NCBI RefSeq assembly: GCF_028368935.1 | Contig: NZ_JAQNDK010000001.1 | Location: 2,914,001-2,978,000, forward strand | Direction of reading: 5' to 3' | DNA: 64,000 bases | Source of the DNA: Sorangium aterium | GTDB lineage: Bacteria > Myxococcota_A > Polyangia > Polyangiales > Polyangiaceae | Shown here: piece by piece, positions 1-64,000 of the stretch | Position numbering within the stretch: the stretch's first letter is position 1 | How the letters are laid out: every line of letters begins with the position of its first letter | Translations under genes and position numbers: made by a program | The notes under the pieces: generated by a model | The model's input: only the letters and a program-made list of their open reading frames with translations | Database searches by the model: none | What the model was told of the DNA's origin: nothing

Positions 1-283
1 AGAGCACGGTGGAGGGCGATCGCGCGCGCAGGAGGCGCGGTCTCCACGCGCGGCGGCCCGGAGCGCCGAGCGACCGTGACGCGGGCGACCGAGCGCCCCT
101 TCTTTTCATCACCGAGCGGTTCGCCGCGGCCTCAGCCGTGCGCAGCTGGCTTGGCCACGCGCCCGTGTTCTGTAACTGTCCCGCGGTCAGTTACGCGTCG
201 CTGCGCCGCCGTGGGCTCGGGGGGTCCGAGCGCTGGCGCCTGGCCTCGCGAGGTGAATCCCTCTTCCGATCGAAGGAACCGCG

Positions 284-2784
284 ATGCATTGCACACTCCA
301 GAAACACCGCCCCGGAGCGTTCCGGGTGGCTTGCCTGCTGCTTGGGTCGCTCGCTGCCGCGTGCTCGGACGAGGGTCCGGCGCCGCTCCAGGGGAGCGCG
401 TTCGACGTCGAGCGTTACGACCTCCAGGGCGAGTTCGACTGGGAGCGGAGCCGCCTCGTGGCGACGCTGGGCCTCACGCTGTCGCTCACCGGAGACGGCC
501 CGAGGACGGTCGTCCTCGACAGCGCCGTCACCGAGGTGAAGGAGGTCCGGCGCAAGGGCGGCGGGGCGCTCCCGCACGCGCTCGATCCGCAGCGCCAGGA
601 GCTCGCGATCGATCTCTCGAGCGAGCCCGAGGCGATGAGCGGCGCGCCCATCGCGCTCGAGATCGACTACGAGGCGCTCTCCGGCGACGCCCTCCGCGCG
701 GTGCCGGCGCGGATGGGCGATCCGGTCGCCGTGCGCGCCGTCTACACGGTGTCGGAGCCGCTCGGCGCGTCGCGGTGGATGCCGTGCCACAACGCCCCCT
801 CGGACCGGGCCATCTTCTCGATCGCCATGCGCGTCGACGGCAGCGAGGCGATGATCGCCAACGGCGATCTCGTCGGCGACGAAGACCTCGGGGCGCCCGG
901 CCACCTCGTCCGGTACGAGACCGCCTACCCGCTGCCGACCTACCTCATGGCGTTCGCGATCAGCGACTTCGAGGTCGAGCGCGGGACGAAGGGCGATCTG
1001 CCCATCGCGGTCTGGCACCGCCGCGGGTTGCCGGGCGATCACGGCGGGATGGTGGACGAGCTCGCGCGCGCCATCGGCCGCTACGAGGAGCTGCTCGTGC
1101 CGTACCCCTTCGAGAAGTACGCGCTCGTGCTCCTGCCGGACTTCTCCGTGGGCGGGGTCGAGCACGCGAGCATCACCTTCCAGCGCGAGGAGCGGAGCAC
1201 GCAGCCCGCGCTCTCCTCGGATCTCCTGCTCACGACGCACGAGCTCGCGCACCAGTGGTTCGGCGACCTCGTCACGGTGGAGACCTGGGACGACCTCTGG
1301 ATCAAGGAGGGCATGGCGACGCTGCTCGAGCAGGAGGCCGTCCGCGTCTACACGGACGAGAGCGGCGCGGGGACGCTGAACGGCGACGAGCTCGGCCCGC
1401 ATGACGGCGACGCCGTCCGCGATCCGTCGCTCGCGCCGGGCGAGAAGTACACGAGCGGCCCCTACGGCCGCGCCGCCTGGCTGCTCACCCAGATCCGCAG
1501 CCTCGCCGGCGAGGAGGCGTTCTGGTCGGCGCTCCGCGGGGTGCTCGAGGAGCGCCGGTTCGGGACCATCGGCACGGACGATTTCCTCGACGCCTTCGCG
1601 CCGGCGCTCGGCCCGGAGGCGGCTGCGCGCGCGCGGCGCGCGGTCGTCGCCAAGGCGCTCCCGTGGCTCACGGTCGACCCCGCGCCCTCCGGCGGGGCGT
1701 TCGTGACGGTGCACGATCCGGAGGGCGCGCTCGTCGCCCCGCTGGAGCTCGCGTGGGTGGCCGGCGACGGCCCGACCCGCGTGCAGACGCTCACGCCCGG
1801 CGAGCGCGTCGAGGTCGCGCCCGCGCGCCCGGGCGAGCTCCTCGTCGTCGATCCGCAGGACCGCCACCCCGAGTGGGCCTTCCTGAGCACCGAGCACGAT
1901 CTCGAGGCCTACGCCGCGACGCTCGCCCCGCGCCGCGTCCCCGCGGACCCCGAGGGCGTCTCGTGCTTCCTCGACGTGGGCGGCGCGCACCAGCTCGCCG
2001 CGCTCCAGGACGGCTTGCCGAAGGGGCTCGCGCCCGAGGAGCTCGAGGCGTTCGTCGAAGGCCTCGACGGCGAGCGGCCCGGGCGGTCTCGCTCGCCGCG
2101 GCGTGCGACGCCGCGTGCGCGGCGGGCCTCGACGCCGACGTCCGCGGCGCGTGGTCGAGCGTGCTCACCGGCATCTTCGCTGGAGCGCCGTACAGCTACG
2201 GCCTCGACTACGTCGCAAGCTACGCGTCGTGCAGCGCCGTCGTGTCCCCTGAAGAGCTGTTCGCCGAGGACTGGTCCGCGCTCGAGACCGGGCTCGCCTC
2301 GGGCGGCGTCTCCGACGCGCGGCTCCAGTACCTGTCCAAGTTCAAGCTGCCGCCCGAGGCGGCGCTCCGCACGTGGGGCAGGGTCGCGCAGATGGCGAGC
2401 TCGGTGCGCGCGCGCGTGCTCGCGATCCGGCACCTCGCGACGTACCTGGACGGGCTCGACCCGGCTGCCCTCTCGGTCTTTCGTGCCTTCTTCGCCGGCG
2501 TGCTCGGCGCGACCGATGTGTCCGATGTCCTCGCCGCGGATCTCCGCGCCGTGGTGGCCTCCGCCGCGCCCGCGGCGGCCGGCAACCAGGGCGCGCTGGA
2601 CGGCCTCGCTCGGGTGCTCCGCTCGCCCGCGGCCCGCTCGGCCCACCCCGCCGCCGTCTGCGCGGCGTTCGCGTTGACGGGCGGTGACGAGCAGGCTTTC
2701 CGCCGCTTCGCCGCGGGGCTCGAGGGCGCCGACTTGACGGCCACCACCGCCGAGCTGCTGCGCTCTCCCGTCGATTGCCTCTGA
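284..2784 (+). CDS. M1-family zinc aminopeptidase lipoprotein, frameshifted
   Basis: Predicted envelope-anchored metallo-aminopeptidase. Residues 1-27 form a lipoprotein signal with lipobox Leu-Ala-Ala-Ala-Cys. The M1 zinc site is present as HELAH (residues 319-323), followed by the third zinc ligand Glu342 in WIKEG, giving the exact HExxH-x18-E spacing. The usual substrate-binding GxMEN motif is altered to GGVEHAS. The frame opened by the ATG at 284 turns into Arg/Ser/Pro-rich nonsense after FVEGLDGE (about 2072). The natural C-terminal part, an alpha-helical ERAP1-C-like region rich in Ala and Leu, continues in the next frame from about 2080 to the stop at 2784. The catalytic domain lies wholly before the shift, so a protein read straight to 2677 could still be active. 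A GAAGGAA ribosome site precedes the start. The shift may be a sequencing error or a real lesion. Confidence 0.8.
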
Positions 2785-2816
2785 CGCTCGCTCGCCGCGA
2801 CATCGCATCTCCCCCC

Positions 2817-2844
2817 GCCGGCCTCGCTGCAGGGCGAGGCCGGC
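2817..2844 (+). terminator. GC-rich stem-loop after the aminopeptidase gene
   Basis: A perfect 11-bp stem (GCCGGCCTCGC at 2817-2827, GCGAGGCCGGC at 2834-2844) encloses a 6-nt loop, 33 bp after the stop codon at 2784. There is no T-tract, as is common for hairpins between genes in very high-GC genomes. Confidence 0.5.
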
Positions 2845-2884
2845 CCTCTGCGCGGCGACCGAACGCTGCTATGCTCCGCTGCCC

Positions 2885-3499
2885 ATGTCGGAGCTCGTCC
2901 AACTTCTTCGCCAGAACGCCCCGATAGCTCGCATCGCCGAGCACCTCGACGGCCTTACGCACGAGGAGCGCCGCAGCGCCCTGTCGACCACGACGCGCGC
3001 GGAGCAGCGGGCGCTCTATGCCGCCGCGAGCCAAGCCCCCCCGCTCACGCTCGACTTCTTCGTCCCGGACGGCACACCGCGCCGCGTGGCGGTTCATCAT
3101 GAAGGCAGGAACAGCCTTCCTCTCCCGTCCACATTCCGCTCCTTCGAGAAGCGTTTTGCCTTGCCCGAGGACGGCAGCGCTCGGCTCTTCGGTTACAACG
3201 AGGGACTCACGCGTCCCTGGATTGGCCCGGGCTTCTTCGTCGCGGTCCCGACGGCCGGCAACCCTGCGTGGCAGGAGCGTGGCGCCATCGTGATCGACTA
3301 CTTCCAGGTCCCTGACGGCCCCGTACCTGACGGTTGGCCCCGGGTCGTCCCCAACAGCAAAGGACTCCAGTTCTTCGTCTACAACGGAACCCGTGATTTC
3401 ATGCGTCGGGTCTCGAAGGACGTGTCCATCGGCGCCGCGTTCAAGGGCGAGCGTTCGCTCGACCATTACTTCACGCTCTGCCGCTCGCCGTCTGCCTAG
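2885..3499 (+). CDS. Hypothetical cytoplasmic protein, 204 aa
   Basis: I do not recognise a family. The protein has no signal peptide or membrane segment. Residues 1-50 look helical and charged (SELVQLLRQ, THEERRSALS), while residues 55-200 look like a compact beta-rich domain with many aromatic residues (LDFFVPDG, FGYNEGLTRPWIGPGFFVAV, IDYFQVPDGPVP, LQFFVYNG). Codon use and G/C at third positions fit a real gene, and a hairpin separates it from the aminopeptidase. No clear Shine-Dalgarno sequence precedes the ATG at 2885, which follows a short AT-poorer stretch. It is followed by the hexamer array, so it is probably monocistronic. N-terminal helices plus a C-terminal globular domain would suit a small binding protein, but no function is claimed. 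Confidence 0.75.
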   Translation: MSELVQLLRQNAPIARIAEHLDGLTHEERRSALSTTTRAEQRALYAAASQAPPLTLDFFVPDGTPRRVAVHHEGRNSLPLPSTFRSFEKRFALPEDGSARLFGYNEGLTRPWIGPGFFVAVPTAGNPAWQERGAIVIDYFQVPDGPVPDGWPRVVPNSKGLQFFVYNGTRDFMRRVSKDVSIGAAFKGERSLDHYFTLCRSPSA

Positions 3500-3634
3500 C
3501 CGATCCCTGTCAGATCGTATTCCCCCGTCCCCCATCGACACGGCGATAGGCCCCGCCCCCTCATGGGCGTTAACCACGCTCGTTCGGTCACGCTCACGGC
3601 TCGAAGCCGGCCCCCCCCTCCACCGGTCACCAAC

Positions 3635-3858
<224 letters not shown>

Positions 3859-3909
3859 GTTCGGATGTAGGAGAACGCGGCGCGAAGCTTCGTGAACGCC
3901 TATGCCCCC

Positions 3910-4572
3910 CTAGTTTGGCGGGGTCCCCCCAGCCAGCCGCGACAGCATCCCCTTTCGCAGGAGCCCCACCTTGTTCCTCATCGCGGTCACCTGTTGCCGC
4001 ATCCCGTCCGCCTGCTCAGCCAAGTCGACGATCCCCGCGGCCGTCGCCACCTGAGCCAGCGCGCGCGCCTCGTCGGCGAGGCGCCCCATTCGCCCTTCCA
4101 CCTCGTCCATCGCTGCCACCACCTCGTGGATCTGCTCCGGCGTCGTCGCCTCCCGCTGGCGCGCCGCGGTCTCCTGCACCAGCTGGTTGATGCTCCGCCC
4201 TTCCTCCCCGAGCGCCGCGAAGCGCTGGAACAGCTCCCCAAGCTGCTCCGCCCGCCGCTTGATCTCCTCGCCGCGCGCCGCGAGCGCCGTGGCGGTCGCC
4301 TCGTGGCGATCCCGCGCCGCTGCGATCGCCGCGATGAGCGACCCGAGCGCCATGCTCACGCGCTGCTGCGCCTCGGCGGCCTCGGTCGTCGACTTCGCCG
4401 CGCGCTCGATTCCCTTGCGTGTATCGAGGGAAAGCCGCCGCGCCGACTCCGCGAGCTCCTCGAAGCGGACGAGCTCACGCTCGAGCGCGCACGCCGCTTC
4501 TGCGAGCTCGCCCCCGCCCTTGCCGTGATCGTCCTTCCCACCCCCGCGGCCGTTCTTCTCGCGCTTGTTCAC
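3910..4572 (-). CDS. Coiled-coil protein, 220 aa, GTG start
   Basis: A predicted cytoplasmic, almost entirely helical protein. After a basic and Gly-rich head (NKREKNGRGGGKDDHGKGGG), residues 25-200 are heptad-like and rich in Ala, Glu, Arg and Gln (for example EELAESARRLSLDTRKGI and EVVAAMDEVEGRMGRLADEA), with no membrane segment. The layout recalls chemoreceptor-like or laminin-like coiled coils, but the conserved methyl-accepting hairpin tip is not visible, so no function is assigned. The GTG at 4570-4572 is chosen because AGGGAGAG lies six bases upstream; the open frame continues further upstream without a better start. It is divergent from the AgmX-like lipoprotein and shares a 129-bp intergenic region with it. 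Its 3' end faces the hexamer array. Confidence 0.7.
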   Translation of the reverse strand: MNKREKNGRGGGKDDHGKGGGELAEAACALERELVRFEELAESARRLSLDTRKGIERAAKSTTEAAEAQQRVSMALGSLIAAIAAARDRHEATATALAARGEEIKRRAEQLGELFQRFAALGEEGRSINQLVQETAARQREATTPEQIHEVVAAMDEVEGRMGRLADEARALAQVATAAGIVDLAEQADGMRQQVTAMRNKVGLLRKGMLSRLAGGTPPN

Positions 4573-4649
4573 ATCGCACTCTCCCTGCGCTGCCTGTCCC
4601 ACCTCCCGGGAGGCCCCGCCGTTTCGCCCGCAGGCGATGTCCGGACCGG

Positions 4650-4655
4650 TATACT
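4650..4655 (+). promoter_or_regulatory. Candidate -10 box (TATACT) for the AgmX-like lipoprotein
   Basis: TATACT lies 46 bases before the ATG at 4702, inside one of the few AT-rich spots (GGTATACTGTATCAAAA) in the divergent intergenic region. No convincing -35 box is seen 17 bp upstream, so the assignment is tentative. Confidence 0.35.
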
Positions 4656-4701
4656 GTATCAAAACGGCGGCTCGTACGTCGAACGCACCTCGGAGGAACG
4701 G

Positions 4702-5862
4702 ATGCGAAGCGCGTGGCTCGTCCTCGTCGGAGTTCATGCCCTGCTGGCCTGCGGGGCGGCGCCGCAGAGAGAGCCCGCCGCCGATGCCGACCCCACGCAC
4801 GTCGGGGTCACCGCCCCCCGCGCCGTCCCGGAGGGCTCGACCCGTGAAGCGCGCGCCGCCCTGCGCTCGCCCGAGGAGAAGGAGCGCGCCGCCCTGCGCC
4901 CGTCCAGGAGCACGCGCGCCCGCGACGCCGCGCCCGAGGCCCCCAAGCCGCGCGCCCCGATCCCGCTGTCCAACAAGGCGAGCACGCCTGCCCGCTCCGC
5001 CGGGAACGCCCCTCCGCCCGCCCGCTCGCCCGTGAAAGAGCGCGCCCCGATCCCGCTCCCCGGGAAAGGCAGCGCCGCGCGCTCGATCGAGACCGATTGC
5101 AAGGCGCTCGGCCCGGAGGTCCAGAAAGCCTCGAGGATGATCGAGGTGCTCCGGCAATCCGACCTGAACACGCCGCCCGACGTGCTCGGGAGGATCGCGG
5201 ATCGGCTCGACCTCTGGGCCCGCGCGGCCGCGGTCCACACCTCCGATCCTGAGCTCGACCAGGGCGCCAAGGACATCCGGGAGAGCTACGCCCGGACCGG
5301 CGCCGCGACCCGCAAGCTCCAGGCGTCGCTCGACACACACGACCGCAAGAAGGCGGGTGTCGCCCGCGCCGGCCTGGAGAGGGAGCTCGACCAGGATGCC
5401 AAGGTCGTGAGGGGCATCGCCGCCCGTTGCAAGAGCAACCCCTATGAGCCGAGCAAGGGCAAAGCCCACATCCCGCCTCACATCGTGCGGAGCGTCGTCC
5501 AGGAGCGCTTCGGCGAGATGCGCGCTTGCTTTGAAAAGGGCCTTCGCCAGAACCCCAAGCTCCAAGGGCGCCTGCCCGTGCACCTCGTCGTCGACGGAGA
5601 AGGGAAGGTCACCTACGCGGGTGACGCCGACCGCCCGCCTGAGGACGCGCCGCTCCTCATCGCGCTGCCCTCGCCCGGCGCGACGCCGCCGTCGTCTCCC
5701 GCTCCCCCGCTCCGTGATGCCAAGGTCGTCGGCTGCGTGCTCGACGTCTTCCGCGGCCTCCGATTCCCCTCCGCCGCAGACCGCAAGAGCGTTGCGACGG
5801 TGGTCTATCCCGTCGTCTTCGGTGTGGACGACAACCGCTCTCCAGCGACCTCCTCCAGGTGA
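4702..5862 (+). CDS. Lipoprotein with AgmX/PglI-type C-terminal domain
   Basis: A 386-residue predicted lipoprotein: residues 1-17 are a signal with lipobox LLAC. Residues 18-130 are a low-complexity Ala/Pro/Arg linker with a repeated RAPIPL motif. Residues 130-255 are helical (VQKASRMIEVLRQ, ERELDQDAKVVRGIAARC). Residues 265-380 show the pattern of the myxobacterial AgmX/PglI C-terminal domain: VQERFGEMRACFEKGLRQNPKLQGRL, a VDGEGKV turn, then VVGCVLDVFRGLRFP and VVYPVVFG. In that family the domain occurs in gliding-motility and envelope proteins and in lipoproteins of unknown function. The ATG at 4702 has a good GGAGGA site. The gene stands alone, divergent from the coiled-coil gene, so its exact role is unknown. 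Confidence 0.75.
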   Translation: MRSAWLVLVGVHALLACGAAPQREPAADADPTHVGVTAPRAVPEGSTREARAALRSPEEKERAALRPSRSTRARDAAPEAPKPRAPIPLSNKASTPARSAGNAPPPARSPVKERAPIPLPGKGSAARSIETDCKALGPEVQKASRMIEVLRQSDLNTPPDVLGRIADRLDLWARAAAVHTSDPELDQGAKDIRESYARTGAATRKLQASLDTHDRKKAGVARAGLERELDQDAKVVRGIAARCKSNPYEPSKGKAHIPPHIVRSVVQERFGEMRACFEKGLRQNPKLQGRLPVHLVVDGEGKVTYAGDADRPPEDAPLLIALPSPGATPPSSPAPPLRDAKVVGCVLDVFRGLRFPSAADRKSVATVVYPVVFGVDDNRSPATSSR

Positions 5863-5998
5863 CGCACAGCGCAATCGCGGCAGCGGGGCGCTGGCCCCTT
5901 GCCGTCCGAGCGAGGCCGACGCCAAGCACGCTCAGCCTCACTTGCACCACTTGCAAAGTTATTTCCTTCTCAGGGGCCTGGGGGTAAGCATTCCGCCG

Positions 5999-7141
5999 AT
6001 GAAGCTCTCGCTCACCGAGCTCCAGGACATCCGCCGCACGCTCGCGGCGCGCATCGTCTTCGGCCTCTCCACGCCCGGCACCGAGATCGCCGCGCTCCCT
6101 GCCTACCTCGCGCCGCCGCCGGGAGGGATGATGGGCCGCGCCGTGGTGGTCGACGCTGGGGGCACGAACCTGCGCGCCGCCATCGTGGAGCTCTTGCCGG
6201 GCGGCGAGTCGCGCATCGTCGCCGGGCCCGTGCCTGCGAAGTTCCCGGGCGGGCCGGAGATCGCGGGCGACGCCTTCTTCGATGTGCAGGCGGAGCTGGT
6301 CGAGCGCCTGGGCGCCGTGCATGGCCTGCCGGTGGGGTACTGCTTCTCGTATCCGTCGGAGACGCTGCCGTCGCTCGACGCGCGGCTGCTCCGCTGGACC
6401 AAGGGCGTCCAGATCGCTGGGGTCGAGGGCACCAGCGTGGGCGAGCGGCTCGGCCGGGCGCTCGGCGCGCGGAGGCTCCGGCCCGGTCCGGTCCGGGTGC
6501 TGAACGACACGGTGGCGAGCCTGCTCGGGGGTGCCTTCGCGCACGGCGGGTCGCAGCCCGCGGCGTTCATCGGGCTCATCGTGGGGACGGGGACCAACAT
6601 GGCCACGTTCCTCCCGGCCGGCCGGATCCCGAAGCTCAAGACGGGTCACTTCGTCGCGCCGATGGCGGTCAACCTCGAGAACGGAAACTTCAACCCTCCG
6701 CACCTCCAGCCGTTCGACGCGGAGCTCGACGCGACCTCGGAGAACCCCGGAGCACAGCGGTTCGAGAAGGCGGTGTCCGGGGCCTACCTGCCCCGACTCT
6801 TCGGGCGGCTGTTCCCCGAACATGCCCCGCTGACGAGCGCCGCGGATCTCGTGCGGCTCCGCGATGAGGGCGCCGAGGAGACGCGGCAGGTGGCCGGCGA
6901 CCTGCTCCAGCGCTCGGCCGATCTCGTGGCGGCGGGGCTCGCGGCCGTCACCGACGTGCTCGACAGCCCTCCTGGGGTCGGCATCCTCGCGGAGGGCAGC
7001 CTCTTCTGGGGCGATCCTCGCTATGCGCCGCGGGTGCAAGAGACGCTGCGCGCCCTCGTCGGCTCGCGGGTCGAGCCCCGGATCGCCCGTCTCGAGCACG
7101 TCAACCTCATCGGGTCGGCCTGCGCCGCGCTGTTCGCCTGA
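5999..7141 (+). CDS. Eukaryotic-type hexokinase (ROK-unlike)
   Basis: Predicted ATP-dependent hexose kinase, 380 residues and cytoplasmic. It carries the landmarks of the eukaryotic hexokinase family (PF00349/PF03727) rather than bacterial ROK or glucokinase: the phosphate-1 loop VVDAGGTNLRA (residues 50-60), the sugar-binding stretch YCFSYPSE followed by LLRWTKGVQIAGVEG, the catalytic aspartate in VLNDTVASLLGG (Asp170), the adenosine-side motif LIVGTGTNMA, and a C-terminal EGSLFWG. It is shorter than yeast or mammalian half-hexokinases (about 450 residues). The ATG at 5999 follows GGGGGTAAG. It stands alone between the AgmX-like lipoprotein and an 86-bp inverted-end element. Sugar specificity cannot be read from sequence. 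Confidence 0.85.
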   Translation: MKLSLTELQDIRRTLAARIVFGLSTPGTEIAALPAYLAPPPGGMMGRAVVVDAGGTNLRAAIVELLPGGESRIVAGPVPAKFPGGPEIAGDAFFDVQAELVERLGAVHGLPVGYCFSYPSETLPSLDARLLRWTKGVQIAGVEGTSVGERLGRALGARRLRPGPVRVLNDTVASLLGGAFAHGGSQPAAFIGLIVGTGTNMATFLPAGRIPKLKTGHFVAPMAVNLENGNFNPPHLQPFDAELDATSENPGAQRFEKAVSGAYLPRLFGRLFPEHAPLTSAADLVRLRDEGAEETRQVAGDLLQRSADLVAAGLAAVTDVLDSPPGVGILAEGSLFWGDPRYAPRVQETLRALVGSRVEPRIARLEHVNLIGSACAALFA

Positions 7142-7348
7142 TCGGCCGCGCGCCGCTGCCCCTCGCCGCTCGCTGCGCGGCGCGGGAGGCGTCGGACCTC
7201 TCGGCGCGCAGGCTGCTCGGCCAGGCGGGAGCACAGGGATGCCCGGAAATCTTCGCCCGATCCGGCCTTCGCGGGACCGGTCCAGCACGGCAACGCCCGC
7301 GCCCGCCTGGCTGCGCGACGTCCCCGTGGGCGGTTCGGGGCGGCAGGA

Positions 7349-7434
7349 TCACACATTTCTGGCCGAATCCGTTTTTTGCGACCACCATGACGCAGCGTTG
7401 ACCCCCTGGGAGGAGTTCGGCCGGTGATGTGTGA
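7349..7434. repeat. 86-bp element with 19-bp inverted ends in the 7142-7538 gap
   Basis: The ends read TCACACATTTCTGGCCGAA (7349-7367) and TTCGGCCGGTGATGTGTGA (7416-7434), matching at 16 of 19 positions when inverted. The interior holds a T6 run (7372-7377). No target duplication is evident. It could be a miniature transposable element or a bidirectional terminator. The remainder of the 397-bp gap shows no gene. Confidence 0.45.
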
Positions 7435-7538
7435 AACAACAGCGCGCTTCGCCTCGACCGGACCGGTCGGGCGGGTGGGGCGCTTCCGGTCGTCGCGGGC
7501 GGGCCCCGGTAGCCGGAATAGCTATTGTCTTTAGAGAG

Positions 7539-8006
7539 ATGCTCCCGTCGAACCGCAGACTCGCGTTCCGCAGGCAGCCGCACCTGCTCGATGACACCGG
7601 GAGCGTCGGCGTGTGGATCACGCAGCCGGCGGGCATGGTCGTGCAGCTCCTGCGGGAGACGGTGGCGACCGGTGAGGCGGCGCGGTTCATCTCGGTCGAC
7701 GCGTACCAGAAGCTCGTGGGCGTCATGCGCCCGGGGGAGCGGGCGTTCTTCATCTACGACATGGCGCTCATGGTGCGGTACGAGAGCGAGGCGCGCGTGA
7801 TCCTGACCCAGTGGGGGCTCAACGTGCGCGACAAGATCGAGCACATCGTCGTCCGCCCGCCCCCGGAGATGAACAAGCTCGGGCGCATGGGGATCCAGAC
7901 GATCGGGGCGGCGATGAGCCTGGCGGGGGTGCAGCTCGACATCGTCGACGACCTGGAGCCGTTCCTGCGCGAGCAGAACCTGCGGCCGCGGATCAGCCTC
8001 ACCTGA
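7539..8006 (+). CDS. Conserved-looking hypothetical protein, 155 aa
   Basis: A cytoplasmic protein with alternating strands and helices: GSVGVWITQPAGMVVQLL, ARFISVDAYQKLVGVM, ERAFFIYDMALMVRYESEARVILTQWG, KIEHIVVRPPPEMNKLGRMGI and AAMSLAGVQLDIVDDLEPF. The order (an opening strand pair, an FIYDMALM strand-helix, a mid VVVRPPP strand, and a helix ending in a short strand) resembles SpoIIAA/STAS-like folds, but the usual D-S-x-G phosphorylation loop is missing, so this is only a structural guess. The ATG at 7539 follows TTTAGAGAG. Upstream in-frame starts read through Arg/Gly-rich sequence with non-coding codon use and were not chosen. It is monocistronic. The function is unknown. Confidence 0.65.
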   Translation: MLPSNRRLAFRRQPHLLDDTGSVGVWITQPAGMVVQLLRETVATGEAARFISVDAYQKLVGVMRPGERAFFIYDMALMVRYESEARVILTQWGLNVRDKIEHIVVRPPPEMNKLGRMGIQTIGAAMSLAGVQLDIVDDLEPFLREQNLRPRISLT

Positions 8007-8242
8007 GGTCGGGTCGTAGCTCGGGGAGGCGAGGCCCTCGGCGCGCTCGCCTCGGCGTCGCCCCTCGGGGCCGCGCCGACGCGGAGTTGCGAGGTCGCTC
8101 CCTCGTCGGGTCGGATCTCGTCTTGACCGGGGCCACCGAGTCGACCGGGCCATCGAGACACGACTGTACCGTCTCGATGGCGGCACGACAGGCGCTCTCG
8201 CCGCCGTGGCCGTCAGTCGCCGCGAGGCACCCTTCTACGTGG

Positions 8243-8476
8243 TCAACTGGGTTGTTCGGATCGCCTCCCGGGGGCTTTTGCGATGTCGTCCGCGGCCTCA
8301 TCTCGGGCGGCTCGCTCCGCTCTGCAGTCCTCGCAGTAGCGCTCAGCGTCCCAGTTGACGTCCTCGAGGCCCAGCCTCCGCACCCACGCGAGCTCCCACC
8401 TCTCCCTCGCGCTCAGACGGCTCACGTTCCCCGAGCGGGGCATATCGCTGGTGTTGTTCCGTCGGTGGTTGGACAT
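8243..8476 (-). CDS. Small charged protein with a CxxC motif, 77 aa
   Basis: A short ORF with a good Shine-Dalgarno (GGAGGAG, 9-11 bases before the ATG at 8474-8476). It encodes a charged helical protein (RLSARERWELAWVRRLGL, then AERYCEDCRAERAARDEAA) with one Cys-x2-Cys and no signal peptide. Codon use is consistent with coding and the start lies beside an AT-richer region that could hold a promoter. No family is recognised. Because no second CxxC is present, a full zinc finger is not supported. It might also be a chance ORF in this gene-poor stretch. Confidence 0.45.
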   Translation of the reverse strand: MSNHRRNNTSDMPRSGNVSRLSARERWELAWVRRLGLEDVNWDAERYCEDCRAERAARDEAADDIAKAPGRRSEQPS

Positions 8477-8806
8477 GGGCGGGCGCTCCTCCCGAGCTGC
8501 GGCCGCCCATTCTGCCGTCAACGACGCTGCTCGCCAAGGGTCCTCTCGCCTGGATCACCCACGAAAACGATAACTTACGTTGGCCGTCTGAAACTGTCAC
8601 CGCATCAGATGATTTCTTTTCACTGCTTGCGGCGCTCGCCTGTCGCTGGAATCCGGAGACCAGAAGGAACAGCAACAGAACGATCGATGCCCACCCCCGG
8701 TCCGTGCTCGGCGCTTCGCGCCTGCGCGCGGCCCGCCCCTCCCAGGTCCCGCGCTCCGCGCGTGACGGGAGGGGTGCGTCGGTCGACCGCCGCGCGGTCG
8801 TCATGG
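8477..8806. other. Gene-free stretch
   Basis: No convincing gene on either strand. Bases 8555-8625 are AT-richer than the surroundings (for example AAAACGATAACTTACG and GATTTCTTTTCACTG) and could hold the promoter of the small minus-strand gene ending at 8243. Ribosome sites and plausible codon use are absent in the overlapping ORFs. Confidence 0.5.
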
Positions 8807-8923
8807 TCACCCGCCTCCGAGGCGCGCCAGCACGCACGTCACGTTGTCCGGACCCCCGTACTCGTTGGCGATGTCCACGAGCAGGCTCGCCGCGAGGCTC
8901 AGGTCCCGGTGCCTCGCCAGCAC
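8807..8923 (-). pseudogene. 3' remnant of a PP2C-type protein phosphatase gene
   Basis: The last 38 residues of a minus-strand frame read like the end of a PP2C (PPM) Ser/Thr phosphatase: VLARHRDLSLAASLLVDIA followed by NEYGGPDNVTCVLARLGGG. The GG-PDNVT segment carries the final metal-binding aspartate of that family, and the preceding ALV-type helix is also in place. None of the upstream metal motifs (DGMGG, the GDSR-like loop) appear in the bases before 9146, so the gene is cut to its tail. PP2C enzymes counteract the kinases abundant in myxobacteria. This one cannot be active. Confidence 0.6.
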
Positions 8924-9145
8924 ACCCGCGATTCGCGCTTCCGGCCCCCCGGCACCGCGCAGCACGAAAGCGGCGGCGCCGGGAGGCGTGCGCGCCCGCG
9001 CGGCGGGCGGCAAAGATCCTGCGGGAGAGCCGGGGAAAACGGGACGCCGACGGGTGTGGTGGGGGAGATCACGGCCTGCGCTGGCGGTCAGTTGCCGCCG
9101 CCCTGTGGGCGCCCCGCTGCTTCCGCCCGCGAGGTCCAGCTGCGC

Positions 9146-10132
9146 TCATTGCCCGGGCAGTGGCTCGCCGGTCTCATGGTACACGTTGCCGCGCACCTCG
9201 GCCTCGTCCTCGCAGTCGGTCCAGGGCCCATAGGCGCCGACCGTGGGGTAGAACAACGTGCTGAAGTGGTTGTCGACAACTCGGCAGTTGGTGCCCTGCC
9301 CGTTCTGCTGGCAGTAAAGGGTGTAGGCCCCACCGGCCATCAGGTTCTTTTCGATGATGACGTTCGAGAGAACGCCCGCCGAGACGTCTGGACTAATGAT
9401 CGCCGAGGTGCCGTCGTTCGCATAGATCGTGTTGTGCCGCAGCGTCACGTCGTGCCCGACATGCGTGATTTGCGCGCCGTCGGTGTGGGCCTCGGCGCTT
9501 TGGTAGAGGTCGTGGACGAAGCTGTCTTCGATCAACACGTCCCCGTCGAGGTCGAACCCGTTCTCGCAGCCGTGAATGTCGACCCGACGAACGGTGAAAT
9601 TCGTATCCGCCACGGCCGTGCCGCTGGTGCCCTGACAGTCGATCTCGGAATCCTCGATCAAGAGCCCCGTCCCCGTGTACGCGCCGCCGAAGCTGCTGAC
9701 GACAACGAAGCTCGGGCAGCTCACCCTCGAGTTCCGGATGACGACCCCCGGGGCGTTGACGCTGACGCAACCACGAATGTCTTTGCCGTCGATCACGGTG
9801 TTTGCATCCGTGATGTTCAAGTCGCCCTCCATGACGGTCAGCGACGTGCCAGCGGGGACGCCGGTGCAGTCCGCATCGGGATAGGCGGGGAGCGGACAGG
9901 CGGTGTGTCCGCCGCCTCCGCCCGCCGCACCGCCTCCCGGGTCGCCGCCCCCCGCTGCCCCCACGGCGCCCGTGCCGGACTCGCCGGCGCCTGAACCGCT
10001 GACAGCCTCGGTCCCGGCGCCGCTTGCGCCGGAACCGCCCGGTCCGGCGCCGCCGGTAGCGCCGTCGCCTTGCGAGGAACACCCGGCCGCCAAGACAACC
10101 ACGAGGGCTGCTTGCAGGATTTGATAGCGCAT
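9146..10132 (-). CDS. Secreted lipoprotein with right-handed beta-helix domain
   Basis: A 328-residue predicted lipoprotein. Residues 1-18 are a signal with lipobox LAAGC. Residues 19-75 are a Gly/Ser/Ala-rich linker typical of myxobacterial surface proteins. Residues 78-328 carry parallel beta-helix rungs of about 20-25 residues, visible as repeated N-x-I/V patterns: VIDGKDIRGC, VVIRNSRVSC, LLIEDSEIDC, FTVRRVDIHGCENGF, VLIEDSFVHDLY, VTLRHNTIYAND, VIIEKNLMAGG. Asp and Asn turns and paired cysteines suggest a rigid extracellular helix, as in polysaccharide lyases or carbohydrate-binding beta-helices. A catalytic set cannot be assigned. The ATG has weak upstream purines. It stands alone after the PP2C remnant. 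Confidence 0.75.
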   Translation of the reverse strand: MRYQILQAALVVVLAAGCSSQGDGATGGAGPGGSGASGAGTEAVSGSGAGESGTGAVGAAGGGDPGGGAAGGGGGHTACPLPAYPDADCTGVPAGTSLTVMEGDLNITDANTVIDGKDIRGCVSVNAPGVVIRNSRVSCPSFVVVSSFGGAYTGTGLLIEDSEIDCQGTSGTAVADTNFTVRRVDIHGCENGFDLDGDVLIEDSFVHDLYQSAEAHTDGAQITHVGHDVTLRHNTIYANDGTSAIISPDVSAGVLSNVIIEKNLMAGGAYTLYCQQNGQGTNCRVVDNHFSTLFYPTVGAYGPWTDCEDEAEVRGNVYHETGEPLPGQ

Positions 10133-10259
10133 GAAAGATCGTTTCGCCTGAATCCATCTTCGACGGCCAGCGAATCCTCGGACGGCGGGCGAGCAGACCT
10201 GCCGCCGCGAAGCCGTGGGCTCCGGCTGCCTCGTGCTGCACGCGGACGTGTGAGTGATC

Positions 10260-13200
10260 TCAGCGCGCGGGCCGGAGCCCCTCGCCCCTCCTTGGAATCG
10301 CCGAGCCCGAAAGTGCGCGCGCGATACCCGCCCGAAGCGTCGACAGCGTCGTCATCGCTTGGAGATCCACGCCGAGCTCCACCATCGTCCGCGCCACATC
10401 GGGTCGTATGCCGGTGAACAGCGGCTCGGTGCCGAGCAGACGCAGCGCGTTCGCCACCGACACGAGCGCGGCCACGACGTTCGTGTCCACGTACCGCATC
10501 CCGGTGATGTCCAGGATCAGCACCCGCGCGCCGGTCTGCTGCGCCCCCGCGAGCGCCACCTCCATGATCTGCGCCGCCCGCTCCGCCTCCACCGTGCCGA
10601 TGATCGGCATCACCAGCACGTCCTCGCTGATCGGCATCAGCGGCGCCATGAGCTCCAGGAGTCGGGCCTTCTGCGCCTCCACCACCTGCTCCCGGAGCGC
10701 GGCGCGCTCCGTCTCGGCGCGCAGCCGGTCTTCGAGCTCGCGCGCGAGCTCGGCATTCGAGCGCTCGAGCTCGCGTGTCCGCTGCTCGACTTCCCGCTCG
10801 AGCCGGGCGTTCGCCAGGTGGGCTTCCTCGTTTGCCGCTTGGATTCCTTCAAGAAGCAGCGCGTTCTCGATGGCGATCGATGCCTGCGACGAGAGGAGCC
10901 CGAGGAGCTCCACCCGCACTGCAGTGAACACCCCCGCGGTCGCGTTGTTCTCGAGATACAGCATCCCTGCCGTGCGCCCCTGACTGCTCACCGGCATGCA
11001 GAGGATCGAGCGCGTCCTCCGCTCCGCGAGGTACGGGTCCGACGCGAAGCGCGAGTCGCCCGGCGCGTCGTCGAGCACCAGCGCCTCGCGCGTGCGCCAC
11101 GCGTAGAGCACCGCCTGCTGCGCGAGCTCCGGGTCGTCCTCGAGCGGCCGCCTCTGCCCCACCTCGATCGACTCGGGCGAGGCCCGGAAGGCCGCTTCGA
11201 CGAAGAGCCGGTCGTCACGCGAGAGGAGCAGGATGCCTCGCTCCGCCCCCGAGTTCTCGAGCACGATCTGCATGAGGCGGCTCACCACCTGGGAGAGCAC
11301 GACCTCGCTCGCGATCATCTGCACCGCGCGCAGCACGAGCGCGGCGTCGCGCAGGCTCCCCATCGTGGCCCGACCGAGGAGCGTCGTCTGGGACGTCGCC
11401 GACTCCGACGTGCTGCTCTGCGAGCTGGCGTCGCGCGTGCTGAGACGCGCGGAGAGGCTGGGGAACTCGAAGAGAAGCGCCTCGGCCTTGGCCGTCGCGC
11501 CCCAGTGCAAGTAACCACGGAAGGCGTCGGAGAGGTACCCCTGGGCGGCGCGTTCGCGGCCGAGGGAGAGCAGGTACCGGCCGCACCGCTCGTTCGCGAT
11601 CGCCTCCTCCTGCGCGTACTCGTTCTCGCGCGCCAGCTCGACGGCGTGGTCGTACTGCTCCATCGCCTCCCAGCGCTCGCCCCGCAGCACGCAGAGCTCC
11701 GCGTCGAGGAGCGCGACCTTGTGCTGGAAGTTGCTCGGACAGCTCCGGGCGAGCGCCTCGAGCTGGACCCTCAGCGGCATGATGGCGGCCTCGTGCTCCT
11801 TCCGCGCCTCGCGATCCGCGGCCTCGCGCGCGAGCCCAGCCCGCGCCAAGGCCTCGAGGAAGGCCGCGTTCACCGGCCAGTAGATGCCCTTCACGTCCTC
11901 GGCGAACCGCGCCGCGTCCGCAGCCGCCTCGAGCGCGGCTTCGTGCTCGCCGTAGAGCACGTGCAGGAAGAGCAGGTACACATGCTTGTAATAGAAGACG
12001 ATCGCGTGCTCCTTCTCGTTGAGCGTCGCGAGCTCCTCGCTGAGCACCACGCCGTCGCTGTCCAGGCTCGTCCGGCCCCGGGTCGGCCCGGTCAGACAGG
12101 CGACGAGCTGCCGCGACACGGTGACGGCCGCGATCGCGACCGGGTCCTTCGTTCGTCGCGCCAGGACGGCGGACCGGTCGGCCTCGGCCTTGACCTCCTC
12201 GAGCGGAACGCCCGCGCCGATGAGCCACTGCAGCAGGCAGTAGCCCAGGTTGATGGCGAGGTAGAGGTTGTCCCCGGCCTCCAGCGCGGCGTCTCGCGAC
12301 CGTATCGCATGATCGACCGCGTTGCGGAGCGGCTCACACACGTAGAGCGCGGTGGCCCACGTGACGTGCACGCGCGCGGCGATGGTCGGGCTCTTCCATC
12401 GCTCACACAGCGAGACCGCGACCCGGCCGAACGCGTGCCCCTCGGCGTGCCGCCCCATCATCACGCATAGGATGAGGCTGTAGCCTGCGTACGGAAGCGC
12501 GCTGGTCTCGGACTGGCCACGCGCGAGCGAGCGGCGCACTTGCTCGACGATCACCAGCCCGAACAGCGCCTTGCTCACGAAGTACACGGGCAGCCAGATC
12601 TCCGCCATCAGCGTGAAGATCTGCCGATCCTCCGGATCCTCGGTCACCGGAGCGTGGGCGAGCGCCTCGATGGAGCGGCCCGCGAGCAATCGATCCACGT
12701 CCCCCACGCCTTCCATGAAGGCCGCCTGCTGCGCAGCCGGATCCTCGGGCATCGTCACGCCGAGCTCCGCGAGCCCTGAGAGCCCCGCGCGCACCGCCTC
12801 GGCAAACCGACCCCGCGTGGTCAGGGCCCGGGCTCGGACGCTGTGCACGCTCGCGCGCTCGGTCGCGCTCTCCGCCCGCGCGAGCGCGGTGGCCGTGAGC
12901 GCCTCCTCCTCCTCGAACGCGCCGATGAGGTATTCGGCCTCGGCCCCCTCCAGCCAGAGCGCGAAGCACGCCTTGTGATCGCGCGAAAACCCCTTCTCCG
13001 ACGCGAGCGCCCGGCCCGCCGCGAAGAGGCTCGCCGCCGCCTCGAAGGCCGTGGCGGCCATGGCCCGCCGGCCGGCGCGCAGATCGAGCCGTGCGACGTC
13101 CATGCGCTCGGTCTCATCCGTGATTTCCCGCGCGCCCAGGTTCAGGTGGCGCACGACCTCGAGCAGGTCCTCGTCCGGCACCTGCCCGCTCACATCCGAG

Positions 13201-15410
13201 GCGCCGCCGGACAAGCCGGCTGTGCCCCGGGCACCGCCGCCCCGCGCCACGAGCAGCCGACCGATGGCGAGGTGCACCGCCGGCCGCTCCGCCTCGGGCA
13301 CGAGCGCGTAGCAGGCCTCTTTCACCCGGTCGTGCAGGAAGCGGTACGGGACCGCGACGTCCATCGGCTCGAGCGCGTCCCCGGCCCCTTCGAGGAGCCG
13401 GTAGTTGCCGCCGAGCGGCTGGACCAGCCCCTCGCGCAGCGCCTCGCGCAGATCCGCGGCGACGGCCCCGGGCGATTTCTCGACGATCGTCGCGAGCGTG
13501 CGGAGCTCGAACGACGGGCCGATGCACGACGCGCACATCAGGGCGCGTCGCGTCGCGGGCGCGAGCCGCTCGACCTTGCGCGCCATCAGCGCGAGCACGT
13601 TGTCGGTGACTATCGCGCCCTTGACGCGCGTGAGGTCCCAGACGAACCCGCGCGCCTCGGGGTCGAAGCGGAGCTGCCCGTCGCTCTCGAGCTCACGCAA
13701 GAACTGGCCGAGGAAGAGCGGATTCGAGTGCGTCTTGTCCCGGATCAGGGCCGCGAGCGGCTCGGCTCGCTCGCGGTCCGCGTGCAGCGCCTCGGCCACG
13801 ATCGCCGTCACCGCCGCGGGCGGCAGCGGCCCCAGCGTGAGCTTGATTGGCTCGATCCCCGCCTCGCGCAGCGTGCCTATCGTCGCGGTGAGCGGGTGCG
13901 CGGCGTCCACCTCCTCGTCGCGGTAGGCGCCGACCACGCACAGGTGGTGCGCATCCATATCCATGAGCAGGCGGCCGAGCAGGTCGAGCGACGCCAGGTC
14001 CGCCCACTGCAGGTCGTCGAAGAACACGACCAGCGGGGCGTCCTCACGCGAAAAGACGGACAGGAAGCGCCGGATCAGGAGCGCCAGGCGGTTCTTCGCC
14101 TCGCTCGCACTGGTCGTCGGCAGCTCCGGCTGCGGCCCGATCACGAGCTCGAGATCCGGGCAGAGGTCGGTCACGACCCGCCCGTACTGGCCGAGCGCGG
14201 CCTGGATGGCGTGCTTCTTCGCCAGGAGGGTGTCGGGCGGCTCGGCCAACGCTTGCCGCACGAGCGCGCGGATCACCTGCGAGAAGGCCGAGAGCGGCAT
14301 GCTCCTCGCCATCGCGTCGAATTTGCCGGGGGCGAAGTACGCTTCGCGCGCCTGGGTCGCACAGAGCTCGCGCACGAGCGCCGACTTGCCGATGCCGGGC
14401 GGTCCCATCACGAGCGAAAGGGTGGCCGCGCCGGATCGCGCTCGATCGAGCGCGGCCTTGAGCGCGCCGAGCTCGGCCTCGCGACCCACGAGCCGATCGG
14501 GCAACACGACGTCCTCCACCAGGTCGTCCCGACCCAGCGGGAACGGCTCCACGGTCCCGCTCGCATCGAGCCGCCGCTGGCACTCTTCCAGATCCGAAAG
14601 GAGGCCCCTCGCGCTCTGGTAGCGATCTTCCGGGGCCTTCGCCAGCAGCCTCATCACGACGTCGGACAGGCCGCGCGGCACGTCCTTGACGACCGCGTGC
14701 GGCGGCGCCGGCACCCGCGTCAGGTGCGCGTGAATCGCCTCCGTCGCGTCCGCGGCCTGGAACGGCGTGGCCCCGGTCAGCATGTGGTAGATCGTCACGC
14801 CGAGCGCATACAGATCCGAGCGCCGGTCGACAGGTCGATTCATCCGACCCGTCTGCTCCGGCGCGATGTACGCAGGCGTCCCCTCCAGCCCCTCCATCGC
14901 CGAAGCCTCCTGCGTCTCCTGGGCCAGGCGGGCGGCGATGCCGAAATCGATCAGGCGCGGCGAGAGCGTCCCCTCGTCGATCATCACGTTGCGCGGCTTG
15001 ATGTCCTTGTGGATGATATGACGCTGGTGGAGCGCGTCGAGCGTGCCCACGAGCGGCGCCACGATGCGCAGCGTCGTCTTCGCCTCGAGCCGCCCGCGCC
15101 TCGCGATCAAATCGGCGAGGCTTGTCGGGCCGAGGTCCTCGAGCACGAGCGCGAGACCGCGGCCATGCGGGAGGAGATCGAGCGCCTGCGGGACACCCGG
15201 CATGGCGAGATCGCGCAAGATCGCGTGCTCTCGCCGGAGCCGGGCGAGCTGGCGGAAGGTCGGGTAATCGCTTTGTGTGACCTTGACGGCGACGGGCGCG
15301 CCGTCTCCTCGACGACGGCCTCGATACAGAGCCGTTTCCATCCCTTGATGGACGAGCACATGCAGCGTGATCCCTGAAACCTCGATGGATTCTCCATTCC
15401 TTGAGGGCAT
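10260..15410 (-). CDS. Giant Ser/Thr kinase - AAA ATPase - GAF - STAS regulator
   Basis: A 1716-residue cytoplasmic signalling protein. Residues 1-290 are a Ser/Thr kinase domain: VAVK Lys43, catalytic loop HKDIKPRN (Asp136; HKD replaces the usual HRD), DFG at 155-157 and GTPAYIAPEQ. Residues 305-600 are an NTPase of the PknK/predicted-ATPase type with Walker A GPPGIGKS (336-343) and Walker B LVVFFDDLQWAD (about 461-472). Residues 600-1340 are TPR-like helical repeats. A GAF domain follows at about 1355-1510, then a coiled coil (about 1517-1577), then an RsbR-like STAS domain (about 1590-1707) with a DITG loop. The whole suggests a kinase whose output is sent to a partner-switching stressosome. 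The ATG at 15408-15410 is chosen because the kinase fold begins ten residues later; an upstream extension reads Arg-rich nonsense. It is divergent from the hydantoinase operon. Confidence 0.85.
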   Translation of the reverse strand: MPSRNGESIEVSGITLHVLVHQGMETALYRGRRRGDGAPVAVKVTQSDYPTFRQLARLRREHAILRDLAMPGVPQALDLLPHGRGLALVLEDLGPTSLADLIARRGRLEAKTTLRIVAPLVGTLDALHQRHIIHKDIKPRNVMIDEGTLSPRLIDFGIAARLAQETQEASAMEGLEGTPAYIAPEQTGRMNRPVDRRSDLYALGVTIYHMLTGATPFQAADATEAIHAHLTRVPAPPHAVVKDVPRGLSDVVMRLLAKAPEDRYQSARGLLSDLEECQRRLDASGTVEPFPLGRDDLVEDVVLPDRLVGREAELGALKAALDRARSGAATLSLVMGPPGIGKSALVRELCATQAREAYFAPGKFDAMARSMPLSAFSQVIRALVRQALAEPPDTLLAKKHAIQAALGQYGRVVTDLCPDLELVIGPQPELPTTSASEAKNRLALLIRRFLSVFSREDAPLVVFFDDLQWADLASLDLLGRLLMDMDAHHLCVVGAYRDEEVDAAHPLTATIGTLREAGIEPIKLTLGPLPPAAVTAIVAEALHADRERAEPLAALIRDKTHSNPLFLGQFLRELESDGQLRFDPEARGFVWDLTRVKGAIVTDNVLALMARKVERLAPATRRALMCASCIGPSFELRTLATIVEKSPGAVAADLREALREGLVQPLGGNYRLLEGAGDALEPMDVAVPYRFLHDRVKEACYALVPEAERPAVHLAIGRLLVARGGGARGTAGLSGGASDVSGQVPDEDLLEVVRHLNLGAREITDETERMDVARLDLRAGRRAMAATAFEAAASLFAAGRALASEKGFSRDHKACFALWLEGAEAEYLIGAFEEEEALTATALARAESATERASVHSVRARALTTRGRFAEAVRAGLSGLAELGVTMPEDPAAQQAAFMEGVGDVDRLLAGRSIEALAHAPVTEDPEDRQIFTLMAEIWLPVYFVSKALFGLVIVEQVRRSLARGQSETSALPYAGYSLILCVMMGRHAEGHAFGRVAVSLCERWKSPTIAARVHVTWATALYVCEPLRNAVDHAIRSRDAALEAGDNLYLAINLGYCLLQWLIGAGVPLEEVKAEADRSAVLARRTKDPVAIAAVTVSRQLVACLTGPTRGRTSLDSDGVVLSEELATLNEKEHAIVFYYKHVYLLFLHVLYGEHEAALEAAADAARFAEDVKGIYWPVNAAFLEALARAGLAREAADREARKEHEAAIMPLRVQLEALARSCPSNFQHKVALLDAELCVLRGERWEAMEQYDHAVELARENEYAQEEAIANERCGRYLLSLGRERAAQGYLSDAFRGYLHWGATAKAEALLFEFPSLSARLSTRDASSQSSTSESATSQTTLLGRATMGSLRDAALVLRAVQMIASEVVLSQVVSRLMQIVLENSGAERGILLLSRDDRLFVEAAFRASPESIEVGQRRPLEDDPELAQQAVLYAWRTREALVLDDAPGDSRFASDPYLAERRTRSILCMPVSSQGRTAGMLYLENNATAGVFTAVRVELLGLLSSQASIAIENALLLEGIQAANEEAHLANARLEREVEQRTRELERSNAELARELEDRLRAETERAALREQVVEAQKARLLELMAPLMPISEDVLVMPIIGTVEAERAAQIMEVALAGAQQTGARVLILDITGMRYVDTNVVAALVSVANALRLLGTEPLFTGIRPDVARTMVELGVDLQAMTTLSTLRAGIARALSGSAIPRRGEGLRPAR

Positions 15411-15748
15411 GTCGAGGTCGTATCCGGGATTCGGAAGAAACGCCACGGCTCTGTTGGTGGACCATCCCACAGAACAACGACTCTCGGGAATACGGATTGC
15501 AATCCGTTTGCCGCGCAGGCAAGCAGCGCAGCGGGCTGAGGCGATGAATGCCCGGAGCCTCCACCGGCCGCGCCTGGCGGGCCTGCACGAGCCCCACTGT
15601 TGACAGGGGCGCGCCAGGAGCACAGGGATCCATCCGAGCCGGAACCGCTGCGTCGCCCCGGCGCCCCGGACCAGGCGATCTCATGAGACCGCGCTGCCTC
15701 TGGCTGCCCGGCCCCTGCCTTGGCCGGCCGGCCCAGGAAGGCGTGTAC
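15411..15748. promoter_or_regulatory. Divergent control region with a 16-bp palindrome
   Basis: The 338-bp gap separates the giant kinase gene (minus) from the hydantoinase operon (plus). It contains the perfect palindrome ACGGATTGCAATCCGT at 15492-15507, 82 bases before the kinase start and 242 before the first hydantoinase gene, a plausible operator for a dimeric repressor or activator. A TTGACA-like hexamer occurs at 15600-15605 but lacks a clear -10 partner. Confidence 0.45.
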
Positions 15749-17812
15749 ATGCGTGTTGCCAGCGACATCGGCGGAACGTTCACCGACCTCGTAGCCTTCG
15801 ATGAGGACACAGGAGAGCTCTCGCTGGCCAAGGTCCCCACCACACCGGACGATCTCACGCGCGGTGTTCTGGAGACCCTCGATCCAGCACGGATCGAGGC
15901 CGCCCGGATAGGGGCTTTCATCCACGGCACCACCCTGATCATCAACGCCCTCACCGAGCGCGAAGGTGCGCGCACCGGGCTGCTCACGACGCGGGGCTTT
16001 CGCGACGTGCTGGAGATCGGCCGGGCCAACCGGCCGGACATCTACAACTTCTCCTTCCGCAAGCCCGAGCCCTTCGTCCCCCGAGATCTCCGCCTCGAGG
16101 TCACGGAGCGGATGGACCACAAGGGCGAGGTGCTCACGCCACTCGACGAGGACAGCGTCCGGCGCGGCGTCCGCGCGCTCCTCGACGGGGGCGCCCGCGC
16201 AATCGCCATCTGCTTCTTGCACGCCTATCGGAATCCGGCCCACGAGCGCCGCGCCGCCGAGATCGCACGGGCGGAGGCCCCCGCCACACCGGTGAGCGCG
16301 TCATCCGAGATCACGCGGGAGTGGCGCGAGTACGAACGCACGAGCACAGCAGTGCTGAACGCCTATGTCCAGCCGCTCGCCGCCGCCTACCTGAGCAGCT
16401 TGGAGAGCAGCCTGACTGGGCTCGGCGCGGCGGGCACATCGCTCCATGTCATGCAGTCGAGCGGCGGCATCACCACGTTTCCCGAGGCGCGTGCCGCGCC
16501 CATCCGCCTCGTCGAGTCCGGGCCTGCGGGCAGCGTCCTCGGCGCCATCGCCCTCGGGCAGCTCCTCGGGGAGCGCGACATCATCTCCCTCGACATCGGG
16601 GGCACGACCGCCAAGTGCGCTGTCCTCCAGGGCGGAGAGGCGCGCGTCACCACCGAGTACAAGGTGGAGTGGACCCCGACGTCCCCCGGATACCCCCTCA
16701 TGATCCCGGTGGTCGATATCGCGGAGATCGGCGCTGGCGGCGGCTCCATCGCCCGCATCGACGACGCCGGACGGCTGGAGGTCGGCCCGCGGTCCGCAGG
16801 CGCCATGCCGGGGCCGGCCTGCTACGGTCGAGGAGGAGAGGAGCCGACCACCACCGACGCGAACCTCCTTTGCGGCCGCATCAACCCCGCGTACTTCCTC
16901 GGCGGCCGCATCCCGCTCGACGTGCAGGCCGCCCGCAGGGCGATCCGCCGCATCGCCGCGCCCTGCGGCGTCACTGAGCCCGAGGCCGCCCGCGGGATCC
17001 TCCGCCTCGCGAACGCGATCACGGAGAGCTTGCTCAGGCGCGTGACCCTCCGCCGTGGGCACGATCCGCGGGAGTTTGCGCTTGTCGCCTTCGGAGGCGG
17101 CGGATCCATGCACGCCTCGGCCCTGGCGCGCAGCCTCCGGATCCGGAGGGTCGTCATCCCTGTCGCGCCGGCGCATTTCTCGGCTTGGGGCATGCTCATG
17201 GCCGATGTGCGGGCCGACATCGTCCGCACCGCGATGGTGCGCGCCGAGCCGTCGCAGGCGACCGCGCTTGACGCGCTCCTCCGAGAGATCGAGCACGAGA
17301 GCAGCGCCCGCGTCTGCCGAGGAGGGCTCGACCCGGCCCGCGTCTCCACGCGCCGCTTCGCCGAGCTCCGTTATGCAGGCCAGGAGCATACGGTCAAGGT
17401 CCCCCTCCCCGCCGGCGCGCTGGACAGCACCGCCCTCGAAGAAACCCTCGAGCGCTTCCATGCGCTCCACGAGCAGCACTACACGTTCCGCCTGAACGCG
17501 GCCGTGGAGATCGTGAGCCTCCACGTCGCAGCCCTCGGCGCCGTGGACAGGCCGCGCCCGGCGCGGCTCGATCGCTCGCCGCCGGATCCCGCGCCCGCGC
17601 GCAAAGGCGCTCGCGCCGTCGACTTCGACGAGCTCGGCATCCTGCAGAGCCCTCTTTACGAGCGCGCTCGCCTGAGGCCCGGCATGCGCGTCGATGGACC
17701 GGCCGTCGTCGAGGAGCCGGCCGCGTCGACGATCCTGTTTCCAGGAGATCGCCTCACGGTGCACGAGCAGGGCAGCCTCCTCATCGACATCGACGCCCCC
17801 GCCGCCGGGTAA
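15749..17812 (+). CDS. hyuA: Hydantoinase/oxoprolinase family A subunit
   Basis: Predicted ATP-dependent cyclic-amide hydrolase subunit (687 residues), of the family that opens 5-oxoproline, hydantoins or caprolactam together with a B subunit. The actin-like ATPase fold shows the phosphate-1 loop VASDIGGTFTDLVAF (residues 3-17), HGTTLIINAL, the phosphate-2 strand ISLDIGGTTAKCAV, a VESGPAGSVLGA adenosine stretch, GAGGGSIARID and a C-terminal hydantoinase A domain ending in VEEPAASTILFPGD. The start at 15749 is set by AGGAAG seven bases upstream. An in-frame upstream extension is Arg/Pro-rich and unlikely. It heads a five-gene operon: B subunit 35 bp downstream, then a second A-like gene, a DUF917 gene and a permease. 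The exact substrate cannot be told from sequence. Confidence 0.9.
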   Translation: MRVASDIGGTFTDLVAFDEDTGELSLAKVPTTPDDLTRGVLETLDPARIEAARIGAFIHGTTLIINALTEREGARTGLLTTRGFRDVLEIGRANRPDIYNFSFRKPEPFVPRDLRLEVTERMDHKGEVLTPLDEDSVRRGVRALLDGGARAIAICFLHAYRNPAHERRAAEIARAEAPATPVSASSEITREWREYERTSTAVLNAYVQPLAAAYLSSLESSLTGLGAAGTSLHVMQSSGGITTFPEARAAPIRLVESGPAGSVLGAIALGQLLGERDIISLDIGGTTAKCAVLQGGEARVTTEYKVEWTPTSPGYPLMIPVVDIAEIGAGGGSIARIDDAGRLEVGPRSAGAMPGPACYGRGGEEPTTTDANLLCGRINPAYFLGGRIPLDVQAARRAIRRIAAPCGVTEPEAARGILRLANAITESLLRRVTLRRGHDPREFALVAFGGGGSMHASALARSLRIRRVVIPVAPAHFSAWGMLMADVRADIVRTAMVRAEPSQATALDALLREIEHESSARVCRGGLDPARVSTRRFAELRYAGQEHTVKVPLPAGALDSTALEETLERFHALHEQHYTFRLNAAVEIVSLHVAALGAVDRPRPARLDRSPPDPAPARKGARAVDFDELGILQSPLYERARLRPGMRVDGPAVVEEPAASTILFPGDRLTVHEQGSLLIDIDAPAAG

Positions 17813-17847
17813 GGCGCGCCCCGAACCCATGAGACGACGGAGCGGTC

Positions 17848-19569
17848 ATGAGCACGACAACGAAGATCGATCCCTTCACGCTCGAGATCATCAAGAACGA
17901 GCTCATCGCCGCAGGCGACGAGATGTTCCACGCGCTGCAGCGGGCCGCCATGAGCCCCATCATCTACGAGGTCCTCGACTACGCCGCCGGGCTGACCGAC
18001 GCGCGCGGAGACCTCCTCACCCAGGGCAACGGGGTCGCCGACTTCATCGGCGCGCTGAGCTTCGCCGTGGGCCACGTCCTCGACAAGCTCGGCAGGGAGC
18101 GCCTGGCGAGCGGCGATATCATCATCCTGAACGATCCCTACGCGGGCGGCGGCACGCACCTCTCCGATGTCGCGCTGATCATGCCGATCTTCCACGAGGG
18201 AGAGCTCGTCGCATTCGCCGTGGACAAGGCGCACTGGACCGAGGTGGGCGGCAAGGACCCGGGCTCATGGACCACGGACGCGACCGACGTGTTCCAGGAA
18301 GGGCTCCAGTTCCCGGGCATCAAGCTCTTCGAGGCTGGCAAGCCCGACGAGGGGCTCCTCGAGCTCATCCGGGCCAACGTGCGCACGCCCGACGCGACGC
18401 TCGGCGACCTATACGCCTGCGTGGGCGCGCTGCGCGTGGGCGAGCGCGCGCTGCACCGCATCCTCCGCAAGTTCGGCAAGGGCACCGTCCTCCGCGCCAT
18501 GCAGGAGCTCCTCGGCGAGGGAGAGCGCAGGGCTCGCCTGGAGCTGGTGAGGCTCCCCCGCGGGACGTACGAGGCGACCGACTTCATCGACGACGACGGC
18601 ATCGGGAACGGCCCGTTCGAGGTGCGGGTGAAGGTGACGATCGACGACAGCTTCCTCTGCGATTTCACAGGGACGAGCGCGCAGGTACCGGGGCCGATCA
18701 ACTGCGGCCGCACCGGCCTGCATTCGGCGGTACGCCAGGCCTGGAAGGCGATCACCGATCCTCTGCTCCCGACCAATGAAGGCGTGTTCCGACCGGTCCA
18801 GGTCGTGTGCCCTCCGGGGACGATCTTCACGGCGGAAAGGCCGGCCCCCGTCTCCACCTACTGGGAGACGATGCAGTACGCGACCGATCTCGTCTGGAAG
18901 GCCCTGGCGCACCTCGCCCCGCGTCGCCTGACCGCCGGACATTTCCTCTCCGTCTGTGGCACGATCATCCATGGCATCCACCCCGACGATGGAACTCCCT
19001 ATCTCCTCGTCGAGCCGCAGGCGGGCGGCTGGGGGGCGGGCGCGGACAAGGACGGCGAGAATGGCCTCGTCTGCGCCGGCGACGGCGAGACCTACATGAT
19101 CCCCGTCGAGATCTGCGAGGCCCGCTATGGGCTCCGCGTCGAGCAGTACGCGCTGGACATCGTGGACGGCGGGGCGGGCGAGCGCCGCGGCGGGCGGGGC
19201 CTCGTGCGCGATTACCGCATCACGTCGGCGTGGGCCACGGTGACCGCGACCTTCGGTCGGCATCGATTCCCGCCGTGGGGGCTGAACGGCGGCCACCAGG
19301 GCTCGCCCAACTACCTGGAGCTCGTGCACGAGGACGGCAGCCGGACATCGATGGGCAAGTGCGCCCGTCAGCTCCTCAAGCGGGGTGAGCTCTGCCGACT
19401 CCACACGGGCACGGGCGGCGGGTACGGCGATCCCGCGCGGAGGCGCCACGCGCGCGTGCTCGACGATCTGCGCTGCGGCTACATCACCGAAGAGCAGGCC
19501 AGGCGCGACTACGGCCTGCGCGACGCGGAGGAGCCGGCGCCTTCGCCCCTCCGCTCCGACAAAGCATGA
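17848..19569 (+). CDS. hyuB: Hydantoinase/oxoprolinase family B subunit
   Basis: Predicted catalytic partner of the A subunit, 573 residues. Family landmarks: KIDPFTLEIIKNELIAAGDEM at the start, MSPIIYEVLDYAAGLTDARG, HVLDKLG, DIIILNDPYAGGGTHLSDV (a metal-binding region), VDKAHWTEVGG, a large central TEGVFRP-like stretch, and the C-terminal QAGGWGAGADKDGENGL and GTGGGYGDP motifs. The A and B subunits together couple ATP hydrolysis to ring opening of lactam or hydantoin-like substrates. The ATG at 17848 is 35 bp after the A gene with a CGGAG site. It is translated in the same operon as the permease, so the substrate is probably imported by that transporter. Confidence 0.9.
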   Translation: MSTTTKIDPFTLEIIKNELIAAGDEMFHALQRAAMSPIIYEVLDYAAGLTDARGDLLTQGNGVADFIGALSFAVGHVLDKLGRERLASGDIIILNDPYAGGGTHLSDVALIMPIFHEGELVAFAVDKAHWTEVGGKDPGSWTTDATDVFQEGLQFPGIKLFEAGKPDEGLLELIRANVRTPDATLGDLYACVGALRVGERALHRILRKFGKGTVLRAMQELLGEGERRARLELVRLPRGTYEATDFIDDDGIGNGPFEVRVKVTIDDSFLCDFTGTSAQVPGPINCGRTGLHSAVRQAWKAITDPLLPTNEGVFRPVQVVCPPGTIFTAERPAPVSTYWETMQYATDLVWKALAHLAPRRLTAGHFLSVCGTIIHGIHPDDGTPYLLVEPQAGGWGAGADKDGENGLVCAGDGETYMIPVEICEARYGLRVEQYALDIVDGGAGERRGGRGLVRDYRITSAWATVTATFGRHRFPPWGLNGGHQGSPNYLELVHEDGSRTSMGKCARQLLKRGELCRLHTGTGGGYGDPARRRHARVLDDLRCGYITEEQARRDYGLRDAEEPAPSPLRSDKA

Positions 19570-19599
19570 ACCCGCGGCTTCAGGTGGAGGTGACTGTTC

Positions 19600-21141
19600 A
19601 TGCGCATGGGGATCGACGTCGGCGGGACCAACACCGACGCCGTCATGATGGACGGCGCGGAGGTCGTGGCAAAGGTCAAGGTGCCGACCACGGCCGACGT
19701 GAGCGGCGGTGTCCTCGGGGCTGTGAGCCGCCTCTTGGAACAAGCGCGGGTGCCGGTCGGCCAGATCCGCGGCGTCATGCTCGGCACCACCCATTTCACG
19801 AATGCGCTCGTGGAGTGCCGCCGGCTGCAGGAGGTCGCGGCGGTGCGGCTCGGGCTGCCGGCGACCGCGGCGCTGCCGCCGATGGTGGACTGGCCTTGCG
19901 ATCTGCGCAGGGCGCTTGGCGACCACGGGTTTCTGGCCCATGGAGGTCACGAGTTCGATGGCCGCCGGCTGTCGCCCGTCGAGGCCGGCGAGCTGCGCCG
20001 CATCGCCCGGGAGATCGGCCGGAGAGGCCTCCGCTCCGTCGCGATCGCCAGCGTCTTTTCACCCGTCAACCCCGAGGCCGAGCTCGAGGCCGCGGCGATC
20101 CTGCGGGAGGTGCTGCCGGACGCCTCCCTCAGCCTGTCGCACGAGATCGGCCGGATGGGGCTCCTCGAGCGGGAGAACGCCGCCATCTTGAACGCCTGCC
20201 TCAAGGACGTTTCGACGACGACGATCCGAGCGTTCCACGACGCCTTGGCGCAGGCCGGCGTCTTGGCGCCGCTCTATCTCACCCAGAACGACGGCACCCT
20301 GATGAGCTCCGACCGGGCGGAGCGCTATCCGGCCTTCACCTTGTGCTCGGGCCCCACGAACTCGATGCGCGGCGCCGCTTTCCTCACGGGCCTCACGGAC
20401 GCGATGGTGGTCGATATCGGCGGCACCACGACCGACGTGGGCGCGCTGCGCCGCGGGCTGCCGCGCGAAGCGTCGATGACGCTGCGGGTGGCTGGCGTGC
20501 GCTGCAACTTCCGCATGCCCGACGTCCTGTCCATCGGGCTCGGCGGCGGGAGCCATGTGCTCGACGGGCCTCTCCGGATCGGGCCGCGAAGCACCGGCCA
20601 CGAGCTGACACAGCGAGCGCTGGTGTTCGGGGGCGACACGCTGACCGCCACGGACATCGCCGTGGCCGCTGGGTGCGCTGTCATTGGCGACCGCGCGAAA
20701 GTCGCGCACCTCCCAGACGAGCTCGTCGCACGCGCGGCGCTGCGGATCCACGAGATGGTCGAGGCCGCCATCGATCGGGGCAAGCCCGCGGCGGCGGACA
20801 TTCCGGTCGTCCTGGTGGGCGGGGGCTCCTTGCTGATTTGCAGGCCGCTCCAGGGGACCTCCGAGATCGTCAGGCCTCGGCACGCCGAGGTCGCCAACGC
20901 AGTCGGCGCCGCCATCGCGCACGTGTCCGGCGAGGTGGACCGGGTCGTCAACCTGGAGAGCCGATCCCGGGACGACGCGCTGGCAGAGGCGCAGGCGGAG
21001 GCGATCGCGAAGGCCTCGGCCGCAGGCGCTGACCCGGCCAGCATCCACCTCCTCGACATCGAGGAGGTGCCGCTCGCCTACCTGCCGTCCAACGCGACCC
21101 GGATCCGGGTCAAGGCGATCGGCGATCTGCGGAACGGGTGA
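19600..21141 (+). CDS. Second hydantoinase-A-like ATPase
   Basis: A 513-residue protein of the hydantoinase/oxoprolinase A superfamily, shorter than the classical A subunit. It keeps the actin-like ATP site: MGIDVGGTNTDAVMMDG at the start, LGTTHFTNALVE, LTQNDGTLMSS, CSGPTNSMRGAAFLTG, VVDIGGTTTDVG and SIGLGGGSHVL. Such short A-like proteins are often encoded together with DUF917 genes, as here (10 bp downstream). In that setting they are thought to form a second cyclic-amide-processing complex, distinct from HyuAB. The start at 19600 has GGAGGTG upstream; a second ATG lies six bases later. The C-terminal 150 residues lack the hydantoinase-A extension. It may act with the DUF917 protein on an intermediate of the same pathway. 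Confidence 0.85.
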   Translation: MRMGIDVGGTNTDAVMMDGAEVVAKVKVPTTADVSGGVLGAVSRLLEQARVPVGQIRGVMLGTTHFTNALVECRRLQEVAAVRLGLPATAALPPMVDWPCDLRRALGDHGFLAHGGHEFDGRRLSPVEAGELRRIAREIGRRGLRSVAIASVFSPVNPEAELEAAAILREVLPDASLSLSHEIGRMGLLERENAAILNACLKDVSTTTIRAFHDALAQAGVLAPLYLTQNDGTLMSSDRAERYPAFTLCSGPTNSMRGAAFLTGLTDAMVVDIGGTTTDVGALRRGLPREASMTLRVAGVRCNFRMPDVLSIGLGGGSHVLDGPLRIGPRSTGHELTQRALVFGGDTLTATDIAVAAGCAVIGDRAKVAHLPDELVARAALRIHEMVEAAIDRGKPAAADIPVVLVGGGSLLICRPLQGTSEIVRPRHAEVANAVGAAIAHVSGEVDRVVNLESRSRDDALAEAQAEAIAKASAAGADPASIHLLDIEEVPLAYLPSNATRIRVKAIGDLRNG

Positions 21142-21151
21142 GGACGCTGGG

Positions 21152-22249
21152 ATGGGATTCGTGCTGGAGCGCAAGGACCTGCCCGACCTGTCCCTCGGCG
21201 CCGCCTTCCTCGGCACGGGCGGCGGCGGAGATACCTATATCGGCCGGCTGATGCTCGAGCGCGTGATGGAGGAAGGGCGCCGCGTGGAGATCGTCCACCT
21301 CGCGGAGGTGGGAGACGGAGATTACGTGATCCCTACGGCGATGATGGGCGCTCCGACCTGCCTCATCGAGAAGATACCGCGCGGCGACGAGAACGCGCTC
21401 TCGCTGCGCCGGCTGGAGGCATTCCTCGGCGTCCGGGCGACATGCACCATGCCCGCCGAGGCGGGCGGGATGAACTCGACCGTGCCGCTCATCGTGGGAG
21501 CGCAGCTCGGGCTGCCGGTCGTGGACGCCGACGGAATGGGCCGCGCCTTTCCCAACATGTACCAGGTGACATTTCATGTCCACGGCGTCCCCGGAACGCC
21601 GATGGCCATCACGGACGAGCACGGCGACACGGTGATCCTCACGGCCTGCGACAACTTCAAGATGGAGTGGATCTCCCGCGGCATCACGATCCGCATGGGA
21701 GGCTGCGCGCACACCGCCGAGTACCCCATGGATGGGCCGACGGTGCGGCGAGCGGCCATCGGCGGCACCCTGGGCGTCTGCCTGGCGCTCGGGAAGGCGA
21801 TCCGGGAGGCGAACGAGCAGCACAGAGATCCGTTCGATCGCCTCGTCGGTGCCCTCCGAGAGACGCCCTACCGTCACGGCCGCGTCCTCTGGACTGGCAA
21901 GGTGGTCGAGGTCTACCGCCGCACCACGGAGGGCTTCGCCACGGGCTGGGTGAAACTCCGGGACACCGAGGGCTCCGGGAAGACGCTGGAGGTGCTGATC
22001 CAGAACGAGAATCTGGTCGCCCGCGCCGGGACGCGCGTCCTGTGCAGCGTGCCTGATCTCGTATGCATCCTGGATCGCGAGACCGCGGAGCCGATCACCA
22101 CGGAGGCGCTGCGCTACGGGCAGCAGGTGAAGGTCATCGGCGTGGCGGCGCCGCCGCTCCTGCGCACACCCGAGGCGCTGGAGGTCTTCGGGCCCCGCGC
22201 CTTCGCCATCGATCTCGATTTCGTCCCCCTCGAGGAGAGCGAGCCGTGA
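21152..22249 (+). CDS. DUF917 family protein
   Basis: A 365-residue cytoplasmic protein recognisable by the DUF917 pattern: an N-terminal Gly-rich LGTGGGGDTYIGRLM, PTAMMGAPTCLIEKIP, GMNSTVPLIVGAQLGLPVVDADGMGRAFP, NFKMEWISRG and a C-terminal half with the VLWTGKVVEVYRRTTEGFA beta-barrel. The family is consistently encoded beside hydantoinase-A-like proteins; its biochemical activity is not firmly established, though a role with the ATPase in ring cleavage or amide transfer is the usual suggestion. The ATG at 21152 is 10 bases after the upstream stop. The end overlaps a GTGA that opens a 29-codon reading frame (see findings). Confidence 0.85.
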   Translation: MGFVLERKDLPDLSLGAAFLGTGGGGDTYIGRLMLERVMEEGRRVEIVHLAEVGDGDYVIPTAMMGAPTCLIEKIPRGDENALSLRRLEAFLGVRATCTMPAEAGGMNSTVPLIVGAQLGLPVVDADGMGRAFPNMYQVTFHVHGVPGTPMAITDEHGDTVILTACDNFKMEWISRGITIRMGGCAHTAEYPMDGPTVRRAAIGGTLGVCLALGKAIREANEQHRDPFDRLVGALRETPYRHGRVLWTGKVVEVYRRTTEGFATGWVKLRDTEGSGKTLEVLIQNENLVARAGTRVLCSVPDLVCILDRETAEPITTEALRYGQQVKVIGVAAPPLLRTPEALEVFGPRAFAIDLDFVPLEESEP

Positions 22250-22338
22250 GCGCGCGCGACGGACGCGAGACACGCGAGACGCCGCGCGCGGGCCAGCACC
22301 ACGGCCGCGGGACCACGGCGAAGGCGCGGCGCTAGGGC

Positions 22339-23724
22339 ATGATCGGGCGCGACGACTTCCCCCTTGCCCGGGTGCCCGAGGCCGAGCGCTACCCGTGGTG
22401 GAGCGTCGCCGTCCAGCGGTTCGGCGAGCTCTCCGCGCTGTCGCAGCTCCTCCTCGGCGCCACGCTCGGCTTCCACATGACCTTCTGGGGCGCCTTCTGG
22501 GCGCTGACACTGGGTGTCGTCCTCCTGGAGATCGTCGCGGTGCTCATCGGAGTCGCTGGCCAGCGAGAGGGCCTGTCCACGTATGTCCTCGCCCAGTGGA
22601 CCGGCCTGGGACGTCACGGCTCGTCTCTGTTCGGCCTGTGCACGGCGGTCAGCCTGGTCGGGTGGTTCGGTGTTCAGAACGCCATTTTTGCCAAGGGCCT
22701 CGCGGCGCTCGCCGGCACGCAGGTGCCGCTGTGGGTCTATTGCGTCCTCACCGGGGCCGCCGTCACATTGATCGTGATCTATGGGTTCAGCTCGATGGCC
22801 TGGACCTCGTACATCACGGTTCCACTCTTTCTTGCCCTCAGCGCCTGGGCGATCCGGAGCGCCCTCGCCCGGCACGAGCTGGCCGACCTCATATCGATGC
22901 CTCCGCCAGGAGAGCCCATGAGCGTCGCGACCGGCGCGACCCTGGTGGCCGGCGGGTTCATCGTGGGTGCGGTCCTCACCCCGGACATGACCCGCTACAA
23001 CCGTTCGGCGGCCGACGTGGTAAAGCAGACGTTCGTCGGGGTGACCCTCGGCGAGTACACGATCGGCCTCACCGGCGTGCTCCTGGCGCACGCCGTCGAG
23101 AGCGCGGATGTCGTCCACATCGTGACGACGGAGGTCGGGGTCGTCGGCGCGGCGATCCTCGTGACGGCCACGTTGAAGATCAACGACTGGAATCTGTACT
23201 CGGCCTCCCTCAGCCTGGTGACCACGGTCCATCAGACGACGGGCCGACACGTCCCGCGGAGCGCGATGACGCTCGCGGTGGGTGCGGCGGGGACGGCGCT
23301 CTCGATCGCCGGGATCCTGGAGCACCTCGTCGGATTTCTCACGCTGCTCGGGGTCGCTTTCCCGCCTGTCGCCGGCATCATGATCGCCGAATACTACGTC
23401 GTGCGTCGACATCGGGCTGCGCTCGCGCACACCCGATCCGCCGGTACGCTTCCCCCGCAGGTGGAGTCCATGAGCCTTCGCCCGCTCCTCGCCTGGGCAG
23501 GCGGGATGGCGGCGGGATACCTCATCCACGCCGGCATTCCGGCCATCAACGCGCTCCTGTGCGGCTTTCTCGTCCATGTCGCGCTGAACCGGACGACGAG
23601 CAGGGGCTCCGATGGCCGAGCCGATCATCGACACGCGCGTCCACGGAGGCGGGAGGACGCTGGCGGAGAGGCGAGGAGGACGGGGATCGCGTCGGGCGTC
23701 AGTGCCCGCCGCCGGTGCCCTTGA
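22339..23724 (+). CDS. NCS1-family cytosine/hydantoin-type permease
   Basis: An integral membrane transporter of the nucleobase-cation-symport-1 (CodB/Mhp1) family with about 12 hydrophobic segments (for example [84 protein letters not shown]). It is predicted to bring cytosine, allantoin or a hydantoin-like ring into the cell, matching the hydantoinase genes before it. About 415 residues have family character. The last 45 residues (from [15 protein letters not shown] on) are Arg-rich and look like read-through, and the frame runs 26 bp into the convergent gnd gene. The start at 22339 has no strong ribosome site, so coupling to the upstream gene is likely. Confidence 0.85.
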
Positions 23725-25231
23725 TGTCCAGCTGAGGACGGGAGGGGTGCGGCCAGTCGAGGTGGAAGAACTTGCCGCGCGGCTGATCCGTGCGCTCGTA
23801 GGTGTGCGCCCCGAAGTAGTCTCGCTGAGCCTGCAGGAGATTTGCAGGCAGGTGGGCCGCGCGATACCCGTCGTAATACGACAGGGCCGACATGAACGCG
23901 GGCGCCCAGACGCCGTTCTGCGCGGCGATCGACACCACCTTGCGCCAGTTCGCCTGACCCTGCTTGATCTGATCGTTGAAGTACGGATCGAGCAGCAGGT
24001 TCGTCAGGCCAGGGTTGCGCGTGTACGCCTCCGTGATCTTCTGGAGGAAGCGGGCGCGGATGATGCAGCCGCCGCGCCAGATGCTCGCGATCGTGCCGAA
24101 ATCAAGCTTCCACTTGTACTCCGCCTGCGCCGCCGCCATGAGCTGGAAGCCCTGCGCGTAGGCGCAGATCTTCGAGCAATACAGCGCGTCGCGGATCGCC
24201 GTGATCGTCCCCTGCCGGTCCGCTACCGGAGTCGGGGTCGGGCCAGCGAGGTGCTTCGAGGCCTCGACGCGCTCGTCCTTCAGCGCAGAGAGGCAACGGG
24301 CGAACACCGCCTCCGCAATGGCGTTCGCAGGGATGCCCATGTCGAGCGCGTTGCTGCTCGTCCACTTGCCCGTGCCCTTCTGCCCCGCCGTGTCGAGGAC
24401 GAAATCGACGAACGGCTTGTCCTTCTGGACAGGGTCCTTCTGCTGGAGGATGTCGGCGGTGATCTGGATGAGGTACGAGTCGAGATCTCCGCTGTTCCAC
24501 TCGGAGAAGACCCGAGACATCTCGTCCTTCGACAACCCGAGCAGCCCGTCGAGGAGCGTGTACGCCTCGCAGATGAGCTGCATGTCGATGTACTCGATGC
24601 CGTTGTGGACCATCTTCACGTAGTGGCCCGCGCCGTTCGGCCCGATGTACGCCGTGCAGGGGACCCCGCCCTCCACCGGCTTGCCGGGGGACGCGCCCTC
24701 GATCGGCTTGCCGGTCGCCGGATCGACCTTGGCGGCGATCGCGCGCCAGATCGGCTCCAGGTGCTGCCAGGACGCGGGATCGCCGCCGGGCATCAGCGAG
24801 GGGCCGAAGCGCGCCCCCACCTCGCCGCCGGAGACGCCCGAGCCGAAGAACTTGCACTGCTTCGCGTACTCCTGCTCCCGGCGGATGGTGTCGGTCCAGA
24901 GCGAGTTGCCCAGATCGACGACGATATCGTCCGGCTCGACGCCCGCCTCGATGAGCTGCTTGACCACCATGTCCACCGGCGGACCGGCCTTGACCAGGAT
25001 CACCGCCTTGCGCGGCTTCTTCAGCGCGCGGACGAAGTCCTTCAGCGTCTCGCAGTAGACCAGGCCGCCGGGCGTGCTCGGGTTCCTCGCGACGAAGTCC
25101 TTCGCGACCTGCACCGTGCGGTTGTACACGGCCACCTTGAAGCCGTGGTCGGCCATGTTGAGCGCGACGTTCTCGCCCATGACGGCCAGCCCGATCATGC
25201 CGATGTCGCAGCTGGATGTGGCATCATTCAT
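23699..25231 (-). CDS. gnd: 6-phosphogluconate dehydrogenase, decarboxylating
   Basis: Third enzyme of the oxidative pentose phosphate path: oxidises and decarboxylates 6-phosphogluconate to ribulose 5-phosphate with NADP or NAD. 510 residues, of the long (eukaryote/E. coli-like) class. Visible landmarks: the Rossmann [17 protein letters not shown] (residues 11-27), [47 protein letters not shown] with the catalytic Lys and His, [19 protein letters not shown], and the C-terminal [14 protein letters not shown]. The ATG at 25231 has an excellent AAGGAG site. Residue Thr instead of the usual Gly/Ser in some positions is unremarkable. It is monocistronic and its 3' end overlaps the end of the permease frame by 26 bp. 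Confidence 0.95.
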
Positions 25232-25448
25232 CCCGGTTCTTCTCCTTCACACGTGGCTCTTTCGCCGCCAGCGACCGCCGTGCTGCGCGGCCAGGACGAC
25301 GGGTCAGCAAGCCGCGGGCCGCGAATCGCAGGCCGTAGGCCCGCGCGCCGTCGATCTCGCTGGGTCGGCTGGGAGCCACGGGCGCGCATTCTGAGCAGGC
25401 CGGCGGCGCGGCGTCCAGTGCGCTCGCACGCATGGTACGCTCTCGCCG

Positions 25449-27506
25449 ATGCGACCGGGCCCGGCGCTCGCAGGCCTCCTGCTCCTCGCCTCAGCAGCCT
25501 CGGCCTGCGGGCCCGCCGCGTACAACGTCCGCGCCGCCCGCGCCTTCGCGAACGAGGACGCCCGCCGCGCCATCATCGACGATCGCGCCGCCGATCTGGA
25601 GCGGGCGGCCTGGCTTGCCGACGAGGTCCTCTCGAGCACCCCGTACTCCCCGGGAGACGCGTGGATCGCGGCGCTCCGCCTCGACGACGACGAGGGCGAG
25701 CGGCTCCGCGCGCGCCTCGAGAAGACACCCCCCTACGACGGAGAGCACGAGGTCCCCCTCGCCAAGCTCTACCGCGCGAAGCTCGACGAGGCGCTCGCCC
25801 GCGCGGCCGCGCGCGGTGAGCGCGGCGCGCCGCCCGCGTTCGCGCGCCTCTTCGACGCGCTCGCGGAGCTCGCGGCGCCGGCGCGCGAGGCAGGGGCCGC
25901 CAGCGCCGCGAGCCGCCTGCCGGCCGCATGGCAGGCGCTCGCGGAGCACGCGCGGGCGCTCGCCGCCGAGGAGCGGGACGTCGAGCGGCTCTCGGCCGGG
26001 AGGCCGCTCGGCGCCCCCGACACGCCCGAGATCGCCGCCGCGAAGGCGAGGGCCGCCGCGCGGCGGCGGGCGCTCGCCGGAGCGCACCGGGACGTCGCCG
26101 GCGCCGCGATCGCGCTCCGCGCGGCGAGCGCAGGGCAGGAGCCCGCCCGGACGATCGCGCGCGACGCGCTCCATGTGCTGTCGTTCCTCCTGCGCATGCA
26201 CATCGAGGCGCTCGCGGTGGCGCCGTACGTCGTGAAGCAGGCCCGGCGGGTGGCGCGGGACGAGCCCGGTTACAGGGCCGCTGTGGGGCGCGCGGAGGCG
26301 ATCTCCAGGGTGCTCGAGGAGCAGCGCGCGGCGCTCTCTACCTGCGCCGAGGCGCTCTCCGCGCCGGCGCAGACGCCGCTCGAGGACACGGCGGGCTTCG
26401 AGGCGCAGGAGGGCTTGCTCGAGCAAGGCCGGGCGATCAGCCTCGACGCCGTCCACCTGAAGCTGAAGGGCGACGTCGAGCTCCTGTTCTTCCACCAGCT
26501 CGCGAGCGCGGGCTCCTCCGGCGGCGTCAACGATTACCGGGGCAGGACGCGGCGGCTCGCCTACGACGTCGATCCGGTGTTCATGGTGGGCGGCCGGGCG
26601 CTGCTCACGTACGACTTCGATCACGTGCGCGACGCCGCGCGCCTCAACGCCGGCTTCAAGACCGACCGGCTGTTCTCGTCGGGCGGCGACATCCGGTACG
26701 ACGGCTCGCTCGGCAGGCTGCTCGGGCTGAACGGCCTCGCGAGCGACGTCTTCGACATCGGCGCCGACCTCGCAGGCGTCAGCACGAGCCTCAAGATCGC
26801 GCGGTTCACCGCCGGGAACGTGACCGAGCTCGCCGTCGATCCGGCGACCGACCGCGACGCCGGCGCCGTCGCCAGCGCGCCCTTCCAGCTCCTGCTCCGC
26901 CAGATCGACGTCGGCTTCGACGTGACGAAGCTCTTCCCGGAGGCCGCGGACGACCTCTACCTCGAGGAGCTGCTCGCGGGCTTCAGGTACATGGACTACA
27001 AGCTCCCCCGCATCTTCTACGCGCTCCGCGAGCGGGACCCGGGCGAGGGCGACGTCTACGTCTTCGAGCGGCAAAGCCCCGCCCAGAGCGCGACGTCGCG
27101 GTTCTACCAGGGCGGCTTCAGCGTGCGGATGGGCAACGGCGAGTGGCCGCGGCTCGCGCCGTTCGGCGATCTCGGCCTCTACGGCGGCGCCGGCCCGGTG
27201 CGCTACGCCTTCTCCGCGGATCCCGCGGTCCCTGGCGTCGGGAGCGAGGTCGACGAGGCGACGATGATCGCGTTCTCCGGCAACGTGTCGGTGGGGCTCC
27301 GGCTCCGCTTGACTTCGTACCTCAGCCGGCTCCGCCTGCTCACCGAGCTGTCCTACAACGTGGAGGCGATCGGCCAGGGTATCATATCCAGTATCCGCGC
27401 GACCAGGCGCGGAGACGAGACGATCTACACGATCGGTCGCAAGCTCGATATCGGCGGGTTCGACGTGTTCCACGGGCCCCGGCTGCTCGCGGTCCTCGTG
27501 CTCTGA
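25449..27506 (+). CDS. Large envelope lipoprotein of unknown function
   Basis: A 685-residue predicted lipoprotein, signal residues 1-20 with lipobox ASAC. Residues 21-330 are helical and Ala/Arg/Glu-rich (TPR-like stretches such as ALAEHARALAAEERDVERL). Residues 340-685 are dominated by short amphipathic strands separated by turns (LKLKGDVELLFFHQL, RLAYDVDPVFMVGGRALLTYDFD, FQLLLRQIDVGFDVTKLF, FYQGGFSVRMGNG, VGLRLRLTSYLSRLRLLTEL), like an outer-membrane beta-barrel or beta-sandwich. The helix-plus-barrel order suggests an outer-membrane assembly or export role, but no known family could be named. The ATG at 25449 is preceded by TCTCGCC with no classical ribosome site. It stands alone. Confidence 0.75.
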   Translation: MRPGPALAGLLLLASAASACGPAAYNVRAARAFANEDARRAIIDDRAADLERAAWLADEVLSSTPYSPGDAWIAALRLDDDEGERLRARLEKTPPYDGEHEVPLAKLYRAKLDEALARAAARGERGAPPAFARLFDALAELAAPAREAGAASAASRLPAAWQALAEHARALAAEERDVERLSAGRPLGAPDTPEIAAAKARAAARRRALAGAHRDVAGAAIALRAASAGQEPARTIARDALHVLSFLLRMHIEALAVAPYVVKQARRVARDEPGYRAAVGRAEAISRVLEEQRAALSTCAEALSAPAQTPLEDTAGFEAQEGLLEQGRAISLDAVHLKLKGDVELLFFHQLASAGSSGGVNDYRGRTRRLAYDVDPVFMVGGRALLTYDFDHVRDAARLNAGFKTDRLFSSGGDIRYDGSLGRLLGLNGLASDVFDIGADLAGVSTSLKIARFTAGNVTELAVDPATDRDAGAVASAPFQLLLRQIDVGFDVTKLFPEAADDLYLEELLAGFRYMDYKLPRIFYALRERDPGEGDVYVFERQSPAQSATSRFYQGGFSVRMGNGEWPRLAPFGDLGLYGGAGPVRYAFSADPAVPGVGSEVDEATMIAFSGNVSVGLRLRLTSYLSRLRLLTELSYNVEAIGQGIISSIRATRRGDETIYTIGRKLDIGGFDVFHGPRLLAVLVL

Positions 27507-27867
27507 CCGCTGACAGCGCCTCTGACGATGTCTGACGATGTCGATGTGTCTGTCGTGAAAAACGGTCGGAACGGACGGGCGCCACATCGGCCACATCACC
27601 GCTGCAGAGCCGCCTAACCCACGGAATCACGAGATCTTCTCGCGCCGACGAGCGACGACCGTGGAGGCTCCGCGCGGGCGGCGCGAGCGGCGCCGGTCAG
27701 CGCAGGGCGCTTACCTGTTGCCTGGTGCGCGCAGATCCAACGAACGCGCCCTACATTGGGAATGCCCATGTGGGGAGTCTCACGCTCCGCAAGTTTGTAA
27801 GGTCTGCAAGTTAACGAGTGCGGTCGTCCGACCAAGTGGTGTAACCTCGTTCGACGCGGGTGAGACT
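27507..27867. promoter_or_regulatory. Upstream region of the Ser/Thr kinase gene
   Basis: No gene. It contains a tandem 10-bp direct repeat TCTGACGATG (27521-27530 and 27531-27540) and an AT-richer stretch around 27770-27815 (AAGTTTGTAAGGTCTGCAAG) that is the likely promoter of the kinase. A Cys cluster encoded upstream in the kinase frame is discussed under rejected items. Confidence 0.4.
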
Positions 27868-29343
27868 ATGTCGCTGAACTTCAACGAGGGGATGCTGTTC
27901 GCTGGTAGGTACCGCGTCGTGCGCAGCATCGCGACGGGTGCGATGGGGGCGGTCTACGAGGTCGTCCACATCGAGACGGATCGCCGGCGGGCGCTCAAGG
28001 TCATGCACCCGCACCTCGCCGAGAACCCCGAGTTCCACGCGCGGTTCAAGCTGGAGGCGCGCATCGCCGCGCGCATAGCGACCGAGCACATCGTCGAGGT
28101 GTTCGACGCCGGCATCGACCTGGACACCGGCATGCCGTTCCTCGTGATGGAGCTGCTCCGCGGCGAGGAGCTCAGCAAGCGCATCCGCCGCGGCGGGCGT
28201 CTGCCACCTGAGAACGCCATCGCCTACCTGCGCCAGACCGCGCACGCCCTGGACAAGACGCACGCGGCCGGCGTGGTCCACCGCGATCTGAAGCCCGCGA
28301 ACCTCTTCCTCGCGGCGAGCGACGACGACGACGAGATCCGGATCAAGGTGCTTGACTTCGGCATCGCGAAGCTGGTCGCCGAGACCGCGGTCGAAGGGGC
28401 GAACACCGCCGCCCTCGGGACGCCGCTCTACATGGCGCCCGAGCAGTTCAGCGGCGAGACGATCACGCGGGCCGTGGACCTCTTCGCGCTCGGCATGATC
28501 GCGTACACGGCCCTCGTCGGCAAGGCCTACTGGCTGAACGACATGCGCGAGTACAGCAACTCGCTGGCGTTCGCGGTGATCGCGATGCACGGCCCGCAGG
28601 AGCCCCCGTCCGTGCGCGCGGAGAAGGAGGGGGTGAAGCTGCCCCCGGGCTTCGACGCGTGGTTCGCGAAGGCGACGGCGCGCGAGCCCGGGGCGCGCTT
28701 CCCGACCGCTTTGTCCACGGTGGAGGCGCTCGCCGAGGTCTTCGACATCGCCCCCATGACGGTCAGGTCGTCGCGCCTGGTCGGGCTGGAGACGCCGATC
28801 CCGCGGATGAGCCAGCTGCACCAGGGGCCCGCGTCGTCGATGCCGGTGGCCGCCCAGTCGTCCACGGGCGTGGAGACAAGGGTCGGCACCGGCACCGGAA
28901 CCGGCGCGGCCGCAGCGCCGCGGAGCCGATCCGCGATCGCCGTCGCGGCCATCGCCCTGGTCGGCGGCAGCGCCATCGCGATCGCCGCGTTCAGCAAGGG
29001 CGGGTCCCCGGCCCCCGGCAACGCCGAGCACGCACAAGCGGCGCAGGCGGCGGCCGTCGCGCCGCCCTCCACGCCGCCCGAGGCCGCGCCGGGCGCCGCT
29101 CACCCCGAAGTGGCCGGCACGCCCAGGTCGACCGACCTCGCGGCGTCTGCGAGCCCGGCCGCCGCGCCGCCCGCGAACAGCAGCCTGGGGATCGCTCCCG
29201 AGGTGTTGGCGGGCGCGAAGGCATCGCCGGCGCCGCGCACCCCGGCGCCGCCGCCCGGCGCCTGGCGCAAGATCGCGCCGACCGCCTCCCCCGCCCCCGC
29301 GGCGAAGCCCCGGGAGCGGGAGTCGCTCTACGGGGCAGACTGA
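27868..29343 (+). CDS. Membrane-anchored Ser/Thr protein kinase
   Basis: A Hanks-type kinase of 491 residues. Kinase domain residues 10-280: GAMG glycine loop, ALKV with Lys44, HRDLKPAN (Asp140), DFG at 163-165, GTPLYMAPEQ and a DLFALGMI helix. A juxtamembrane linker holds a TGTGTG run. A single membrane helix follows (about residues 355-375, AIAVAAIALVGGSAIAIAAF), then an Ala/Pro-rich extracytoplasmic tail of about 115 residues that lacks a recognisable sensor domain. It therefore resembles kinases that bind an unidentified envelope ligand or partner. The ATG at 27868 follows a GGTGAGACT; the start is placed at the conserved MSLNFNEGMLFAGRYRV opening. No adjacent phosphatase gene exists, although a PP2C remnant lies 19 kb away. 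Confidence 0.9.
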   Translation: MSLNFNEGMLFAGRYRVVRSIATGAMGAVYEVVHIETDRRRALKVMHPHLAENPEFHARFKLEARIAARIATEHIVEVFDAGIDLDTGMPFLVMELLRGEELSKRIRRGGRLPPENAIAYLRQTAHALDKTHAAGVVHRDLKPANLFLAASDDDDEIRIKVLDFGIAKLVAETAVEGANTAALGTPLYMAPEQFSGETITRAVDLFALGMIAYTALVGKAYWLNDMREYSNSLAFAVIAMHGPQEPPSVRAEKEGVKLPPGFDAWFAKATAREPGARFPTALSTVEALAEVFDIAPMTVRSSRLVGLETPIPRMSQLHQGPASSMPVAAQSSTGVETRVGTGTGTGAAAAPRSRSAIAVAAIALVGGSAIAIAAFSKGGSPAPGNAEHAQAAQAAAVAPPSTPPEAAPGAAHPEVAGTPRSTDLAASASPAAAPPANSSLGIAPEVLAGAKASPAPRTPAPPPGAWRKIAPTASPAPAAKPRERESLYGAD

Positions 29344-29392
29344 GCGCCGCGCCGACCCACAACGCGCTGATTTTTTGCCTGGGGCGGTCCCA

Positions 29393-29416
29393 AAGGAGGT
29401 ATCTCATTTTACCTCC
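29393..29416 (+). promoter_or_regulatory. Shine-Dalgarno/anti-Shine-Dalgarno hairpin before a start codon
   Basis: AAGGAGGT (29393-29400) is a near-perfect ribosome site but lies 17 bases before the ATG at 29418, too far for normal use. ACCTCC (29411-29416), its complement, sits directly before that ATG. GGAGGT and ACCTCC form a 6-bp stem with a 10-nt loop (ATCTCATTTT). An in-frame ATT at 29406 would have ideal spacing (5 nt). Confidence 0.4.
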
Positions 29417-29417
29417 G

Positions 29418-30527
29418 ATGCGAACCTTCTGGCCCGGCGCCGTCTTGAGCGGATTACTGAGCATTGCTATCGCCGCGCCGGCGAGCGCGCAGCCCGACGC
29501 CGTGGCCGTGGCCGAGTCGCTCTTCAACCGGGGCCTCGCGGACATGCTGGCCGGCAAGTTCCAGACGGGCTGCCCTGCTCTCACCGAGAGCTATCGGCTC
29601 GATCCTCGCCCAGGGCGGCTGTTCACGCTCGCCGAGTGCGAGGCCAAGTGGGGCCGCACCGCGACCGCGGTCTCGCGCTACAACGACTTCCTCGCGCTCT
29701 ACTCCCGCATGTCGGAGTCCGAGCAGGTCAAGCAGTACGATCGCTACAAGATCGTGCTCGAGCAGCGCGACGCGCTCGTGCCGCTCGTGCCGCAGCTCAC
29801 GCTGTCGCTGCCGGCCGACGCGCCCGCGGGGACGCAGGTGCAGCGCGACGGCATCACGCTGGAGGGGCCTTCGCTCGGGATCGCGCTCCCCGTCAACCCG
29901 GGCGAGCACGTCGTGACGACGAGGGCGCCGGGCGGGCCCACGCACGAGGTGCGGTTCACGATCGAGAAGTCGGAGCAGAAGACGATCGAGCTCGAGGTGA
30001 AGCTCCCCGAGACGCCGCCGCCCGCGACGTCGACGGATCAGCCGCCTCAGCAGTCCGCCTCGCCGCCGTCGCAGCACGACGAGGGCGCGTCGCGGACGCC
30101 GCCGGCGCCGTCCGGGACCAGCGGCCGGCGCGTGCTGGCCTACGTGACGGGCGGGCTCGCCCTGGGCGGGCTGATCGCCGGAGGGGTGACGGGGTGGCTG
30201 GCGCTCGACGAGAGCCGCCGCGCGGACGAGGACTGCGACGACGTCGGCTCCGGCAGGGCGGTATGCAAGACCGCCGAAGGGAAGGCCGCTGGACAACGCG
30301 CGAAGGACCTGGGGCTGGTGAGCACGATCGGCTTCGGCGCCGGGGCGGCGCTGGCCGGCACGGCGCTCGTGCTCTTCCTGACGGAGCCGTCCTCGTCCAG
30401 CTCGCAGGCCAGCGCAACCACCGGCGCGCACGCCGGCGCCGCGCCCCGCCCGCAAGCAGGCGCAGTGAGCTGGTCGCTGCTCGCGGGACCGACCGGCGGC
30501 GGCGTCGTGGTGCGCAGCCAGTGGTGA
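29418..30527 (+). CDS. Exported TPR/PEGA-like protein
   Basis: A 369-residue secreted or envelope protein. A signal peptide with an APASAQP cleavage region ends near residue 25. Residues 27-115 form TPR-like helices (AVAESLFNRGLADMLAGKF, AECEAKWGRTATAVSRYNDFL, SEQVKQYDRYKIVLEQRDAL). Residues 118-185 look like a PEGA-type small beta domain (LTLSLPADAPAGTQVQRDG, GEHVVTTRAPGGPTHEVRFTI). A Pro/Ser/Gln-rich linker leads to two hydrophobic segments (VLAYVTGGLALGGLIAGGVTG and GLVSTIGFGAGAALAGTALVLFL). TPR plus PEGA proteins are frequent in myxobacterial envelopes, possibly binding peptidoglycan or partners. Translation start is uncertain (see the hairpin). Confidence 0.75.
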   Translation: MRTFWPGAVLSGLLSIAIAAPASAQPDAVAVAESLFNRGLADMLAGKFQTGCPALTESYRLDPRPGRLFTLAECEAKWGRTATAVSRYNDFLALYSRMSESEQVKQYDRYKIVLEQRDALVPLVPQLTLSLPADAPAGTQVQRDGITLEGPSLGIALPVNPGEHVVTTRAPGGPTHEVRFTIEKSEQKTIELEVKLPETPPPATSTDQPPQQSASPPSQHDEGASRTPPAPSGTSGRRVLAYVTGGLALGGLIAGGVTGWLALDESRRADEDCDDVGSGRAVCKTAEGKAAGQRAKDLGLVSTIGFGAGAALAGTALVLFLTEPSSSSSQASATTGAHAGAAPRPQAGAVSWSLLAGPTGGGVVVRSQW

Positions 30528-30552
30528 GCCGGCCCGCCCATCGCCGCCTTCG

Positions 30553-30646
30553 CGCGCGCACGGTGGCGCGGCCCACGCGCACGCACGGCAGCGCGGCGCG
30601 CGCACGGTAGCGCGGTCCGCGCGCGCACACGGTAACGCGGCGCGCG
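30553..30646. repeat. Imperfect 21-23 bp tandem repeats
   Basis: About four imperfect copies of a unit like GCGCGCACGGTAGCGCGG follow the TPR/PEGA gene (for instance CGCACGGTGGCGCGG, CGCACGGCAGCGCGG, CGCACGGTAGCGCGG, CACACGGTAACGCGG). The repeats fill most of a 295-bp intergenic region and are not coding. The rest of that region holds no gene. Confidence 0.6.
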
Positions 30647-30822
30647 CTCACGCCGCCTCGAAGCCGCGCTGTGATGCGACGTCCGGGGGAAAGCCATGAC
30701 GGCCTCATCGCTCACCGTCGGAACCTTGCGCCTCGCCGTGGGGCGCGGCCGAACGTAGTATCCCATGGAAAACTACAGGCCGACGCGCCCGGGCGGGTGA
30801 GGCGGTGAGGAAAGGGCAACTC

Positions 30823-31539
30823 ATGATCACGAAGACCACGATGGCCATGTTCGGGATCGCAGCCTCCGGTCTGCTCGCAGGCTGCACGGAGACGCTCGAT
30901 TCGCAGCAGATCAAGACCGGAGGGATCTCGGCGACCCTGGAGGCGATCGCCGAGAGCGCGTCGTCGACGACCGTGCGGGCCACCCTCAAGGCCGGCGGCG
31001 ACGAGAGCAACACGTACGTCATCCTGAGCGCGGGAGATCGGATCTCGGCGACCGTGGACGGCGAGGCGGTCGCGATGTCCGCCGAGAGCTCCGGTGTCTA
31101 CGAGGCCAGCGTCGACGTCGGCGCAGGAGGCACCGAGATCAAGGTGCTGCTGGACCGCGACGACGAGGACGACGACGCGACGAACAACGTGGGGACGCTC
31201 CCCGATCCGTTCGACCTCGAGGCGCTGCCCAGAGAGCCAGTCCCGCGCGGCGAGGACCTCACGATCGCGTGGTCGCCGAGCGCGTCCGGGGACGACATGG
31301 TGATCGACGTGAAGGGCGACTGCATCTTCTCCAAGACGTTCGATGTGGGCGGCGACCCGGGGACGTACACCATCGGCGCGGGCGCGCTGGAGGCCACCAG
31401 CTCGCGGGAGCCCGAGAGCTGCGACGTGGACGTCGTGATCCGCCGTTCGCGCAACGGCACGACGGACAACAACCTGGATCCGGAGAGCTCGTTCGAGCTG
31501 AGCCAGGTCCGGGGAGGCCGCTTCACCTCGGCCCCCTGA
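30823..31539 (+). CDS. Lipoprotein of unknown function, 238 aa
   Basis: Residues 1-20 are a lipoprotein signal (MITKTTMAMFGIAASGLLAGC). The mature part is acidic, with a Thr/Ser/Val-rich beta-sandwich feel (SATLEAIAESASSTTVRATL, DRISATVDGEAVAMSA, GVYEASVDV, EIKVLLDRDDEDDDATNN). It ends with an Asp/Arg/Thr-rich stretch (ITSSREPESCDVDVVIRRSR). No family is recognised. The ATG at 30823 is preferred to an in-frame GTG at 30805 because AGGAAAGGG stands at the right distance and the signal peptide then begins at the start. It ends 21 bp before the convergent ArsC-like gene. Confidence 0.7.
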   Translation: MITKTTMAMFGIAASGLLAGCTETLDSQQIKTGGISATLEAIAESASSTTVRATLKAGGDESNTYVILSAGDRISATVDGEAVAMSAESSGVYEASVDVGAGGTEIKVLLDRDDEDDDATNNVGTLPDPFDLEALPREPVPRGEDLTIAWSPSASGDDMVIDVKGDCIFSKTFDVGGDPGTYTIGAGALEATSSREPESCDVDVVIRRSRNGTTDNNLDPESSFELSQVRGGRFTSAP

Positions 31540-31560
31540 CAGCGGGCTCAGCCGAGCACC

Positions 31561-31917
31561 TCAGCCGAACAGCGCGGCGTAGTCGTCCTCGCGGAAGCCC
31601 ACGAGCACCCGGTTTCCCTTCACCAGCACAGGCCGCTTCACGAGCTTCCCATCCTCGGTGAGCCACCGCACGACGTCGTCGTCGCTCGCGGCGTCCACCC
31701 GCGCCTTGCCGAGCGCGCGGTAGCTCTGCCCGCTCGTGTTGAGCCATCGGCGCACCGAGAGCCCGCTCGCAGGGACCCACCGGGCGAGCTCGGCGGCCGT
31801 CGGCGGCTCATCGACGATGGGGCGCACGGCGACGTCGATGCCGCGCTCGCCGAGCCACTTCAGCGCTCGCTTGCAGGTGCTGCAGCCGGCATAAGAGAGG
31901 ATCTGGACCTTGCTCAT
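31561..31917 (-). CDS. ArsC/Spx-family reductase or regulator
   Basis: A 118-residue thioredoxin-fold protein of the ArsC/Spx/YffB family. It has a CSTC motif (Cys12, Cys15; GCSTCKRALKWLGERG), the WVPASGLSVRRWLNTSGQSY region and KRPVLVKGNRVLVGFRED near the C-terminus, where ArsC and Spx place the substrate-binding arginine. Family length is about 110-130 residues. Without the ArsC-only residues resolved by alignment it may be an arsenate reductase, an Spx-like RNA polymerase regulator or a YffB-like glutathione-binding protein. The ATG at 31917 has an acceptable upstream GGCCGGC; longer in-frame starts read Arg-rich sequence. It is divergent from the ABC-F gene. Confidence 0.85.
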   Translation of the reverse strand: MSKVQILSYAGCSTCKRALKWLGERGIDVAVRPIVDEPPTAAELARWVPASGLSVRRWLNTSGQSYRALGKARVDAASDDDVVRWLTEDGKLVKRPVLVKGNRVLVGFREDDYAALFG

Positions 31918-32189
31918 GCCGGGCCTTCTGCCCTCTCGGCCGCGCGACATCAAGCGCGCATGAGCCCGAAAAATAGATAGAAAGCGCGCCCATAGCAGGA
32001 GAGAAAAAAACGGGCTCCTGCGCAATGCGCCCGGAATGCGCCCGAAGACGAGCAAGGCATCGATTCACAGCGGGCGACTCATGGCGCGCGCGCCGGCGCC
32101 GACGGCGGTGGGCGAAATGCCCCATCGCGCGACGGGCCGTCTGGTATAGGGGGCGCGGAAAGGAGCCGCCCCCAGCGGCAGTGCGCCTC

Positions 32190-33812
32190 GTGATCCGTCT
32201 CGATTCCATCAGCAAGCAGCACGGCAAGCAGATCCTCTTCCTCGAGGCCTCCGCGGCGGTGAACCGCGGCGAGAAGGTCGGCCTTGTGGGGCCCAACGGC
32301 TCGGGCAAGACGACCATCTTCCGGATGATCACCAAGGAGGAGGCGCCCGACGGCGGCCAGGTCGCCATCGACCGCGGCGTCACCATCGGCTACTTCAGCC
32401 AGGACGTCGGCGAGATGAAGGGCAGGAGCGCCGTCGCCGAGACCATGGACGGCGCCGGCCCGGTCTCCGACGTCGCCGCGGAGCTCCGCGAGCTCGAGGC
32501 CGCGCTCGCCGACCCCGAGCGCATGGACGAAATGGAGAGCTTGATCGAGCGCTTCGGGCAGGCCCAGGCCCGCTACGAAGAGCTCGGCGGCTACGCGCTC
32601 GACGCCAAGGCGCGCGAGATCCTCGCGGGGCTCGGCTTCAGCCAGGCCACGATGGACGGCGACGTGGGCGCCCTCTCGGGCGGGTGGAAGATGCGCGTCG
32701 CGCTCGCCCGCATCCTCCTCATGAGGCCCGACGCGCTCCTGCTCGACGAGCCGACCAACCACCTCGACATCGAGTCGATCATCTGGCTCGAAGGGTACCT
32801 GAAGCAGTATGCCGGGGCGCTCGTCATGACCTCGCACGACCGAGAGTTCATGAACCGCATCGTCACCAAGATCATCGAGATCGACGGCGGCGAGCTCACC
32901 AGCTACTCCGGCGACTACGAGTTCTACGAGCAGCAGCGCGCCGTCAACGAGCAGCAAGCCGAGGCGCAGTACGAGCGCCAGCAGGCGATGCTCGCGAAGG
33001 AGATGCGCTTCATCGAGCGCTTCAAGGCCCAGGCCGCCAAGGCGGCGCAGGTCCAGTCGCGCGTGAAGAAGCTGGAGAAGATCGACAAGGTCGAGCCCCC
33101 GAAGCGCAGGAGGACGATCCGCTTCGAGTTCAAGCCCGCGCCGCGCTCGGGCGACGACGTGGCGAGGCTCAGCGGGGTGAAGAAGTCGTTCGGCGGGCGG
33201 TCCATCTACGACGGATTCGATCTCCTGATCCGCCGCCGCGAGCGCTGGTGTGTGATGGGCGTGAACGGCGCCGGCAAATCCACCCTCCTCAAGCTCGTCG
33301 CGGGGGCCTCCGCCCCGGACGCAGGCGGAGTGAGCGTGGGCGCGAGCGTGAAGCTGGGGTATTTCGCGCAGCACGCGATGGAGCTCCTCGACCCGACCCG
33401 GTCCGTCTGGGAATCCATCGTGGCGAGCTTCCCCCAGGCCTCGATCGGCTCGCTCCGCACGCTCGCCGGCGCGTTCGGCTTCTCCGGCGACGACATCGAC
33501 AAGCCCTGTCGCATCCTGTCCGGCGGCGAGAAGGCGCGCCTCGTGCTCGCGATCATGCTCTATGATCCGCCGAATTTCCTCGTGCTCGACGAGCCGACGA
33601 ACCACCTCGACATGGCGACCAAGGAGATGCTCGTCGGAGCGCTCTCCTCGTTCGAGGGCACCATGCTGTTCGTCTCGCACGATCGCCGCTTCCTCGCCGC
33701 GCTGTCCAACCGCGTCCTGGAGCTCCTGCCCGACGGCCCGCGCGTGTATGGCGGGGGATATCTGGAGTATGTCGCCCAGAGCGGACACGAGGCGCCAGGC
33801 ATCCGGAGCTGA
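32190..33812 (+). CDS. ABC-F family ATPase
   Basis: A soluble dual-ABC protein of 540 residues with no membrane segments, the ABC-F class that acts on the ribosome (translation factors or antibiotic resistance). First domain: Walker A VGPNGSGKTT, signature LSGGWKMRVALAR, Walker B DALLLDEPTNHLD and SHDREFM. Second domain: GVNGAGKSTLL, signature LSGGEKARLVLA, LVLDEPTNHLD and VSHDRRFL. The linker (about residues 240-330) is charged and coiled-coil-like (QAEAQYERQQAMLAKEMRFIERFKAQ). The GTG at 32190 is chosen because VIRLDSISKQHGKQ matches the family N-terminus; a GTG at 32181 adds three residues. AAGGAG is 26 bases upstream, so the site is unclear. It is divergent from the ArsC-like gene. Confidence 0.85.
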   Translation: MIRLDSISKQHGKQILFLEASAAVNRGEKVGLVGPNGSGKTTIFRMITKEEAPDGGQVAIDRGVTIGYFSQDVGEMKGRSAVAETMDGAGPVSDVAAELRELEAALADPERMDEMESLIERFGQAQARYEELGGYALDAKAREILAGLGFSQATMDGDVGALSGGWKMRVALARILLMRPDALLLDEPTNHLDIESIIWLEGYLKQYAGALVMTSHDREFMNRIVTKIIEIDGGELTSYSGDYEFYEQQRAVNEQQAEAQYERQQAMLAKEMRFIERFKAQAAKAAQVQSRVKKLEKIDKVEPPKRRRTIRFEFKPAPRSGDDVARLSGVKKSFGGRSIYDGFDLLIRRRERWCVMGVNGAGKSTLLKLVAGASAPDAGGVSVGASVKLGYFAQHAMELLDPTRSVWESIVASFPQASIGSLRTLAGAFGFSGDDIDKPCRILSGGEKARLVLAIMLYDPPNFLVLDEPTNHLDMATKEMLVGALSSFEGTMLFVSHDRRFLAALSNRVLELLPDGPRVYGGGYLEYVAQSGHEAPGIRS

Positions 33813-33970
33813 CCCGCGCCGACGTGGCGCTCGCGGCGTGTGGCGCGTGGTGTGCGGCGCGCGCGGCGAGCAAGCTCCGCCCGTGCGCGGCGCTCTCTCG
33901 TCGATTCGTCGGTTCGATTCGGCGCGAGGTGAGCACGTGCTCAACGATTCGCGCTATCGTGAGGTCCCCG

Positions 33971-36529
33971 ATGGATCTGCTCGGTAGACCGAACCCAAAG
34001 CGGCTCTCCGACTTCATCCAGCGCCACCACGACGCGCTCCTGGATGCCTGGAAGCGTCGAGTCCAGGCGCTCAGCCCGGCGCGGCGGCTGCCGGTGCCGA
34101 GACCGACGGACCACCTCCCGGACCTCCTCGCCTACATCGCCGAGGGCACGCGCAGCGCGGGCACGGCGGCCGCGGTCGAGCGGAAGCTCCGGGGGGTCCC
34201 CGGGCTCCACGCGTTGAGCCGACTGGCCCACGGATACGACCTCGCCGACGTCGTGATGGAGTACGCGGCGCTCCGCGCTGTCATCCTGGAGCTCTGGGAG
34301 CGGGACGGCGACGGGGCCGGGGCGCGTGAGCTCATCCAGCTGAACGGGACGATCGACGAGGCGATCGCCGACGCGGTGTCCCGTTACCAGGCGGCGCGCG
34401 TGCGCCTGCTCCAGGCGCTCGACGCCATCTCGACGGCCGCGCTCGGCAGCAGCGATCTGGACGCCTTCCTGAAGGCGCTCCTCCGCGCCACCCGGGAGGC
34501 GGCGGCCGCCGTGGACGTGGCGATCGTCCTGCTCGGGGACGGGGACGCCCTCGAGGTCCACGCGACCGCGGGCCTCGACGACGGGCCGCTGCCCGGGCCC
34601 CCGCTCGAGGCGGCGCGGGAGTTCGCCCGCGCGGTCCTCGCGCTGCGCGGCCCCACGTCGCTCGACGCCGCGGCCGGCGGCATGCCCGTGACCGCGCGGG
34701 AGCTCCGGGCGAGGGGGCTGCGCGCCGTCTACGGCGTGCCGCTGATCCACGAGGGGCACGCCATCGGCGTCGCGATCCTCGGCTCCCGCAACGCCGAGGA
34801 GTTCTCCGAGGACGACGCGCTGATGCTGCGCACGATGACAAGCCGGGCGACCGGCATCATCGTGCAGGCGCAGCTCGTCGCGAAGGAGCGCGCGTCGCGG
34901 CGCCAGGCGGACGACGCCCGCGCCCTGCTCGCGACCGTCGTCGAGCAGATGCCGGCGGGGCTCGTCATCGCCGAGCCGCCGACGGGGCGCGTCCTCCTCT
35001 CGAACCCCCAGGCCGGGGCGATCTTCGGGCTGCCGCTCCTGCAGATCCCGAATATCGATGGATACGCCGTCTGCCAGGGCTTCGACCCTCGCTCGAGCAG
35101 GCAGTACGAGGCCCGGGACTGGCCTCTCGCGCGGACGATCACGACAGGCGAGGTCGTGATCGACGAGGAGATCGACATCGTCCGCGACGACGGCGCGCGG
35201 GGGCGGATCCTCGTGCGCTCGGCGCCGGTCCGGGATCCGGTCGGACGCGTGATGGCGGCCGTCGTGACCTTCTTCGACATCACGGAGCGGACGCGCGCCG
35301 AGCAGGGGGAGCGCTTCCTGGCCGCCGCGAGCGCGGCCCTCAGCGACACCCTCGACTTCCAGGGCACGCTCGACCGGGTGGGGCACCTGACGGTCCCCGA
35401 GCTGGCAGACTGGTGCGTCATCCAGACGCTGCCGGATCTCGAGCAGTCGCGCGGGATCACGGTGACGCACGCGGGCCCGGAGGAGCTCCAGAGGGCGCGG
35501 GCGCTCTTCCGCGAGCAGGATCCCCCGCCGCCGCTGGCCGCCCTGCTGGAGCGGGCCCTCTGCAGCGAGCGCCCGGAGCTCATCGGGGATCTGTCGCACC
35601 CGCTGCTCGCCTCGCTCGACGAGAACGGCGCCTTCCGCCGGTTCGCCCAGGCGCTCGGGATCACGTCGGCCATGGTGGTCCCGATGGTCGCGCGGGGCCG
35701 CACCTTCGGCTGCATCACGCTGGCGACGGCGGGGTCCGGCCGGGTCTACGACGAGGCGGACCTCGCGGTGGCGCACGATCTGGCGCAGCGGGCGGCGCTC
35801 GCCGCGGACAACGCCCGCCTGTACGAGGCGGCGCAGCGCGCGATCGAGCTCCGGGACAACGTGCTCGCCACGGTGTCCCACGACCTCAGGAACCCCCTGA
35901 GCGCGATCCTCACGGCGGCCGCCGTGATGATGAAGCGCGCGGCGGCGCGGGGGGAGAAGGGCGACACGAAGGCGATCCAGGCGATCCAGCGCTCGGCGCA
36001 CCGGATGGATCGGCTGCTCCACGACCTGCTCGATTTCGCCAGCCTGCGCGCCGGCCGGCTGGCGCTGCGCCGGCAGCCGCAGGATCCGCGGGAGATCGGC
36101 AGGGAGGCGGTCGAGACGTTCGAGTCGCAGGCCCAGGAGAAGGGGATCCAGCTGGGGGTCGTGGCGGCCGACGACGTCCCGCTCGTCACGTGTGATCGCG
36201 ATCGGGTGCTCCAGGTGCTCACCAACCTCCTGAGCAACGCGCTCCAGGTGACGGGCGCCCAGGGGGCGATCACGCTGCGGTGCGAGCGCGGGGAGGAGCA
36301 TGTCGTCTTCTCGGTGGCCGACACGGGGCCGGGGATCCCGGAGGACGAGCTGCCCCACCTCTTCGAGCGGTTCTGGCGCGGCCAGCGGAACGGCTACAAG
36401 GGCACCGGGCTCGGGCTGGCCATCGCGCGGGAGCTCGTGGCGGCGCACGGGGGGACGATCCACGTGGAGAGCCGCGTGGGGGTGGGGACGACCTTCAGGT
36501 TCACGATCCCCGTCATGGACGAGGGGTGA
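33971..36529 (+). CDS. Multi-sensor histidine kinase (RsbRD-GAF-PAS-GAF-HK)
   Basis: An 852-residue soluble sensor kinase. Residues 1-150 resemble the N-terminal helical domain of RsbR/RsbRD-like sensors (FIQRHHDALLDAWKRRVQAL). A GAF-like domain follows at 155-300, a PAS at about 305-440 (VVEQMPAGLVIAEPPTGRVLLSNP), and a second GAF at about 455-600. The dimerisation domain has H637 in ATVSHDLRNPLSAIL. The catalytic domain shows NLLSNALQ, ADTGPGIPEDELPHLFERFW and GTGLGLAIARELV. No receiver or response regulator gene is adjacent. The ATG at 33971 is preceded by GTGAGGTCCCCG; an upstream in-frame frame reads Ala/Arg-rich sequence. It is followed 92 bp downstream by a small hypothetical gene. Confidence 0.9.
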   Translation: MDLLGRPNPKRLSDFIQRHHDALLDAWKRRVQALSPARRLPVPRPTDHLPDLLAYIAEGTRSAGTAAAVERKLRGVPGLHALSRLAHGYDLADVVMEYAALRAVILELWERDGDGAGARELIQLNGTIDEAIADAVSRYQAARVRLLQALDAISTAALGSSDLDAFLKALLRATREAAAAVDVAIVLLGDGDALEVHATAGLDDGPLPGPPLEAAREFARAVLALRGPTSLDAAAGGMPVTARELRARGLRAVYGVPLIHEGHAIGVAILGSRNAEEFSEDDALMLRTMTSRATGIIVQAQLVAKERASRRQADDARALLATVVEQMPAGLVIAEPPTGRVLLSNPQAGAIFGLPLLQIPNIDGYAVCQGFDPRSSRQYEARDWPLARTITTGEVVIDEEIDIVRDDGARGRILVRSAPVRDPVGRVMAAVVTFFDITERTRAEQGERFLAAASAALSDTLDFQGTLDRVGHLTVPELADWCVIQTLPDLEQSRGITVTHAGPEELQRARALFREQDPPPPLAALLERALCSERPELIGDLSHPLLASLDENGAFRRFAQALGITSAMVVPMVARGRTFGCITLATAGSGRVYDEADLAVAHDLAQRAALAADNARLYEAAQRAIELRDNVLATVSHDLRNPLSAILTAAAVMMKRAAARGEKGDTKAIQAIQRSAHRMDRLLHDLLDFASLRAGRLALRRQPQDPREIGREAVETFESQAQEKGIQLGVVAADDVPLVTCDRDRVLQVLTNLLSNALQVTGAQGAITLRCERGEEHVVFSVADTGPGIPEDELPHLFERFWRGQRNGYKGTGLGLAIARELVAAHGGTIHVESRVGVGTTFRFTIPVMDEG

Positions 36530-36621
36530 GCCGGGGGCGGCGGGCAGACAGGGCAGCGCCCGCAGGGGAGGAGTGGACGATCGAGCGCGCCGGTCCCAGG
36601 AGTCCTCGGGAAGGAGGAGAC

Positions 36622-36879
36622 ATGGGAGTCGACAAGACGCACGATCCGCCGGGCGCCCCGCGCCCCGGGCACGCGGTCAGCGAGGAGAAGCGGCCTCTTC
36701 CGCAGGCGGATGTCCCGGGCGTCCGCGGGCCGATCACGCCGTCTGGCGAGCTCGAGGACACTCCCCCCGATGAGGTCGACAGCTGGGGCAGCGAAGGCGG
36801 CGCCGGCTCGTACGCGGGGGGGCCGATCATCTCGACTACGAAGATCTCCGCGCCGAGGCCGCCCCGCGCGTCGGGGTAG
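36622..36879 (+). CDS. Small Pro/Gly-rich protein with strong ribosome site, 85 aa
   Basis: An 85-residue protein with no cysteines and low hydrophobicity. It starts with MGVDKTHDPPGAPRPGH and ends with IISTTKISAPRPPRASG; the middle is Asp/Pro/Gly-rich (GELEDTPPDEVDSWG). An exceptionally good AAGGAGGAGAC ribosome site directly before the ATG at 36622 supports real translation. It has no signal peptide. The Pro/Gly-rich composition predicts disorder. It sits 92 bp after the sensor kinase and on the same strand, so it may be cotranscribed with it, perhaps as an accessory partner. No family is recognised. Confidence 0.6.
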   Translation: MGVDKTHDPPGAPRPGHAVSEEKRPLPQADVPGVRGPITPSGELEDTPPDEVDSWGSEGGAGSYAGGPIISTTKISAPRPPRASG

Positions 36880-37001
36880 CGGGGAAGCATCGCTGAGCCG
36901 CCCGGCCGGCGGGCGCGACACCAGGGCGATCGGTGAGCGCTGCAGACAGCGAGAAGAGACCGAGTCGACCACGGATATTTTCAGACGACAACCGCGCCAC
37001 C

Positions 37002-37382
37002 TCACGGCAGCTGCGCGGACCTGGGCGCGCACCGCTGCATGTAGGCCGGCTCGGGGCAGCCGTCGTGCGTCAGGATCTCGCCGTCCAGGCACTTCACGAG
37101 CGCCGCCCGGATGTCGAGGCACCTCCCCCGCCCCGCCGCCACACATCGGTGCTCCGTGGTGGTCCCGTTGGCGCAGCCGTCGAGCTGCCCCTCGGGGCAC
37201 TCGAGGAGCGGCCCAGTCGAACAGTCGTTCTCCCGCCGCTCGCCGGCCGCCGTCGACGTCCCCTGGGTCGCCGGCTGCTGGCTGGAGCAAGCCGCGCTCG
37301 AGACGAGCGCGAGCCCCGTGAAAACGAGCCCCGTGAAGAAGAGGCTCAGGCCCCGACGGGGCGAGTGGCTGCGCGTGTTCAT
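37002..37382 (-). CDS. Cysteine-rich lipoprotein, 126 aa
   Basis: A predicted outer-membrane or inner-membrane lipoprotein: Arg-rich start, hydrophobic segment FFTGLVFTGLALVSSAAC with lipobox SAAC near residue 32. The mature part holds seven further cysteines (ENDCSTGPLLECPEGQLDGC, TEHRCVAAGRGRCLDI, ALVKCLDGEILTHDGC, YMQRC), probably disulfide-paired, like small myxobacterial extracellular lipoproteins. No known family is assigned. The ATG at 37382 has an AACGGAG-like purine run upstream. Its 3' end faces the end of the small Pro-rich gene, making the two convergent. Confidence 0.75.
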   Translation of the reverse strand: MNTRSHSPRRGLSLFFTGLVFTGLALVSSAACSSQQPATQGTSTAAGERRENDCSTGPLLECPEGQLDGCANGTTTEHRCVAAGRGRCLDIRAALVKCLDGEILTHDGCPEPAYMQRCAPRSAQLP

Positions 37383-37541
37383 ACCGTCGTTCTCCGTGGA
37401 TGAAGCCCGGCCGCGGAGCCCCGAAGGCGGGCCGCCGCCCGAGCGGCCGGCAGCCTACTCCACTCCACGGAACGACAGGGGCCCCGCGCGCGCCCGCCTC
37501 GTCCCGCAGGCGCGGCCCTGGTCAATACGCGATGCCCCTTG

Positions 37542-38177
37542 TCAAAACGCGCCGCCGCCGTGCGCGAGCAGCGACCAGCTGTCGCCGCCCGTCCGGTTCG
37601 TCACGCCGCCGATGGTCAGATCGTCGAAGAACGCAGGGCGGAAGTTGAACCGGGCGCCCACCTTGACGTTGCGCGTGACGAGCCGCTCCACGCCCGCGGT
37701 GAGCGGCACCGACACCGCGAACGGGTCGCCGCCGCGGCCCGCCCAGCCCACGTAGCCAACGCCCGCGACAACGAACGGCTGCACGATCGCCTCGTCAGCG
37801 CGCAGGATGTTGTAACGCAGGCCCGCGTCGAGCGCGGTCATCACCAGCGATTTCCCCGCGATCGTTCGCTGGTTCACCGAGCCGGTGTAGTTGCCCTCGA
37901 CGGCCACGCGCGGCGACATGGTCCCGGTCACCCGCACGTTCCAGCTCGGCCCGATGCCCGCGGCGCCGCCCACGTAGCCCAGCATGCCAAAGCCGCCCTC
38001 GACCGCGAGGGTCGGCTCGGGGATGCGCCGGATGAGCGGTTGATCCGCCGGAGGGATGTTGCCTGTCGGCCGGACGTGCTGATCCCGGCCCGCCGCGCCC
38101 TGCGCCTCCGCCGCGCCGGCGAGCGCCATCATTCCGGCGGCGGTCATGGCAGCCGCCGCGAGTCGTCGCGTGCTCAT
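37542..38177 (-). CDS. OmpA-like/OprF-like outer membrane beta-barrel protein
   Basis: A 211-residue outer-membrane protein. The signal peptide (residues 1-24) is cleaved after AEAQG. The remainder has alternating amphipathic strands with short turns, as in eight-stranded beta-barrels of the PF13505 type (EPTLAVEGGFGMLGYVGG, SPRVAVEGNYTGSV, VMTALDAGLRYNIL, IVQPFVVAGVGYVGWAG, NVKVGARFNFRPAFFDD). It ends in hydrophobic Gly-Ala-Phe, fitting the C-terminal aromatic signature for outer-membrane assembly. The ATG at 38177 lies just downstream of an AGAC..ACTGC region without a classical site. It is divergent from the YceI-like gene. Confidence 0.75.
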   Translation of the reverse strand: MSTRRLAAAAMTAAGMMALAGAAEAQGAAGRDQHVRPTGNIPPADQPLIRRIPEPTLAVEGGFGMLGYVGGAAGIGPSWNVRVTGTMSPRVAVEGNYTGSVNQRTIAGKSLVMTALDAGLRYNILRADEAIVQPFVVAGVGYVGWAGRGGDPFAVSVPLTAGVERLVTRNVKVGARFNFRPAFFDDLTIGGVTNRTGGDSWSLLAHGGGAF

Positions 38178-38489
38178 TGCAGTTGTCTCCGGTTGGCTCG
38201 TTCCGTCTTCGACGACCGCCTCGTGCACACCCCAGGCCACACGTGGCTGTGCAGCGCAGGTCCGGCGGGCTGCGCCCTGCGCCGCACCGGCGGCCGCGAC
38301 CGAAACCACGGCGCCGCTCGCACGTAGCTCGGACATGGAACCCATGGAACCGAGGCGCCGAGCGGGCAGGCGAGCCAGGGCGATGACCCCGATCTCCCTT
38401 CCCGGGCGCCGGCCTTCCTGTTCAAGTGGAGACCGCCGCGCGCCCTCGCGCGCGGGCGCGCAACAACTCGAGAGATGCAGGAGGCGAGC
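38178..38489. promoter_or_regulatory. Divergent region between the OmpA-like and YceI-like genes
   Basis: No gene on either strand. It contains the inverted motif GCCACACGTGGC around 38238-38249 (5-bp arms, AC in the middle) and a site AGGAGG just before the YceI-like start. Promoters for both genes must lie here, but no box stands out. Confidence 0.35.
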
Positions 38490-39326
38490 GTGAAGACGAT
38501 CCGGACAAGGACCTTGCTCCTCCTCGCGCTCGCGGCCGCCGGCCTGGGCGCGGCCGCGTGCCAGGGGGAGCAGCCGAGCCTCGCGCCCGCCGCGACAGAG
38601 CTCAAGGCGCCGGAGCCGAAGGCGCCCGCCGCGGCGGCCTTCGCGATCGACCGCGCGGGCAGCAAGGTCGAGCTCGTGATGGATGCGCCGCAGGAGAAGA
38701 TCCGCGGGCGGATCGCGGGCGCCGCCGCGGGGACGCTCCAGGTCGACCCCGCCGACATCACGAGGACGACGGGCCTCATCACGGTCGACCTCTCCACGAT
38801 CGAGCTCTTCCAGACCGCCGTGGGCGACGACGGCAAGCCCGGCGAGGAGAAGAAGAGCGACCTGCAGAACCAGCACGCGCGCACCTGGCTCGAGATCTCG
38901 AAGGACACGCCCGACGACGTCCGGGCGAAGAACGAGAAGGCCCAGTTCGCGATCCGGTCGATCTCGACCTCCGGCGAGAAGGACCTGTCGAAGCTGTCCG
39001 GCGCGGAGCGGACGGTGACCGTCACGGCGTCGGGCGACCTGCTGCTGCACCAGCGGCAGTCCCCGAGGACCGTGGAGCTCATCGCCACGTTCAGGTACGA
39101 GGGCGACAAGCCCGCCAGCGTCACCGTGAAGACGGCGAAGCCGTTCCCGGTGGGGCTCGCCGAGCACGACGTCCGCCCGCGCGAGGCGTTCGGCAAGCTC
39201 GCCCAGAAGACGCTCGAGGTGCTCTCGCCCAAGGTCGCCAAGGAGGCGTTGGTGACGCTCGAGCTGACCGCGACCGCCGGCGCGGCCCCCGCGGCGCCGG
39301 CGGCAGCGGACGGCGGCGCGCGGTGA
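38490..39326 (+). CDS. YceI-like lipoprotein
   Basis: A 278-residue predicted lipoprotein (signal with lipobox GAAAC near residue 25). The mature part reads as a YceI-like lipocalin fold: FAIDRAGSKVELVMDAPQEKIRGRIAG at the start, ITRTTGLITVDLSTIELF, HARTWLEI, DLLLHQRQSPRTVELIATFRYEG and VTVKTAKPFPVGL. YceI proteins bind long-chain isoprenoids and are often near stress or metal-response genes. The start is set at GTG 38490 rather than the ATG at 38475, because AGGAGG at 38479-38484 is ideally spaced and would otherwise lie inside the gene. It precedes the bufferin-like cluster by 177 bp and may share its regulation. Confidence 0.8.
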   Translation: MKTIRTRTLLLLALAAAGLGAAACQGEQPSLAPAATELKAPEPKAPAAAAFAIDRAGSKVELVMDAPQEKIRGRIAGAAAGTLQVDPADITRTTGLITVDLSTIELFQTAVGDDGKPGEEKKSDLQNQHARTWLEISKDTPDDVRAKNEKAQFAIRSISTSGEKDLSKLSGAERTVTVTASGDLLLHQRQSPRTVELIATFRYEGDKPASVTVKTAKPFPVGLAEHDVRPREAFGKLAQKTLEVLSPKVAKEALVTLELTATAGAAPAAPAAADGGAR

Positions 39327-39433
39327 GCGCGGCGCGCCGCCCGCGAGTGAGCCGTTGCGGCGACGCAGCGGCTCTGAGATGACACGGCGGTCCGGAAGCC
39401 GCCGGGAGCCGGATCACGCCTGTGCCCGCCGGA

Positions 39434-39484
39434 GGGCGCAGGCCCGTCGAGACGACAACGGTGGGCGCAGGCCCGTCGAGACGA
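39434..39484. promoter_or_regulatory. Two direct repeats upstream of the RiPP precursor
   Basis: GGGCGCAGGCCCGTCGAGACGA occurs, in two halves, at 39434-39455 and again at 39463-39484, 29 bp apart, 19 bases before the precursor's ATG. The spacing of roughly three helical turns could mark tandem sites for an activator or ECF-type promoter elements. No -10 box is obvious. Confidence 0.5.
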
Positions 39485-39503
39485 GAACCAGAGGAGCCAC
39501 ACG

Positions 39504-39917
39504 ATGCTGTCGAAGAAGAGCATTTACGAGACCCTCGCCGCGTTGAGCGCCGGCGCCATGGTGATGAGCGGCTGCGCCGGCGCGCAGGCGCCGGTCAACG
39601 CGAGCGAGGTCCCCGCAGAGCAGACCGCCCCCGCCGCCCCGGCCGAGCCCGCGTCGGCGCCCGCGCCGACCGAGGCCGCCTCCGGCGACGCCGCCGCGGG
39701 CGCGAACGTCCCCGCCGCCCCGGCCGAGCCCGCGCCGCCGAGCGACGCGCAGTCCGCCGCGACCTCGCCGAAGGTCGCCCCGACGGCCACCCCGGCGGCC
39801 ACGGCCGCGCCGCCCACGCCGCCCACCGCCGCCCAGGCCAAGCCCGGCGCCAAGAAGACGGGCGCCGCCGGGAAGAAGCCCGGCCACGCGGGCTGCGGCC
39901 AGGGCACCTGCGGCTGA
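39504..39917 (+). CDS. Lipid-anchored bufferin-like RiPP precursor
   Basis: A 137-residue precursor-like protein. Residues 1-23 are a lipoprotein signal with Cys24 in the lipobox MSGC. Residues 25-118 are a Pro/Ala-rich tether with a repeated APAEPA motif. The last 18 residues are basic and Gly-rich and end in AGCGQGTCG (Cys131, Cys136). Cys-Gly repeats at the C-terminus resemble the EGxCG-type modification sites of MNIO-processed RiPP precursors such as bufferins, but no DUF2282 domain is present. The MNIO gene follows by 31 bp. The likely product is a surface-anchored peptide with one or two modified cysteines that bind copper. The ATG at 39504 has a GAGGAG site. This identification is inference from context. 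Confidence 0.7.
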
Positions 39918-39948
39918 TCGCGGCCCCCCGCGCCCTCCCCGTACCTCC

Positions 39949-40830
39949 ATGACCGGCAGCGCGCTCACCGGCGTCGGCCTCGGGCTCCGATGGGAGTTCC
40001 TCGACGAGGTGCTCGCGGCGCTCGACGCGCCCGATCGCGGCGCGCGCGACGCGGCGCTGCCCGTCCCCTTCTTCGAGCTCTCCCCCGAGAACTACATGCG
40101 GCGCGGCGGCTACTTCCCCGCCGCGATCGGGCGCGTCCGGGAGCACCGCCCGATCCTGACGCACGGGCTCACCCTGTCCGTCGGCGGGCTCGATCCGCTC
40201 GACGCCGGCTACCTGCGCGCGCTCGGGGGGTTCCTCGAGCGGCTCGATCCCCCCTTCCACAGCGACCACCTCTGCTTCTCCGGGGTCGACGGCGCGTTCC
40301 TCCACGACCTCCTGCCGCTCCCGCACACGTCCGCGGCCGCCGCCCACGCCGCGGCCCGCATCCGCGAGGCGGAGGAGCGGCTCGAGCGCCCGATGGCGAT
40401 CGAGAACATCACGTACTACCTGGTCCCGGGCCGCGCCTCGCTCGACGAGGCCGACTTCCTCGTCGAGGTGCTCGAGCGCGCCGGCTGCCGGCTCCTCCTC
40501 GACGTGAACAACGTCTACGTCAACGCCCGGAACCACGGCTTCGACCCGATCGCGTTCCTGGAGAAGATCCCTCCCGAGCGCGTGGCCGCGATGCACGTCG
40601 CGGGGCACGAGTGGCGCAACGACGCGGAGGTCCTCGTCGACACGCACGGCGCGCCCGCCATCGCCCCGGTGCTCGACCTGCTCGCCCGCGCGGTCGCGCG
40701 GACCGGGCCGGTGCCGGTCGTGCTCGAGCGGGACAACGACGTGCCGCCGCTCGGCGCGCTGCTCGCCGAGCTCACCGAGGTCGAGGCGGCGTACCGGCGC
40801 GGGCTCGCCGCGCGGGAGGCGCGGGCGTGA
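39949..40830 (+). CDS. MNIO (DUF692) peptide-modifying iron oxidase, BufB-like
   Basis: A multinuclear non-heme iron-dependent oxidase of 293 residues, the family of MbnB (methanobactin), TglH and BufB, which convert peptide cysteines to heterocycles. The iron ligands sit in order: ELSPENYM (Glu43), [10 protein letters not shown] (His72), FHSDHLCF (His104, Asp106, His107), IENITYY (Glu152, Asn153), LDVNNVYVN (Asp185), [11 protein letters not shown] (His216, His220), VDTHGAP (Asp231, His233) and [11 protein letters not shown] (Glu260). All expected ligands are visible. It is placed 31 bp after the precursor and overlaps the partner gene by GTGA. The likely substrate is the C-terminal cysteine motif of that precursor. 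Confidence 0.9.
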
Positions 40831-41786
40831 GCGCAGCGCGCGAGGCGGGCGAGACGCGCGGGACGTGCGAGACGCGCGGGACGTGCGAGACGCGCGAGAC
40901 GTCGAACGCGCCGCCGCCGGAGCTCGCGGCGCTGGAGCGAGCGCTCCAGCGGAGCGTGACCGCGCCGGACGGCGAAGCGATCACGGCCGATCCACGCGCG
41001 TGGCTCGCCCGCGCCGGGCTCGAGGGGCCGGACCTCGAGGCGATGGCCGCGCTCCCGCCGAAGCGGCTGCTGCTCTACCGGAGCCTCATCCGTCGCGGGC
41101 TGATGGGCGCGATCCGCGCCGGGATCCCCCGGACCGCGGCGCGGCTCGGCGAGCGGTTCGAGGCGGACGTGGCGCGCTTCATCGAGGGGGAGCCGCCCCG
41201 GTCGCGCTACCTCCGCGACGTCGCGTTCGAGTTCGTGGGCTTCGCGGCGCCGCGCTGGGCCGGGGATCCGGAGGTCCCCGCGTACCTCGCGGATCTCGCG
41301 CGCCACGAGCTGGCCGCCTTCGCGGCGGCGTGCGCCGAGCAGGACGAGGAGGTCGCCGCGGGCGGGGCGTCAGGGCCGCTCGGCGACGAGGCGCCGGGGA
41401 CGCCGCGCCATGAGGCGCCGGGGCCCTTGGGCGAGGAGCTGTCGCTCGACCGGGGGGCGCGCTTCCAGCGGGCCGCGGCGCTCGTGCGCTACGAGCACGC
41501 GGTCCACAGGCTGCAAGGCGACGAGTCCGCGCGCGACGTGCCGGCGCGCGAGCCCACGCGCCTGCTCGTGTACCGCGACGCCGCGCACGACGTGCGCTTC
41601 CTCGAGCTCACGCCGCTCGCGGCCGAGATCCTGGGCCGCCTCCTCGCGGGCGCCGCGCTCGGAGACGCCGTGGTCGCGGGCTGCGCCGCGCTGGGACACC
41701 CGGTCGACGGGCCGGTGCTGGAGAGCACCGCGGCCCTGCTGAGCGACCTCGCCGAGCGCGGGGCGCTCCTCGGGCCTTCGCGATGA
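40827..41786 (+). CDS. BufC-like partner (DUF2063) of the MNIO enzyme
   Basis: The recognition and delivery partner expected beside an MNIO enzyme, 319 residues. After an odd N-terminal run ([19 protein letters not shown], from an 18-bp DNA repeat) residues 30-140 show the DUF2063 pattern: [62 protein letters not shown] Gly/Pro-rich linker follows. Residues 235-319 form a winged-helix-like domain ([29 protein letters not shown] and [17 protein letters not shown]), probably the leader-peptide binding part. The GTG at 40827 overlaps the MNIO stop (GTGA), with GGGAGG upstream. The extra N-terminal repeat has two Cys, which is unusual for the family. Confidence 0.8.
40851..40904 (+). repeat. 18-bp tandem repeat in the partner gene
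   Basis: Three copies of GAGACGCGCGGGACGTGC (the last reads GAGACGCGCGAGACGTCG) at 40851-40868, 40869-40886 and 40887-40904 encode the repeated peptide ETRGTC near the N-terminus of the BufC-like protein. Expansion or contraction would stay in frame. Confidence 0.85.
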
Positions 41787-42517
41787 TCGCCGGCGCGCAG
41801 ACGGTGTATGCCGTCAGGACCGCCATGGACGAGCTCGCCCTGAACGAAGCGATGGACCGGTACGCGTGCGGCGACGCGCGCGCGTTTCCGGAGCTGCACC
41901 GCGCGCTCGCGGCGCGCCTCCTCGCGTACCTCACCCGCATGAGCGGCTCGGAGACGCTCGCGGGCGACCTGACGCAGGAGACGTTCCTGCGGATGCACCG
42001 GGCCCGATCGAGCTTCGCCCGCGGCGGCGCCGTCGCGCCGTGGGCCTACGCCATCGCGCGCAACGTCTACCTCGATCACGCGCGCGCCCAGAAGCACCGC
42101 GGCACCGAGCGCCTCCCGAGCGATCCCGGCGCGGAGCCGCCAGACGCGCGCGGCGCGGACGCGGAGGCGGTCGCGATCGCCTCCGAGACGGCGCGGGCGG
42201 TGGAGCGGACGCTGGCGAGCCTCCCGGCGTCGCAGCGCGACGCGTTCATCCTCCTGCGGTACGAAGGGCTGAGCGTGCAGGACGCCGCGGCGGTCCTGGG
42301 GACGACCACGAGCGCGGTGAAGCTCCGCGCGTTCCGCGCCTACGAGGCGCTGCGGGCGGCGCTCGAGGAGCTCAAGCGGCGGCCCGAGGCGGACCGCGGC
42401 GCGGGCAGGGGCGCGGAGGAGGGGAACGACGACCGGCCCGCGACAACGAGACCGGAGCGGAGCGGCCGCCGCGGCAAGGGGCAGGCAGGCGTGCGCGGAG
42501 GTGCCGATGGTGAATGA
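41783..42517 (+). CDS. ECF-family RNA polymerase sigma factor
   Basis: A 244-residue extracytoplasmic-function sigma factor. Region 2: [32 protein letters not shown] then [15 protein letters not shown]. Region 4: [27 protein letters not shown] followed by the recognition helix [19 protein letters not shown] disordered, basic and acidic C-terminal tail of about 45 residues is longer than usual. The ATG at 41783 overlaps the partner gene's stop (ATGA); a second ATG at 41825 also has a family-like start ([14 protein letters not shown]). Its gene overlaps the NrsF-like gene, so the pair is coexpressed. It is expected to direct transcription of the precursor, MNIO and partner genes. Confidence 0.9.
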
Positions 42518-43187
42518 GAGCGACCTACTGAAAGGGATGGAGGAGATCCCCGATCCCGCGGCCCACCTCGCCGCCCGCCCGCCGCCCGCCGTGGCCAAGG
42601 CGCCGGCCGAGCCGTCGCTGACGCGCCCGACGCGTGAGCGCCGCTCCTGGAGCGCGCTCCTGGCCGGGCTCGGCTGGATCCTGCTCGTGAGCTGGTGGGA
42701 GGGCTTCCGCGACGACCTCCCCTCTCTCCGGGTCGCCGTCCCGCTCGCCGTCACGGCGGCGCTCTCCGGTCTCGGCCTGCTGCTCGCGCTAAGCCCGCGC
42801 GCCCGGGGCCTGCCGGCCGGTGTGAGGGCGATCCAAGCGCTCGTCGTCGCGGTGCCGGCCGGGTTCCTGGCCGCGGCCGTCGCGACGTCGCCCATGGCCG
42901 ATCCGCCGGTGCCGCTGGCGACGCACCTCCGGTGCGTCGCCAGCGCCGTCGGCACGGCGGTCCTGCCGTTCACGCTGGCGGCGCTCGTGCTGCGCCGCTC
43001 GTTCCTGTCGGCGCCGGCGTGGCGTGGCGCCGCGATAGGAGCCCTGTGCGGCCTCGGGGTGGTGGTCGGCATCGGGACGCACTGCGACATCGACGATCTC
43101 CTCCACATCGCGTTCGCCCACGGCGTGCCCATCGCGGCCGGCGCGCTCCTCGGCGCCGCCGCCGGGGCGCTGCGCGGGCGAGCCTGA
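42507..43187 (+). CDS. DUF1109/NrsF-like membrane anti-sigma factor
   Basis: A 226-residue integral membrane protein with about six hydrophobic helices (LLAGLGWILLVSWW, VAVPLAVTAALSGLGLLLALS, ALVVAVPAGFLAAAVATS, AVLPFTLAALVL, AAIGALCGLGVVVGIG, IAFAHGVPIAAGALLGAAAGAL). The end matches NrsF/DUF1109, the anti-sigma partner of SigF in Caulobacter, where conserved cysteines are needed for sensing. Cys143 (THLRCVAS), Cys181 and Cys193 in THCDIDD provide candidates. The ATG at 42507 with GGAGG upstream overlaps the sigma gene by 11 bases. A GTG at 42501 is also open. The role is likely to hold the sigma factor at the membrane until metal or oxidative stress is sensed. Confidence 0.8.
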   Translation: MVNESDLLKGMEEIPDPAAHLAARPPPAVAKAPAEPSLTRPTRERRSWSALLAGLGWILLVSWWEGFRDDLPSLRVAVPLAVTAALSGLGLLLALSPRARGLPAGVRAIQALVVAVPAGFLAAAVATSPMADPPVPLATHLRCVASAVGTAVLPFTLAALVLRRSFLSAPAWRGAAIGALCGLGVVVGIGTHCDIDDLLHIAFAHGVPIAAGALLGAAAGALRGRA

Positions 43188-43343
43188 GGCGTCGCGCGGC
43201 GTCGCGCATCCTCCCCGGCCATCGCCGCGGGGCAGCGCGACCGCCGCGGACCTGCCGCCGCGCGCCGCGAAGAGGATCGCGCCGTGGCGCTTGCGCCGCG
43301 GCGCTGGCCAGGTCTAACGCAGGAGGCAGGAGAAACCAGGTCG

Positions 43344-44630
43344 ATGCAGCGCGCGCTCCTCTTTCTGGCGGCAGGGCTGTGGCTCGGATGCGGCGGCTCC
43401 GGCGCCGGAGCCGCGAACGACGGCGCCACGACGGGCGTCAGCGCCGGCGGCGGTGGCGGCGCGAGCCAGGGCGACGGCGCGAGCGTCAGCAGCACGAGCG
43501 CCAGCAGCGCGAGCGGCGGCGGCGCGGGCGGCAGCGGTGGAGCGGGCGGCAGCGGCGCGGGGGGCGGCGGCTCGCAGGCCGAACGCTCGTTCGTGGTCTA
43601 TGTCGGCAGTCACGAGGGGCTCTTCGTCTTCCGCCTGGACGACGCCGACGGCGCGCTCTCGGCCGTGCAGGGCCCGCTCGACGCCGAGATGAACCCGACT
43701 TTCCTCGCCGTCGACCCCGCGCACAAGCATCTCTTCGCGGCGAACGAGCTGAACGAGGTGGACGGGGAGCTGTCGGGCGCGGTGAGCGCGTTCCGGATCG
43801 ATCCCCAGGGCGGGACGCTCGAGCTCGTCAACAGGGCCTCCTCGAAGGGCGCGGGCCCCGCCCACCTGTCCACGGATCGCTCCGGGCGCTTCGTCCTCGT
43901 CGCCAACTACGCCGGCGGGACGGCGGCGGTGCTCCCCGTGGGCCAGGACGGCGCGCTCGGCCAGGCGGCCTTCGACGTGTCCTTCGGCCGCCGGGCGAGG
44001 TCGCACCACGCCATGACCGATCCGGCAAACCGGTTTGCGTTCGTCACCAACCTCGGGCTCGACGAGATAACGCAGCTCACCTTCGACGCGGACACGGGCC
44101 AGATGGAGCCGAACGACCCGCCCGCCCTCTCGCTCCCCGCGGACACGACGCCTCGGCACCTCGAGTTTCACCCGAACGGCCGGTTCGCCTACGTGATCAA
44201 CGAGTCTGCCGGCTCGATCACCACCCTGAGCTACGATCCGTCGCGCGGGACGTTCACGGCCCTGGCCACCGTCTCGACCTTGCCCGACGGCGCGAGCGCC
44301 GAGGAAAACGCCTCCGCCGAGGTCCAGGTGTCCCCGTCGGGCAAGTTCGTGTACGGGTCGAACCGCGGCCACGACAGCATCGCCATCTTCGCGGTCGATC
44401 CCGAGCGGGGCACGCTCACGCCCGCCGGCCATGCCTCGACGCAGGGCATGACGCCGCGCCATTTCCAGATCTCGCCGACAGGCAAGCTGATGCTCGTCGC
44501 GAACGAGGAGTCGGGGAACATCGTCGCGTTTCACGTGGACGAGGCGACGGGCGCCCTCGAGCCGACAGGCCGTGTCACCGAGGTCCCCGAGCCCACGTAT
44601 GTCGGGATCGTGGCCTTGCCGGACAGGTGA
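43344..44630 (+). CDS. Secreted 6-phosphogluconolactonase-like beta-propeller lipoprotein
   Basis: A 428-residue lipoprotein: lipobox LGC at residue 16, then a Gly/Ser/Ala linker to about residue 75. The remainder is a seven-bladed propeller of the Pgl lactonase family (PF10282): FVVYVGSHEGLFVFRLDD, NPTFLAVDPAHKHLFAANE, AHLSTDRSGRFVLVANYAGGTAAVLPV, TPRHLEFHPNGRFAYVINE, VQVSPSGKFVYGSNRGHDSIAIFAVD and TPRHFQISPTGKLMLVANEESGNIVAF. Cytoplasmic Pgl proteins hydrolyse 6-phosphogluconolactone, but the signal and linker place this one outside, so the substrate is unknown. The ATG at 44344-type repeat context is avoided by the clear AGGAGG before ATG 43344. It precedes a repeated 55-bp segment. Confidence 0.8.
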   Translation: MQRALLFLAAGLWLGCGGSGAGAANDGATTGVSAGGGGGASQGDGASVSSTSASSASGGGAGGSGGAGGSGAGGGGSQAERSFVVYVGSHEGLFVFRLDDADGALSAVQGPLDAEMNPTFLAVDPAHKHLFAANELNEVDGELSGAVSAFRIDPQGGTLELVNRASSKGAGPAHLSTDRSGRFVLVANYAGGTAAVLPVGQDGALGQAAFDVSFGRRARSHHAMTDPANRFAFVTNLGLDEITQLTFDADTGQMEPNDPPALSLPADTTPRHLEFHPNGRFAYVINESAGSITTLSYDPSRGTFTALATVSTLPDGASAEENASAEVQVSPSGKFVYGSNRGHDSIAIFAVDPERGTLTPAGHASTQGMTPRHFQISPTGKLMLVANEESGNIVAFHVDEATGALEPTGRVTEVPEPTYVGIVALPDR

Positions 44631-44639
44631 CCGCCGGGG

Positions 44640-44694
44640 CGCCCTCGCCCGCGCCCCGGTGACGTATCGCTCTATCGCCGAGAGGCGCCTCTGC
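44640..44694. repeat. Copy 1 of a 55-bp dispersed repeat
   Basis: The segment ends in ATCGCCGAGAGGCGCCTCT plus GC, 44674-44694, and matches 47300-47354 (exact over the final 21 bp, about five mismatches and one small gap before that). It contains the 12-bp palindrome AGAGGCGCCTCT (44681-44692). Here it lies between two convergent genes. Confidence 0.7.
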
Positions 44695-44699
44695 TTCTT

Positions 44700-46184
44700 C
44701 TACTCACGCGCCGGGATGCGGAAGACGAATCCGCTCGTGCTCGGCGACGCGACGGGACCCGAGCCGACGTCGATGGAACCGTAGAAGGTGCCGGCGACCC
44801 AGAGCGTGCCGCCGGAGGTGAGCGCCATGCCTTCGGAGGAGCCGGCGCTCGACGGGTAACGGTGGAGCGCCGTGACCTCCGAGGACGCGCTCGCGCGCAG
44901 CGCGAACGGGGTGTAGTCGAAGGTGACGAGATCATCGTAGCGACCCGCCGCGTAGACGCCGCCCGCCATGTCGGGCGCGAGGCCGTACATCGTGCCGCTC
45001 GGCTCCGGCGTGATCACCCACTCGGCGGTCCCGCTCTCCGTGAGCTTCGCGACGAACGGCGCGCCCTCGAGGTCCGCGTCCACCGTCGTCCCGAGCACAT
45101 CGCTCTCGCCGCTCACCGTGCCTGCGAGGAAGGTGCCCTCACCGACGGCGATCTCGTTGCCCATGTCGAACACCGGCCCGCCGAAGCGCCGCGCGAACCG
45201 GCCCTCCCCCGCGCTCGAGAAGCGGGCGATGAAGCCCATCATCGTCGAGCCGGCAGGCAGCGACAGCGCTGTGCCGTCGATGCTCAGCGCCCCGTCGGCG
45301 TAGCCCGTGATCGACACGTCGCCGCCCTCGTGGACGGCGATGCCGGCCACGGCGCTGCCGGCGCCGCCGGCGTTGTTGAACACCTTGGCCCAGGCGACGT
45401 CGCCGCCCGGCGTGAGCTTCAGGAGGAACGGGGACTCGCCATCCACCGCAAGGAGGCCATCGCCAAAGTCGATATCGTCGTCGACATAGCCACCCACGTA
45501 CACATTGCCCGTGGCGTCGGTCGCGATCGCAAAGCAGCGATCCGCGGCCGTCGAGGCGAAGCGCTTCGCCCAGAGCACGTTGCCGTCGGCGTCGAGCTTG
45601 GCCACCATCGCGTCGGGATCTTCCGTCGCGCCGGACAGCGTCATGCCCCCGATCGTGACCTCGCCATAGAGCTCGCCCGCGATGAGCACATTGCCCGCTC
45701 GGTCGACGGTCACGGCCGTCGCCGAGGATTGCTGTGCCGTGACGATCGGCGCCGACCAGAGGAGATCGCCCTCGGGATCGAGGCGGATGAGGAACGCTCC
45801 CAGCTTGGTGATCGTCCGGTCGCCCAGCGTGATCTCGCCGAACCCCTCGCCGCTCACGTAGGCGCCGCCGTCGTCGGCTCCGGCGATCGCGATGTGAAAC
45901 ACCATGTTGGTCGTCTCCCCCGCCGGGTGGAGGAAGAGGGCGTCTGGCGCAGCGAGATCGACGCCGACGCCCGATCCTCCACCGGTCGCGTCGCCCCCGG
46001 CCCCCGCGCCGCCACCGCCGCCGGTACTGGCGGCCTCGCCGCCCGCGCCGCCGCCGCCGCCGCCGCTGCCCGCGGTCGCCGCGGCGGCCCCCCCGGCTCC
46101 GCCCCCTCCCGGGCCGGACGGATCGACGTCGTCACCACACGCCGCGCACAGGAGCCCCAGAGTCAACCAGGTCAAGATTCGCAT
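44700..46184 (-). CDS. Beta-propeller lipoprotein with SBBP-like repeats
   Basis: A 494-residue predicted lipoprotein (lipobox LLCAAC at about residue 15), followed by a Gly/Ala linker of about 55 residues. The mature part has repeated propeller-like units of about 50 residues, each with GG-D/G-YVSG and a hydrophobic strand: IAIAGADDGGAYVSGEGFGEITLG, AVTVDRAGNVLIAGELYGEVTIG, AIATDATGNVYVGGYVDDDIDFG, GIAVHEGGDVSITGYADGALSIDG, GLAPDMAGGVYAAGRYDDLVTFD and ALTSGGTLWVAGTFYGSIDVG. These resemble SBBP beta-propeller repeats of myxobacterial surface proteins. The ATG at 46184 is supported by the signal peptide. It faces the lactonase-like gene. Confidence 0.8.
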   Translation of the reverse strand: MRILTWLTLGLLCAACGDDVDPSGPGGGGAGGAAAATAGSGGGGGGAGGEAASTGGGGGAGAGGDATGGGSGVGVDLAAPDALFLHPAGETTNMVFHIAIAGADDGGAYVSGEGFGEITLGDRTITKLGAFLIRLDPEGDLLWSAPIVTAQQSSATAVTVDRAGNVLIAGELYGEVTIGGMTLSGATEDPDAMVAKLDADGNVLWAKRFASTAADRCFAIATDATGNVYVGGYVDDDIDFGDGLLAVDGESPFLLKLTPGGDVAWAKVFNNAGGAGSAVAGIAVHEGGDVSITGYADGALSIDGTALSLPAGSTMMGFIARFSSAGEGRFARRFGGPVFDMGNEIAVGEGTFLAGTVSGESDVLGTTVDADLEGAPFVAKLTESGTAEWVITPEPSGTMYGLAPDMAGGVYAAGRYDDLVTFDYTPFALRASASSEVTALHRYPSSAGSSEGMALTSGGTLWVAGTFYGSIDVGSGPVASPSTSGFVFRIPARE

Positions 46185-46396
46185 CCACGCACCGTAGACG
46201 AGCGGAGCTCGCCCTCGGGCGTCATTCACGCTCCGGCGCTGGACAGAGCACGTTCGCCACGCCGGATACCGCTGAAGTTTATCAACGCGGATAGAACCAA
46301 CAGGGACAGACGCGCGCCGGCGCTCTATCTCGGTCTGTTTCGAGGGTCTGAGCCTGTGTGCACGAGGATGCGCGGCGAGCGACGCGCCGCCGTGGA

Positions 46397-47128
46397 TCAC
46401 CGCCCGAAATGGCGCTTCGGCTCCTCCCCCGCCTTCCGCAGCACCACGATCTTCCCCGTCGGCGTCCCCACGGTCTTCACGAAGGCGGCCCGCTGTCGCT
46501 CGAGGACCCAGCTCGCCTCGGCGAGCTCCTCCTCGGCGCGCTGGCCCTTCACCAGCAGCACGATCCCGTTGGGCCGCACGAAGGGCACCGTCAGGGGGAT
46601 CAGCATGACGAGGCGCCCCACCGCGCGCGCCGTCACCGCGTCGAACGCGCCGCGGAGATCGCCCTTGCCGAGCTGCTCGGCGCGCTCGGCGCGCACCGAC
46701 ACGTTGGTGAGCCCGAGGCCCGCGGCCACCGCGGCGAGGAACGAAGCCTTCTTCTGCGTCGCCTCCACCAGAGTCACCTTCAGATCGGGCCGAGCGATGG
46801 CGAGCGGAAGGCCGGGGAGGCCCCCGCCCGAGCCGATGTCGGCGAGGCGCGCCCCCGCGCTCAGCTCCTCCAGGAGGGGCACGAGCGTGAGCGAATCGAG
46901 GATGTGTTTCTCCCAGACCTCGACCGGATCCGTGATCGAGGTGAGGTTCATCAGCTCGTTCATCGCGAGCAAGCGCGCGAGGTAGTCGCCGAGCTTGGCG
47001 ATCACCGCGGCGTCGAGGGTGACGCCGATCGCCGCGAGGCGCTCCGCGAAGCCCTCCGGAGGCGTGAGCGGAGCGGGAGCCGGCAGCGGGAGAGGAGCGC
47101 GTTCGTCAGGGGGCATGGAGGTCCGCAC
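46397..47128 (-). CDS. rsmG: 16S rRNA (guanine527-N7)-methyltransferase
   Basis: RsmG (GidB), which methylates G527 of 16S rRNA using S-adenosylmethionine. Motifs are present: LLAMNELMNLTSITDPVEVWEKHILDSL, the SAM-binding ADIGSGGGLPGLPLAI, VTLVEATQKKASFL, AFDAVTARAVGRL and the C-terminal ILLVKGQ. The 243-residue length is near the family usual. The start GTG at 47126-47128 is chosen for its nearby TAGGGT; the ATG at 47116 removes four residues. In many deltaproteobacteria rsmG lies next to parA/parB, but the neighbours here are a propeller gene and a VOC gene, so the local order is rearranged. Confidence 0.9.
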   Translation of the reverse strand: MRTSMPPDERAPLPLPAPAPLTPPEGFAERLAAIGVTLDAAVIAKLGDYLARLLAMNELMNLTSITDPVEVWEKHILDSLTLVPLLEELSAGARLADIGSGGGLPGLPLAIARPDLKVTLVEATQKKASFLAAVAAGLGLTNVSVRAERAEQLGKGDLRGAFDAVTARAVGRLVMLIPLTVPFVRPNGIVLLVKGQRAEEELAEASWVLERQRAAFVKTVGTPTGKIVVLRKAGEEPKRHFGR

Positions 47129-47299
47129 ACCCTAGCAAGCTCCCGCCCGTGAAGCGCCGCAATCCTCGCGCTCGCCCTCCCCGCTCGCTCCGAGTCCGTC
47201 CTGATTTTTCTCCAGGATCACCGCGCAGAGCTCCAGGCCGATGCCCTCGCGATCCTCCTCGGTGATCGCCCCCGCCGGGTAGCCGGCCACGACGGCATC

Positions 47300-47354
47300 G
47301 CCCTTCTCCCGCGCCCCGGAGGCGGATCGCTACATCGCCGAGAGGCGCCTCTGC
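47300..47354. repeat. Copy 2 of the 55-bp dispersed repeat
   Basis: This copy overlaps the 3' end of the VOC gene (stop codon at 47330-47332) and 30 bp past it. It is exact to copy 1 over 21 bp (47334-47354), with the palindrome AGAGGCGCCTCT at 47341-47352. A partial duplication of the VOC gene end explains it best. Confidence 0.65.
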
Positions 47355-47788
47355 AGCTCTTCGGGAGAGACGTCCTCGATCCGGCTCGCGAAGGACCAGC
47401 GATGGCCGTACGGATCGCGGAGCCAGGCCGTCCGGTCTCCGAACGGCTTGTCCTGCGGCGGGCGATCGATGGTCGCGCCTGCCGCCGCGGCCTGCGCGAC
47501 GAGCGCGTCGACGTCCTCCACGTAGACGACGACGGCCGGGCTGCTGCCTCCCAGCGTCTCGGGGCTGACGGCGCCGAGCTCGGGATACTCGTCCGACAGG
47601 AAGAACCGGGCGGGGCCGATGGACAGCTCGGCGTGCCCGATCCGCCCGTCGGGCATCGGAATGCGCGAGTCCTCGCGCGCGCCGAACGCGCGCTTGTAGA
47701 ACTCGATGGCTTCCGCGGCGCTCCGCGCGCTCAGGTAGGGAAAGCACGTCTGACCTTCCGGGACGGGGTGGACCTTGCTCTTCGTCAT
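47330..47788 (-). CDS. VOC family (glyoxalase/PhnB-like) protein
   Basis: A 152-residue vicinal-oxygen-chelate fold protein of the PhnB/DUF1428-like group: an N-terminal beta-alpha unit TCFPYLSARSAAEAIEFYKRAFGA, DGRIGHAELSIGPARFFLSDEYPE, VVVYVEDVDALVAQAAAAGA and the closing LRDPYGHRWSFASRIEDVSPEELQRRL. Family members bind a metal or small ligands; the metal residues cannot be confirmed by eye, so whether it is an enzyme, an antibiotic-binding protein or an epimerase is open. AGGAGCGCGACG before the ATG at 47788 is a good site. Its 3' end carries the dispersed repeat. It is divergent from the ArsR-type regulator. Confidence 0.85.
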   Translation of the reverse strand: MTKSKVHPVPEGQTCFPYLSARSAAEAIEFYKRAFGAREDSRIPMPDGRIGHAELSIGPARFFLSDEYPELGAVSPETLGGSSPAVVVYVEDVDALVAQAAAAGATIDRPPQDKPFGDRTAWLRDPYGHRWSFASRIEDVSPEELQRRLSAM

Positions 47789-47929
47789 CGTCGCGCTCCT
47801 TCGTGCTCGTGTCGGATGGTTGGCGCTCATCCTGGAGCATCGCGCCGACCGCGTATTGGACGAAATTTACCTGCGGGCCCGGCAGCGCGGGCTTGATCAC
47901 GCGTAACACATCGGTTACACATCACGCCG

Positions 47930-48307
47930 ATGGACGCCGTTGCCCAGGCGCTGGCGGATCCGATCCGGCGGGAGATCCTGCGGATGCTGCGCGATCGCAC
48001 CGCCACGGCGGGCGCCATCGCCGGCGCGTTTCCGGTCAGCCGCCCGGCGGTCAGCCGACACCTGCGCGTGCTGCGCGAGGCGGGCCTGGTGCGCGACGCC
48101 CAGTGCGGTCGCGAGCGCGAGTACCGCCTCGAGCTCGGTGCGCTGGCCGAGATCGAGGCGTTCCTGCGAGATCTGCACGCGGCGAGCCCGTGGCACCGCC
48201 GGTTCGACGCGCTCGAGACCGAGGTGCGCCGCGTCGGCCGGCAGCGGCGCATGGCGACCGCCCCCCCGTCCCGCGACGAAGCGAAACGAAGGAAGGAGAC
48301 CGCATGA
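47930..48307 (+). CDS. ArsR-family transcriptional regulator
   Basis: A 125-residue winged-helix protein of the ArsR/SmtB group: AVAQALADPIRREILRMLRDR, the recognition region VSRPAVSRHLRVLREAGLVRD, and the wing REREYRLELGAL. The metal-binding cysteine cluster ELCVCDL typical of metal sensors is missing, so it belongs to the non-metal subgroup often paired with SRPBCC proteins. The C-terminal 40 residues are basic and disordered. Its end overlaps the SRPBCC gene (ATGA, 4 bp), so the two are translated together. The start at 47930 follows a TTACACATCACGCCG tract with no clear site; the first ten residues match the family start. Confidence 0.9.
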   Translation: MDAVAQALADPIRREILRMLRDRTATAGAIAGAFPVSRPAVSRHLRVLREAGLVRDAQCGREREYRLELGALAEIEAFLRDLHAASPWHRRFDALETEVRRVGRQRRMATAPPSRDEAKRRKETA

Positions 48308-48807
48308 GCCCCCGACCCACAGGCCGCGTCCGAAGCACGGCGACAGGCGCCGATCTCGTCATCACGCGCAGCTTTCGCGCCCCCATCGAGGATGTCTGGC
48401 AGAGCGTCACCGCCTCCGAGAGCACGGCGCGCTGGATCGGCCCGTGGGAGGGCGAGGCGGGGCCCGGCAAGACGGTGCGCCTTCAGATGACGTTCGAGCA
48501 GGGGGCGCCGTGGTGTGACCTCTCGATCGACACGTGCGAGCCGCCGCGTCGCCTCGCGCTCTCGGCCAAGGACGAGCACGGCGGGTGGCGGTTCGAGCTG
48601 TCGCTCGCGGCGAAGGGCGAGATCACCGAGCTCACCTTCATCCAGCGCCTCGCCGATCCAGCGCTCGCCGGCGATGTCGGGCCGGGCTGGGAGTATTACC
48701 TCGACATGCTCGTCGCCTCCAGGCTCGGCGAGCCGCTGCCCAGCTTCGCCGACTACTATCCTGCGCAGCGCGACTACTACCTCGGCGACGCGCGCACGGA
48801 GGCGTAG
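48304..48807 (+). CDS. SRPBCC (AHSA1-type) ligand-binding protein
   Basis: A 167-residue START-like fold protein of the AHSA1/Aha1 group: DLVITRSFRAPIEDVWQSVT at the start, SESTARWIGPWEGEAGPG, the strands VRLQMTFEQGAPWCDLSI and LALSAKDEHGGWRFELSLAAK, TELTFIQRLADP and the C-terminal helix GPGWEYYLDMLVASRLG. The family forms a hydrophobic pocket for ligands or acts as a cochaperone-like domain. Coupling with the ArsR gene through ATGA suggests that the regulator controls it or that the two act in one response. Its stop codon is 17 bases before the end of the convergent propeller gene. Confidence 0.85.
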   Translation: MSPRPTGRVRSTATGADLVITRSFRAPIEDVWQSVTASESTARWIGPWEGEAGPGKTVRLQMTFEQGAPWCDLSIDTCEPPRRLALSAKDEHGGWRFELSLAAKGEITELTFIQRLADPALAGDVGPGWEYYLDMLVASRLGEPLPSFADYYPAQRDYYLGDARTEA

Positions 48808-48824
48808 CGCGCCGGCGCTCGGGC

Positions 48825-49850
48825 TCACCTCAGCTCGTAGACGTCGACCGTGTCCACCATCACATGGGGCACGAGGACGCGCCCGCGCTTCGTGTCGTAA
48901 CCGATATCCGCGGGCGTCTTCTGCTCGGGAATCGCGACCTCGAAGGTCCCGCCGAGCTTCCCGCGAAGCACCGCCGAAGCATCGTGGCTGGTCACGAGGA
49001 GCGAGTCTCCGAGGGAGATCAGGCCATCGAGGCGGCCGCCGGGCGCCGTGGTGGTCACGTCCTGCTTGGCGCCCTTCTCGTCGAGGCGGAAGACCTCGGG
49101 AGCGCCGCTCGCGCAAACCACGAGCCCTTTGTCGGTCCACGCGAGGCCGTTCGGCATGTGCAGATCGGTGGTCTTCACCAGCGCCCTGGCCTTGCCCTTC
49201 TCGATGACGTACATGGCGTCGCTCGACGTCGCCTCGAGGTTGCCCGTCGCGCCGATCTTGAAGCCGGAGTCGGACACGTAGACCTTGCCGTCCGGAGCCG
49301 CCGCGATGTCGTTCAGCAACGTCGTACCGGGGATAACGATATCCCCCTTCGGCGCCCCGGTCTTGAGGTCGAACATCCGGACGGTCGTGAGATCGGCCAC
49401 GTAGAGCACGCCCTTCGCGATCGCCGTGCCTGTCGGCGCGTCGAGCTTGACCTTGTCCTTGCCGCCCTCGATCCACTTCAGGTTCGTCACCTGACCGTCG
49501 GGCGAGAGGACGGAGATGAAGCCGTTGTTGTCCCTGTCGTCCGGATTGCCGTTGATGTTCGAAACGAGGTAGCGGTCGTTGTCCGCGTCGTAGAGCACGC
49601 TCTCCGGCTTGGCGAAGCCGGTGTACCTGGCGACAGGGCTCGGCACGGCGAGCTTGTGCGGCTCGGGCGCCGCCGTCGACGCCGCAGGGGCAGCCGGAGC
49701 CGCAGGCGGGGGCTCGACGCTATTTGTCGCGACGGGCGCGGCGGAAGCGGAGGCCGCCGGTGCCAGCGCGGGCGGCGGGGTCTCCCCCCCGCAGGAAACC
49801 ATCGCGGCCGCAGCGGCGATGGAGGCGAAAATGCCACGGGATCGTGCCAC
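48825..49850 (-). CDS. Exported SMP-30/NHL-like propeller lipoprotein
   Basis: A 341-residue lipoprotein (lipobox MVSC) with an Ala/Pro linker to about residue 55. It is followed by a six-bladed propeller of the SMP-30/gluconolactonase or NHL type: FAKPESVLYDADNDRYLVSN, NGFISVLSPDGQVTNL, PTGTAIAKGVLYVADLTTVRMFD, LLNDIAAAPDGKVYVSDSGF, MPNGLAWTDKGLVVCASG and PADIGYDTKRGRVLVPHV. A metal site resembling SMP-30 cannot be fixed by eye. The GTG at 49850 is selected because GGAGG lies 7 bases upstream; the ATG at 49880 would add ten residues with no site. It is monocistronic. Confidence 0.8.
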   Translation of the reverse strand: MARSRGIFASIAAAAAMVSCGGETPPPALAPAASASAAPVATNSVEPPPAAPAAPAASTAAPEPHKLAVPSPVARYTGFAKPESVLYDADNDRYLVSNINGNPDDRDNNGFISVLSPDGQVTNLKWIEGGKDKVKLDAPTGTAIAKGVLYVADLTTVRMFDLKTGAPKGDIVIPGTTLLNDIAAAPDGKVYVSDSGFKIGATGNLEATSSDAMYVIEKGKARALVKTTDLHMPNGLAWTDKGLVVCASGAPEVFRLDEKGAKQDVTTTAPGGRLDGLISLGDSLLVTSHDASAVLRGKLGGTFEVAIPEQKTPADIGYDTKRGRVLVPHVMVDTVDVYELR

Positions 49851-50007
49851 GAGAAGACCTCCGGGCGGCGAATCTACCACAGCGCCGAGCGCTTGCGGCG
49901 CAGAGTCGATCCATGAGACTCTCCGTGGGGAAGTTCATAAAAGGCGACGATCTGGACAGACCTGGTCCGCCGGCTTCGGTTGACCCATCGGCTGATGGTT
50001 AGGCCTT

Positions 50008-50526
50008 ATGAGTACCACGAGCGAAAAGGCACGGTTGTACGCGGTCGCTGCGCACGGGGACCAGCGGTACGGCGACCGACCGTACTCCTTTCATCTGGAT
50101 GCAGTCGCGGCGCTGGCGGAGCCGTATGGAGAAGAGGCGGTGGTGGTCGCCTACCTGCACGATGTGGCGGAGGACACCGACGTTACGCTCGCGAGCATTG
50201 AAGCGGAGTTCGGATCGCAAGTGGCCACATGCGTGAGTTTGCTCACCGACGAGCCTGGTGCGAATCGCAAGGAGCGGAAAGCAAAAACCTACGCCAAGCT
50301 GGCGCAGGCCCGGGGCGAAATCGAGATCGCGCTCGTCGTGAAAGCGGCGGACCGCCTCGCGAACGTGCGCGCGTGCATCGCTGACCGCAAGGCGAGCCTG
50401 TGGCGGCTCTATCAGGGCGAACAGCAGGCGTTCAAGAAAGCCGCCTTCCGCAGCGGACAATGCGATCCGCTATGGTCGGAGCTTGACCGGCTGCTCGCGG
50501 ATGGAGCCTTCGACGGCCAGGCCTGA
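50008..50526 (+). CDS. Mesh1/RelH-like HD-domain (p)ppGpp hydrolase
   Basis: A 172-residue HD-family phosphohydrolase closely resembling the isolated hydrolase domain of SpoT/RSH enzymes and animal Mesh1. The metal and catalytic residues are in register: HGDQRYGDRPYSFHLDAVA (His29), AYLHDVAEDTDVT (His51, Asp52, Glu56, Asp57), LLTDEPGANRKERKAKTYAKL, and KAADRLANVRA with the closing Asp and Asn. No synthetase or ACT domain is present. A role in removing ppGpp or a related nucleotide is likely. GGTTAGGCC precedes the ATG at 50008. It is monocistronic and its GC content is lower than that of its neighbours. Confidence 0.8.
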   Translation: MSTTSEKARLYAVAAHGDQRYGDRPYSFHLDAVAALAEPYGEEAVVVAYLHDVAEDTDVTLASIEAEFGSQVATCVSLLTDEPGANRKERKAKTYAKLAQARGEIEIALVVKAADRLANVRACIADRKASLWRLYQGEQQAFKKAAFRSGQCDPLWSELDRLLADGAFDGQA

Positions 50527-50684
50527 CCCCTCCCTCGAGCGGGCAGATCGCGGCAAGCCGGGCCCTGCCGCTCCTGTCGAACGTTAGCGAGATTCGAGAG
50601 CGCATTCTGCCTCGCGTCAGCCACCGCGATGAGCTCCGTGGCATCTATCTGGAGAGCGCGCTCCCCGGGCGCGGCTGTCCCCCT

Positions 50685-52070
50685 TCAGAACGAGGCATCG
50701 AGCTGGAGGCGACCGACGTGGCGGGCATCGGCGCCTTCCTTGCCGAAGATGTAGAAATAATCGCCCTGGAGCTTCAGCGCATAGCCGTTCAGGTACACAT
50801 TGAGCCCGCCGCCGACCTGCTTGCCCTGCGCGTCGACGAGATCGACGAGCTTCGGATCGGTGCCGCGCTCCGCGAAGATCTGGTCCCAGCGCGCGGCGAC
50901 CTCGACCCGGTCGGTCAGCAGGTAGCCCGCCTGGGCGAAGTAGCCGTAACCCGATCGGGTCCACTCCCGCACGGTCGCGCCGTCGACCTCGCCCTCGAAG
51001 GAGTCCTTCTTGGCGTGGCGCACGACGGCCTCGGCCGAGAGCGAGAAGCCGGCATATTTGAAGACGAGATCGGCCGCGCCGTGCAGGTAGTCGGCCGCGC
51101 CGAGCGTGAGCGTCGTGCCAAAGGTGCTGTTCTGGCGGTTGGTCTGGTGGTTGTAGGCGCCCGTGACGCCCACCGCGAGCCGGGGCTTCGCCTCGCGCGC
51201 GAGGTCGGCGTCCTGATCGTCGTCGAACGCGCCGAACGGGCGGACGGCGAGCCGCGCCACCGCGAGCGGGCCGTGCTTCTGGCCGCCGAAGCGATTGCGC
51301 CCCTCGCCGCCGCCGACGAAGAGGTTGTACGACAGCTTGCCTCCGAAGCCGAAGAGATCGGGCGACGAGAACATCAGGCCGACGTCGCGATCGAGGTTGA
51401 ACTCGCGGACGGCGATCGGGCGATCGGTCTGCTGGAGGGAGGGCTCGCGCAGGGTCCGCGCCCGGTTGAACGGGGTGAGGAACTGGCCAACACGCACGTT
51501 GAGATCGCGGATCCCTGTGTACTCGATGAAGGCGTCCAAGATGGGAGAAGGGCTGTCCTTCTCGAAATCGTTGCCTCCGAAGGCGAGCTGCACGTTGTAC
51601 TTGAGATCGGGCGTGAGGACATGCCCGCTCGTCGTGAGGCGCACCGTCCTCACGTTGATCTCGTGCGTATCGTCCTCTCCCGTGTGCGTGATGGTCTCGC
51701 GGACCTGCAGGCGGGCCCGGATCGTGGACGAGAACTTGTCGTCCGCCGTCTTGACGGTGAAGCCCTTTCCAGCAGCCGCCGTCACCTTGACGCCGCTGCC
51801 CTTGTCCTTCTCCGCGCTGGCCCGCTCCTCGGCGGCCGCCTTGCGCTCGGCCTCGAGGCGCTCGAGCAGCGCGCGCTGCTGCTGCTCGAGCTCTTCAACG
51901 CGGCGACTCAGCGGCTCGACGCCGGCCGCCGCCGCGGTCTCCTGCGGCGCCGGGGCCTGGGGCGGCGCCGCGGGCTGAGCGGACGCCTGGAAGGGGAGAG
52001 CGGCGGCGGCGAACGAGAGCGCCGCTGCCGCGCGGACCGTGTGCGACTTCTTTCCGTTGATCGATTTCAA
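50685..52070 (-). CDS. Phosphate-selective porin O/P family protein
   Basis: A 461-residue outer-membrane porin. The signal peptide ends near ASAQP (residue 31). Residues 40-90 form a coiled coil (RRVEELEQQQRALLERLEAERKAA) and residues 105-461 a beta-barrel of the OprO/OprP type: FKYNVQLAF-like strands, DAFIEYTGIRDLNVRVGQFLTPFNR, DRDVGLMFSSPDLF, FAQAGYLLTDRVEVAARWDQIF and the terminal LQLDASF with aromatic end. The function is likely anion uptake across the outer membrane. The TTG at 52068-52070 is chosen as start since GAGGAAC is at good spacing and the ORF upstream reads Arg-rich sequence. Confidence 0.8.
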   Translation of the reverse strand: MKSINGKKSHTVRAAAALSFAAAALPFQASAQPAAPPQAPAPQETAAAAGVEPLSRRVEELEQQQRALLERLEAERKAAAEERASAEKDKGSGVKVTAAAGKGFTVKTADDKFSSTIRARLQVRETITHTGEDDTHEINVRTVRLTTSGHVLTPDLKYNVQLAFGGNDFEKDSPSPILDAFIEYTGIRDLNVRVGQFLTPFNRARTLREPSLQQTDRPIAVREFNLDRDVGLMFSSPDLFGFGGKLSYNLFVGGGEGRNRFGGQKHGPLAVARLAVRPFGAFDDDQDADLAREAKPRLAVGVTGAYNHQTNRQNSTFGTTLTLGAADYLHGAADLVFKYAGFSLSAEAVVRHAKKDSFEGEVDGATVREWTRSGYGYFAQAGYLLTDRVEVAARWDQIFAERGTDPKLVDLVDAQGKQVGGGLNVYLNGYALKLQGDYFYIFGKEGADARHVGRLQLDASF

Positions 52071-52557
52071 GCGCGTTGTTCCTCGAATCAAACCAGCTGC
52101 TGACGGCGCACGGCGCTCTACGCGCGGCGCGCACGGCCGGCACCGGCCGCCGGCGCGAAGGCACACCACGCCCTCGCAGGCGGCGGACCATCGCTCCCCG
52201 GCCTGCGCTCGGCGTCCCACGGACGACGCGCAGACGAGAGGCCGCGATCAGGAGCACCCGGCTGGGCAGCAGCGACGCCAGCAGGGAACCACCGAGGTCG
52301 TCATCCAATATAACGGACGAAAATCCATGTCAAGGCATGGATCGCGATCACAAAAATCCGCAAATGCGGGCTCCCTCACCATCCAACGGGCCTTGGAACA
52401 TCCATCATACCGGACACCCGGAGCGGGCGGCGCCTTCGGCCGGCGAGGGCCCGGGATCGCGCGAAAGGGTTTCAACCGACCGCGAGGCAACTAAGATGGC
52501 CCCGACGCACGCACGAGGCGCTCCGATCGGCGCCCCGCCGCGGTGCGTAGGGATCTC
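52071..52557. promoter_or_regulatory. Control region of the kinase-FGE gene with palindromes
   Basis: A 487-bp gene-free region. Bases 52290-52430 are AT-richer than the surroundings. Two abutting palindromes are seen: ATCCATG-6 nt-CATGGAT (52323-52342) and GATCGCGATC (52340-52349). The first also overlaps a possible promoter (CCAATATAACGG, 52305-52316). It separates the divergent porin and kinase genes and could serve both. Confidence 0.45.
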
Positions 52558-54768
52558 ATGAGCCAGAACCCGGACCGCAGCGATCCGCTCAACATCGCCG
52601 GCAGCCTGATCGCCGACAAGTACAGGATCGATCACGCCGTGGGCGAAGGCGGCTTCAGCGTCGTCTACAGGGCCGAGCACGTCATCTGGAAGCAGCCCGT
52701 CGCCCTCAAGTGCTTCACCCTCCTCGCGGGCGCGCCGACCGAGCAGCGAGAGCAGCTGCTCCAGGCGTTCATCCAGGAGGGCAAGCTCATGACCGAGCTC
52801 TCCAGCCGCTCGGCCGCGATCGTCCAGGCCCGCGACATCGGCACGTTCAACGCGCCGGACGGGCAGTGGCTGCCCTACATGGTCCTCGAGTGGCTCGACG
52901 GCAGGCCGCTCGATCAGGTCCTCTTCGACGAGACGAGCGACGGCGCGCCGCCGCGCGACCTGCGCGCGACGATCGCGCTGCTCGAGTCGGCCGCGATCGC
53001 GCTCGATCTCGTGCACTCGCGGAGCATCGCGCACCGCGACATCAAGCCGGCGAACCTGTTCGTCGTCGGCCAGCCGCGCGACGCCTCCACGTTCGTGAAG
53101 GTGCTCGATTTCGGCATCGCCAAGGTGATGGCCGACCACGCGGCGGCGGCGACGGCGCTCGCGCACACGGGCAAGGACATCACCGCGTTCACGCCGAGCT
53201 ACGGCGCGCCCGAGCAGTTCAGCCGCACCCACGGCGCGACAGGGCCCTGGACCGACGTCTTCGCGATGGCGCTCATCATGATCGAGGTGATGCTCGGCGG
53301 AGCGCCGGCGCTGCAAGGCGACGACTACCTCCAGCTCGCGGTCGCGAGCCGCGATCCGTCGCGCCGGCCGACCCCGCGGACGCTCGGCCTCGCGGTCAGC
53401 GACGAGGTCGAGGCGGTCTTCGCGAAGGCGCTCGCCGTCGCGCCGGCGGACCGCTTCCCCACCATGGGCCGCTTCTGGTCGGCGCTGCACCGGGCGGTCT
53501 TCCCCGAGGACCCGGCCTGGGCGCTCGCCACGGGCGGCAGCTCGCTCGCGCCCCCGTCCGGCGCGCCGTCGCCCCGCGCTTCCGCGCCGCGGCTCCCGTC
53601 CTCGCCGCGGATCTCACTGCAGGCGCAGACCGCGCCGACGATGGCGGCGCCCTCCACGGCCCCGGGGCCGCTGCCCACGCCGACGTCGCAGCCGGTCTCC
53701 GTGGCCGGGTCGAGCACCGCGGGGGGCGCCGCGAGCGACGCGGCGCCGAGGTCGAAGGGCCCGCTGCTGCTCGGCGGCGTCGCGCTCGCGCTCGCGGCCG
53801 GCGGCGCGATCACCTGGAACCTGCTGCGCGGCACGCTCCCTGCGGGGGAAGCGTCACGGAGCGCGCCGGTCGCGACCGCGTCCGCCACCGCGGCGACGCC
53901 TACGGCGAGCGCCGCGACCGCGGCGGCAGCGCTCTCCGAGCGGCCGACCGAGTGCCCTGCAGGCATGGTGCTCGTCCCGGGCGGCAAGTTCTTCATGGGC
54001 TCCGACGAGCCGGAGTTCAAGCTGTGGCAGCCCGCGCACAAGGTGACGATCGACACGTTCTGCATCGACGTCCACGAGGTGACCGCGGGCGACTACATGG
54101 CGTGCTCGGACAAGGGAGAGTGCAAGCGGCCCCCGGCCGCGCCCGACTTCCCGAACACGGACGGTTCGCCCGCCGCGGCGCACCAGAAGACGCTGACGGT
54201 CCTCGCCGAGCAGTGCACCTTCGGCAAGCCCGAGCTCGCGAAGCACCCGATCAACTGCTTGCCGTGGAGCCTCGCGAACGCCTACTGCCAGGTCCACGGC
54301 AAGCGCCTGCCGACCGAGGCGGAGTGGGAGTACGCGGCGCGCGGCTCCGACGGGCGCAAATTCCCCTGGGGTGACAAGCCGGGCGATCAAACCTTCATGA
54401 ACGCGTGCGGCACCGAGTGCACGGCGTGGGAGAAGGCGCACGGGCTCAAGCCGAGCGAGCGCATGTACGAGGCCGACGACGGCTTCGCCGGCACGGCGCC
54501 GGTCGGCTCGTTCCCGAACGGCAGGACGAGGTTCGGGGCCGACGACGTTGTCGGCAACGTGTGGGAGTGGACCGCGGACTGGTTCGAGACCTACAAGGAC
54601 GAGGAGCAGGTGAACCCGAAGGGGGCGCCGGCCGGCGATCGCAAGGCGATCCGGGGCGGCGCTTACAACGGCGGCTTCGCGCTCTGGCTCAACCCGGCGT
54701 TCCGCTACCACCAGCTCGCGACGGCGAGCGCGCCGGGCATCGGCTTCCGCTGCGCCGCGCGCCTGTAG
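52558..54768 (+). CDS. Ser/Thr kinase fused to an FGE/SUMF1 domain
   Basis: A 736-residue membrane protein. Residues 20-300 are a Hanks-type kinase: GEGGFSVVY, ALKCF with Lys51, HRDIKPAN (Asp161), DFG (184-186) and APEQF. An Ala/Pro/Ser-rich linker leads to one membrane helix (about 401-423, LLLGGVALALAAGGAITWNLL). Residues 465-735 are a formylglycine-generating-enzyme-like domain: AGMVLVPGGKFFMGSDEPEF, VDVHEVTAGDYMACSDKG-like, RLPTEAEWEYAARG, GNVWEWTADW and AIRGGAYNGG; the C-terminal GFRCAARL is also typical. Many FGE-like domains lack the copper-binding cysteines and serve as binding modules, here outside the cell. The start at 52558 is followed by a 2-nt gap to the next gene. Confidence 0.85.
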   Translation: MSQNPDRSDPLNIAGSLIADKYRIDHAVGEGGFSVVYRAEHVIWKQPVALKCFTLLAGAPTEQREQLLQAFIQEGKLMTELSSRSAAIVQARDIGTFNAPDGQWLPYMVLEWLDGRPLDQVLFDETSDGAPPRDLRATIALLESAAIALDLVHSRSIAHRDIKPANLFVVGQPRDASTFVKVLDFGIAKVMADHAAAATALAHTGKDITAFTPSYGAPEQFSRTHGATGPWTDVFAMALIMIEVMLGGAPALQGDDYLQLAVASRDPSRRPTPRTLGLAVSDEVEAVFAKALAVAPADRFPTMGRFWSALHRAVFPEDPAWALATGGSSLAPPSGAPSPRASAPRLPSSPRISLQAQTAPTMAAPSTAPGPLPTPTSQPVSVAGSSTAGGAASDAAPRSKGPLLLGGVALALAAGGAITWNLLRGTLPAGEASRSAPVATASATAATPTASAATAAAALSERPTECPAGMVLVPGGKFFMGSDEPEFKLWQPAHKVTIDTFCIDVHEVTAGDYMACSDKGECKRPPAAPDFPNTDGSPAAAHQKTLTVLAEQCTFGKPELAKHPINCLPWSLANAYCQVHGKRLPTEAEWEYAARGSDGRKFPWGDKPGDQTFMNACGTECTAWEKAHGLKPSERMYEADDGFAGTAPVGSFPNGRTRFGADDVVGNVWEWTADWFETYKDEEQVNPKGAPAGDRKAIRGGAYNGGFALWLNPAFRYHQLATASAPGIGFRCAARL

Positions 54769-54770
54769 CC

Positions 54771-56279
54771 GTGCCGGTCCCGACGTCGCAGCTCGCGAAC
54801 CCCTCCATCGCCGGCCCGCTCGGCACGCTGGCGTTCTCGCAGGTGCGCCCGCTGAGCTCGTCGCTCGCGCTGCGCGCGATCCGGTGGCACCAGAGCCTGG
54901 AGCGGCTCGGGGTGGTCCTGCCGTTCGCGCTGGTGCACGACGCGGGCCTGCTCTTCTCGACGCCGCGCGAGCATCTGGAGCTCGGCCCGCGCTGCGACCC
55001 GAAGGAGCTCGCGGGCCGGCTCCGGGACGCGGAGCGCATCGTGGAGGGGTACCGGGCGGTGCTCCGGGAGCTCGCCGAGAGCGAGGCGGCGCGATGCGCG
55101 GCGCAGCTCCGGATGAGCGACGATCTGGTGACGGTCGTGCTGTCGCGCCTCTTCGGCGCGGTCGCGGCGCGGACCCACGCGCCGCCGGCCTACCGCGCGA
55201 TGCTCCCCGCGGACGCGGCGCTCTTCGAGGGGATCGAGCCGCAGCTCCGCGGGCTGTTCCTGTCGGCGCGGCGCGAGTTCGAGCAGCGGGCGCTGGAGGC
55301 GCTCGACGTCTCGCGGCTGTACGTGCTCACGATGTCGGACGCGCTCGACATCGAGACGCTGCGCCTGTTCGGCATGCTGGGCTCGGAGGCGTCGGCGGGG
55401 GCGCTCGCCCAGGTCGACCTGCTCGCGGCGCTCTCGTCGCCCGAGGCGAACGACATCGTGAATTTCTCGCTGGAGATCCTGCCGAGCGTGCTCGAGACGA
55501 AGACGCGGCCGGCCGCGGGCACGACGGCGGCGCACGGCTACTCGGGGCTGGGCACGCGCGGCTCGATCGACAGCATGGTGCTGACGGAGCTCGCGTGGGA
55601 CGACATGGAGCTTGCGCGCCGCATCGCGGACAACGAGGTGCTGTATTTCGCGCGCGAGCAGAGCCGGGACGAGCAGCGGCGCATCCACTACCTGCTCATC
55701 GACGCGTCGGCGTCGATGCGCGGCGATCGCCAGACGTTCGCCCGGGGGATGGCGATCGCGACGGGCAAGCGGCTGTTGCTGGAGGGCGAGGACGTGGCGT
55801 TCCGCTTCTTCGACGCGCGGCTCTACGAGCTCTACCGGGCGAAGAACGGGCAGCTGCCGACGGCGCACCTGCTGTCGTTCAAGGGGGAGCGCGGCAGGAA
55901 CCCGGCGCGCGTGTTCGCGGAGCTCGCGACGGACCTCGATCTGACGCGGCACCACGATCCGCGCACGCCGGTGGTGCACCTCTTCACGCACGCGGCGCTC
56001 TACATCCCGCGGGAGATGGTGCAGGCGGTGCAGAGCCACGCGCACATCTCGGCGGTGTTCATGCTGCCGTCGGGGGGGCAGCTGGACCTCGACTACCTGG
56101 ATCTGCTGGATGCGCACTGGGTGGTGGACCACGCGACGGTGGCGAGCGGGGCGGCTCGGGCTAGCGCGGCTAAGGCGATCCTTGGGGAGAAAGACCGGCA
56201 GGACCGGCAGGACCGGCCCGAGGAGGGAGGTGGTGCCGCACGGCGCCTGGGGGCCCCGCCGAACTCGCACGTGGCCTGA
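54771..56279 (+). CDS. Protein with a C-terminal MIDAS/VWA-like domain
   Basis: A 502-residue cytoplasmic protein, starting (GTG) two bases after the kinase gene's stop, so the two are translationally coupled. Residues 1-290 are helical and charged (ALRAIRWHQSLERLGVVLPFAL, DLVTVVLSRLFGAVAARTH, RLYVLTMSDALDIETLRLFGML). Residues 300-470 are a von Willebrand A-like domain with MIDAS LIDASASM (about 308-315), DVAFRFFDARLYEL, and a late TPVVHLFTHAA strand. The last 40 residues (EKDRQDRQDRPEEGGG on) come from the repeat and hairpin complex and look recruited. VWA proteins next to kinases often act with MoxR ATPases; none is seen here. Confidence 0.75.
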   Translation: MPVPTSQLANPSIAGPLGTLAFSQVRPLSSSLALRAIRWHQSLERLGVVLPFALVHDAGLLFSTPREHLELGPRCDPKELAGRLRDAERIVEGYRAVLRELAESEAARCAAQLRMSDDLVTVVLSRLFGAVAARTHAPPAYRAMLPADAALFEGIEPQLRGLFLSARREFEQRALEALDVSRLYVLTMSDALDIETLRLFGMLGSEASAGALAQVDLLAALSSPEANDIVNFSLEILPSVLETKTRPAAGTTAAHGYSGLGTRGSIDSMVLTELAWDDMELARRIADNEVLYFAREQSRDEQRRIHYLLIDASASMRGDRQTFARGMAIATGKRLLLEGEDVAFRFFDARLYELYRAKNGQLPTAHLLSFKGERGRNPARVFAELATDLDLTRHHDPRTPVVHLFTHAALYIPREMVQAVQSHAHISAVFMLPSGGQLDLDYLDLLDAHWVVDHATVASGAARASAAKAILGEKDRQDRQDRPEEGGGAARRLGAPPNSHVA

Positions 56280-56494
56280 GCCTTGCCCGCTGGGCAAGGC
56301 TCAGGCCACGTGCTCAGACATCGGCCCATCCCCCAGGCGCCGTGCGGCACCACCTCCCTCCTCGGGCCTACCGAAATTGATGGGGAGATGGGCAGATGGG
56401 GAGATGGGGAGCGGCCCATCCCCCAGGCGCCGTGCGGCACCACCTCCCTCCTCGGGCCTACCGAAATTGATGGGGAGATGGGCAGATGGGGAGC
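56215..56494. repeat. Complex of inverted and direct repeats
   Basis: A 39-bp segment at 56215-56253 (inside the VWA gene's tail) is repeated inverted at 56330-56368, and again at 56420-56458. The latter two belong to two tandem copies of an about 82-90 bp unit (56322-56411 and 56412-56494), each ending in iterations of ATGGGGAG or ATGGGCAG. A 22-bp hairpin sits between (56267-56313). Confidence 0.85.
56267..56313. terminator. 22-bp perfect hairpin after the VWA-like gene
   Basis: A perfect stem of 22 bp with a 3-nt loop (GCT) at 56267-56313; the stop codon of the VWA-like gene is within the left arm (56277-56279). It ends convergent genes on both sides and lacks a T-tract. It may also act as a bidirectional terminator or recombination site. 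Confidence 0.6.
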
Positions 56495-56504
56495 GGACTT
56501 TCCT

Positions 56505-57260
56505 TCAGTGATGCGCGATCAAGCCACGCATCTCGAACGGGTTCACCTCGTACTCCTCCTCGGTAATGAAGTCGTCGACGCCGAGCCACTCCGCCAGAGG
56601 CCGGCATTCATCCACCTTCCATGGGGCCATGAGCGCCGCGATCTCCTCGGGCGTGCGCGGGTAGACCTTGACCCCGGCGAGGGATCCGGCGCTGCTCAGC
56701 TGACCCGCCGCCGCGGCGCCGCGCGACATGATGAAGCTGAGCGCCAGCACGCTGCCAGGGGCGCAGAACGCGTGCAGCTTGCGCAGGAGGTCGCGCGAGC
56801 TCTCATCGTCCATCATGTAGAGGATGCCGATGCATCCGACCGCGATGCGGCGCTCTGCGCTGAAGAACCGCGCCGCCGCCGCGAGCAACGGCGACGGATC
56901 TCGCAGATCGGCCTGGATGTAGCGCATGTTCGGCTTGTCAGCCAGGATCTGCTCGCCGTAGATCACGCTCACCGGGTCGACGTCCGAAAACAGGATGCGC
57001 GCATCAGGCAGGTAGTCGTTGAGATGGCCCTGCGTCGGTAACCCCGAGGCGAGATCGAGCACGCTCGTGATACCCGCCTCGGACCATTGCTGCCCCACGA
57101 GCTGGATGAACCAGCGGTTGAGCTTCGCATACTTCGGATAGGTGGGTACGAGCTTCATGATCGCCGTGGCAGCGACGCGATCCACCTCGTAGTTGTGGTG
57201 TCCTCCGAGAACGTAGTCGTAAACCCGACCGACGTGCGGCTTGGTCGTGTCAATCTCCAT
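56505..57260 (-). CDS. S-adenosylmethionine methyltransferase (PF04672/DUF574)
   Basis: A 251-residue methyltransferase of the actinobacterial-type S-adenosyl methyltransferase family PF04672: KPHVGRVYDYVLGGHHNYEVDR at the start (the hallmark RVYDxLLGGxxNF), SVLDLASGLPTQGHLNDYLP, ARILFSDVDPVSVIYG, RYIQADLRDPSPLL, and VGCIGILYMMDD. The target is unknown; the family is often linked to secondary metabolism or to small-molecule tailoring. The ATG at 57260 has a purine-rich AGGGAGGAAACC site. It runs in the same direction as the RsbR-like gene 35 bp upstream and may be cotranscribed. The repeat complex lies directly after its 3' end. Confidence 0.85.
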   Translation of the reverse strand: MEIDTTKPHVGRVYDYVLGGHHNYEVDRVAATAIMKLVPTYPKYAKLNRWFIQLVGQQWSEAGITSVLDLASGLPTQGHLNDYLPDARILFSDVDPVSVIYGEQILADKPNMRYIQADLRDPSPLLAAAARFFSAERRIAVGCIGILYMMDDESSRDLLRKLHAFCAPGSVLALSFIMSRGAAAAGQLSSAGSLAGVKVYPRTPEEIAALMAPWKVDECRPLAEWLGVDDFITEEEYEVNPFEMRGLIAHH

Positions 57261-57295
57261 GGTTTCCTCCCTAGAGTGAGCTCACGGCGCGCTCG

Positions 57296-58168
57296 TCAAC
57301 GGCCGCGATACGAGCGAGCAGCCCCTCGCTGCGGGGGCGGACTGCCACAGACCTCGAGCCCCTCCCGCCGCAGCGCATGGAGGATGCCGCTTTGAAGGTT
57401 GGCCAGGACCACGATGCCCGCGAGGTGGGCGTCCTGATCGCTCAGCGCGCGGGCTGCCTCGGGGCGGATGCCGACCAGCACCGGGTGGGTGCCGAGGAGG
57501 TCGAGCGCGCGCGCGGTGCGCACGAGCGCGTCGACGGCCTCCGCGTCCATCGCCGGCACGCCGGTCACGTCGATGATCGCGGTGCGCGCTTGCCGGTCCA
57601 CCACCTCTCGCAAGAGGCACTCGGTGATCCTCCCCGCTCGCTCGGTATCGAGCTTTCCAATGAGCGGCAGCACCAAGATATGATCATACACGGGCATGAT
57701 CGGCGTCGAGAGCTCGATGATCACACGGCGCAGCTCGCGCTCGCGGTTATGGATGGCGCGCTCGAGCGCGAGCTGCATCTCGTCGCGCTGGACGCCGACC
57801 TCGCGCTTCTCCTGCTCCGCCACCGCGTCCACGAGCAGCGTCAGGTAATCGTTCACGTGCGCCACCGCCTCCAGCGCTCCGGGCGTGCTTCCAGGCAGAC
57901 GCGCCAGCACCTCGCGCAAGAGGACACGGCTCAGCCCGAGGAGAGCCCGCAGCCCGAGCCCCTGCTGCCCGAGCTTCTGCCCGAGCGACACGACGGGCGC
58001 CGTGTCGCCGGCAGAGGAGAAATGGAACAGCTCGTCGAGGATCTGCTGCGCGACCTGCGGCAATCGAAATGGTGGGAGACCGCTGCGGTTGTGTAGGGCG
58101 TTGTCCTTGAGCACCTTCGCCGCGCTCTTCGCCAGCGCCTGGCGCTCCGGGCCGATCCAGCTCTGCAT
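57296..58168 (-). CDS. RsbR-like STAS protein
   Basis: A 290-residue protein with an N-terminal helical domain (residues 1-150) of the RsbR/RsbRD sensor kind and a C-terminal STAS domain (about 165-275): PIMPVYDHILVLPLIGKLDTERAGRI, AIIDVTGVPAMDAEAVDALVRTARALDLLG and VLVGIRPEAARAL. The DVTG loop bears the Thr that is phosphorylated by RsbT-like kinases in Bacillus stressosomes, and a second Thr/Ser region follows. No RsbT/RsbS genes are adjacent, so the partner must lie elsewhere. The STAS sequence is clearly similar to that at the end of the giant kinase at 10.3-15.4 kb. It probably is cotranscribed with the methyltransferase gene. Confidence 0.85.
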   Translation of the reverse strand: MQSWIGPERQALAKSAAKVLKDNALHNRSGLPPFRLPQVAQQILDELFHFSSAGDTAPVVSLGQKLGQQGLGLRALLGLSRVLLREVLARLPGSTPGALEAVAHVNDYLTLLVDAVAEQEKREVGVQRDEMQLALERAIHNRERELRRVIIELSTPIMPVYDHILVLPLIGKLDTERAGRITECLLREVVDRQARTAIIDVTGVPAMDAEAVDALVRTARALDLLGTHPVLVGIRPEAARALSDQDAHLAGIVVLANLQSGILHALRREGLEVCGSPPPQRGAARSYRGR

Positions 58169-58551
58169 AGGAGGGTCCGCTTCCTCGGTCTTGGCCGTGT
58201 TATGTCGTATGGGTGCTCACGAAGTAGGAGAGTCGACCGCCTTCGGATCGGGTTTGTTGTTCGGAGAGCCAGACTGGAGTGGACCTCGGCCCCATGCCGC
58301 AATCCACTCACCATGAAGGCGAATGTATGGCTTCGCGAGGAACGCGCCCCCGAGATGCGGTCTCACTCCCCCCATGCTGTGTATCTATCGTATTAATGTC
58401 CTGACTGTCTATGTTCCATGACAAAAGCGGCCTGCAGCGGCGAGACCACCGCACAAGGTGTGGCCCGCGCCCCTTCAGAGCCAGTTCTGCCCAGAGCGGC
58501 GCCCGACGGGAGCGCGACCGCGCCTCGTACGCCTCGGGATCGTTACGGCGT
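58169..58551. other. Gene-free stretch, likely promoter of the RsbR-like gene
   Basis: 383 bp with no convincing gene; a 64-codon plus-strand ORF there (58202-58396) has poor codon use. Bases 58372-58430 are markedly AT-rich (CTGTGTATCTATCGTATTAA, TGTCCTGACTGTCTATGTTC) and are the best promoter candidate for the minus-strand RsbR-like gene. Confidence 0.45.
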
Positions 58552-59130
58552 TCAGCCGTAATACGCCGGCTCGTTGCCGGGCTTCCACTTGATGTTGCAG
58601 CCGATGCTCGGGCGCTGCTCCGAGGGGACAGGCGCCGAGGAGAGCACCGCATCGATGGCGGCGCGGAGATCGCGGCCGGTCACGGGGACCTCGTTGCCAG
58701 GGCGGCTGTCGTCGAGCTGACCGCGGTAGACCAGCCGGCGATCCGGGCCGAAGAGGTAGAAATCCGGCGTGCAGGCGGCGCGGTACGCCCTGGCGACCTG
58801 CTGGGCCTCGTCGAGGAGGTAAGGGAACGTGTAGCCGACCTCGCGCGCCTCTCTGGCCATCGCCTCGGCGTTGTCGGCTGGATACGCGACGATATCGTTC
58901 GAGTTGATCGCCACGATGGCCACGTCGTCAGCACCATAATCGCGCCTCAGCCGGGCGAGCTCGTGGCGGATGTGTTTGACGAACGGACAATGATTGCAGA
59001 TGAACATCACGAGGAGCGCCCGCTGCCGGGTGAAATCCGACAGCGCGACCTGCTTTCCGGTGAAGTCGGGCAGCCTGAAGTCGGGCGCCGGGGTGCCCAG
59101 CTCAAGCATCGTGGACGGGGTGCGTGCCAT
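58552..59130 (-). CDS. Thioredoxin-fold AhpC/TSA-family protein
   Basis: A 192-residue peroxiredoxin/thioredoxin-like protein: APDFRLPDFTGKQVALSDF (the AhpC/TSA opening), LVMFICNHCPFVKHIRHELARL with a Cys45-x2-Cys48 pair replacing the normal peroxidatic TxxC, VAIVAINSNDIVAYPADNAEAM, YLLDEAQQVARAYRAACTPDFYLF and LVYRGQLDD. It closely resembles the group of thioredoxin family proteins with a CNHCP motif, whose activity is presumed redox and not well defined. No signal peptide is present. AGGAG precedes the ATG at 59130. It is monocistronic, and the C-terminal tail bears a CNIKWKPGN motif, typical of that group. Confidence 0.85.
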   Translation of the reverse strand: MARTPSTMLELGTPAPDFRLPDFTGKQVALSDFTRQRALLVMFICNHCPFVKHIRHELARLRRDYGADDVAIVAINSNDIVAYPADNAEAMAREAREVGYTFPYLLDEAQQVARAYRAACTPDFYLFGPDRRLVYRGQLDDSRPGNEVPVTGRDLRAAIDAVLSSAPVPSEQRPSIGCNIKWKPGNEPAYYG

Positions 59131-59329
59131 GACAGGATTCTCCTCTCGCTGTGACGGCGCGCACCCTACCACGCCGCGGCCCTCGCCGCTGAACACCTCC
59201 CCCGCCCCCGCGGCGGCCGTCCTCTGGCTCGCGCGGCTCGCGCTCCCCTGCCCTCTCCACCGCCGGGGCGCGCTCGAGGTCTGAGCGCCTGTCCGGACAG
59301 GGCCATGGGGCGCCCGCGGGGCGCGGCGG

Positions 59330-60565
59330 TCACCTCGGGAAGTGGCGCTCGATCATCGAGAAGAACGCCGCCCCGCCCGGCTCGCCGCCGATGCTCCAGT
59401 ACGTCACCCCGCCGAGCCCACCCTGCTCGGCGACGACGACCTTCTCCTCGAGCGACGCGAGATCCTCGAAGAAGAGGCGCTCGCCGCTCGCGAGGAGCCG
59501 GTTCGGGGCCCTCCCCGCTGCGAGCCGTCCGCCCTCGTCGTCCGGGCACCGGCTCATGTGGTCGGTGCTCGTCTCGTAACCGTCGCCCGCGAGCTCCAGG
59601 CACTTGCTGAGCGGCTCGCACCCCACCACGGCGCCCCCGCTCCCCGGCGCCTCCGGCCCGAGGAGACCGTAGTTCGGCAGCCCGAAGATGAACTTCTCGC
59701 GGCGCGCGCCGCCGTCGAGCGACCCGATGTACGAGACGGTCTCCTCGAGCCACCCGAGCGGCGCGACCGGGCCCACGTGCGGTCCGCCGTGCCAGTGGTA
59801 GTCGTAGCTCATCACGTGCACGTGATCCGCCGAGGCGCTCAGCGCCTCGTAATCGAATACGCCCTTCGCGGACCCGACCGCCGGCACCGCGAGCGAGAGC
59901 TCCTTTCCTTGCGCGTGGAGGGCGCGCGCGAGCTCGTCGATGAACGCCGAGAACGCGGCCCGCTCGGCCCGGACGGTCTCGCCCGGCCCGAGGACGGACG
60001 AGAGGTGCTCGTAATCGATGTCGATCCCGTCGTAGCCGTTCTCCATCACGAGCGCGACGACGCCCGCCACGTGCCGCGCCCGGAGCGCGGGATCGTGGAG
60101 CATGGCGTGCACGGCGGCGACATCGGGCCGGTCGATGGCGGCGATGAGGGGGATGAGCCGGGTTTGCGCGCCGCCGGCCGTCGTGCCGTCGAGGACGCGC
60201 CGGTCGTGGAAGCCGGCGAACGGCGCCTCCCGGCCGCGCGGGTGGTTCTCGAAGCTGGTCGGCGAGGCGACGCGCCACCACTTCGGGTGCACGGCGTCGA
60301 ACGCCCCGGCGTGGGCCGCGAAGGTGTCGTATCCGAGCTCGGTCGACTCGGGATCTCCGAGGAACTCGTGCAGCCACCCGCAGAAGCGGTGATCGCCCGG
60401 CGCGCGCGCCGCCTGGCCCGCGCGCTGCGCGCGGGGCGCGGCCGACGCCGAGAGCTCGGCGCTCCCCACCTCGTCGAGCGACGGCGCGCGCTCGGCCGCG
60501 CCACCGCAAGAGACGGAGAACGCGGCGGAGCAGGCGAGCATCAGAGTCTGGTGAAACAGCTTCAT
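59330..60565 (-). CDS. Lipoprotein GH18-type glycoside hydrolase
   Basis: A 411-residue predicted lipoprotein (lipobox SVSC at about residue 20), with an Ala/Arg linker to about residue 55. The rest is a TIM-barrel of glycoside hydrolase family 18: the catalytic motif YDGIDIDYE (residues 178-186, acid Glu186), GWLHEFLGD, VHVMSYDYHWHGGPHVGPVAPL (strand with the substrate Tyr), KFIFGLPNYG and GGVTYWSIGGEP with the Trp of the last strand. It may cut chitin, peptidoglycan or N-acetylglucosamine glycans outside the cell, as in sporulation SleL/YaaH-like enzymes. The ATG at 60565 has GCTGTTTC-like weak purines. It is monocistronic. Confidence 0.85.
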   Translation of the reverse strand: MKLFHQTLMLACSAAFSVSCGGAAERAPSLDEVGSAELSASAAPRAQRAGQAARAPGDHRFCGWLHEFLGDPESTELGYDTFAAHAGAFDAVHPKWWRVASPTSFENHPRGREAPFAGFHDRRVLDGTTAGGAQTRLIPLIAAIDRPDVAAVHAMLHDPALRARHVAGVVALVMENGYDGIDIDYEHLSSVLGPGETVRAERAAFSAFIDELARALHAQGKELSLAVPAVGSAKGVFDYEALSASADHVHVMSYDYHWHGGPHVGPVAPLGWLEETVSYIGSLDGGARREKFIFGLPNYGLLGPEAPGSGGAVVGCEPLSKCLELAGDGYETSTDHMSRCPDDEGGRLAAGRAPNRLLASGERLFFEDLASLEEKVVVAEQGGLGGVTYWSIGGEPGGAAFFSMIERHFPR

Positions 60566-60727
60566 ATCGGCCGCGCTCTAGCAGCCCGCCGCCGCATCGA
60601 CAGCCCGGTTCTCACGCTTCCGCGGGCCGCCTCACGCCGAGCCCGCGATGCGCCGTTTGACGCCTACTCCATCCCTGCCCCTCACCCTTCGGGTGGTGGG
60701 GTATTCCGGCCGAAGGCGGGGTCTTTT

Positions 60728-60838
60728 GAACTGCCAAGACGCCAGAAGACGCCAAGATTTTTGTGTTTTTCTTGGCGTTCTTGGCGTTCTTGGCGTCTTG
60801 GCGGTTCCATCCTTCCGGAAGGATGGGGGAATTCCCCC
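60728..60838. repeat. Palindromic element in the 60566-60941 intergenic region
   Basis: Bases 60728-60807 have inverted ends GAACTGCCAAGACGCC / GGCGTCTTGGCGGTTC (15 of 16 match) and contain tandem CTTGGCGTT units around an AT-rich centre. They are followed by the perfect 20-bp palindrome CCATCCTTCCGGAAGGATGG (60807-60826), overlapping GGGGGAATTCCCCC (60825-60838). The rest of the 376-bp gap shows no gene. Confidence 0.75.
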
Positions 60839-60941
60839 ACCCGCCCTCGCGCCTCCCTCCGCCGGCGGCAGGGCCGGCGACGCTCACGCACGCGCCCGCC
60901 GCTCCCTCGGCCAGGGCCGGTGTACTACGCTCGCTCCCGGC

Positions 60942-62798
60942 ATGACCCAAGGCGTCCGCCCCCTGCACGAGCTCCGCGACGAGGCCCGCTCCGCGCTGGC
61001 CAGGAGCGATCTCACGCGCGCGCGCGACGCGCTCTTCAGCGCCCTCCAGCACACCATCGCCCGCGAGGAGGAGTACGTCGCCATGACGGACGAGCTCCGC
61101 GACGTGCTGGTCCGGCTGGGCGACGCGCGGAGCGCGCTCACCGTCTCCTGGTACGGCGGCAACGAGCAGAGCCAGCGCCCGCTCATCGCCAAGGTCCCGC
61201 CCATCGACCGCGCGCGCACCGTGCTCGCCTGGGCCGAGCGCGAGCAGGACCCGGAGCGGCAGAAGCGGCTCTACGGCCGCGCCGCCGACGAGTACGAGGC
61301 CGCCGGCCTCGTCGCGCAGGCCGCCATCGCCCGCGAGCGCGGCCAGGACTTCGCCCGCGCCCGCGCCCTCTGGTCGCGCCTCGCCCAGCTGCTCTCCTCG
61401 TCGGGCAGCGACCTCTACGCCGCCGGCCTCGCCCGCTTCAACCTCGCCCGCACCTCGCTCCGCACGGGCGACGCCGCGGCGGCGCGCGAGGCCGTCTTCG
61501 CCTCCGTCCACCTGCTCGAGGAGGCCGCCGACAGGTACGAGACCATCGGCCAGCGCGAGCGCGCCTTCGACTGCTACCAGGTCCTCATCGCCGTCGGGCG
61601 CGAGAGCCGCGCCTTCGAGCACGTGCTCGAGGGCTACGTGAACGTCATCCGCATCCTGCGCGAGGACCACCTGCGCTACTACGCGCTCCAGTCCTACGAG
61701 GAGGCCGTCGCCGCGGCCGAGAAGCAGGGCGAGATCTCCGCCGCCGCGACGCTCGCCCGCGAGATGGCCGCGTACGCCCGGAAAGAGGGGCTCACCGCCG
61801 TCGCCAACTTCGCCGTGCTCGCGCAGGCCCGCCTCTGGCAAGAGGTGTCCGCCGTCTCGCAGAAGCGCGCCGCCCCCCCCGAGATCGCCGAGAACGCGCT
61901 GCTCGCCGCCGTGATCGCGCTCGGCGAGGCGGGGCAGTACAGCAAGGTGGGCGGCGTCTACCGCGCCCTCACGCAGCTGCCGCTCGAGGAGACCCGGAAG
62001 AAGCACTATGCCCGCGCCGGCCGCCGCTACGTGAACGCGCAGGACCTGCCGATCGACGCCTCGCCGCTGCCCGCGCACCTCCGCCACGAGCTCGGCTTCC
62101 CGGACGTCTGGCACATCGACCTCGTCGAGTGGGAGCAGGCCGGCAGCGCCGCCCAGGCGTGCGGCGACATCGTGCTCGACCCGGCGCAGTGGTCCGAGGT
62201 CACCCGCCGCCGCGCCATGCTCGCCCGGCTGACCGCGCTCGCCGTCGAGGGCGCGACGCCCGAGGCCGCCCCCGCGCAGCAGCTCATCAGCCTCGCGGAG
62301 CAGCTCGCGACGGTCGAGCTCTACACGATCCTCTCGCCGCTCGAGCGCCTGTTCCGCCGCGCCGAGCCGAAGATCCGGGTGGCCGTCGTCCGCGCGCTCT
62401 CCCACTTCCTCTACAAGCGCACGTTCATCACGATCCGCGACGCGCTCGTGGATCCCGATCCCACCGTGGTCCACGAGGCCGCCCGCGCGCTGGAAGAGCT
62501 GCGCTTCGCCCACGCCTTCGATCCGCTCGCCCGCATCTACCGCGAGTCGCAGGCCGCCGCCGTGCGCGCCAGCGCCGTGCGGGCGATCGCGAAGATCGAC
62601 ACCCTCGAGGCCGGCGAGATGCTCCTCGGCATCCTCCAGCACGAGGGCGCCGAGGAGCGCGCCGTGGCCGTCGAGGCGCTCAAGCGCGTGCGCGGCATGA
62701 AGTTCGTGGAGCTCGCCCGCGGCTCGCTCGCCGAGCTGACAGGCTCCGCGCAGGCGGTGGTGCGAGAGATCCTCCAGAGTCGTGGCCTCAGCCCCTGA
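60942..62798 (+). CDS. TPR and HEAT-repeat protein
   Basis: A 618-residue cytoplasmic scaffold-like protein. Residues 1-300 are TPR-like helix pairs (HELRDEARSALARSDLTRAR, RQKRLYGRAADEYEAAGLVAQAA, YETIGQRERAFDCYQVLIAVG, YYALQSYEEAVAAAEKQGE). The rest turns into HEAT/ARM-like repeats with the AL-x-DPDP-x2-V pattern, for example IRVAVVRALSHFLYKR, IRDALVDPDPTVVHEAARALEEL and AVRASAVRAIAKIDTLEAG. Both motif types bind partner proteins. No enzymatic domain is present. The ATG at 60942 has only a weak upstream site. A palindromic element lies in the upstream region. Function unknown. Confidence 0.8.
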   Translation: MTQGVRPLHELRDEARSALARSDLTRARDALFSALQHTIAREEEYVAMTDELRDVLVRLGDARSALTVSWYGGNEQSQRPLIAKVPPIDRARTVLAWAEREQDPERQKRLYGRAADEYEAAGLVAQAAIARERGQDFARARALWSRLAQLLSSSGSDLYAAGLARFNLARTSLRTGDAAAAREAVFASVHLLEEAADRYETIGQRERAFDCYQVLIAVGRESRAFEHVLEGYVNVIRILREDHLRYYALQSYEEAVAAAEKQGEISAAATLAREMAAYARKEGLTAVANFAVLAQARLWQEVSAVSQKRAAPPEIAENALLAAVIALGEAGQYSKVGGVYRALTQLPLEETRKKHYARAGRRYVNAQDLPIDASPLPAHLRHELGFPDVWHIDLVEWEQAGSAAQACGDIVLDPAQWSEVTRRRAMLARLTALAVEGATPEAAPAQQLISLAEQLATVELYTILSPLERLFRRAEPKIRVAVVRALSHFLYKRTFITIRDALVDPDPTVVHEAARALEELRFAHAFDPLARIYRESQAAAVRASAVRAIAKIDTLEAGEMLLGILQHEGAEERAVAVEALKRVRGMKFVELARGSLAELTGSAQAVVREILQSRGLSP

Positions 62799-63409
62799 GC
62801 GCGCCTGCACGACCACGCGCCAGCACGACCGCGCGCCCGCCGGCCGCGCCGGGGCTCCACAACGAACCACGACGGAGCCGCGCGGGGGTGATCCGCTGTC
62901 CGGGCAGCGAGCGCAGACTGCGCCTGGCTCCTCCCCTCTCTCACGCACCGGAGACCGCGCCTCGGACGAGCCTCAGGCGAGTCAGACGAGCAACCCCGCG
63001 ATTGTGCGCTGCGGCAAGGGGATTCCCCTAACGAGTTTGGTTCTCGCAGCGCTTCTGGAGGGTGCACGTCGACATCCAGTCGGGATACCCTGCACGCGCC
63101 AATCCAACTCATCCCGAGAGCGTCTCGGAGCGCGATGGCGTAAGCATGGAAGCGGACGGAGCGCTTGGGGGAGCGCTGGGAAACCGCCGTCCGGGCTCCC
63201 GATGGTGCGCTGCTCGACACAGGTCGACTTCTCAGCGCGCCACCGGCGGCTCTTGTCTCGTGTGGGCAGCAGCTGGGCGCCGTACCGCGGCGCCCAGCTG
63301 CCCGCCGCCAGCGCGCGCCGATGCCGATCCAACGGCGGCCGGAGCTTGGCCGCGCCCTGGCGCAGGGCGGCCGCGCAGGGCGGCCGGAGCTCGACCCGCG
63401 CCCGGGCGC
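62799..63409. other. Gene-free stretch with a 14-bp hairpin
   Basis: 611 bp without a convincing gene between convergent genes. A perfect stem GCAGCTGGGCGCCG (63269-63282) and CGGCGCCCAGCTGC (63288-63301) with a 5-nt loop is the likely terminator for one or both genes. A GCGCAGGGCGGCC unit is repeated twice near 63360-63385. Lower-GC DNA at 62990-63040 might be a former gene. Confidence 0.5.
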
Positions 63410-64000
63410 TCAGCTGCGGAGGATCGACTCGAGCGCGGGCACGATGCGGGCGTAGCGGAACTTGTATCCGAGCTCTTCCGCCCGCCTGGGATAGACGCGC
63501 TGCCCGGTGGTGATGATCTCCGCCGCGTCGCCCATCCCCAGCTTCACCACGGCCTCGGGCACGCGGAGCCACGACGGCCGGTGGAGCACCGCGCCGATCG
63601 CCTGCGCGACCTCGTCGCCGGTCTGCGCGTACGGCGCGGTCATGTTGAAGGGGCCGCGCACCGCCTCGTTGTCCAGGGCGAGCAGGGTCATCCCCACGAC
63701 GTCGTCGCGGTGGATCCACGAGATGACCTGCTTGCCGTCGCCGACGGGCCCGCCCAGGAAGAACCGGAAGGGGGCGATCATCTTGTCGAGCGCGCCGCCG
63801 CCCTCGCCGATCACGACGCCGATGCGCAGCTGCACCGAGCGGACGCCGTGCTGCTCCTCGACGGCGCGGGCCGCCTCTTCCCAGCGGACGACGACGTCGG
63901 CGAGGAAGCCCTCGCCGGGCGCCGCGTCCTCGTCGAGCACCTTCTCGCCCGGCTGCGGGCCGTAGTAGCCCACGGCGGACGCGCAGAGGAACGTGCTGGG
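63410..64000 (-). CDS. TIGR01777-type NAD(P)-dependent epimerase (5' end outside window)
   Basis: The last 197 residues of a short-chain dehydrogenase/epimerase-like protein of the TIGR01777 (YfcH/SULA) group. Visible in the window: STFLCASAVGYYGPQPGEKV, where the Tyr-Tyr pair replaces the catalytic YxxxK, GFLADVVVRWEEAARAVEEQ, LRIGVVIGEGGGALDKMIAPFRFFLGGPVG, SWIHRDDVVGMTLLAL, GPFNMTAPYAQT, RPSWLRVPEAVVKLGMG and the C-terminal GYKFRYARIVPALESIL. The N-terminal NAD-binding Rossmann motif lies beyond position 64000. The family function is poorly defined, with possible links to cell division and cell-wall metabolism. Confidence 0.85.
   Translation of the reverse strand, partial: PSTFLCASAVGYYGPQPGEKVLDEDAAPGEGFLADVVVRWEEAARAVEEQHGVRSVQLRIGVVIGEGGGALDKMIAPFRFFLGGPVGDGKQVISWIHRDDVVGMTLLALDNEAVRGPFNMTAPYAQTGDEVAQAIGAVLHRPSWLRVPEAVVKLGMGDAAEIITTGQRVYPRRAEELGYKFRYARIVPALESILRS

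Follow-up and report, generated by a model that had tools for sequence, protein, structure and literature searches.

A predicted oxazolin-branch RiPP, membrane-tethered and probably binding copper, encoded beside an ECF sigma-NrsF pair in Sorangium aterium

Lipid-anchored products of MNIO enzymes have been published as "DAG-RiPPs", including a lipidated oxazolin, lipo-NedA, which lost 12 Da over three motifs (PMC12636315). Oxazolin, fontiphorin and gonophorin are captophorins of the EGKCG group, and captophorins generally bind copper (PMC12668002). Two EGKCG repeats are the minimal substrate of FonBC and are modified with a loss of 8 Da, whereas one repeat stays unmodified; FonBC also takes substrates with Thr or Ala in position 3 or with Ala in position 5, and exchange of the second Glu for Ala lowered turnover (PMC12668002). 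The MNIO-PME1 pairs characterized so far install 5-thiooxazole (PMC12668002), the structure to which oxazolin has been reassigned (PMC13419390). Among the bufferins, about 16% of Buf2 members are predicted lipoproteins (PMC12452194), and the characterized MNIO substrate from the Myxococcota in the published work consulted is the ChrH-type ArlA of Archangium (PMC12636315). Caulobacter SigF, which controls CC3254-3257, responds to chromium and cadmium, and its target genes are not induced by ROS agents (PMC3511200). The ECF16 consensus promoter is (T/C)GTAAC-N17-CGAA, and Msr genes are found in several ECF16 regulons (PMC8315932).

We analyzed 64,000 nucleotides of the soil myxobacterium Sorangium aterium (NZ_JAQNDK010000001.1, positions 2,914,001 to 2,978,000; hereafter the window), in which genes for a lipoprotein precursor, an MNIO, a DUF2063/RRE partner, an ECF sigma factor and an NrsF anti-sigma factor follow one another from 5' to 3' (Table 1). 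A preliminary description had placed a five-gene operon at 39504-43187, and this operon is confirmed by its coordinates, its overlaps and Pfam matches above the cut-offs. The gene families likewise support its reading of the locus: a RiPP operon of the MNIO/RRE type, whose precursor is of lipoprotein type and not DUF2282-like, next to a pair resembling SigF-NrsF. Its suggestion that the format was undescribed does not hold, given the lipidated MNIO RiPPs and predicted Buf2 lipoproteins already in print. What is new is a myxobacterial version with its own sigma switch and a lipocalin-like companion gene; the YceI-like gene, the upstream ECF promoter and the other genes bearing that promoter go beyond the earlier account.

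Table 1. Features of the RiPP locus and its surroundings (positions in the window)
Feature	Position	Strand	Remarks
ECF16-like promoter GAAACC-N15-CGTA	38302..38326	+	148 bp 5' of first YceI start codon
YceI-fold lipoprotein	38475..39326	+	ATG start, 283 aa; GTG at 38490 as alternative start; companion gene conserved upstream
Decayed ECF promoter of the precursor itself	39406..39430	+	alignment with relatives
Direct duplication, 29-bp period	39434..39491	+	copies from 39434 and 39463
Precursor lipoprotein gene	39504..39917	+	137 aa
Lipoprotein signal sequence up to lipobox Cys24	39504..39575	+	read from sequence
Tail AGCGQGTCG with Cys131 and Cys136, predicted MNIO target	39888..39914	+	
MNIO oxidase	39949..40830	+	PF05114, PDB 3bww match, tree
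PME-type 1 partner, DUF2063 and NGO1945_C (RRE-type)	40827..41786	+	GTGA overlap with MNIO
ECF sigma factor	41783..42517	+	ATGA overlap with partner
NrsF/DUF1109 anti-sigma factor	42501..43187	+	GTG start; 17 bases shared with sigma gene
Seven-bladed propeller (PF10282) lipoprotein, possible regulon gene, outside RiPP chemistry	43344..44630	+	profile match

The precursor carries the lipobox MSGC, then a PAEPA-rich stretch and the two-cysteine tail. A stretch resembling PVxAxEVP follows the lipobox and might be bound by the RRE domain. A C-G-x-x-x-C tail is present on the gene preceding the MNIO gene in 51 of 54 orthologous loci, three of which are cut by contig ends (L042, L046, and L094); the other three (L070, L077, and L086) have no precursor with a CGxxxC tail. 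The stricter form CGxG[TSG]C fits 48 loci, after removal of one false pick (L066) from the 49 tails chosen by script, and L055, L062, and L066 have looser forms. In the 50 tails scored (all but L055), Gly always follows the first Cys, Gly occupies position +3 in 48, and Thr or Ser precedes the second Cys in 48. Mean pairwise identity of stalk versus tail was 0.63 versus 0.90 in four Sorangium precursors and 0.76 versus 0.94 in five Polyangium precursors. Over 40 precursors (L054, L061, and L092 left out), the tail was the best kept of the four segments compared, the opposite of a Cys-Gly ending always missing from homologs, which the preliminary description had named as evidence against itself. 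A lipobox-like motif occurs in 43 of 49 script-extracted precursors. The only strong match to the precursor in its own genome is itself (next E 0.0098), and the core was seen in just 9 of 18 loci at the order and class levels. PADLOC gave no match for the precursor or the MNIO, and an anti-phage role was rejected on this basis.

The MNIO scores 302 bits against PF05114 (cut-off 25) and matches PDB 3bww (E 7e-53). Residues E43, E47, H72, H107, E152, D185, H216, D231, H233, and E260, which we take to hold the iron as in solved MNIOs, are identical in all 54 family loci. It falls below the NCBIfam equivalog cut-offs for both HvfB (276 versus 360 bits) and BufB (271 versus 310 bits). The partner exceeds the cut-offs of PF09836 (38.5 bits) and PF22106 (59.6 bits), as expected of PME type 1; its 90 bits against the HvfC model lie below the cut-off of 142, and a PDB search with it gave no match. 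The partner gene lies on the MNIO strand in 42 of 49 loci and is convergent beside the MNIO gene in five of six further loci searched. In the MNIO tree, tail loci and EGKCG loci stand together opposite Buf1/Buf2 with support of 97/98, in a sample of 53 rows, of which two make up the EGKCG group and 12 fall in no group; the tail group needs two changes (one in 45% of bootstrap trees). Rows L156-L172 were recruited with patterns from the window MNIO, one of them ERDNDVPP, and that stretch was therefore excluded as evidence.

Judged from these comparisons, the precursor is closer to oxazolins than to bufferins. The comparison with bufferin families that had been proposed confirmed a non-DUF2282 precursor, with no match to DUF2282 or BufA models, BufA2 included, in Pfam or NCBIfam, and bufferin membership was rejected on this result and on the grouping of the MNIO with EGKCG loci. 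The locus resembles Buf1/Buf2 in its A-B-C operon order, in the sigma and NrsF genes of some Buf1 clusters, and in the part of Buf2 predicted to be lipoproteins (PMC12452194), but its MNIO lies outside the Buf1/Buf2 side and a profile scan of seven window proteins found no DoxX. The earlier label "bufferin-like" is correct in part; the geometry of the tail, the tree of the MNIO and a relative at the order level favor the EGKCG/oxazolin branch. That relative (L117) has a shorter lipoprotein that exceeds the cut-off of the HvfA repeat model NF050137 (24.2 versus 19.5 bits).

With fontiphorin, oxazolin and gonophorin (PMC12668002, PMC13419390) the locus shares enzymes that are HvfB/HvfC-type by best match and a Cys spacing in AGCGQGTCG equal to that of two EGKCG repeats, the C-G-x-G-x-C-G core corresponding to two 5-mers. 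It differs in that mostly Gly/Ala/Ser and Thr/Ser, rather than Lys, precede the Cys residues across the family; the window tail has no Lys there and has His and Gln at the two Glu positions, and its precursor matches neither HvfA model (NF050188, NF050137) at E up to 1. Ala occupies the second Glu position in 26 of 50 family tails. The spacing fits the FonBC rules, and the residue choice fits them in part only. Like lipo-NedA as described in PMC12636315, the system combines an MNIO and partner with GxCG-type motifs and, by prediction, a lipoprotein signal and an anchored product. Unlike lipo-NedA with its three EGKCG motifs, it has one double motif, Lys-free and terminal, on a long stalk of Pro, Ala and Lys; it also has a YceI-like neighbor and an ECF promoter and comes from another phylum.

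The YceI-like protein scores just under the PF04264 cut-off (23.5 versus 23.7 bits), but its AF2 model, with a mean pLDDT of 87.9, matches YceI-type structures (best E 1e-8), and 30 of 49 family loci have such a gene upstream. The GAAACC-N15-CGTA site before it is the sole match in the window (0.03 expected). This motif was first noticed in a few of these loci using a generic ECF pattern and alignment. The test that followed, with permuted and respaced motifs as controls, covered the full set, so some loci served both for discovery and for testing. Near YceI or precursor starts, AACC-N15/16-CGTA occurs as 33 sites at 28 of 54 loci, compared with at most 5 sites (mean 0.42) for 143 permuted motifs, and only spacers of 15 and 16 stand out; the other 26 loci have no exact copy near a called start. 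Without the distance rule, the motif gave 29 sites and the runner-up permutation 17 (84 loci). The motif is related but not identical to the ECF16 consensus, and a Caulobacter-type GTAAC...CGA promoter was rejected, being absent from the upstream regions checked. The precursor's own promoter reads AGCC...CGCC here and AACC...CGTA in So0157-2 and So ce26, and by alignment it has decayed in this strain; the adjacent 29-bp duplication is absent from the three relatives aligned. Elsewhere in the genome, copies of this motif stand before a second lipoprotein cassette of Buf2-like type, before an MsrB-MsrA fusion and before two other PF10282 genes. For seven of the 17 genomic sites no gene clearly starts within about 330 bp, and these sites probably reflect chance; the motif is missing from the Buf2-like cassette in two of four other Sorangium loci and in the one locus checked from another genus.

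The sigma factor exceeds the cut-offs for Sigma70_r2 (52.5 bits) and r4_2 (48.9 bits) and has a strong match in six of six genomes from the genus, its own included. The NrsF-like protein scores 42.3 bits against PF06532 (cut-off 26.8), and shows nine overlapping hydrophobic windows, read as about six segments. Its Cys145 and Cys195 were paired by eye with the two conserved NrsF cysteines; both occur in four of four operons, again by eye. The pair lies inside the operon in 4 of 49 loci and is unlinked from it in three other Sorangium genomes. A PF10282 gene lies downstream of the cassette in five Sorangium loci, including the window, and after sigma-NrsF in an incomplete genome of the genus (G019); no such gene follows the relocated pairs in L175-L177. 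SigF-NrsF of Caulobacter (PMC3511200) and BcrS-AbcS of Brucella (PMC8315932) share the DUF1109/NrsF anti-sigma factor with two kept cysteines, a related promoter of GxAAC...CGxA type, and MNIO-type operons or Msr genes as targets; the window differs in its motif, GAAACC-N15/16-CGTA, which also precedes a YceI-like lipoprotein gene.

In the account that we consider likely, the product of the operon is a captophorin of the oxazolin branch, a RiPP that is tethered to a membrane and probably binds copper, and it arises in the following way. Transcription would begin at the ECF16-like promoter before the YceI-like gene. In the cytoplasm the partner would deliver the precursor to the MNIO, which would turn Cys131 and Cys136 into 5-thiooxazoles, with a predicted loss of 4 Da each and 8 Da in total. 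The modified protein would then be exported by Sec, diacylated on Cys24 and cleaved by signal peptidase II, so that the two heterocycles would sit on a membrane-held stalk that is flexible, rich in Pro/Ala and Lys, and about 100 residues long. In E. coli, lipoproteins are sorted by residue +2, here Ala, and if that rule applies the membrane would be the outer one. The anchored product would be a sink for excess copper or another soft metal. NrsF would restrain the sigma factor until envelope stress frees it; the sigma factor, which presumably reads GAAACC...CGTA, would then switch on both lipoprotein metallophore cassettes, this one and the second, along with the YceI-fold lipoprotein and the repair of methionine sulfoxide. 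We infer the thiooxazole chemistry, lipidation, metal binding and inducer from characterized relatives.

The chemistry could differ if the MNIO installs another modification or acts on one tail Cys only, giving an oxazolone-thioamide, another four-electron product or a Cys-Cys ring. The scores below all equivalog cut-offs seen and the departures of the tail from EGKCG at several positions would agree with this. In addition, where FonB has Arg16 the 54 family loci all have Trp, Phe or Tyr, and the residue following the catalytic Asp varies, so the substrate pocket differs. Since the characterized MNIO-PME1 pairs and the reassigned oxazolin all lead to 5-thiooxazole, we regard a different product as improbable. 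It is more improbable still that the lipoprotein is an ordinary anchored two-Cys metal or redox protein and the MNIO acts elsewhere. Lipoproteins judged not to be substrates do adjoin MNIO genes in clusters V-IX (PMC12636315), but here the tail gene precedes the MNIO gene almost throughout the family, the tail is kept while the stalk drifts, G019 yielded no precursor and no orthologous MNIO, and inspection by eye of the 700 bp upstream found no other recurring ORF with a Cys pair.

The least remote of the alternatives, though still unlikely, concerns function, with the product serving hypochlorite or photo-oxidative stress rather than copper, a sacrificial or redox tail and a CarQ-CarR-like regulator. 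The motif before the MsrB-MsrA fusion points this way, as does the response of the Brucella ECF16 pair to hypochlorite (PMC8315932). Myxococcus CarR is a DUF1109 anti-sigma factor of the light response whose targets are also activated by copper (PMC8156234). The general copper binding of captophorins and the response of Caulobacter SigF to metals, with target genes that ROS agents do not induce, speak against this reading. The copper role itself is drawn by analogy, and the metals to which Caulobacter SigF was shown to respond are chromium and cadmium.

The tethered, probably copper-binding product would place lipid-anchored captophorin-type products in myxobacteria, and the precursor suggests that the smallest natural captophorin core is a single double motif with which a stalk terminates. 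The promoter motif links metallophores to a YceI-type lipoprotein and methionine-sulfoxide repair. As a tentative extension, Polyangiaceae and related myxobacteria might possess a metal-stress regulon that spans the envelope, with an ECF16-like sigma factor driving stalked-tail and Buf2-like lipoprotein metallophores together with a YceI lipocalin-type lipoprotein; a tethered, non-diffusing 5-thiooxazole brush would trap copper at the outer membrane, and the lipocalin would deal with a lipophilic partner of this stress. Such a product would be an anchored alternative to diffusible copper buffers.

The window carries the five-gene operon of the preliminary description, with precursor, MNIO, partner, ECF sigma factor and NrsF genes read at the positions and with the overlaps reported there, and this operon is real and conserved. 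Pfam cut-offs were exceeded by the MNIO, the DUF2063 and NGO1945_C domains of the partner, sigma regions 2 and 4, and NrsF. The precursor had no Pfam match and returned only noise from NCBIfam (E 0.14 and 0.59). The nearest MNIO relatives in named records belong to Sorangium cellulosum strains (top identity 89%), and 80 of 98 family genomes contain a match to the window MNIO, paralogues counted in. The genome holding the window (13.47 Mb) has seven PF05114 matches. At one of its MNIO loci (L080), the enzyme gene follows two near-identical 39-aa ORFs ending in CHCCGYVNDE, possibly a further precursor type.

Coordinates of the cassette and related features (G000, own genome; C, contig)
Feature	Location	Context	Basis
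GAAACC motif match	window 38302-38326
YceI-like lipoprotein gene	window 38475-39326	upstream of precursor	Pfam score, AlphaFold2 model
29-bp direct duplication	window 39434-39491	between YceI-like and precursor genes, beside decayed precursor promoter
Precursor	window 39504-39917
MNIO	window 39949-40830
Partner	window 40827-41786
ECF sigma factor	window 41783-42517
NrsF-like anti-sigma factor	window 42501-43187
Buf2-like lipoprotein cassette (L197)	G000:C3:1043567-1046691	motif about 135 bp upstream
MsrB-MsrA fusion, N-terminal hydrophobic segment (L202)	G000:C5:393375-395499	directly 3' of exact motif
Motif with 118-aa ORF (L195)	G000:C2:1008250-1010374
MNIO with 39-aa ORFs (L080)	G000:C4:834147-843938	MNIO at 839647-840438
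Partial YceI-like gene (L177:3523-3915)	G094:C847, Sorangium	directly 5' of sigma-NrsF

The precursor tail is better conserved than the stalk, with identities of 0.90 versus 0.63 in Sorangium, 0.94 versus 0.76 in Polyangium (with 1.00 for the signal and for the segment that follows it) and 0.65 versus 0.40 across all 40 compared precursors. The family set comprises the best 54 rows of the MNIO match list, window included (identities 49-100%), and at 51 of these loci the gene 5' of the MNIO ends in C-G-x-x-x-C. This ending was not found before the MNIO at the remaining loci, L070, L077 and L086; another locus in the genome of L077 (L056, G041) has it. Gly follows the first tail Cys in 50/50 scored tails and stands at +3 in 48, Thr or Ser directly precedes the second Cys in 48, and 34 tails end one residue past it. 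Of 49 extracted precursors, 43 were scored by script as having a suitable Met followed by a lipobox-like motif, the six misses being three precursors cut by contig ends, one wrong pick (L066) and two failing the start rule. Between lipobox and tail, 25 of the 43 have no further Cys; the other 18 contain two to seven, frequently GSCGA-like. C-terminal to the lipobox, 36 of the 43 show a loose PVxAxEVP-like pattern. The L057 precursor contains EGKCGG repeats. Among 18 order- and class-level loci, nine have the core tail upstream, several as ASCGEGSCGG in shorter lipoproteins, and it was not found within the stretch searched in the other nine. One positive locus, L117, scores above the cut-off of the NCBIfam HvfA repeat domain, and the Nannocystis tail, ACGEGTCG, is of the same type as that of the window family. 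At five loci (L064, L084, L090, L092, L093), the partner DUF2063 gene comes after the MNIO in convergent orientation, without overlap.

The window MNIO scored 276 bits against HvfB and 271 bits against BufB, each below its cut-off. In a 53-row MNIO tree, a split with support 97/98 separates the tail loci, along with two EGKCG loci, from eight Buf1 loci, the own genome's Buf2-like enzyme and three further own-genome paralogues. The N-terminal substrate motif fits this grouping. It reads GLGLR then Trp, Phe or Tyr in 54/54 family MNIOs, counted as Arg plus aromatic residue (the letters ahead of Arg vary slightly); the EGKCG loci have GLGLRR or GLGLRY, and the Buf1 loci have Lys in place of Arg. 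In FonB, the fontiphorin MNIO, a proposed role of the second Arg of this motif is to assist in positioning the substrate Glu (PMC12668002), and the window tail differs in having His at the first Glu position and Gln at the second.

FonB with its partner (FonBC) modified two EGKCG repeats with an 8 Da loss and did not modify a single repeat; Thr or Ala was accepted ahead of Cys, as was Ala behind it, position 1 tolerated neither Pro nor Arg, and changing the second Glu to Ala lowered turnover (PMC12668002). The Cys spacing of the window tail, C-G-Q-G-T-C-G, is that of the minimal two-repeat substrate, and the Gly before its first Cys is absent among the FonBC variants in the available text of that paper. 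The current assignment of the oxazolin groups is 5-thiooxazole (PMC13419390; PMC12668002), and lipo-DybA and lipo-NedA are demonstrated lipidated MNIO products (PMC12636315). Together, these substrate rules, this assignment and these two products point to a predicted lipidated 5-thiooxazole peptide as the window product.

Such a lipid-anchored modified peptide had been proposed as a new product format, a claim that falls because lipidated captophorin-type RiPPs are already known. Among the matches listed in literature searches, none was a myxobacterial captophorin lipoprotein and none linked a YceI gene to an MNIO. A Microbulbifer paper covers EGKCG repeats, the word lipoprotein being absent from its available text, and the MNIO landscape paper, whose main text as available contains neither "Myxococc" nor "YceI", points to hundreds of signal-peptide precursors left unclassified. 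Precursors of 50-160 aa were mined in the DAG-RiPP preprint (PMC12636315), whose supplement could contain the window precursor.

Forty-nine family loci include 2 kb or more of upstream DNA; 30 of these have a YceI-like gene upstream, and such a gene is present at the Nannocystis loci too. The window protein is marginal in Pfam (23.5 versus a cut-off of 23.7); its AlphaFold2 model (mean pLDDT 87.9) matches YceI-type structures, with BcnA of Burkholderia cenocepacia as top match (E 1e-8). In another Sorangium genome (G094), a YceI-like gene without its middle part adjoins sigma-NrsF and the orthologous MNIO is on a different contig, an arrangement that is a trace of cassette break-up.

The motif AACC-N15/16-CGTA, mostly in the form GAAACC and first spotted in some of these same 54 loci, occurs 33 times at 28 of them, at most 300 bp 5' of a YceI or precursor start. 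In the same loci, 143 permuted motifs gave a maximum of 5 sites (mean 0.42), and spacers other than 15-16 a maximum of 1. The window has a single GAAACC match, with 0.03 expected. The precursor's own copy is intact in So0157-2 and So ce26 and decayed in the window, and the window precursor is therefore predicted to be transcribed from the YceI promoter.

Genome-wide, the exact GAAACC motif has 17 sites versus 4 for the reversed pattern, about ten of the 17 within some 330 bp 5' of a start. Besides the window cassette, genes preceded by it include the Buf2-like lipoprotein cassette, an MsrB-MsrA fusion, two PF10282 propellers, an amidase and an unnamed lipoprotein, a look-alike of which (by eye) adjoins the So ceGT47 sigma-NrsF pair at its relocated site, among others. 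The Buf2-like cassette is the second lipoprotein metallophore cassette of this genome; its 95-aa precursor has repeated NECKGKGGCK motifs and scores 29.7 bits against BufA2, under the cut-off of 60. The motif is also at this cassette in So ce26 and So0157-2; the two remaining Sorangium loci and one locus from another genus lack it. The MsrB-MsrA fusion parallels the Msr genes that recur among ECF16 regulons (PMC8315932). At L195, the motif stands 324 bp 5' of a Cys/Ser-rich 118-aa ORF with no Pfam match, followed by a long YcaO-like ORF (by eye); this match may be due to chance.

The motif GAAACC-N15/16-CGTA resembles the ECF16 consensus (T/C)GTAAC-N17-CGAA (PMC8315932). Of 49 loci, 4 have sigma-NrsF inside the operon, and in three other Sorangium genomes the pair is unlinked. 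The link between regulator and cassette thus rests on the motif more than on position, and we infer that sigma-NrsF controls the cassette through this motif. An incomplete genus genome (G019) retains sigma-NrsF, and neither precursor nor orthologous MNIO was found in it. By eye, Cys145 and Cys195 of the window NrsF occupy the places of the conserved Cys pair in other members of this protein family; those of Caulobacter NrsF are C131 and C181, and their substitution raises the regulon (PMC3511200).

Targets of the Myxococcus DUF1109 system CarQ-CarR are activated by copper too (PMC8156234), which would fit a copper signal for the window system without proving one. We are less confident of copper as the metal of the window product than of the mechanism as a whole, in which the partner and MNIO probably turn the tail Cys pair into 5-thiooxazoles on a peptide lipidated at Cys24, giving a membrane-held metal sink under sigma-NrsF control.
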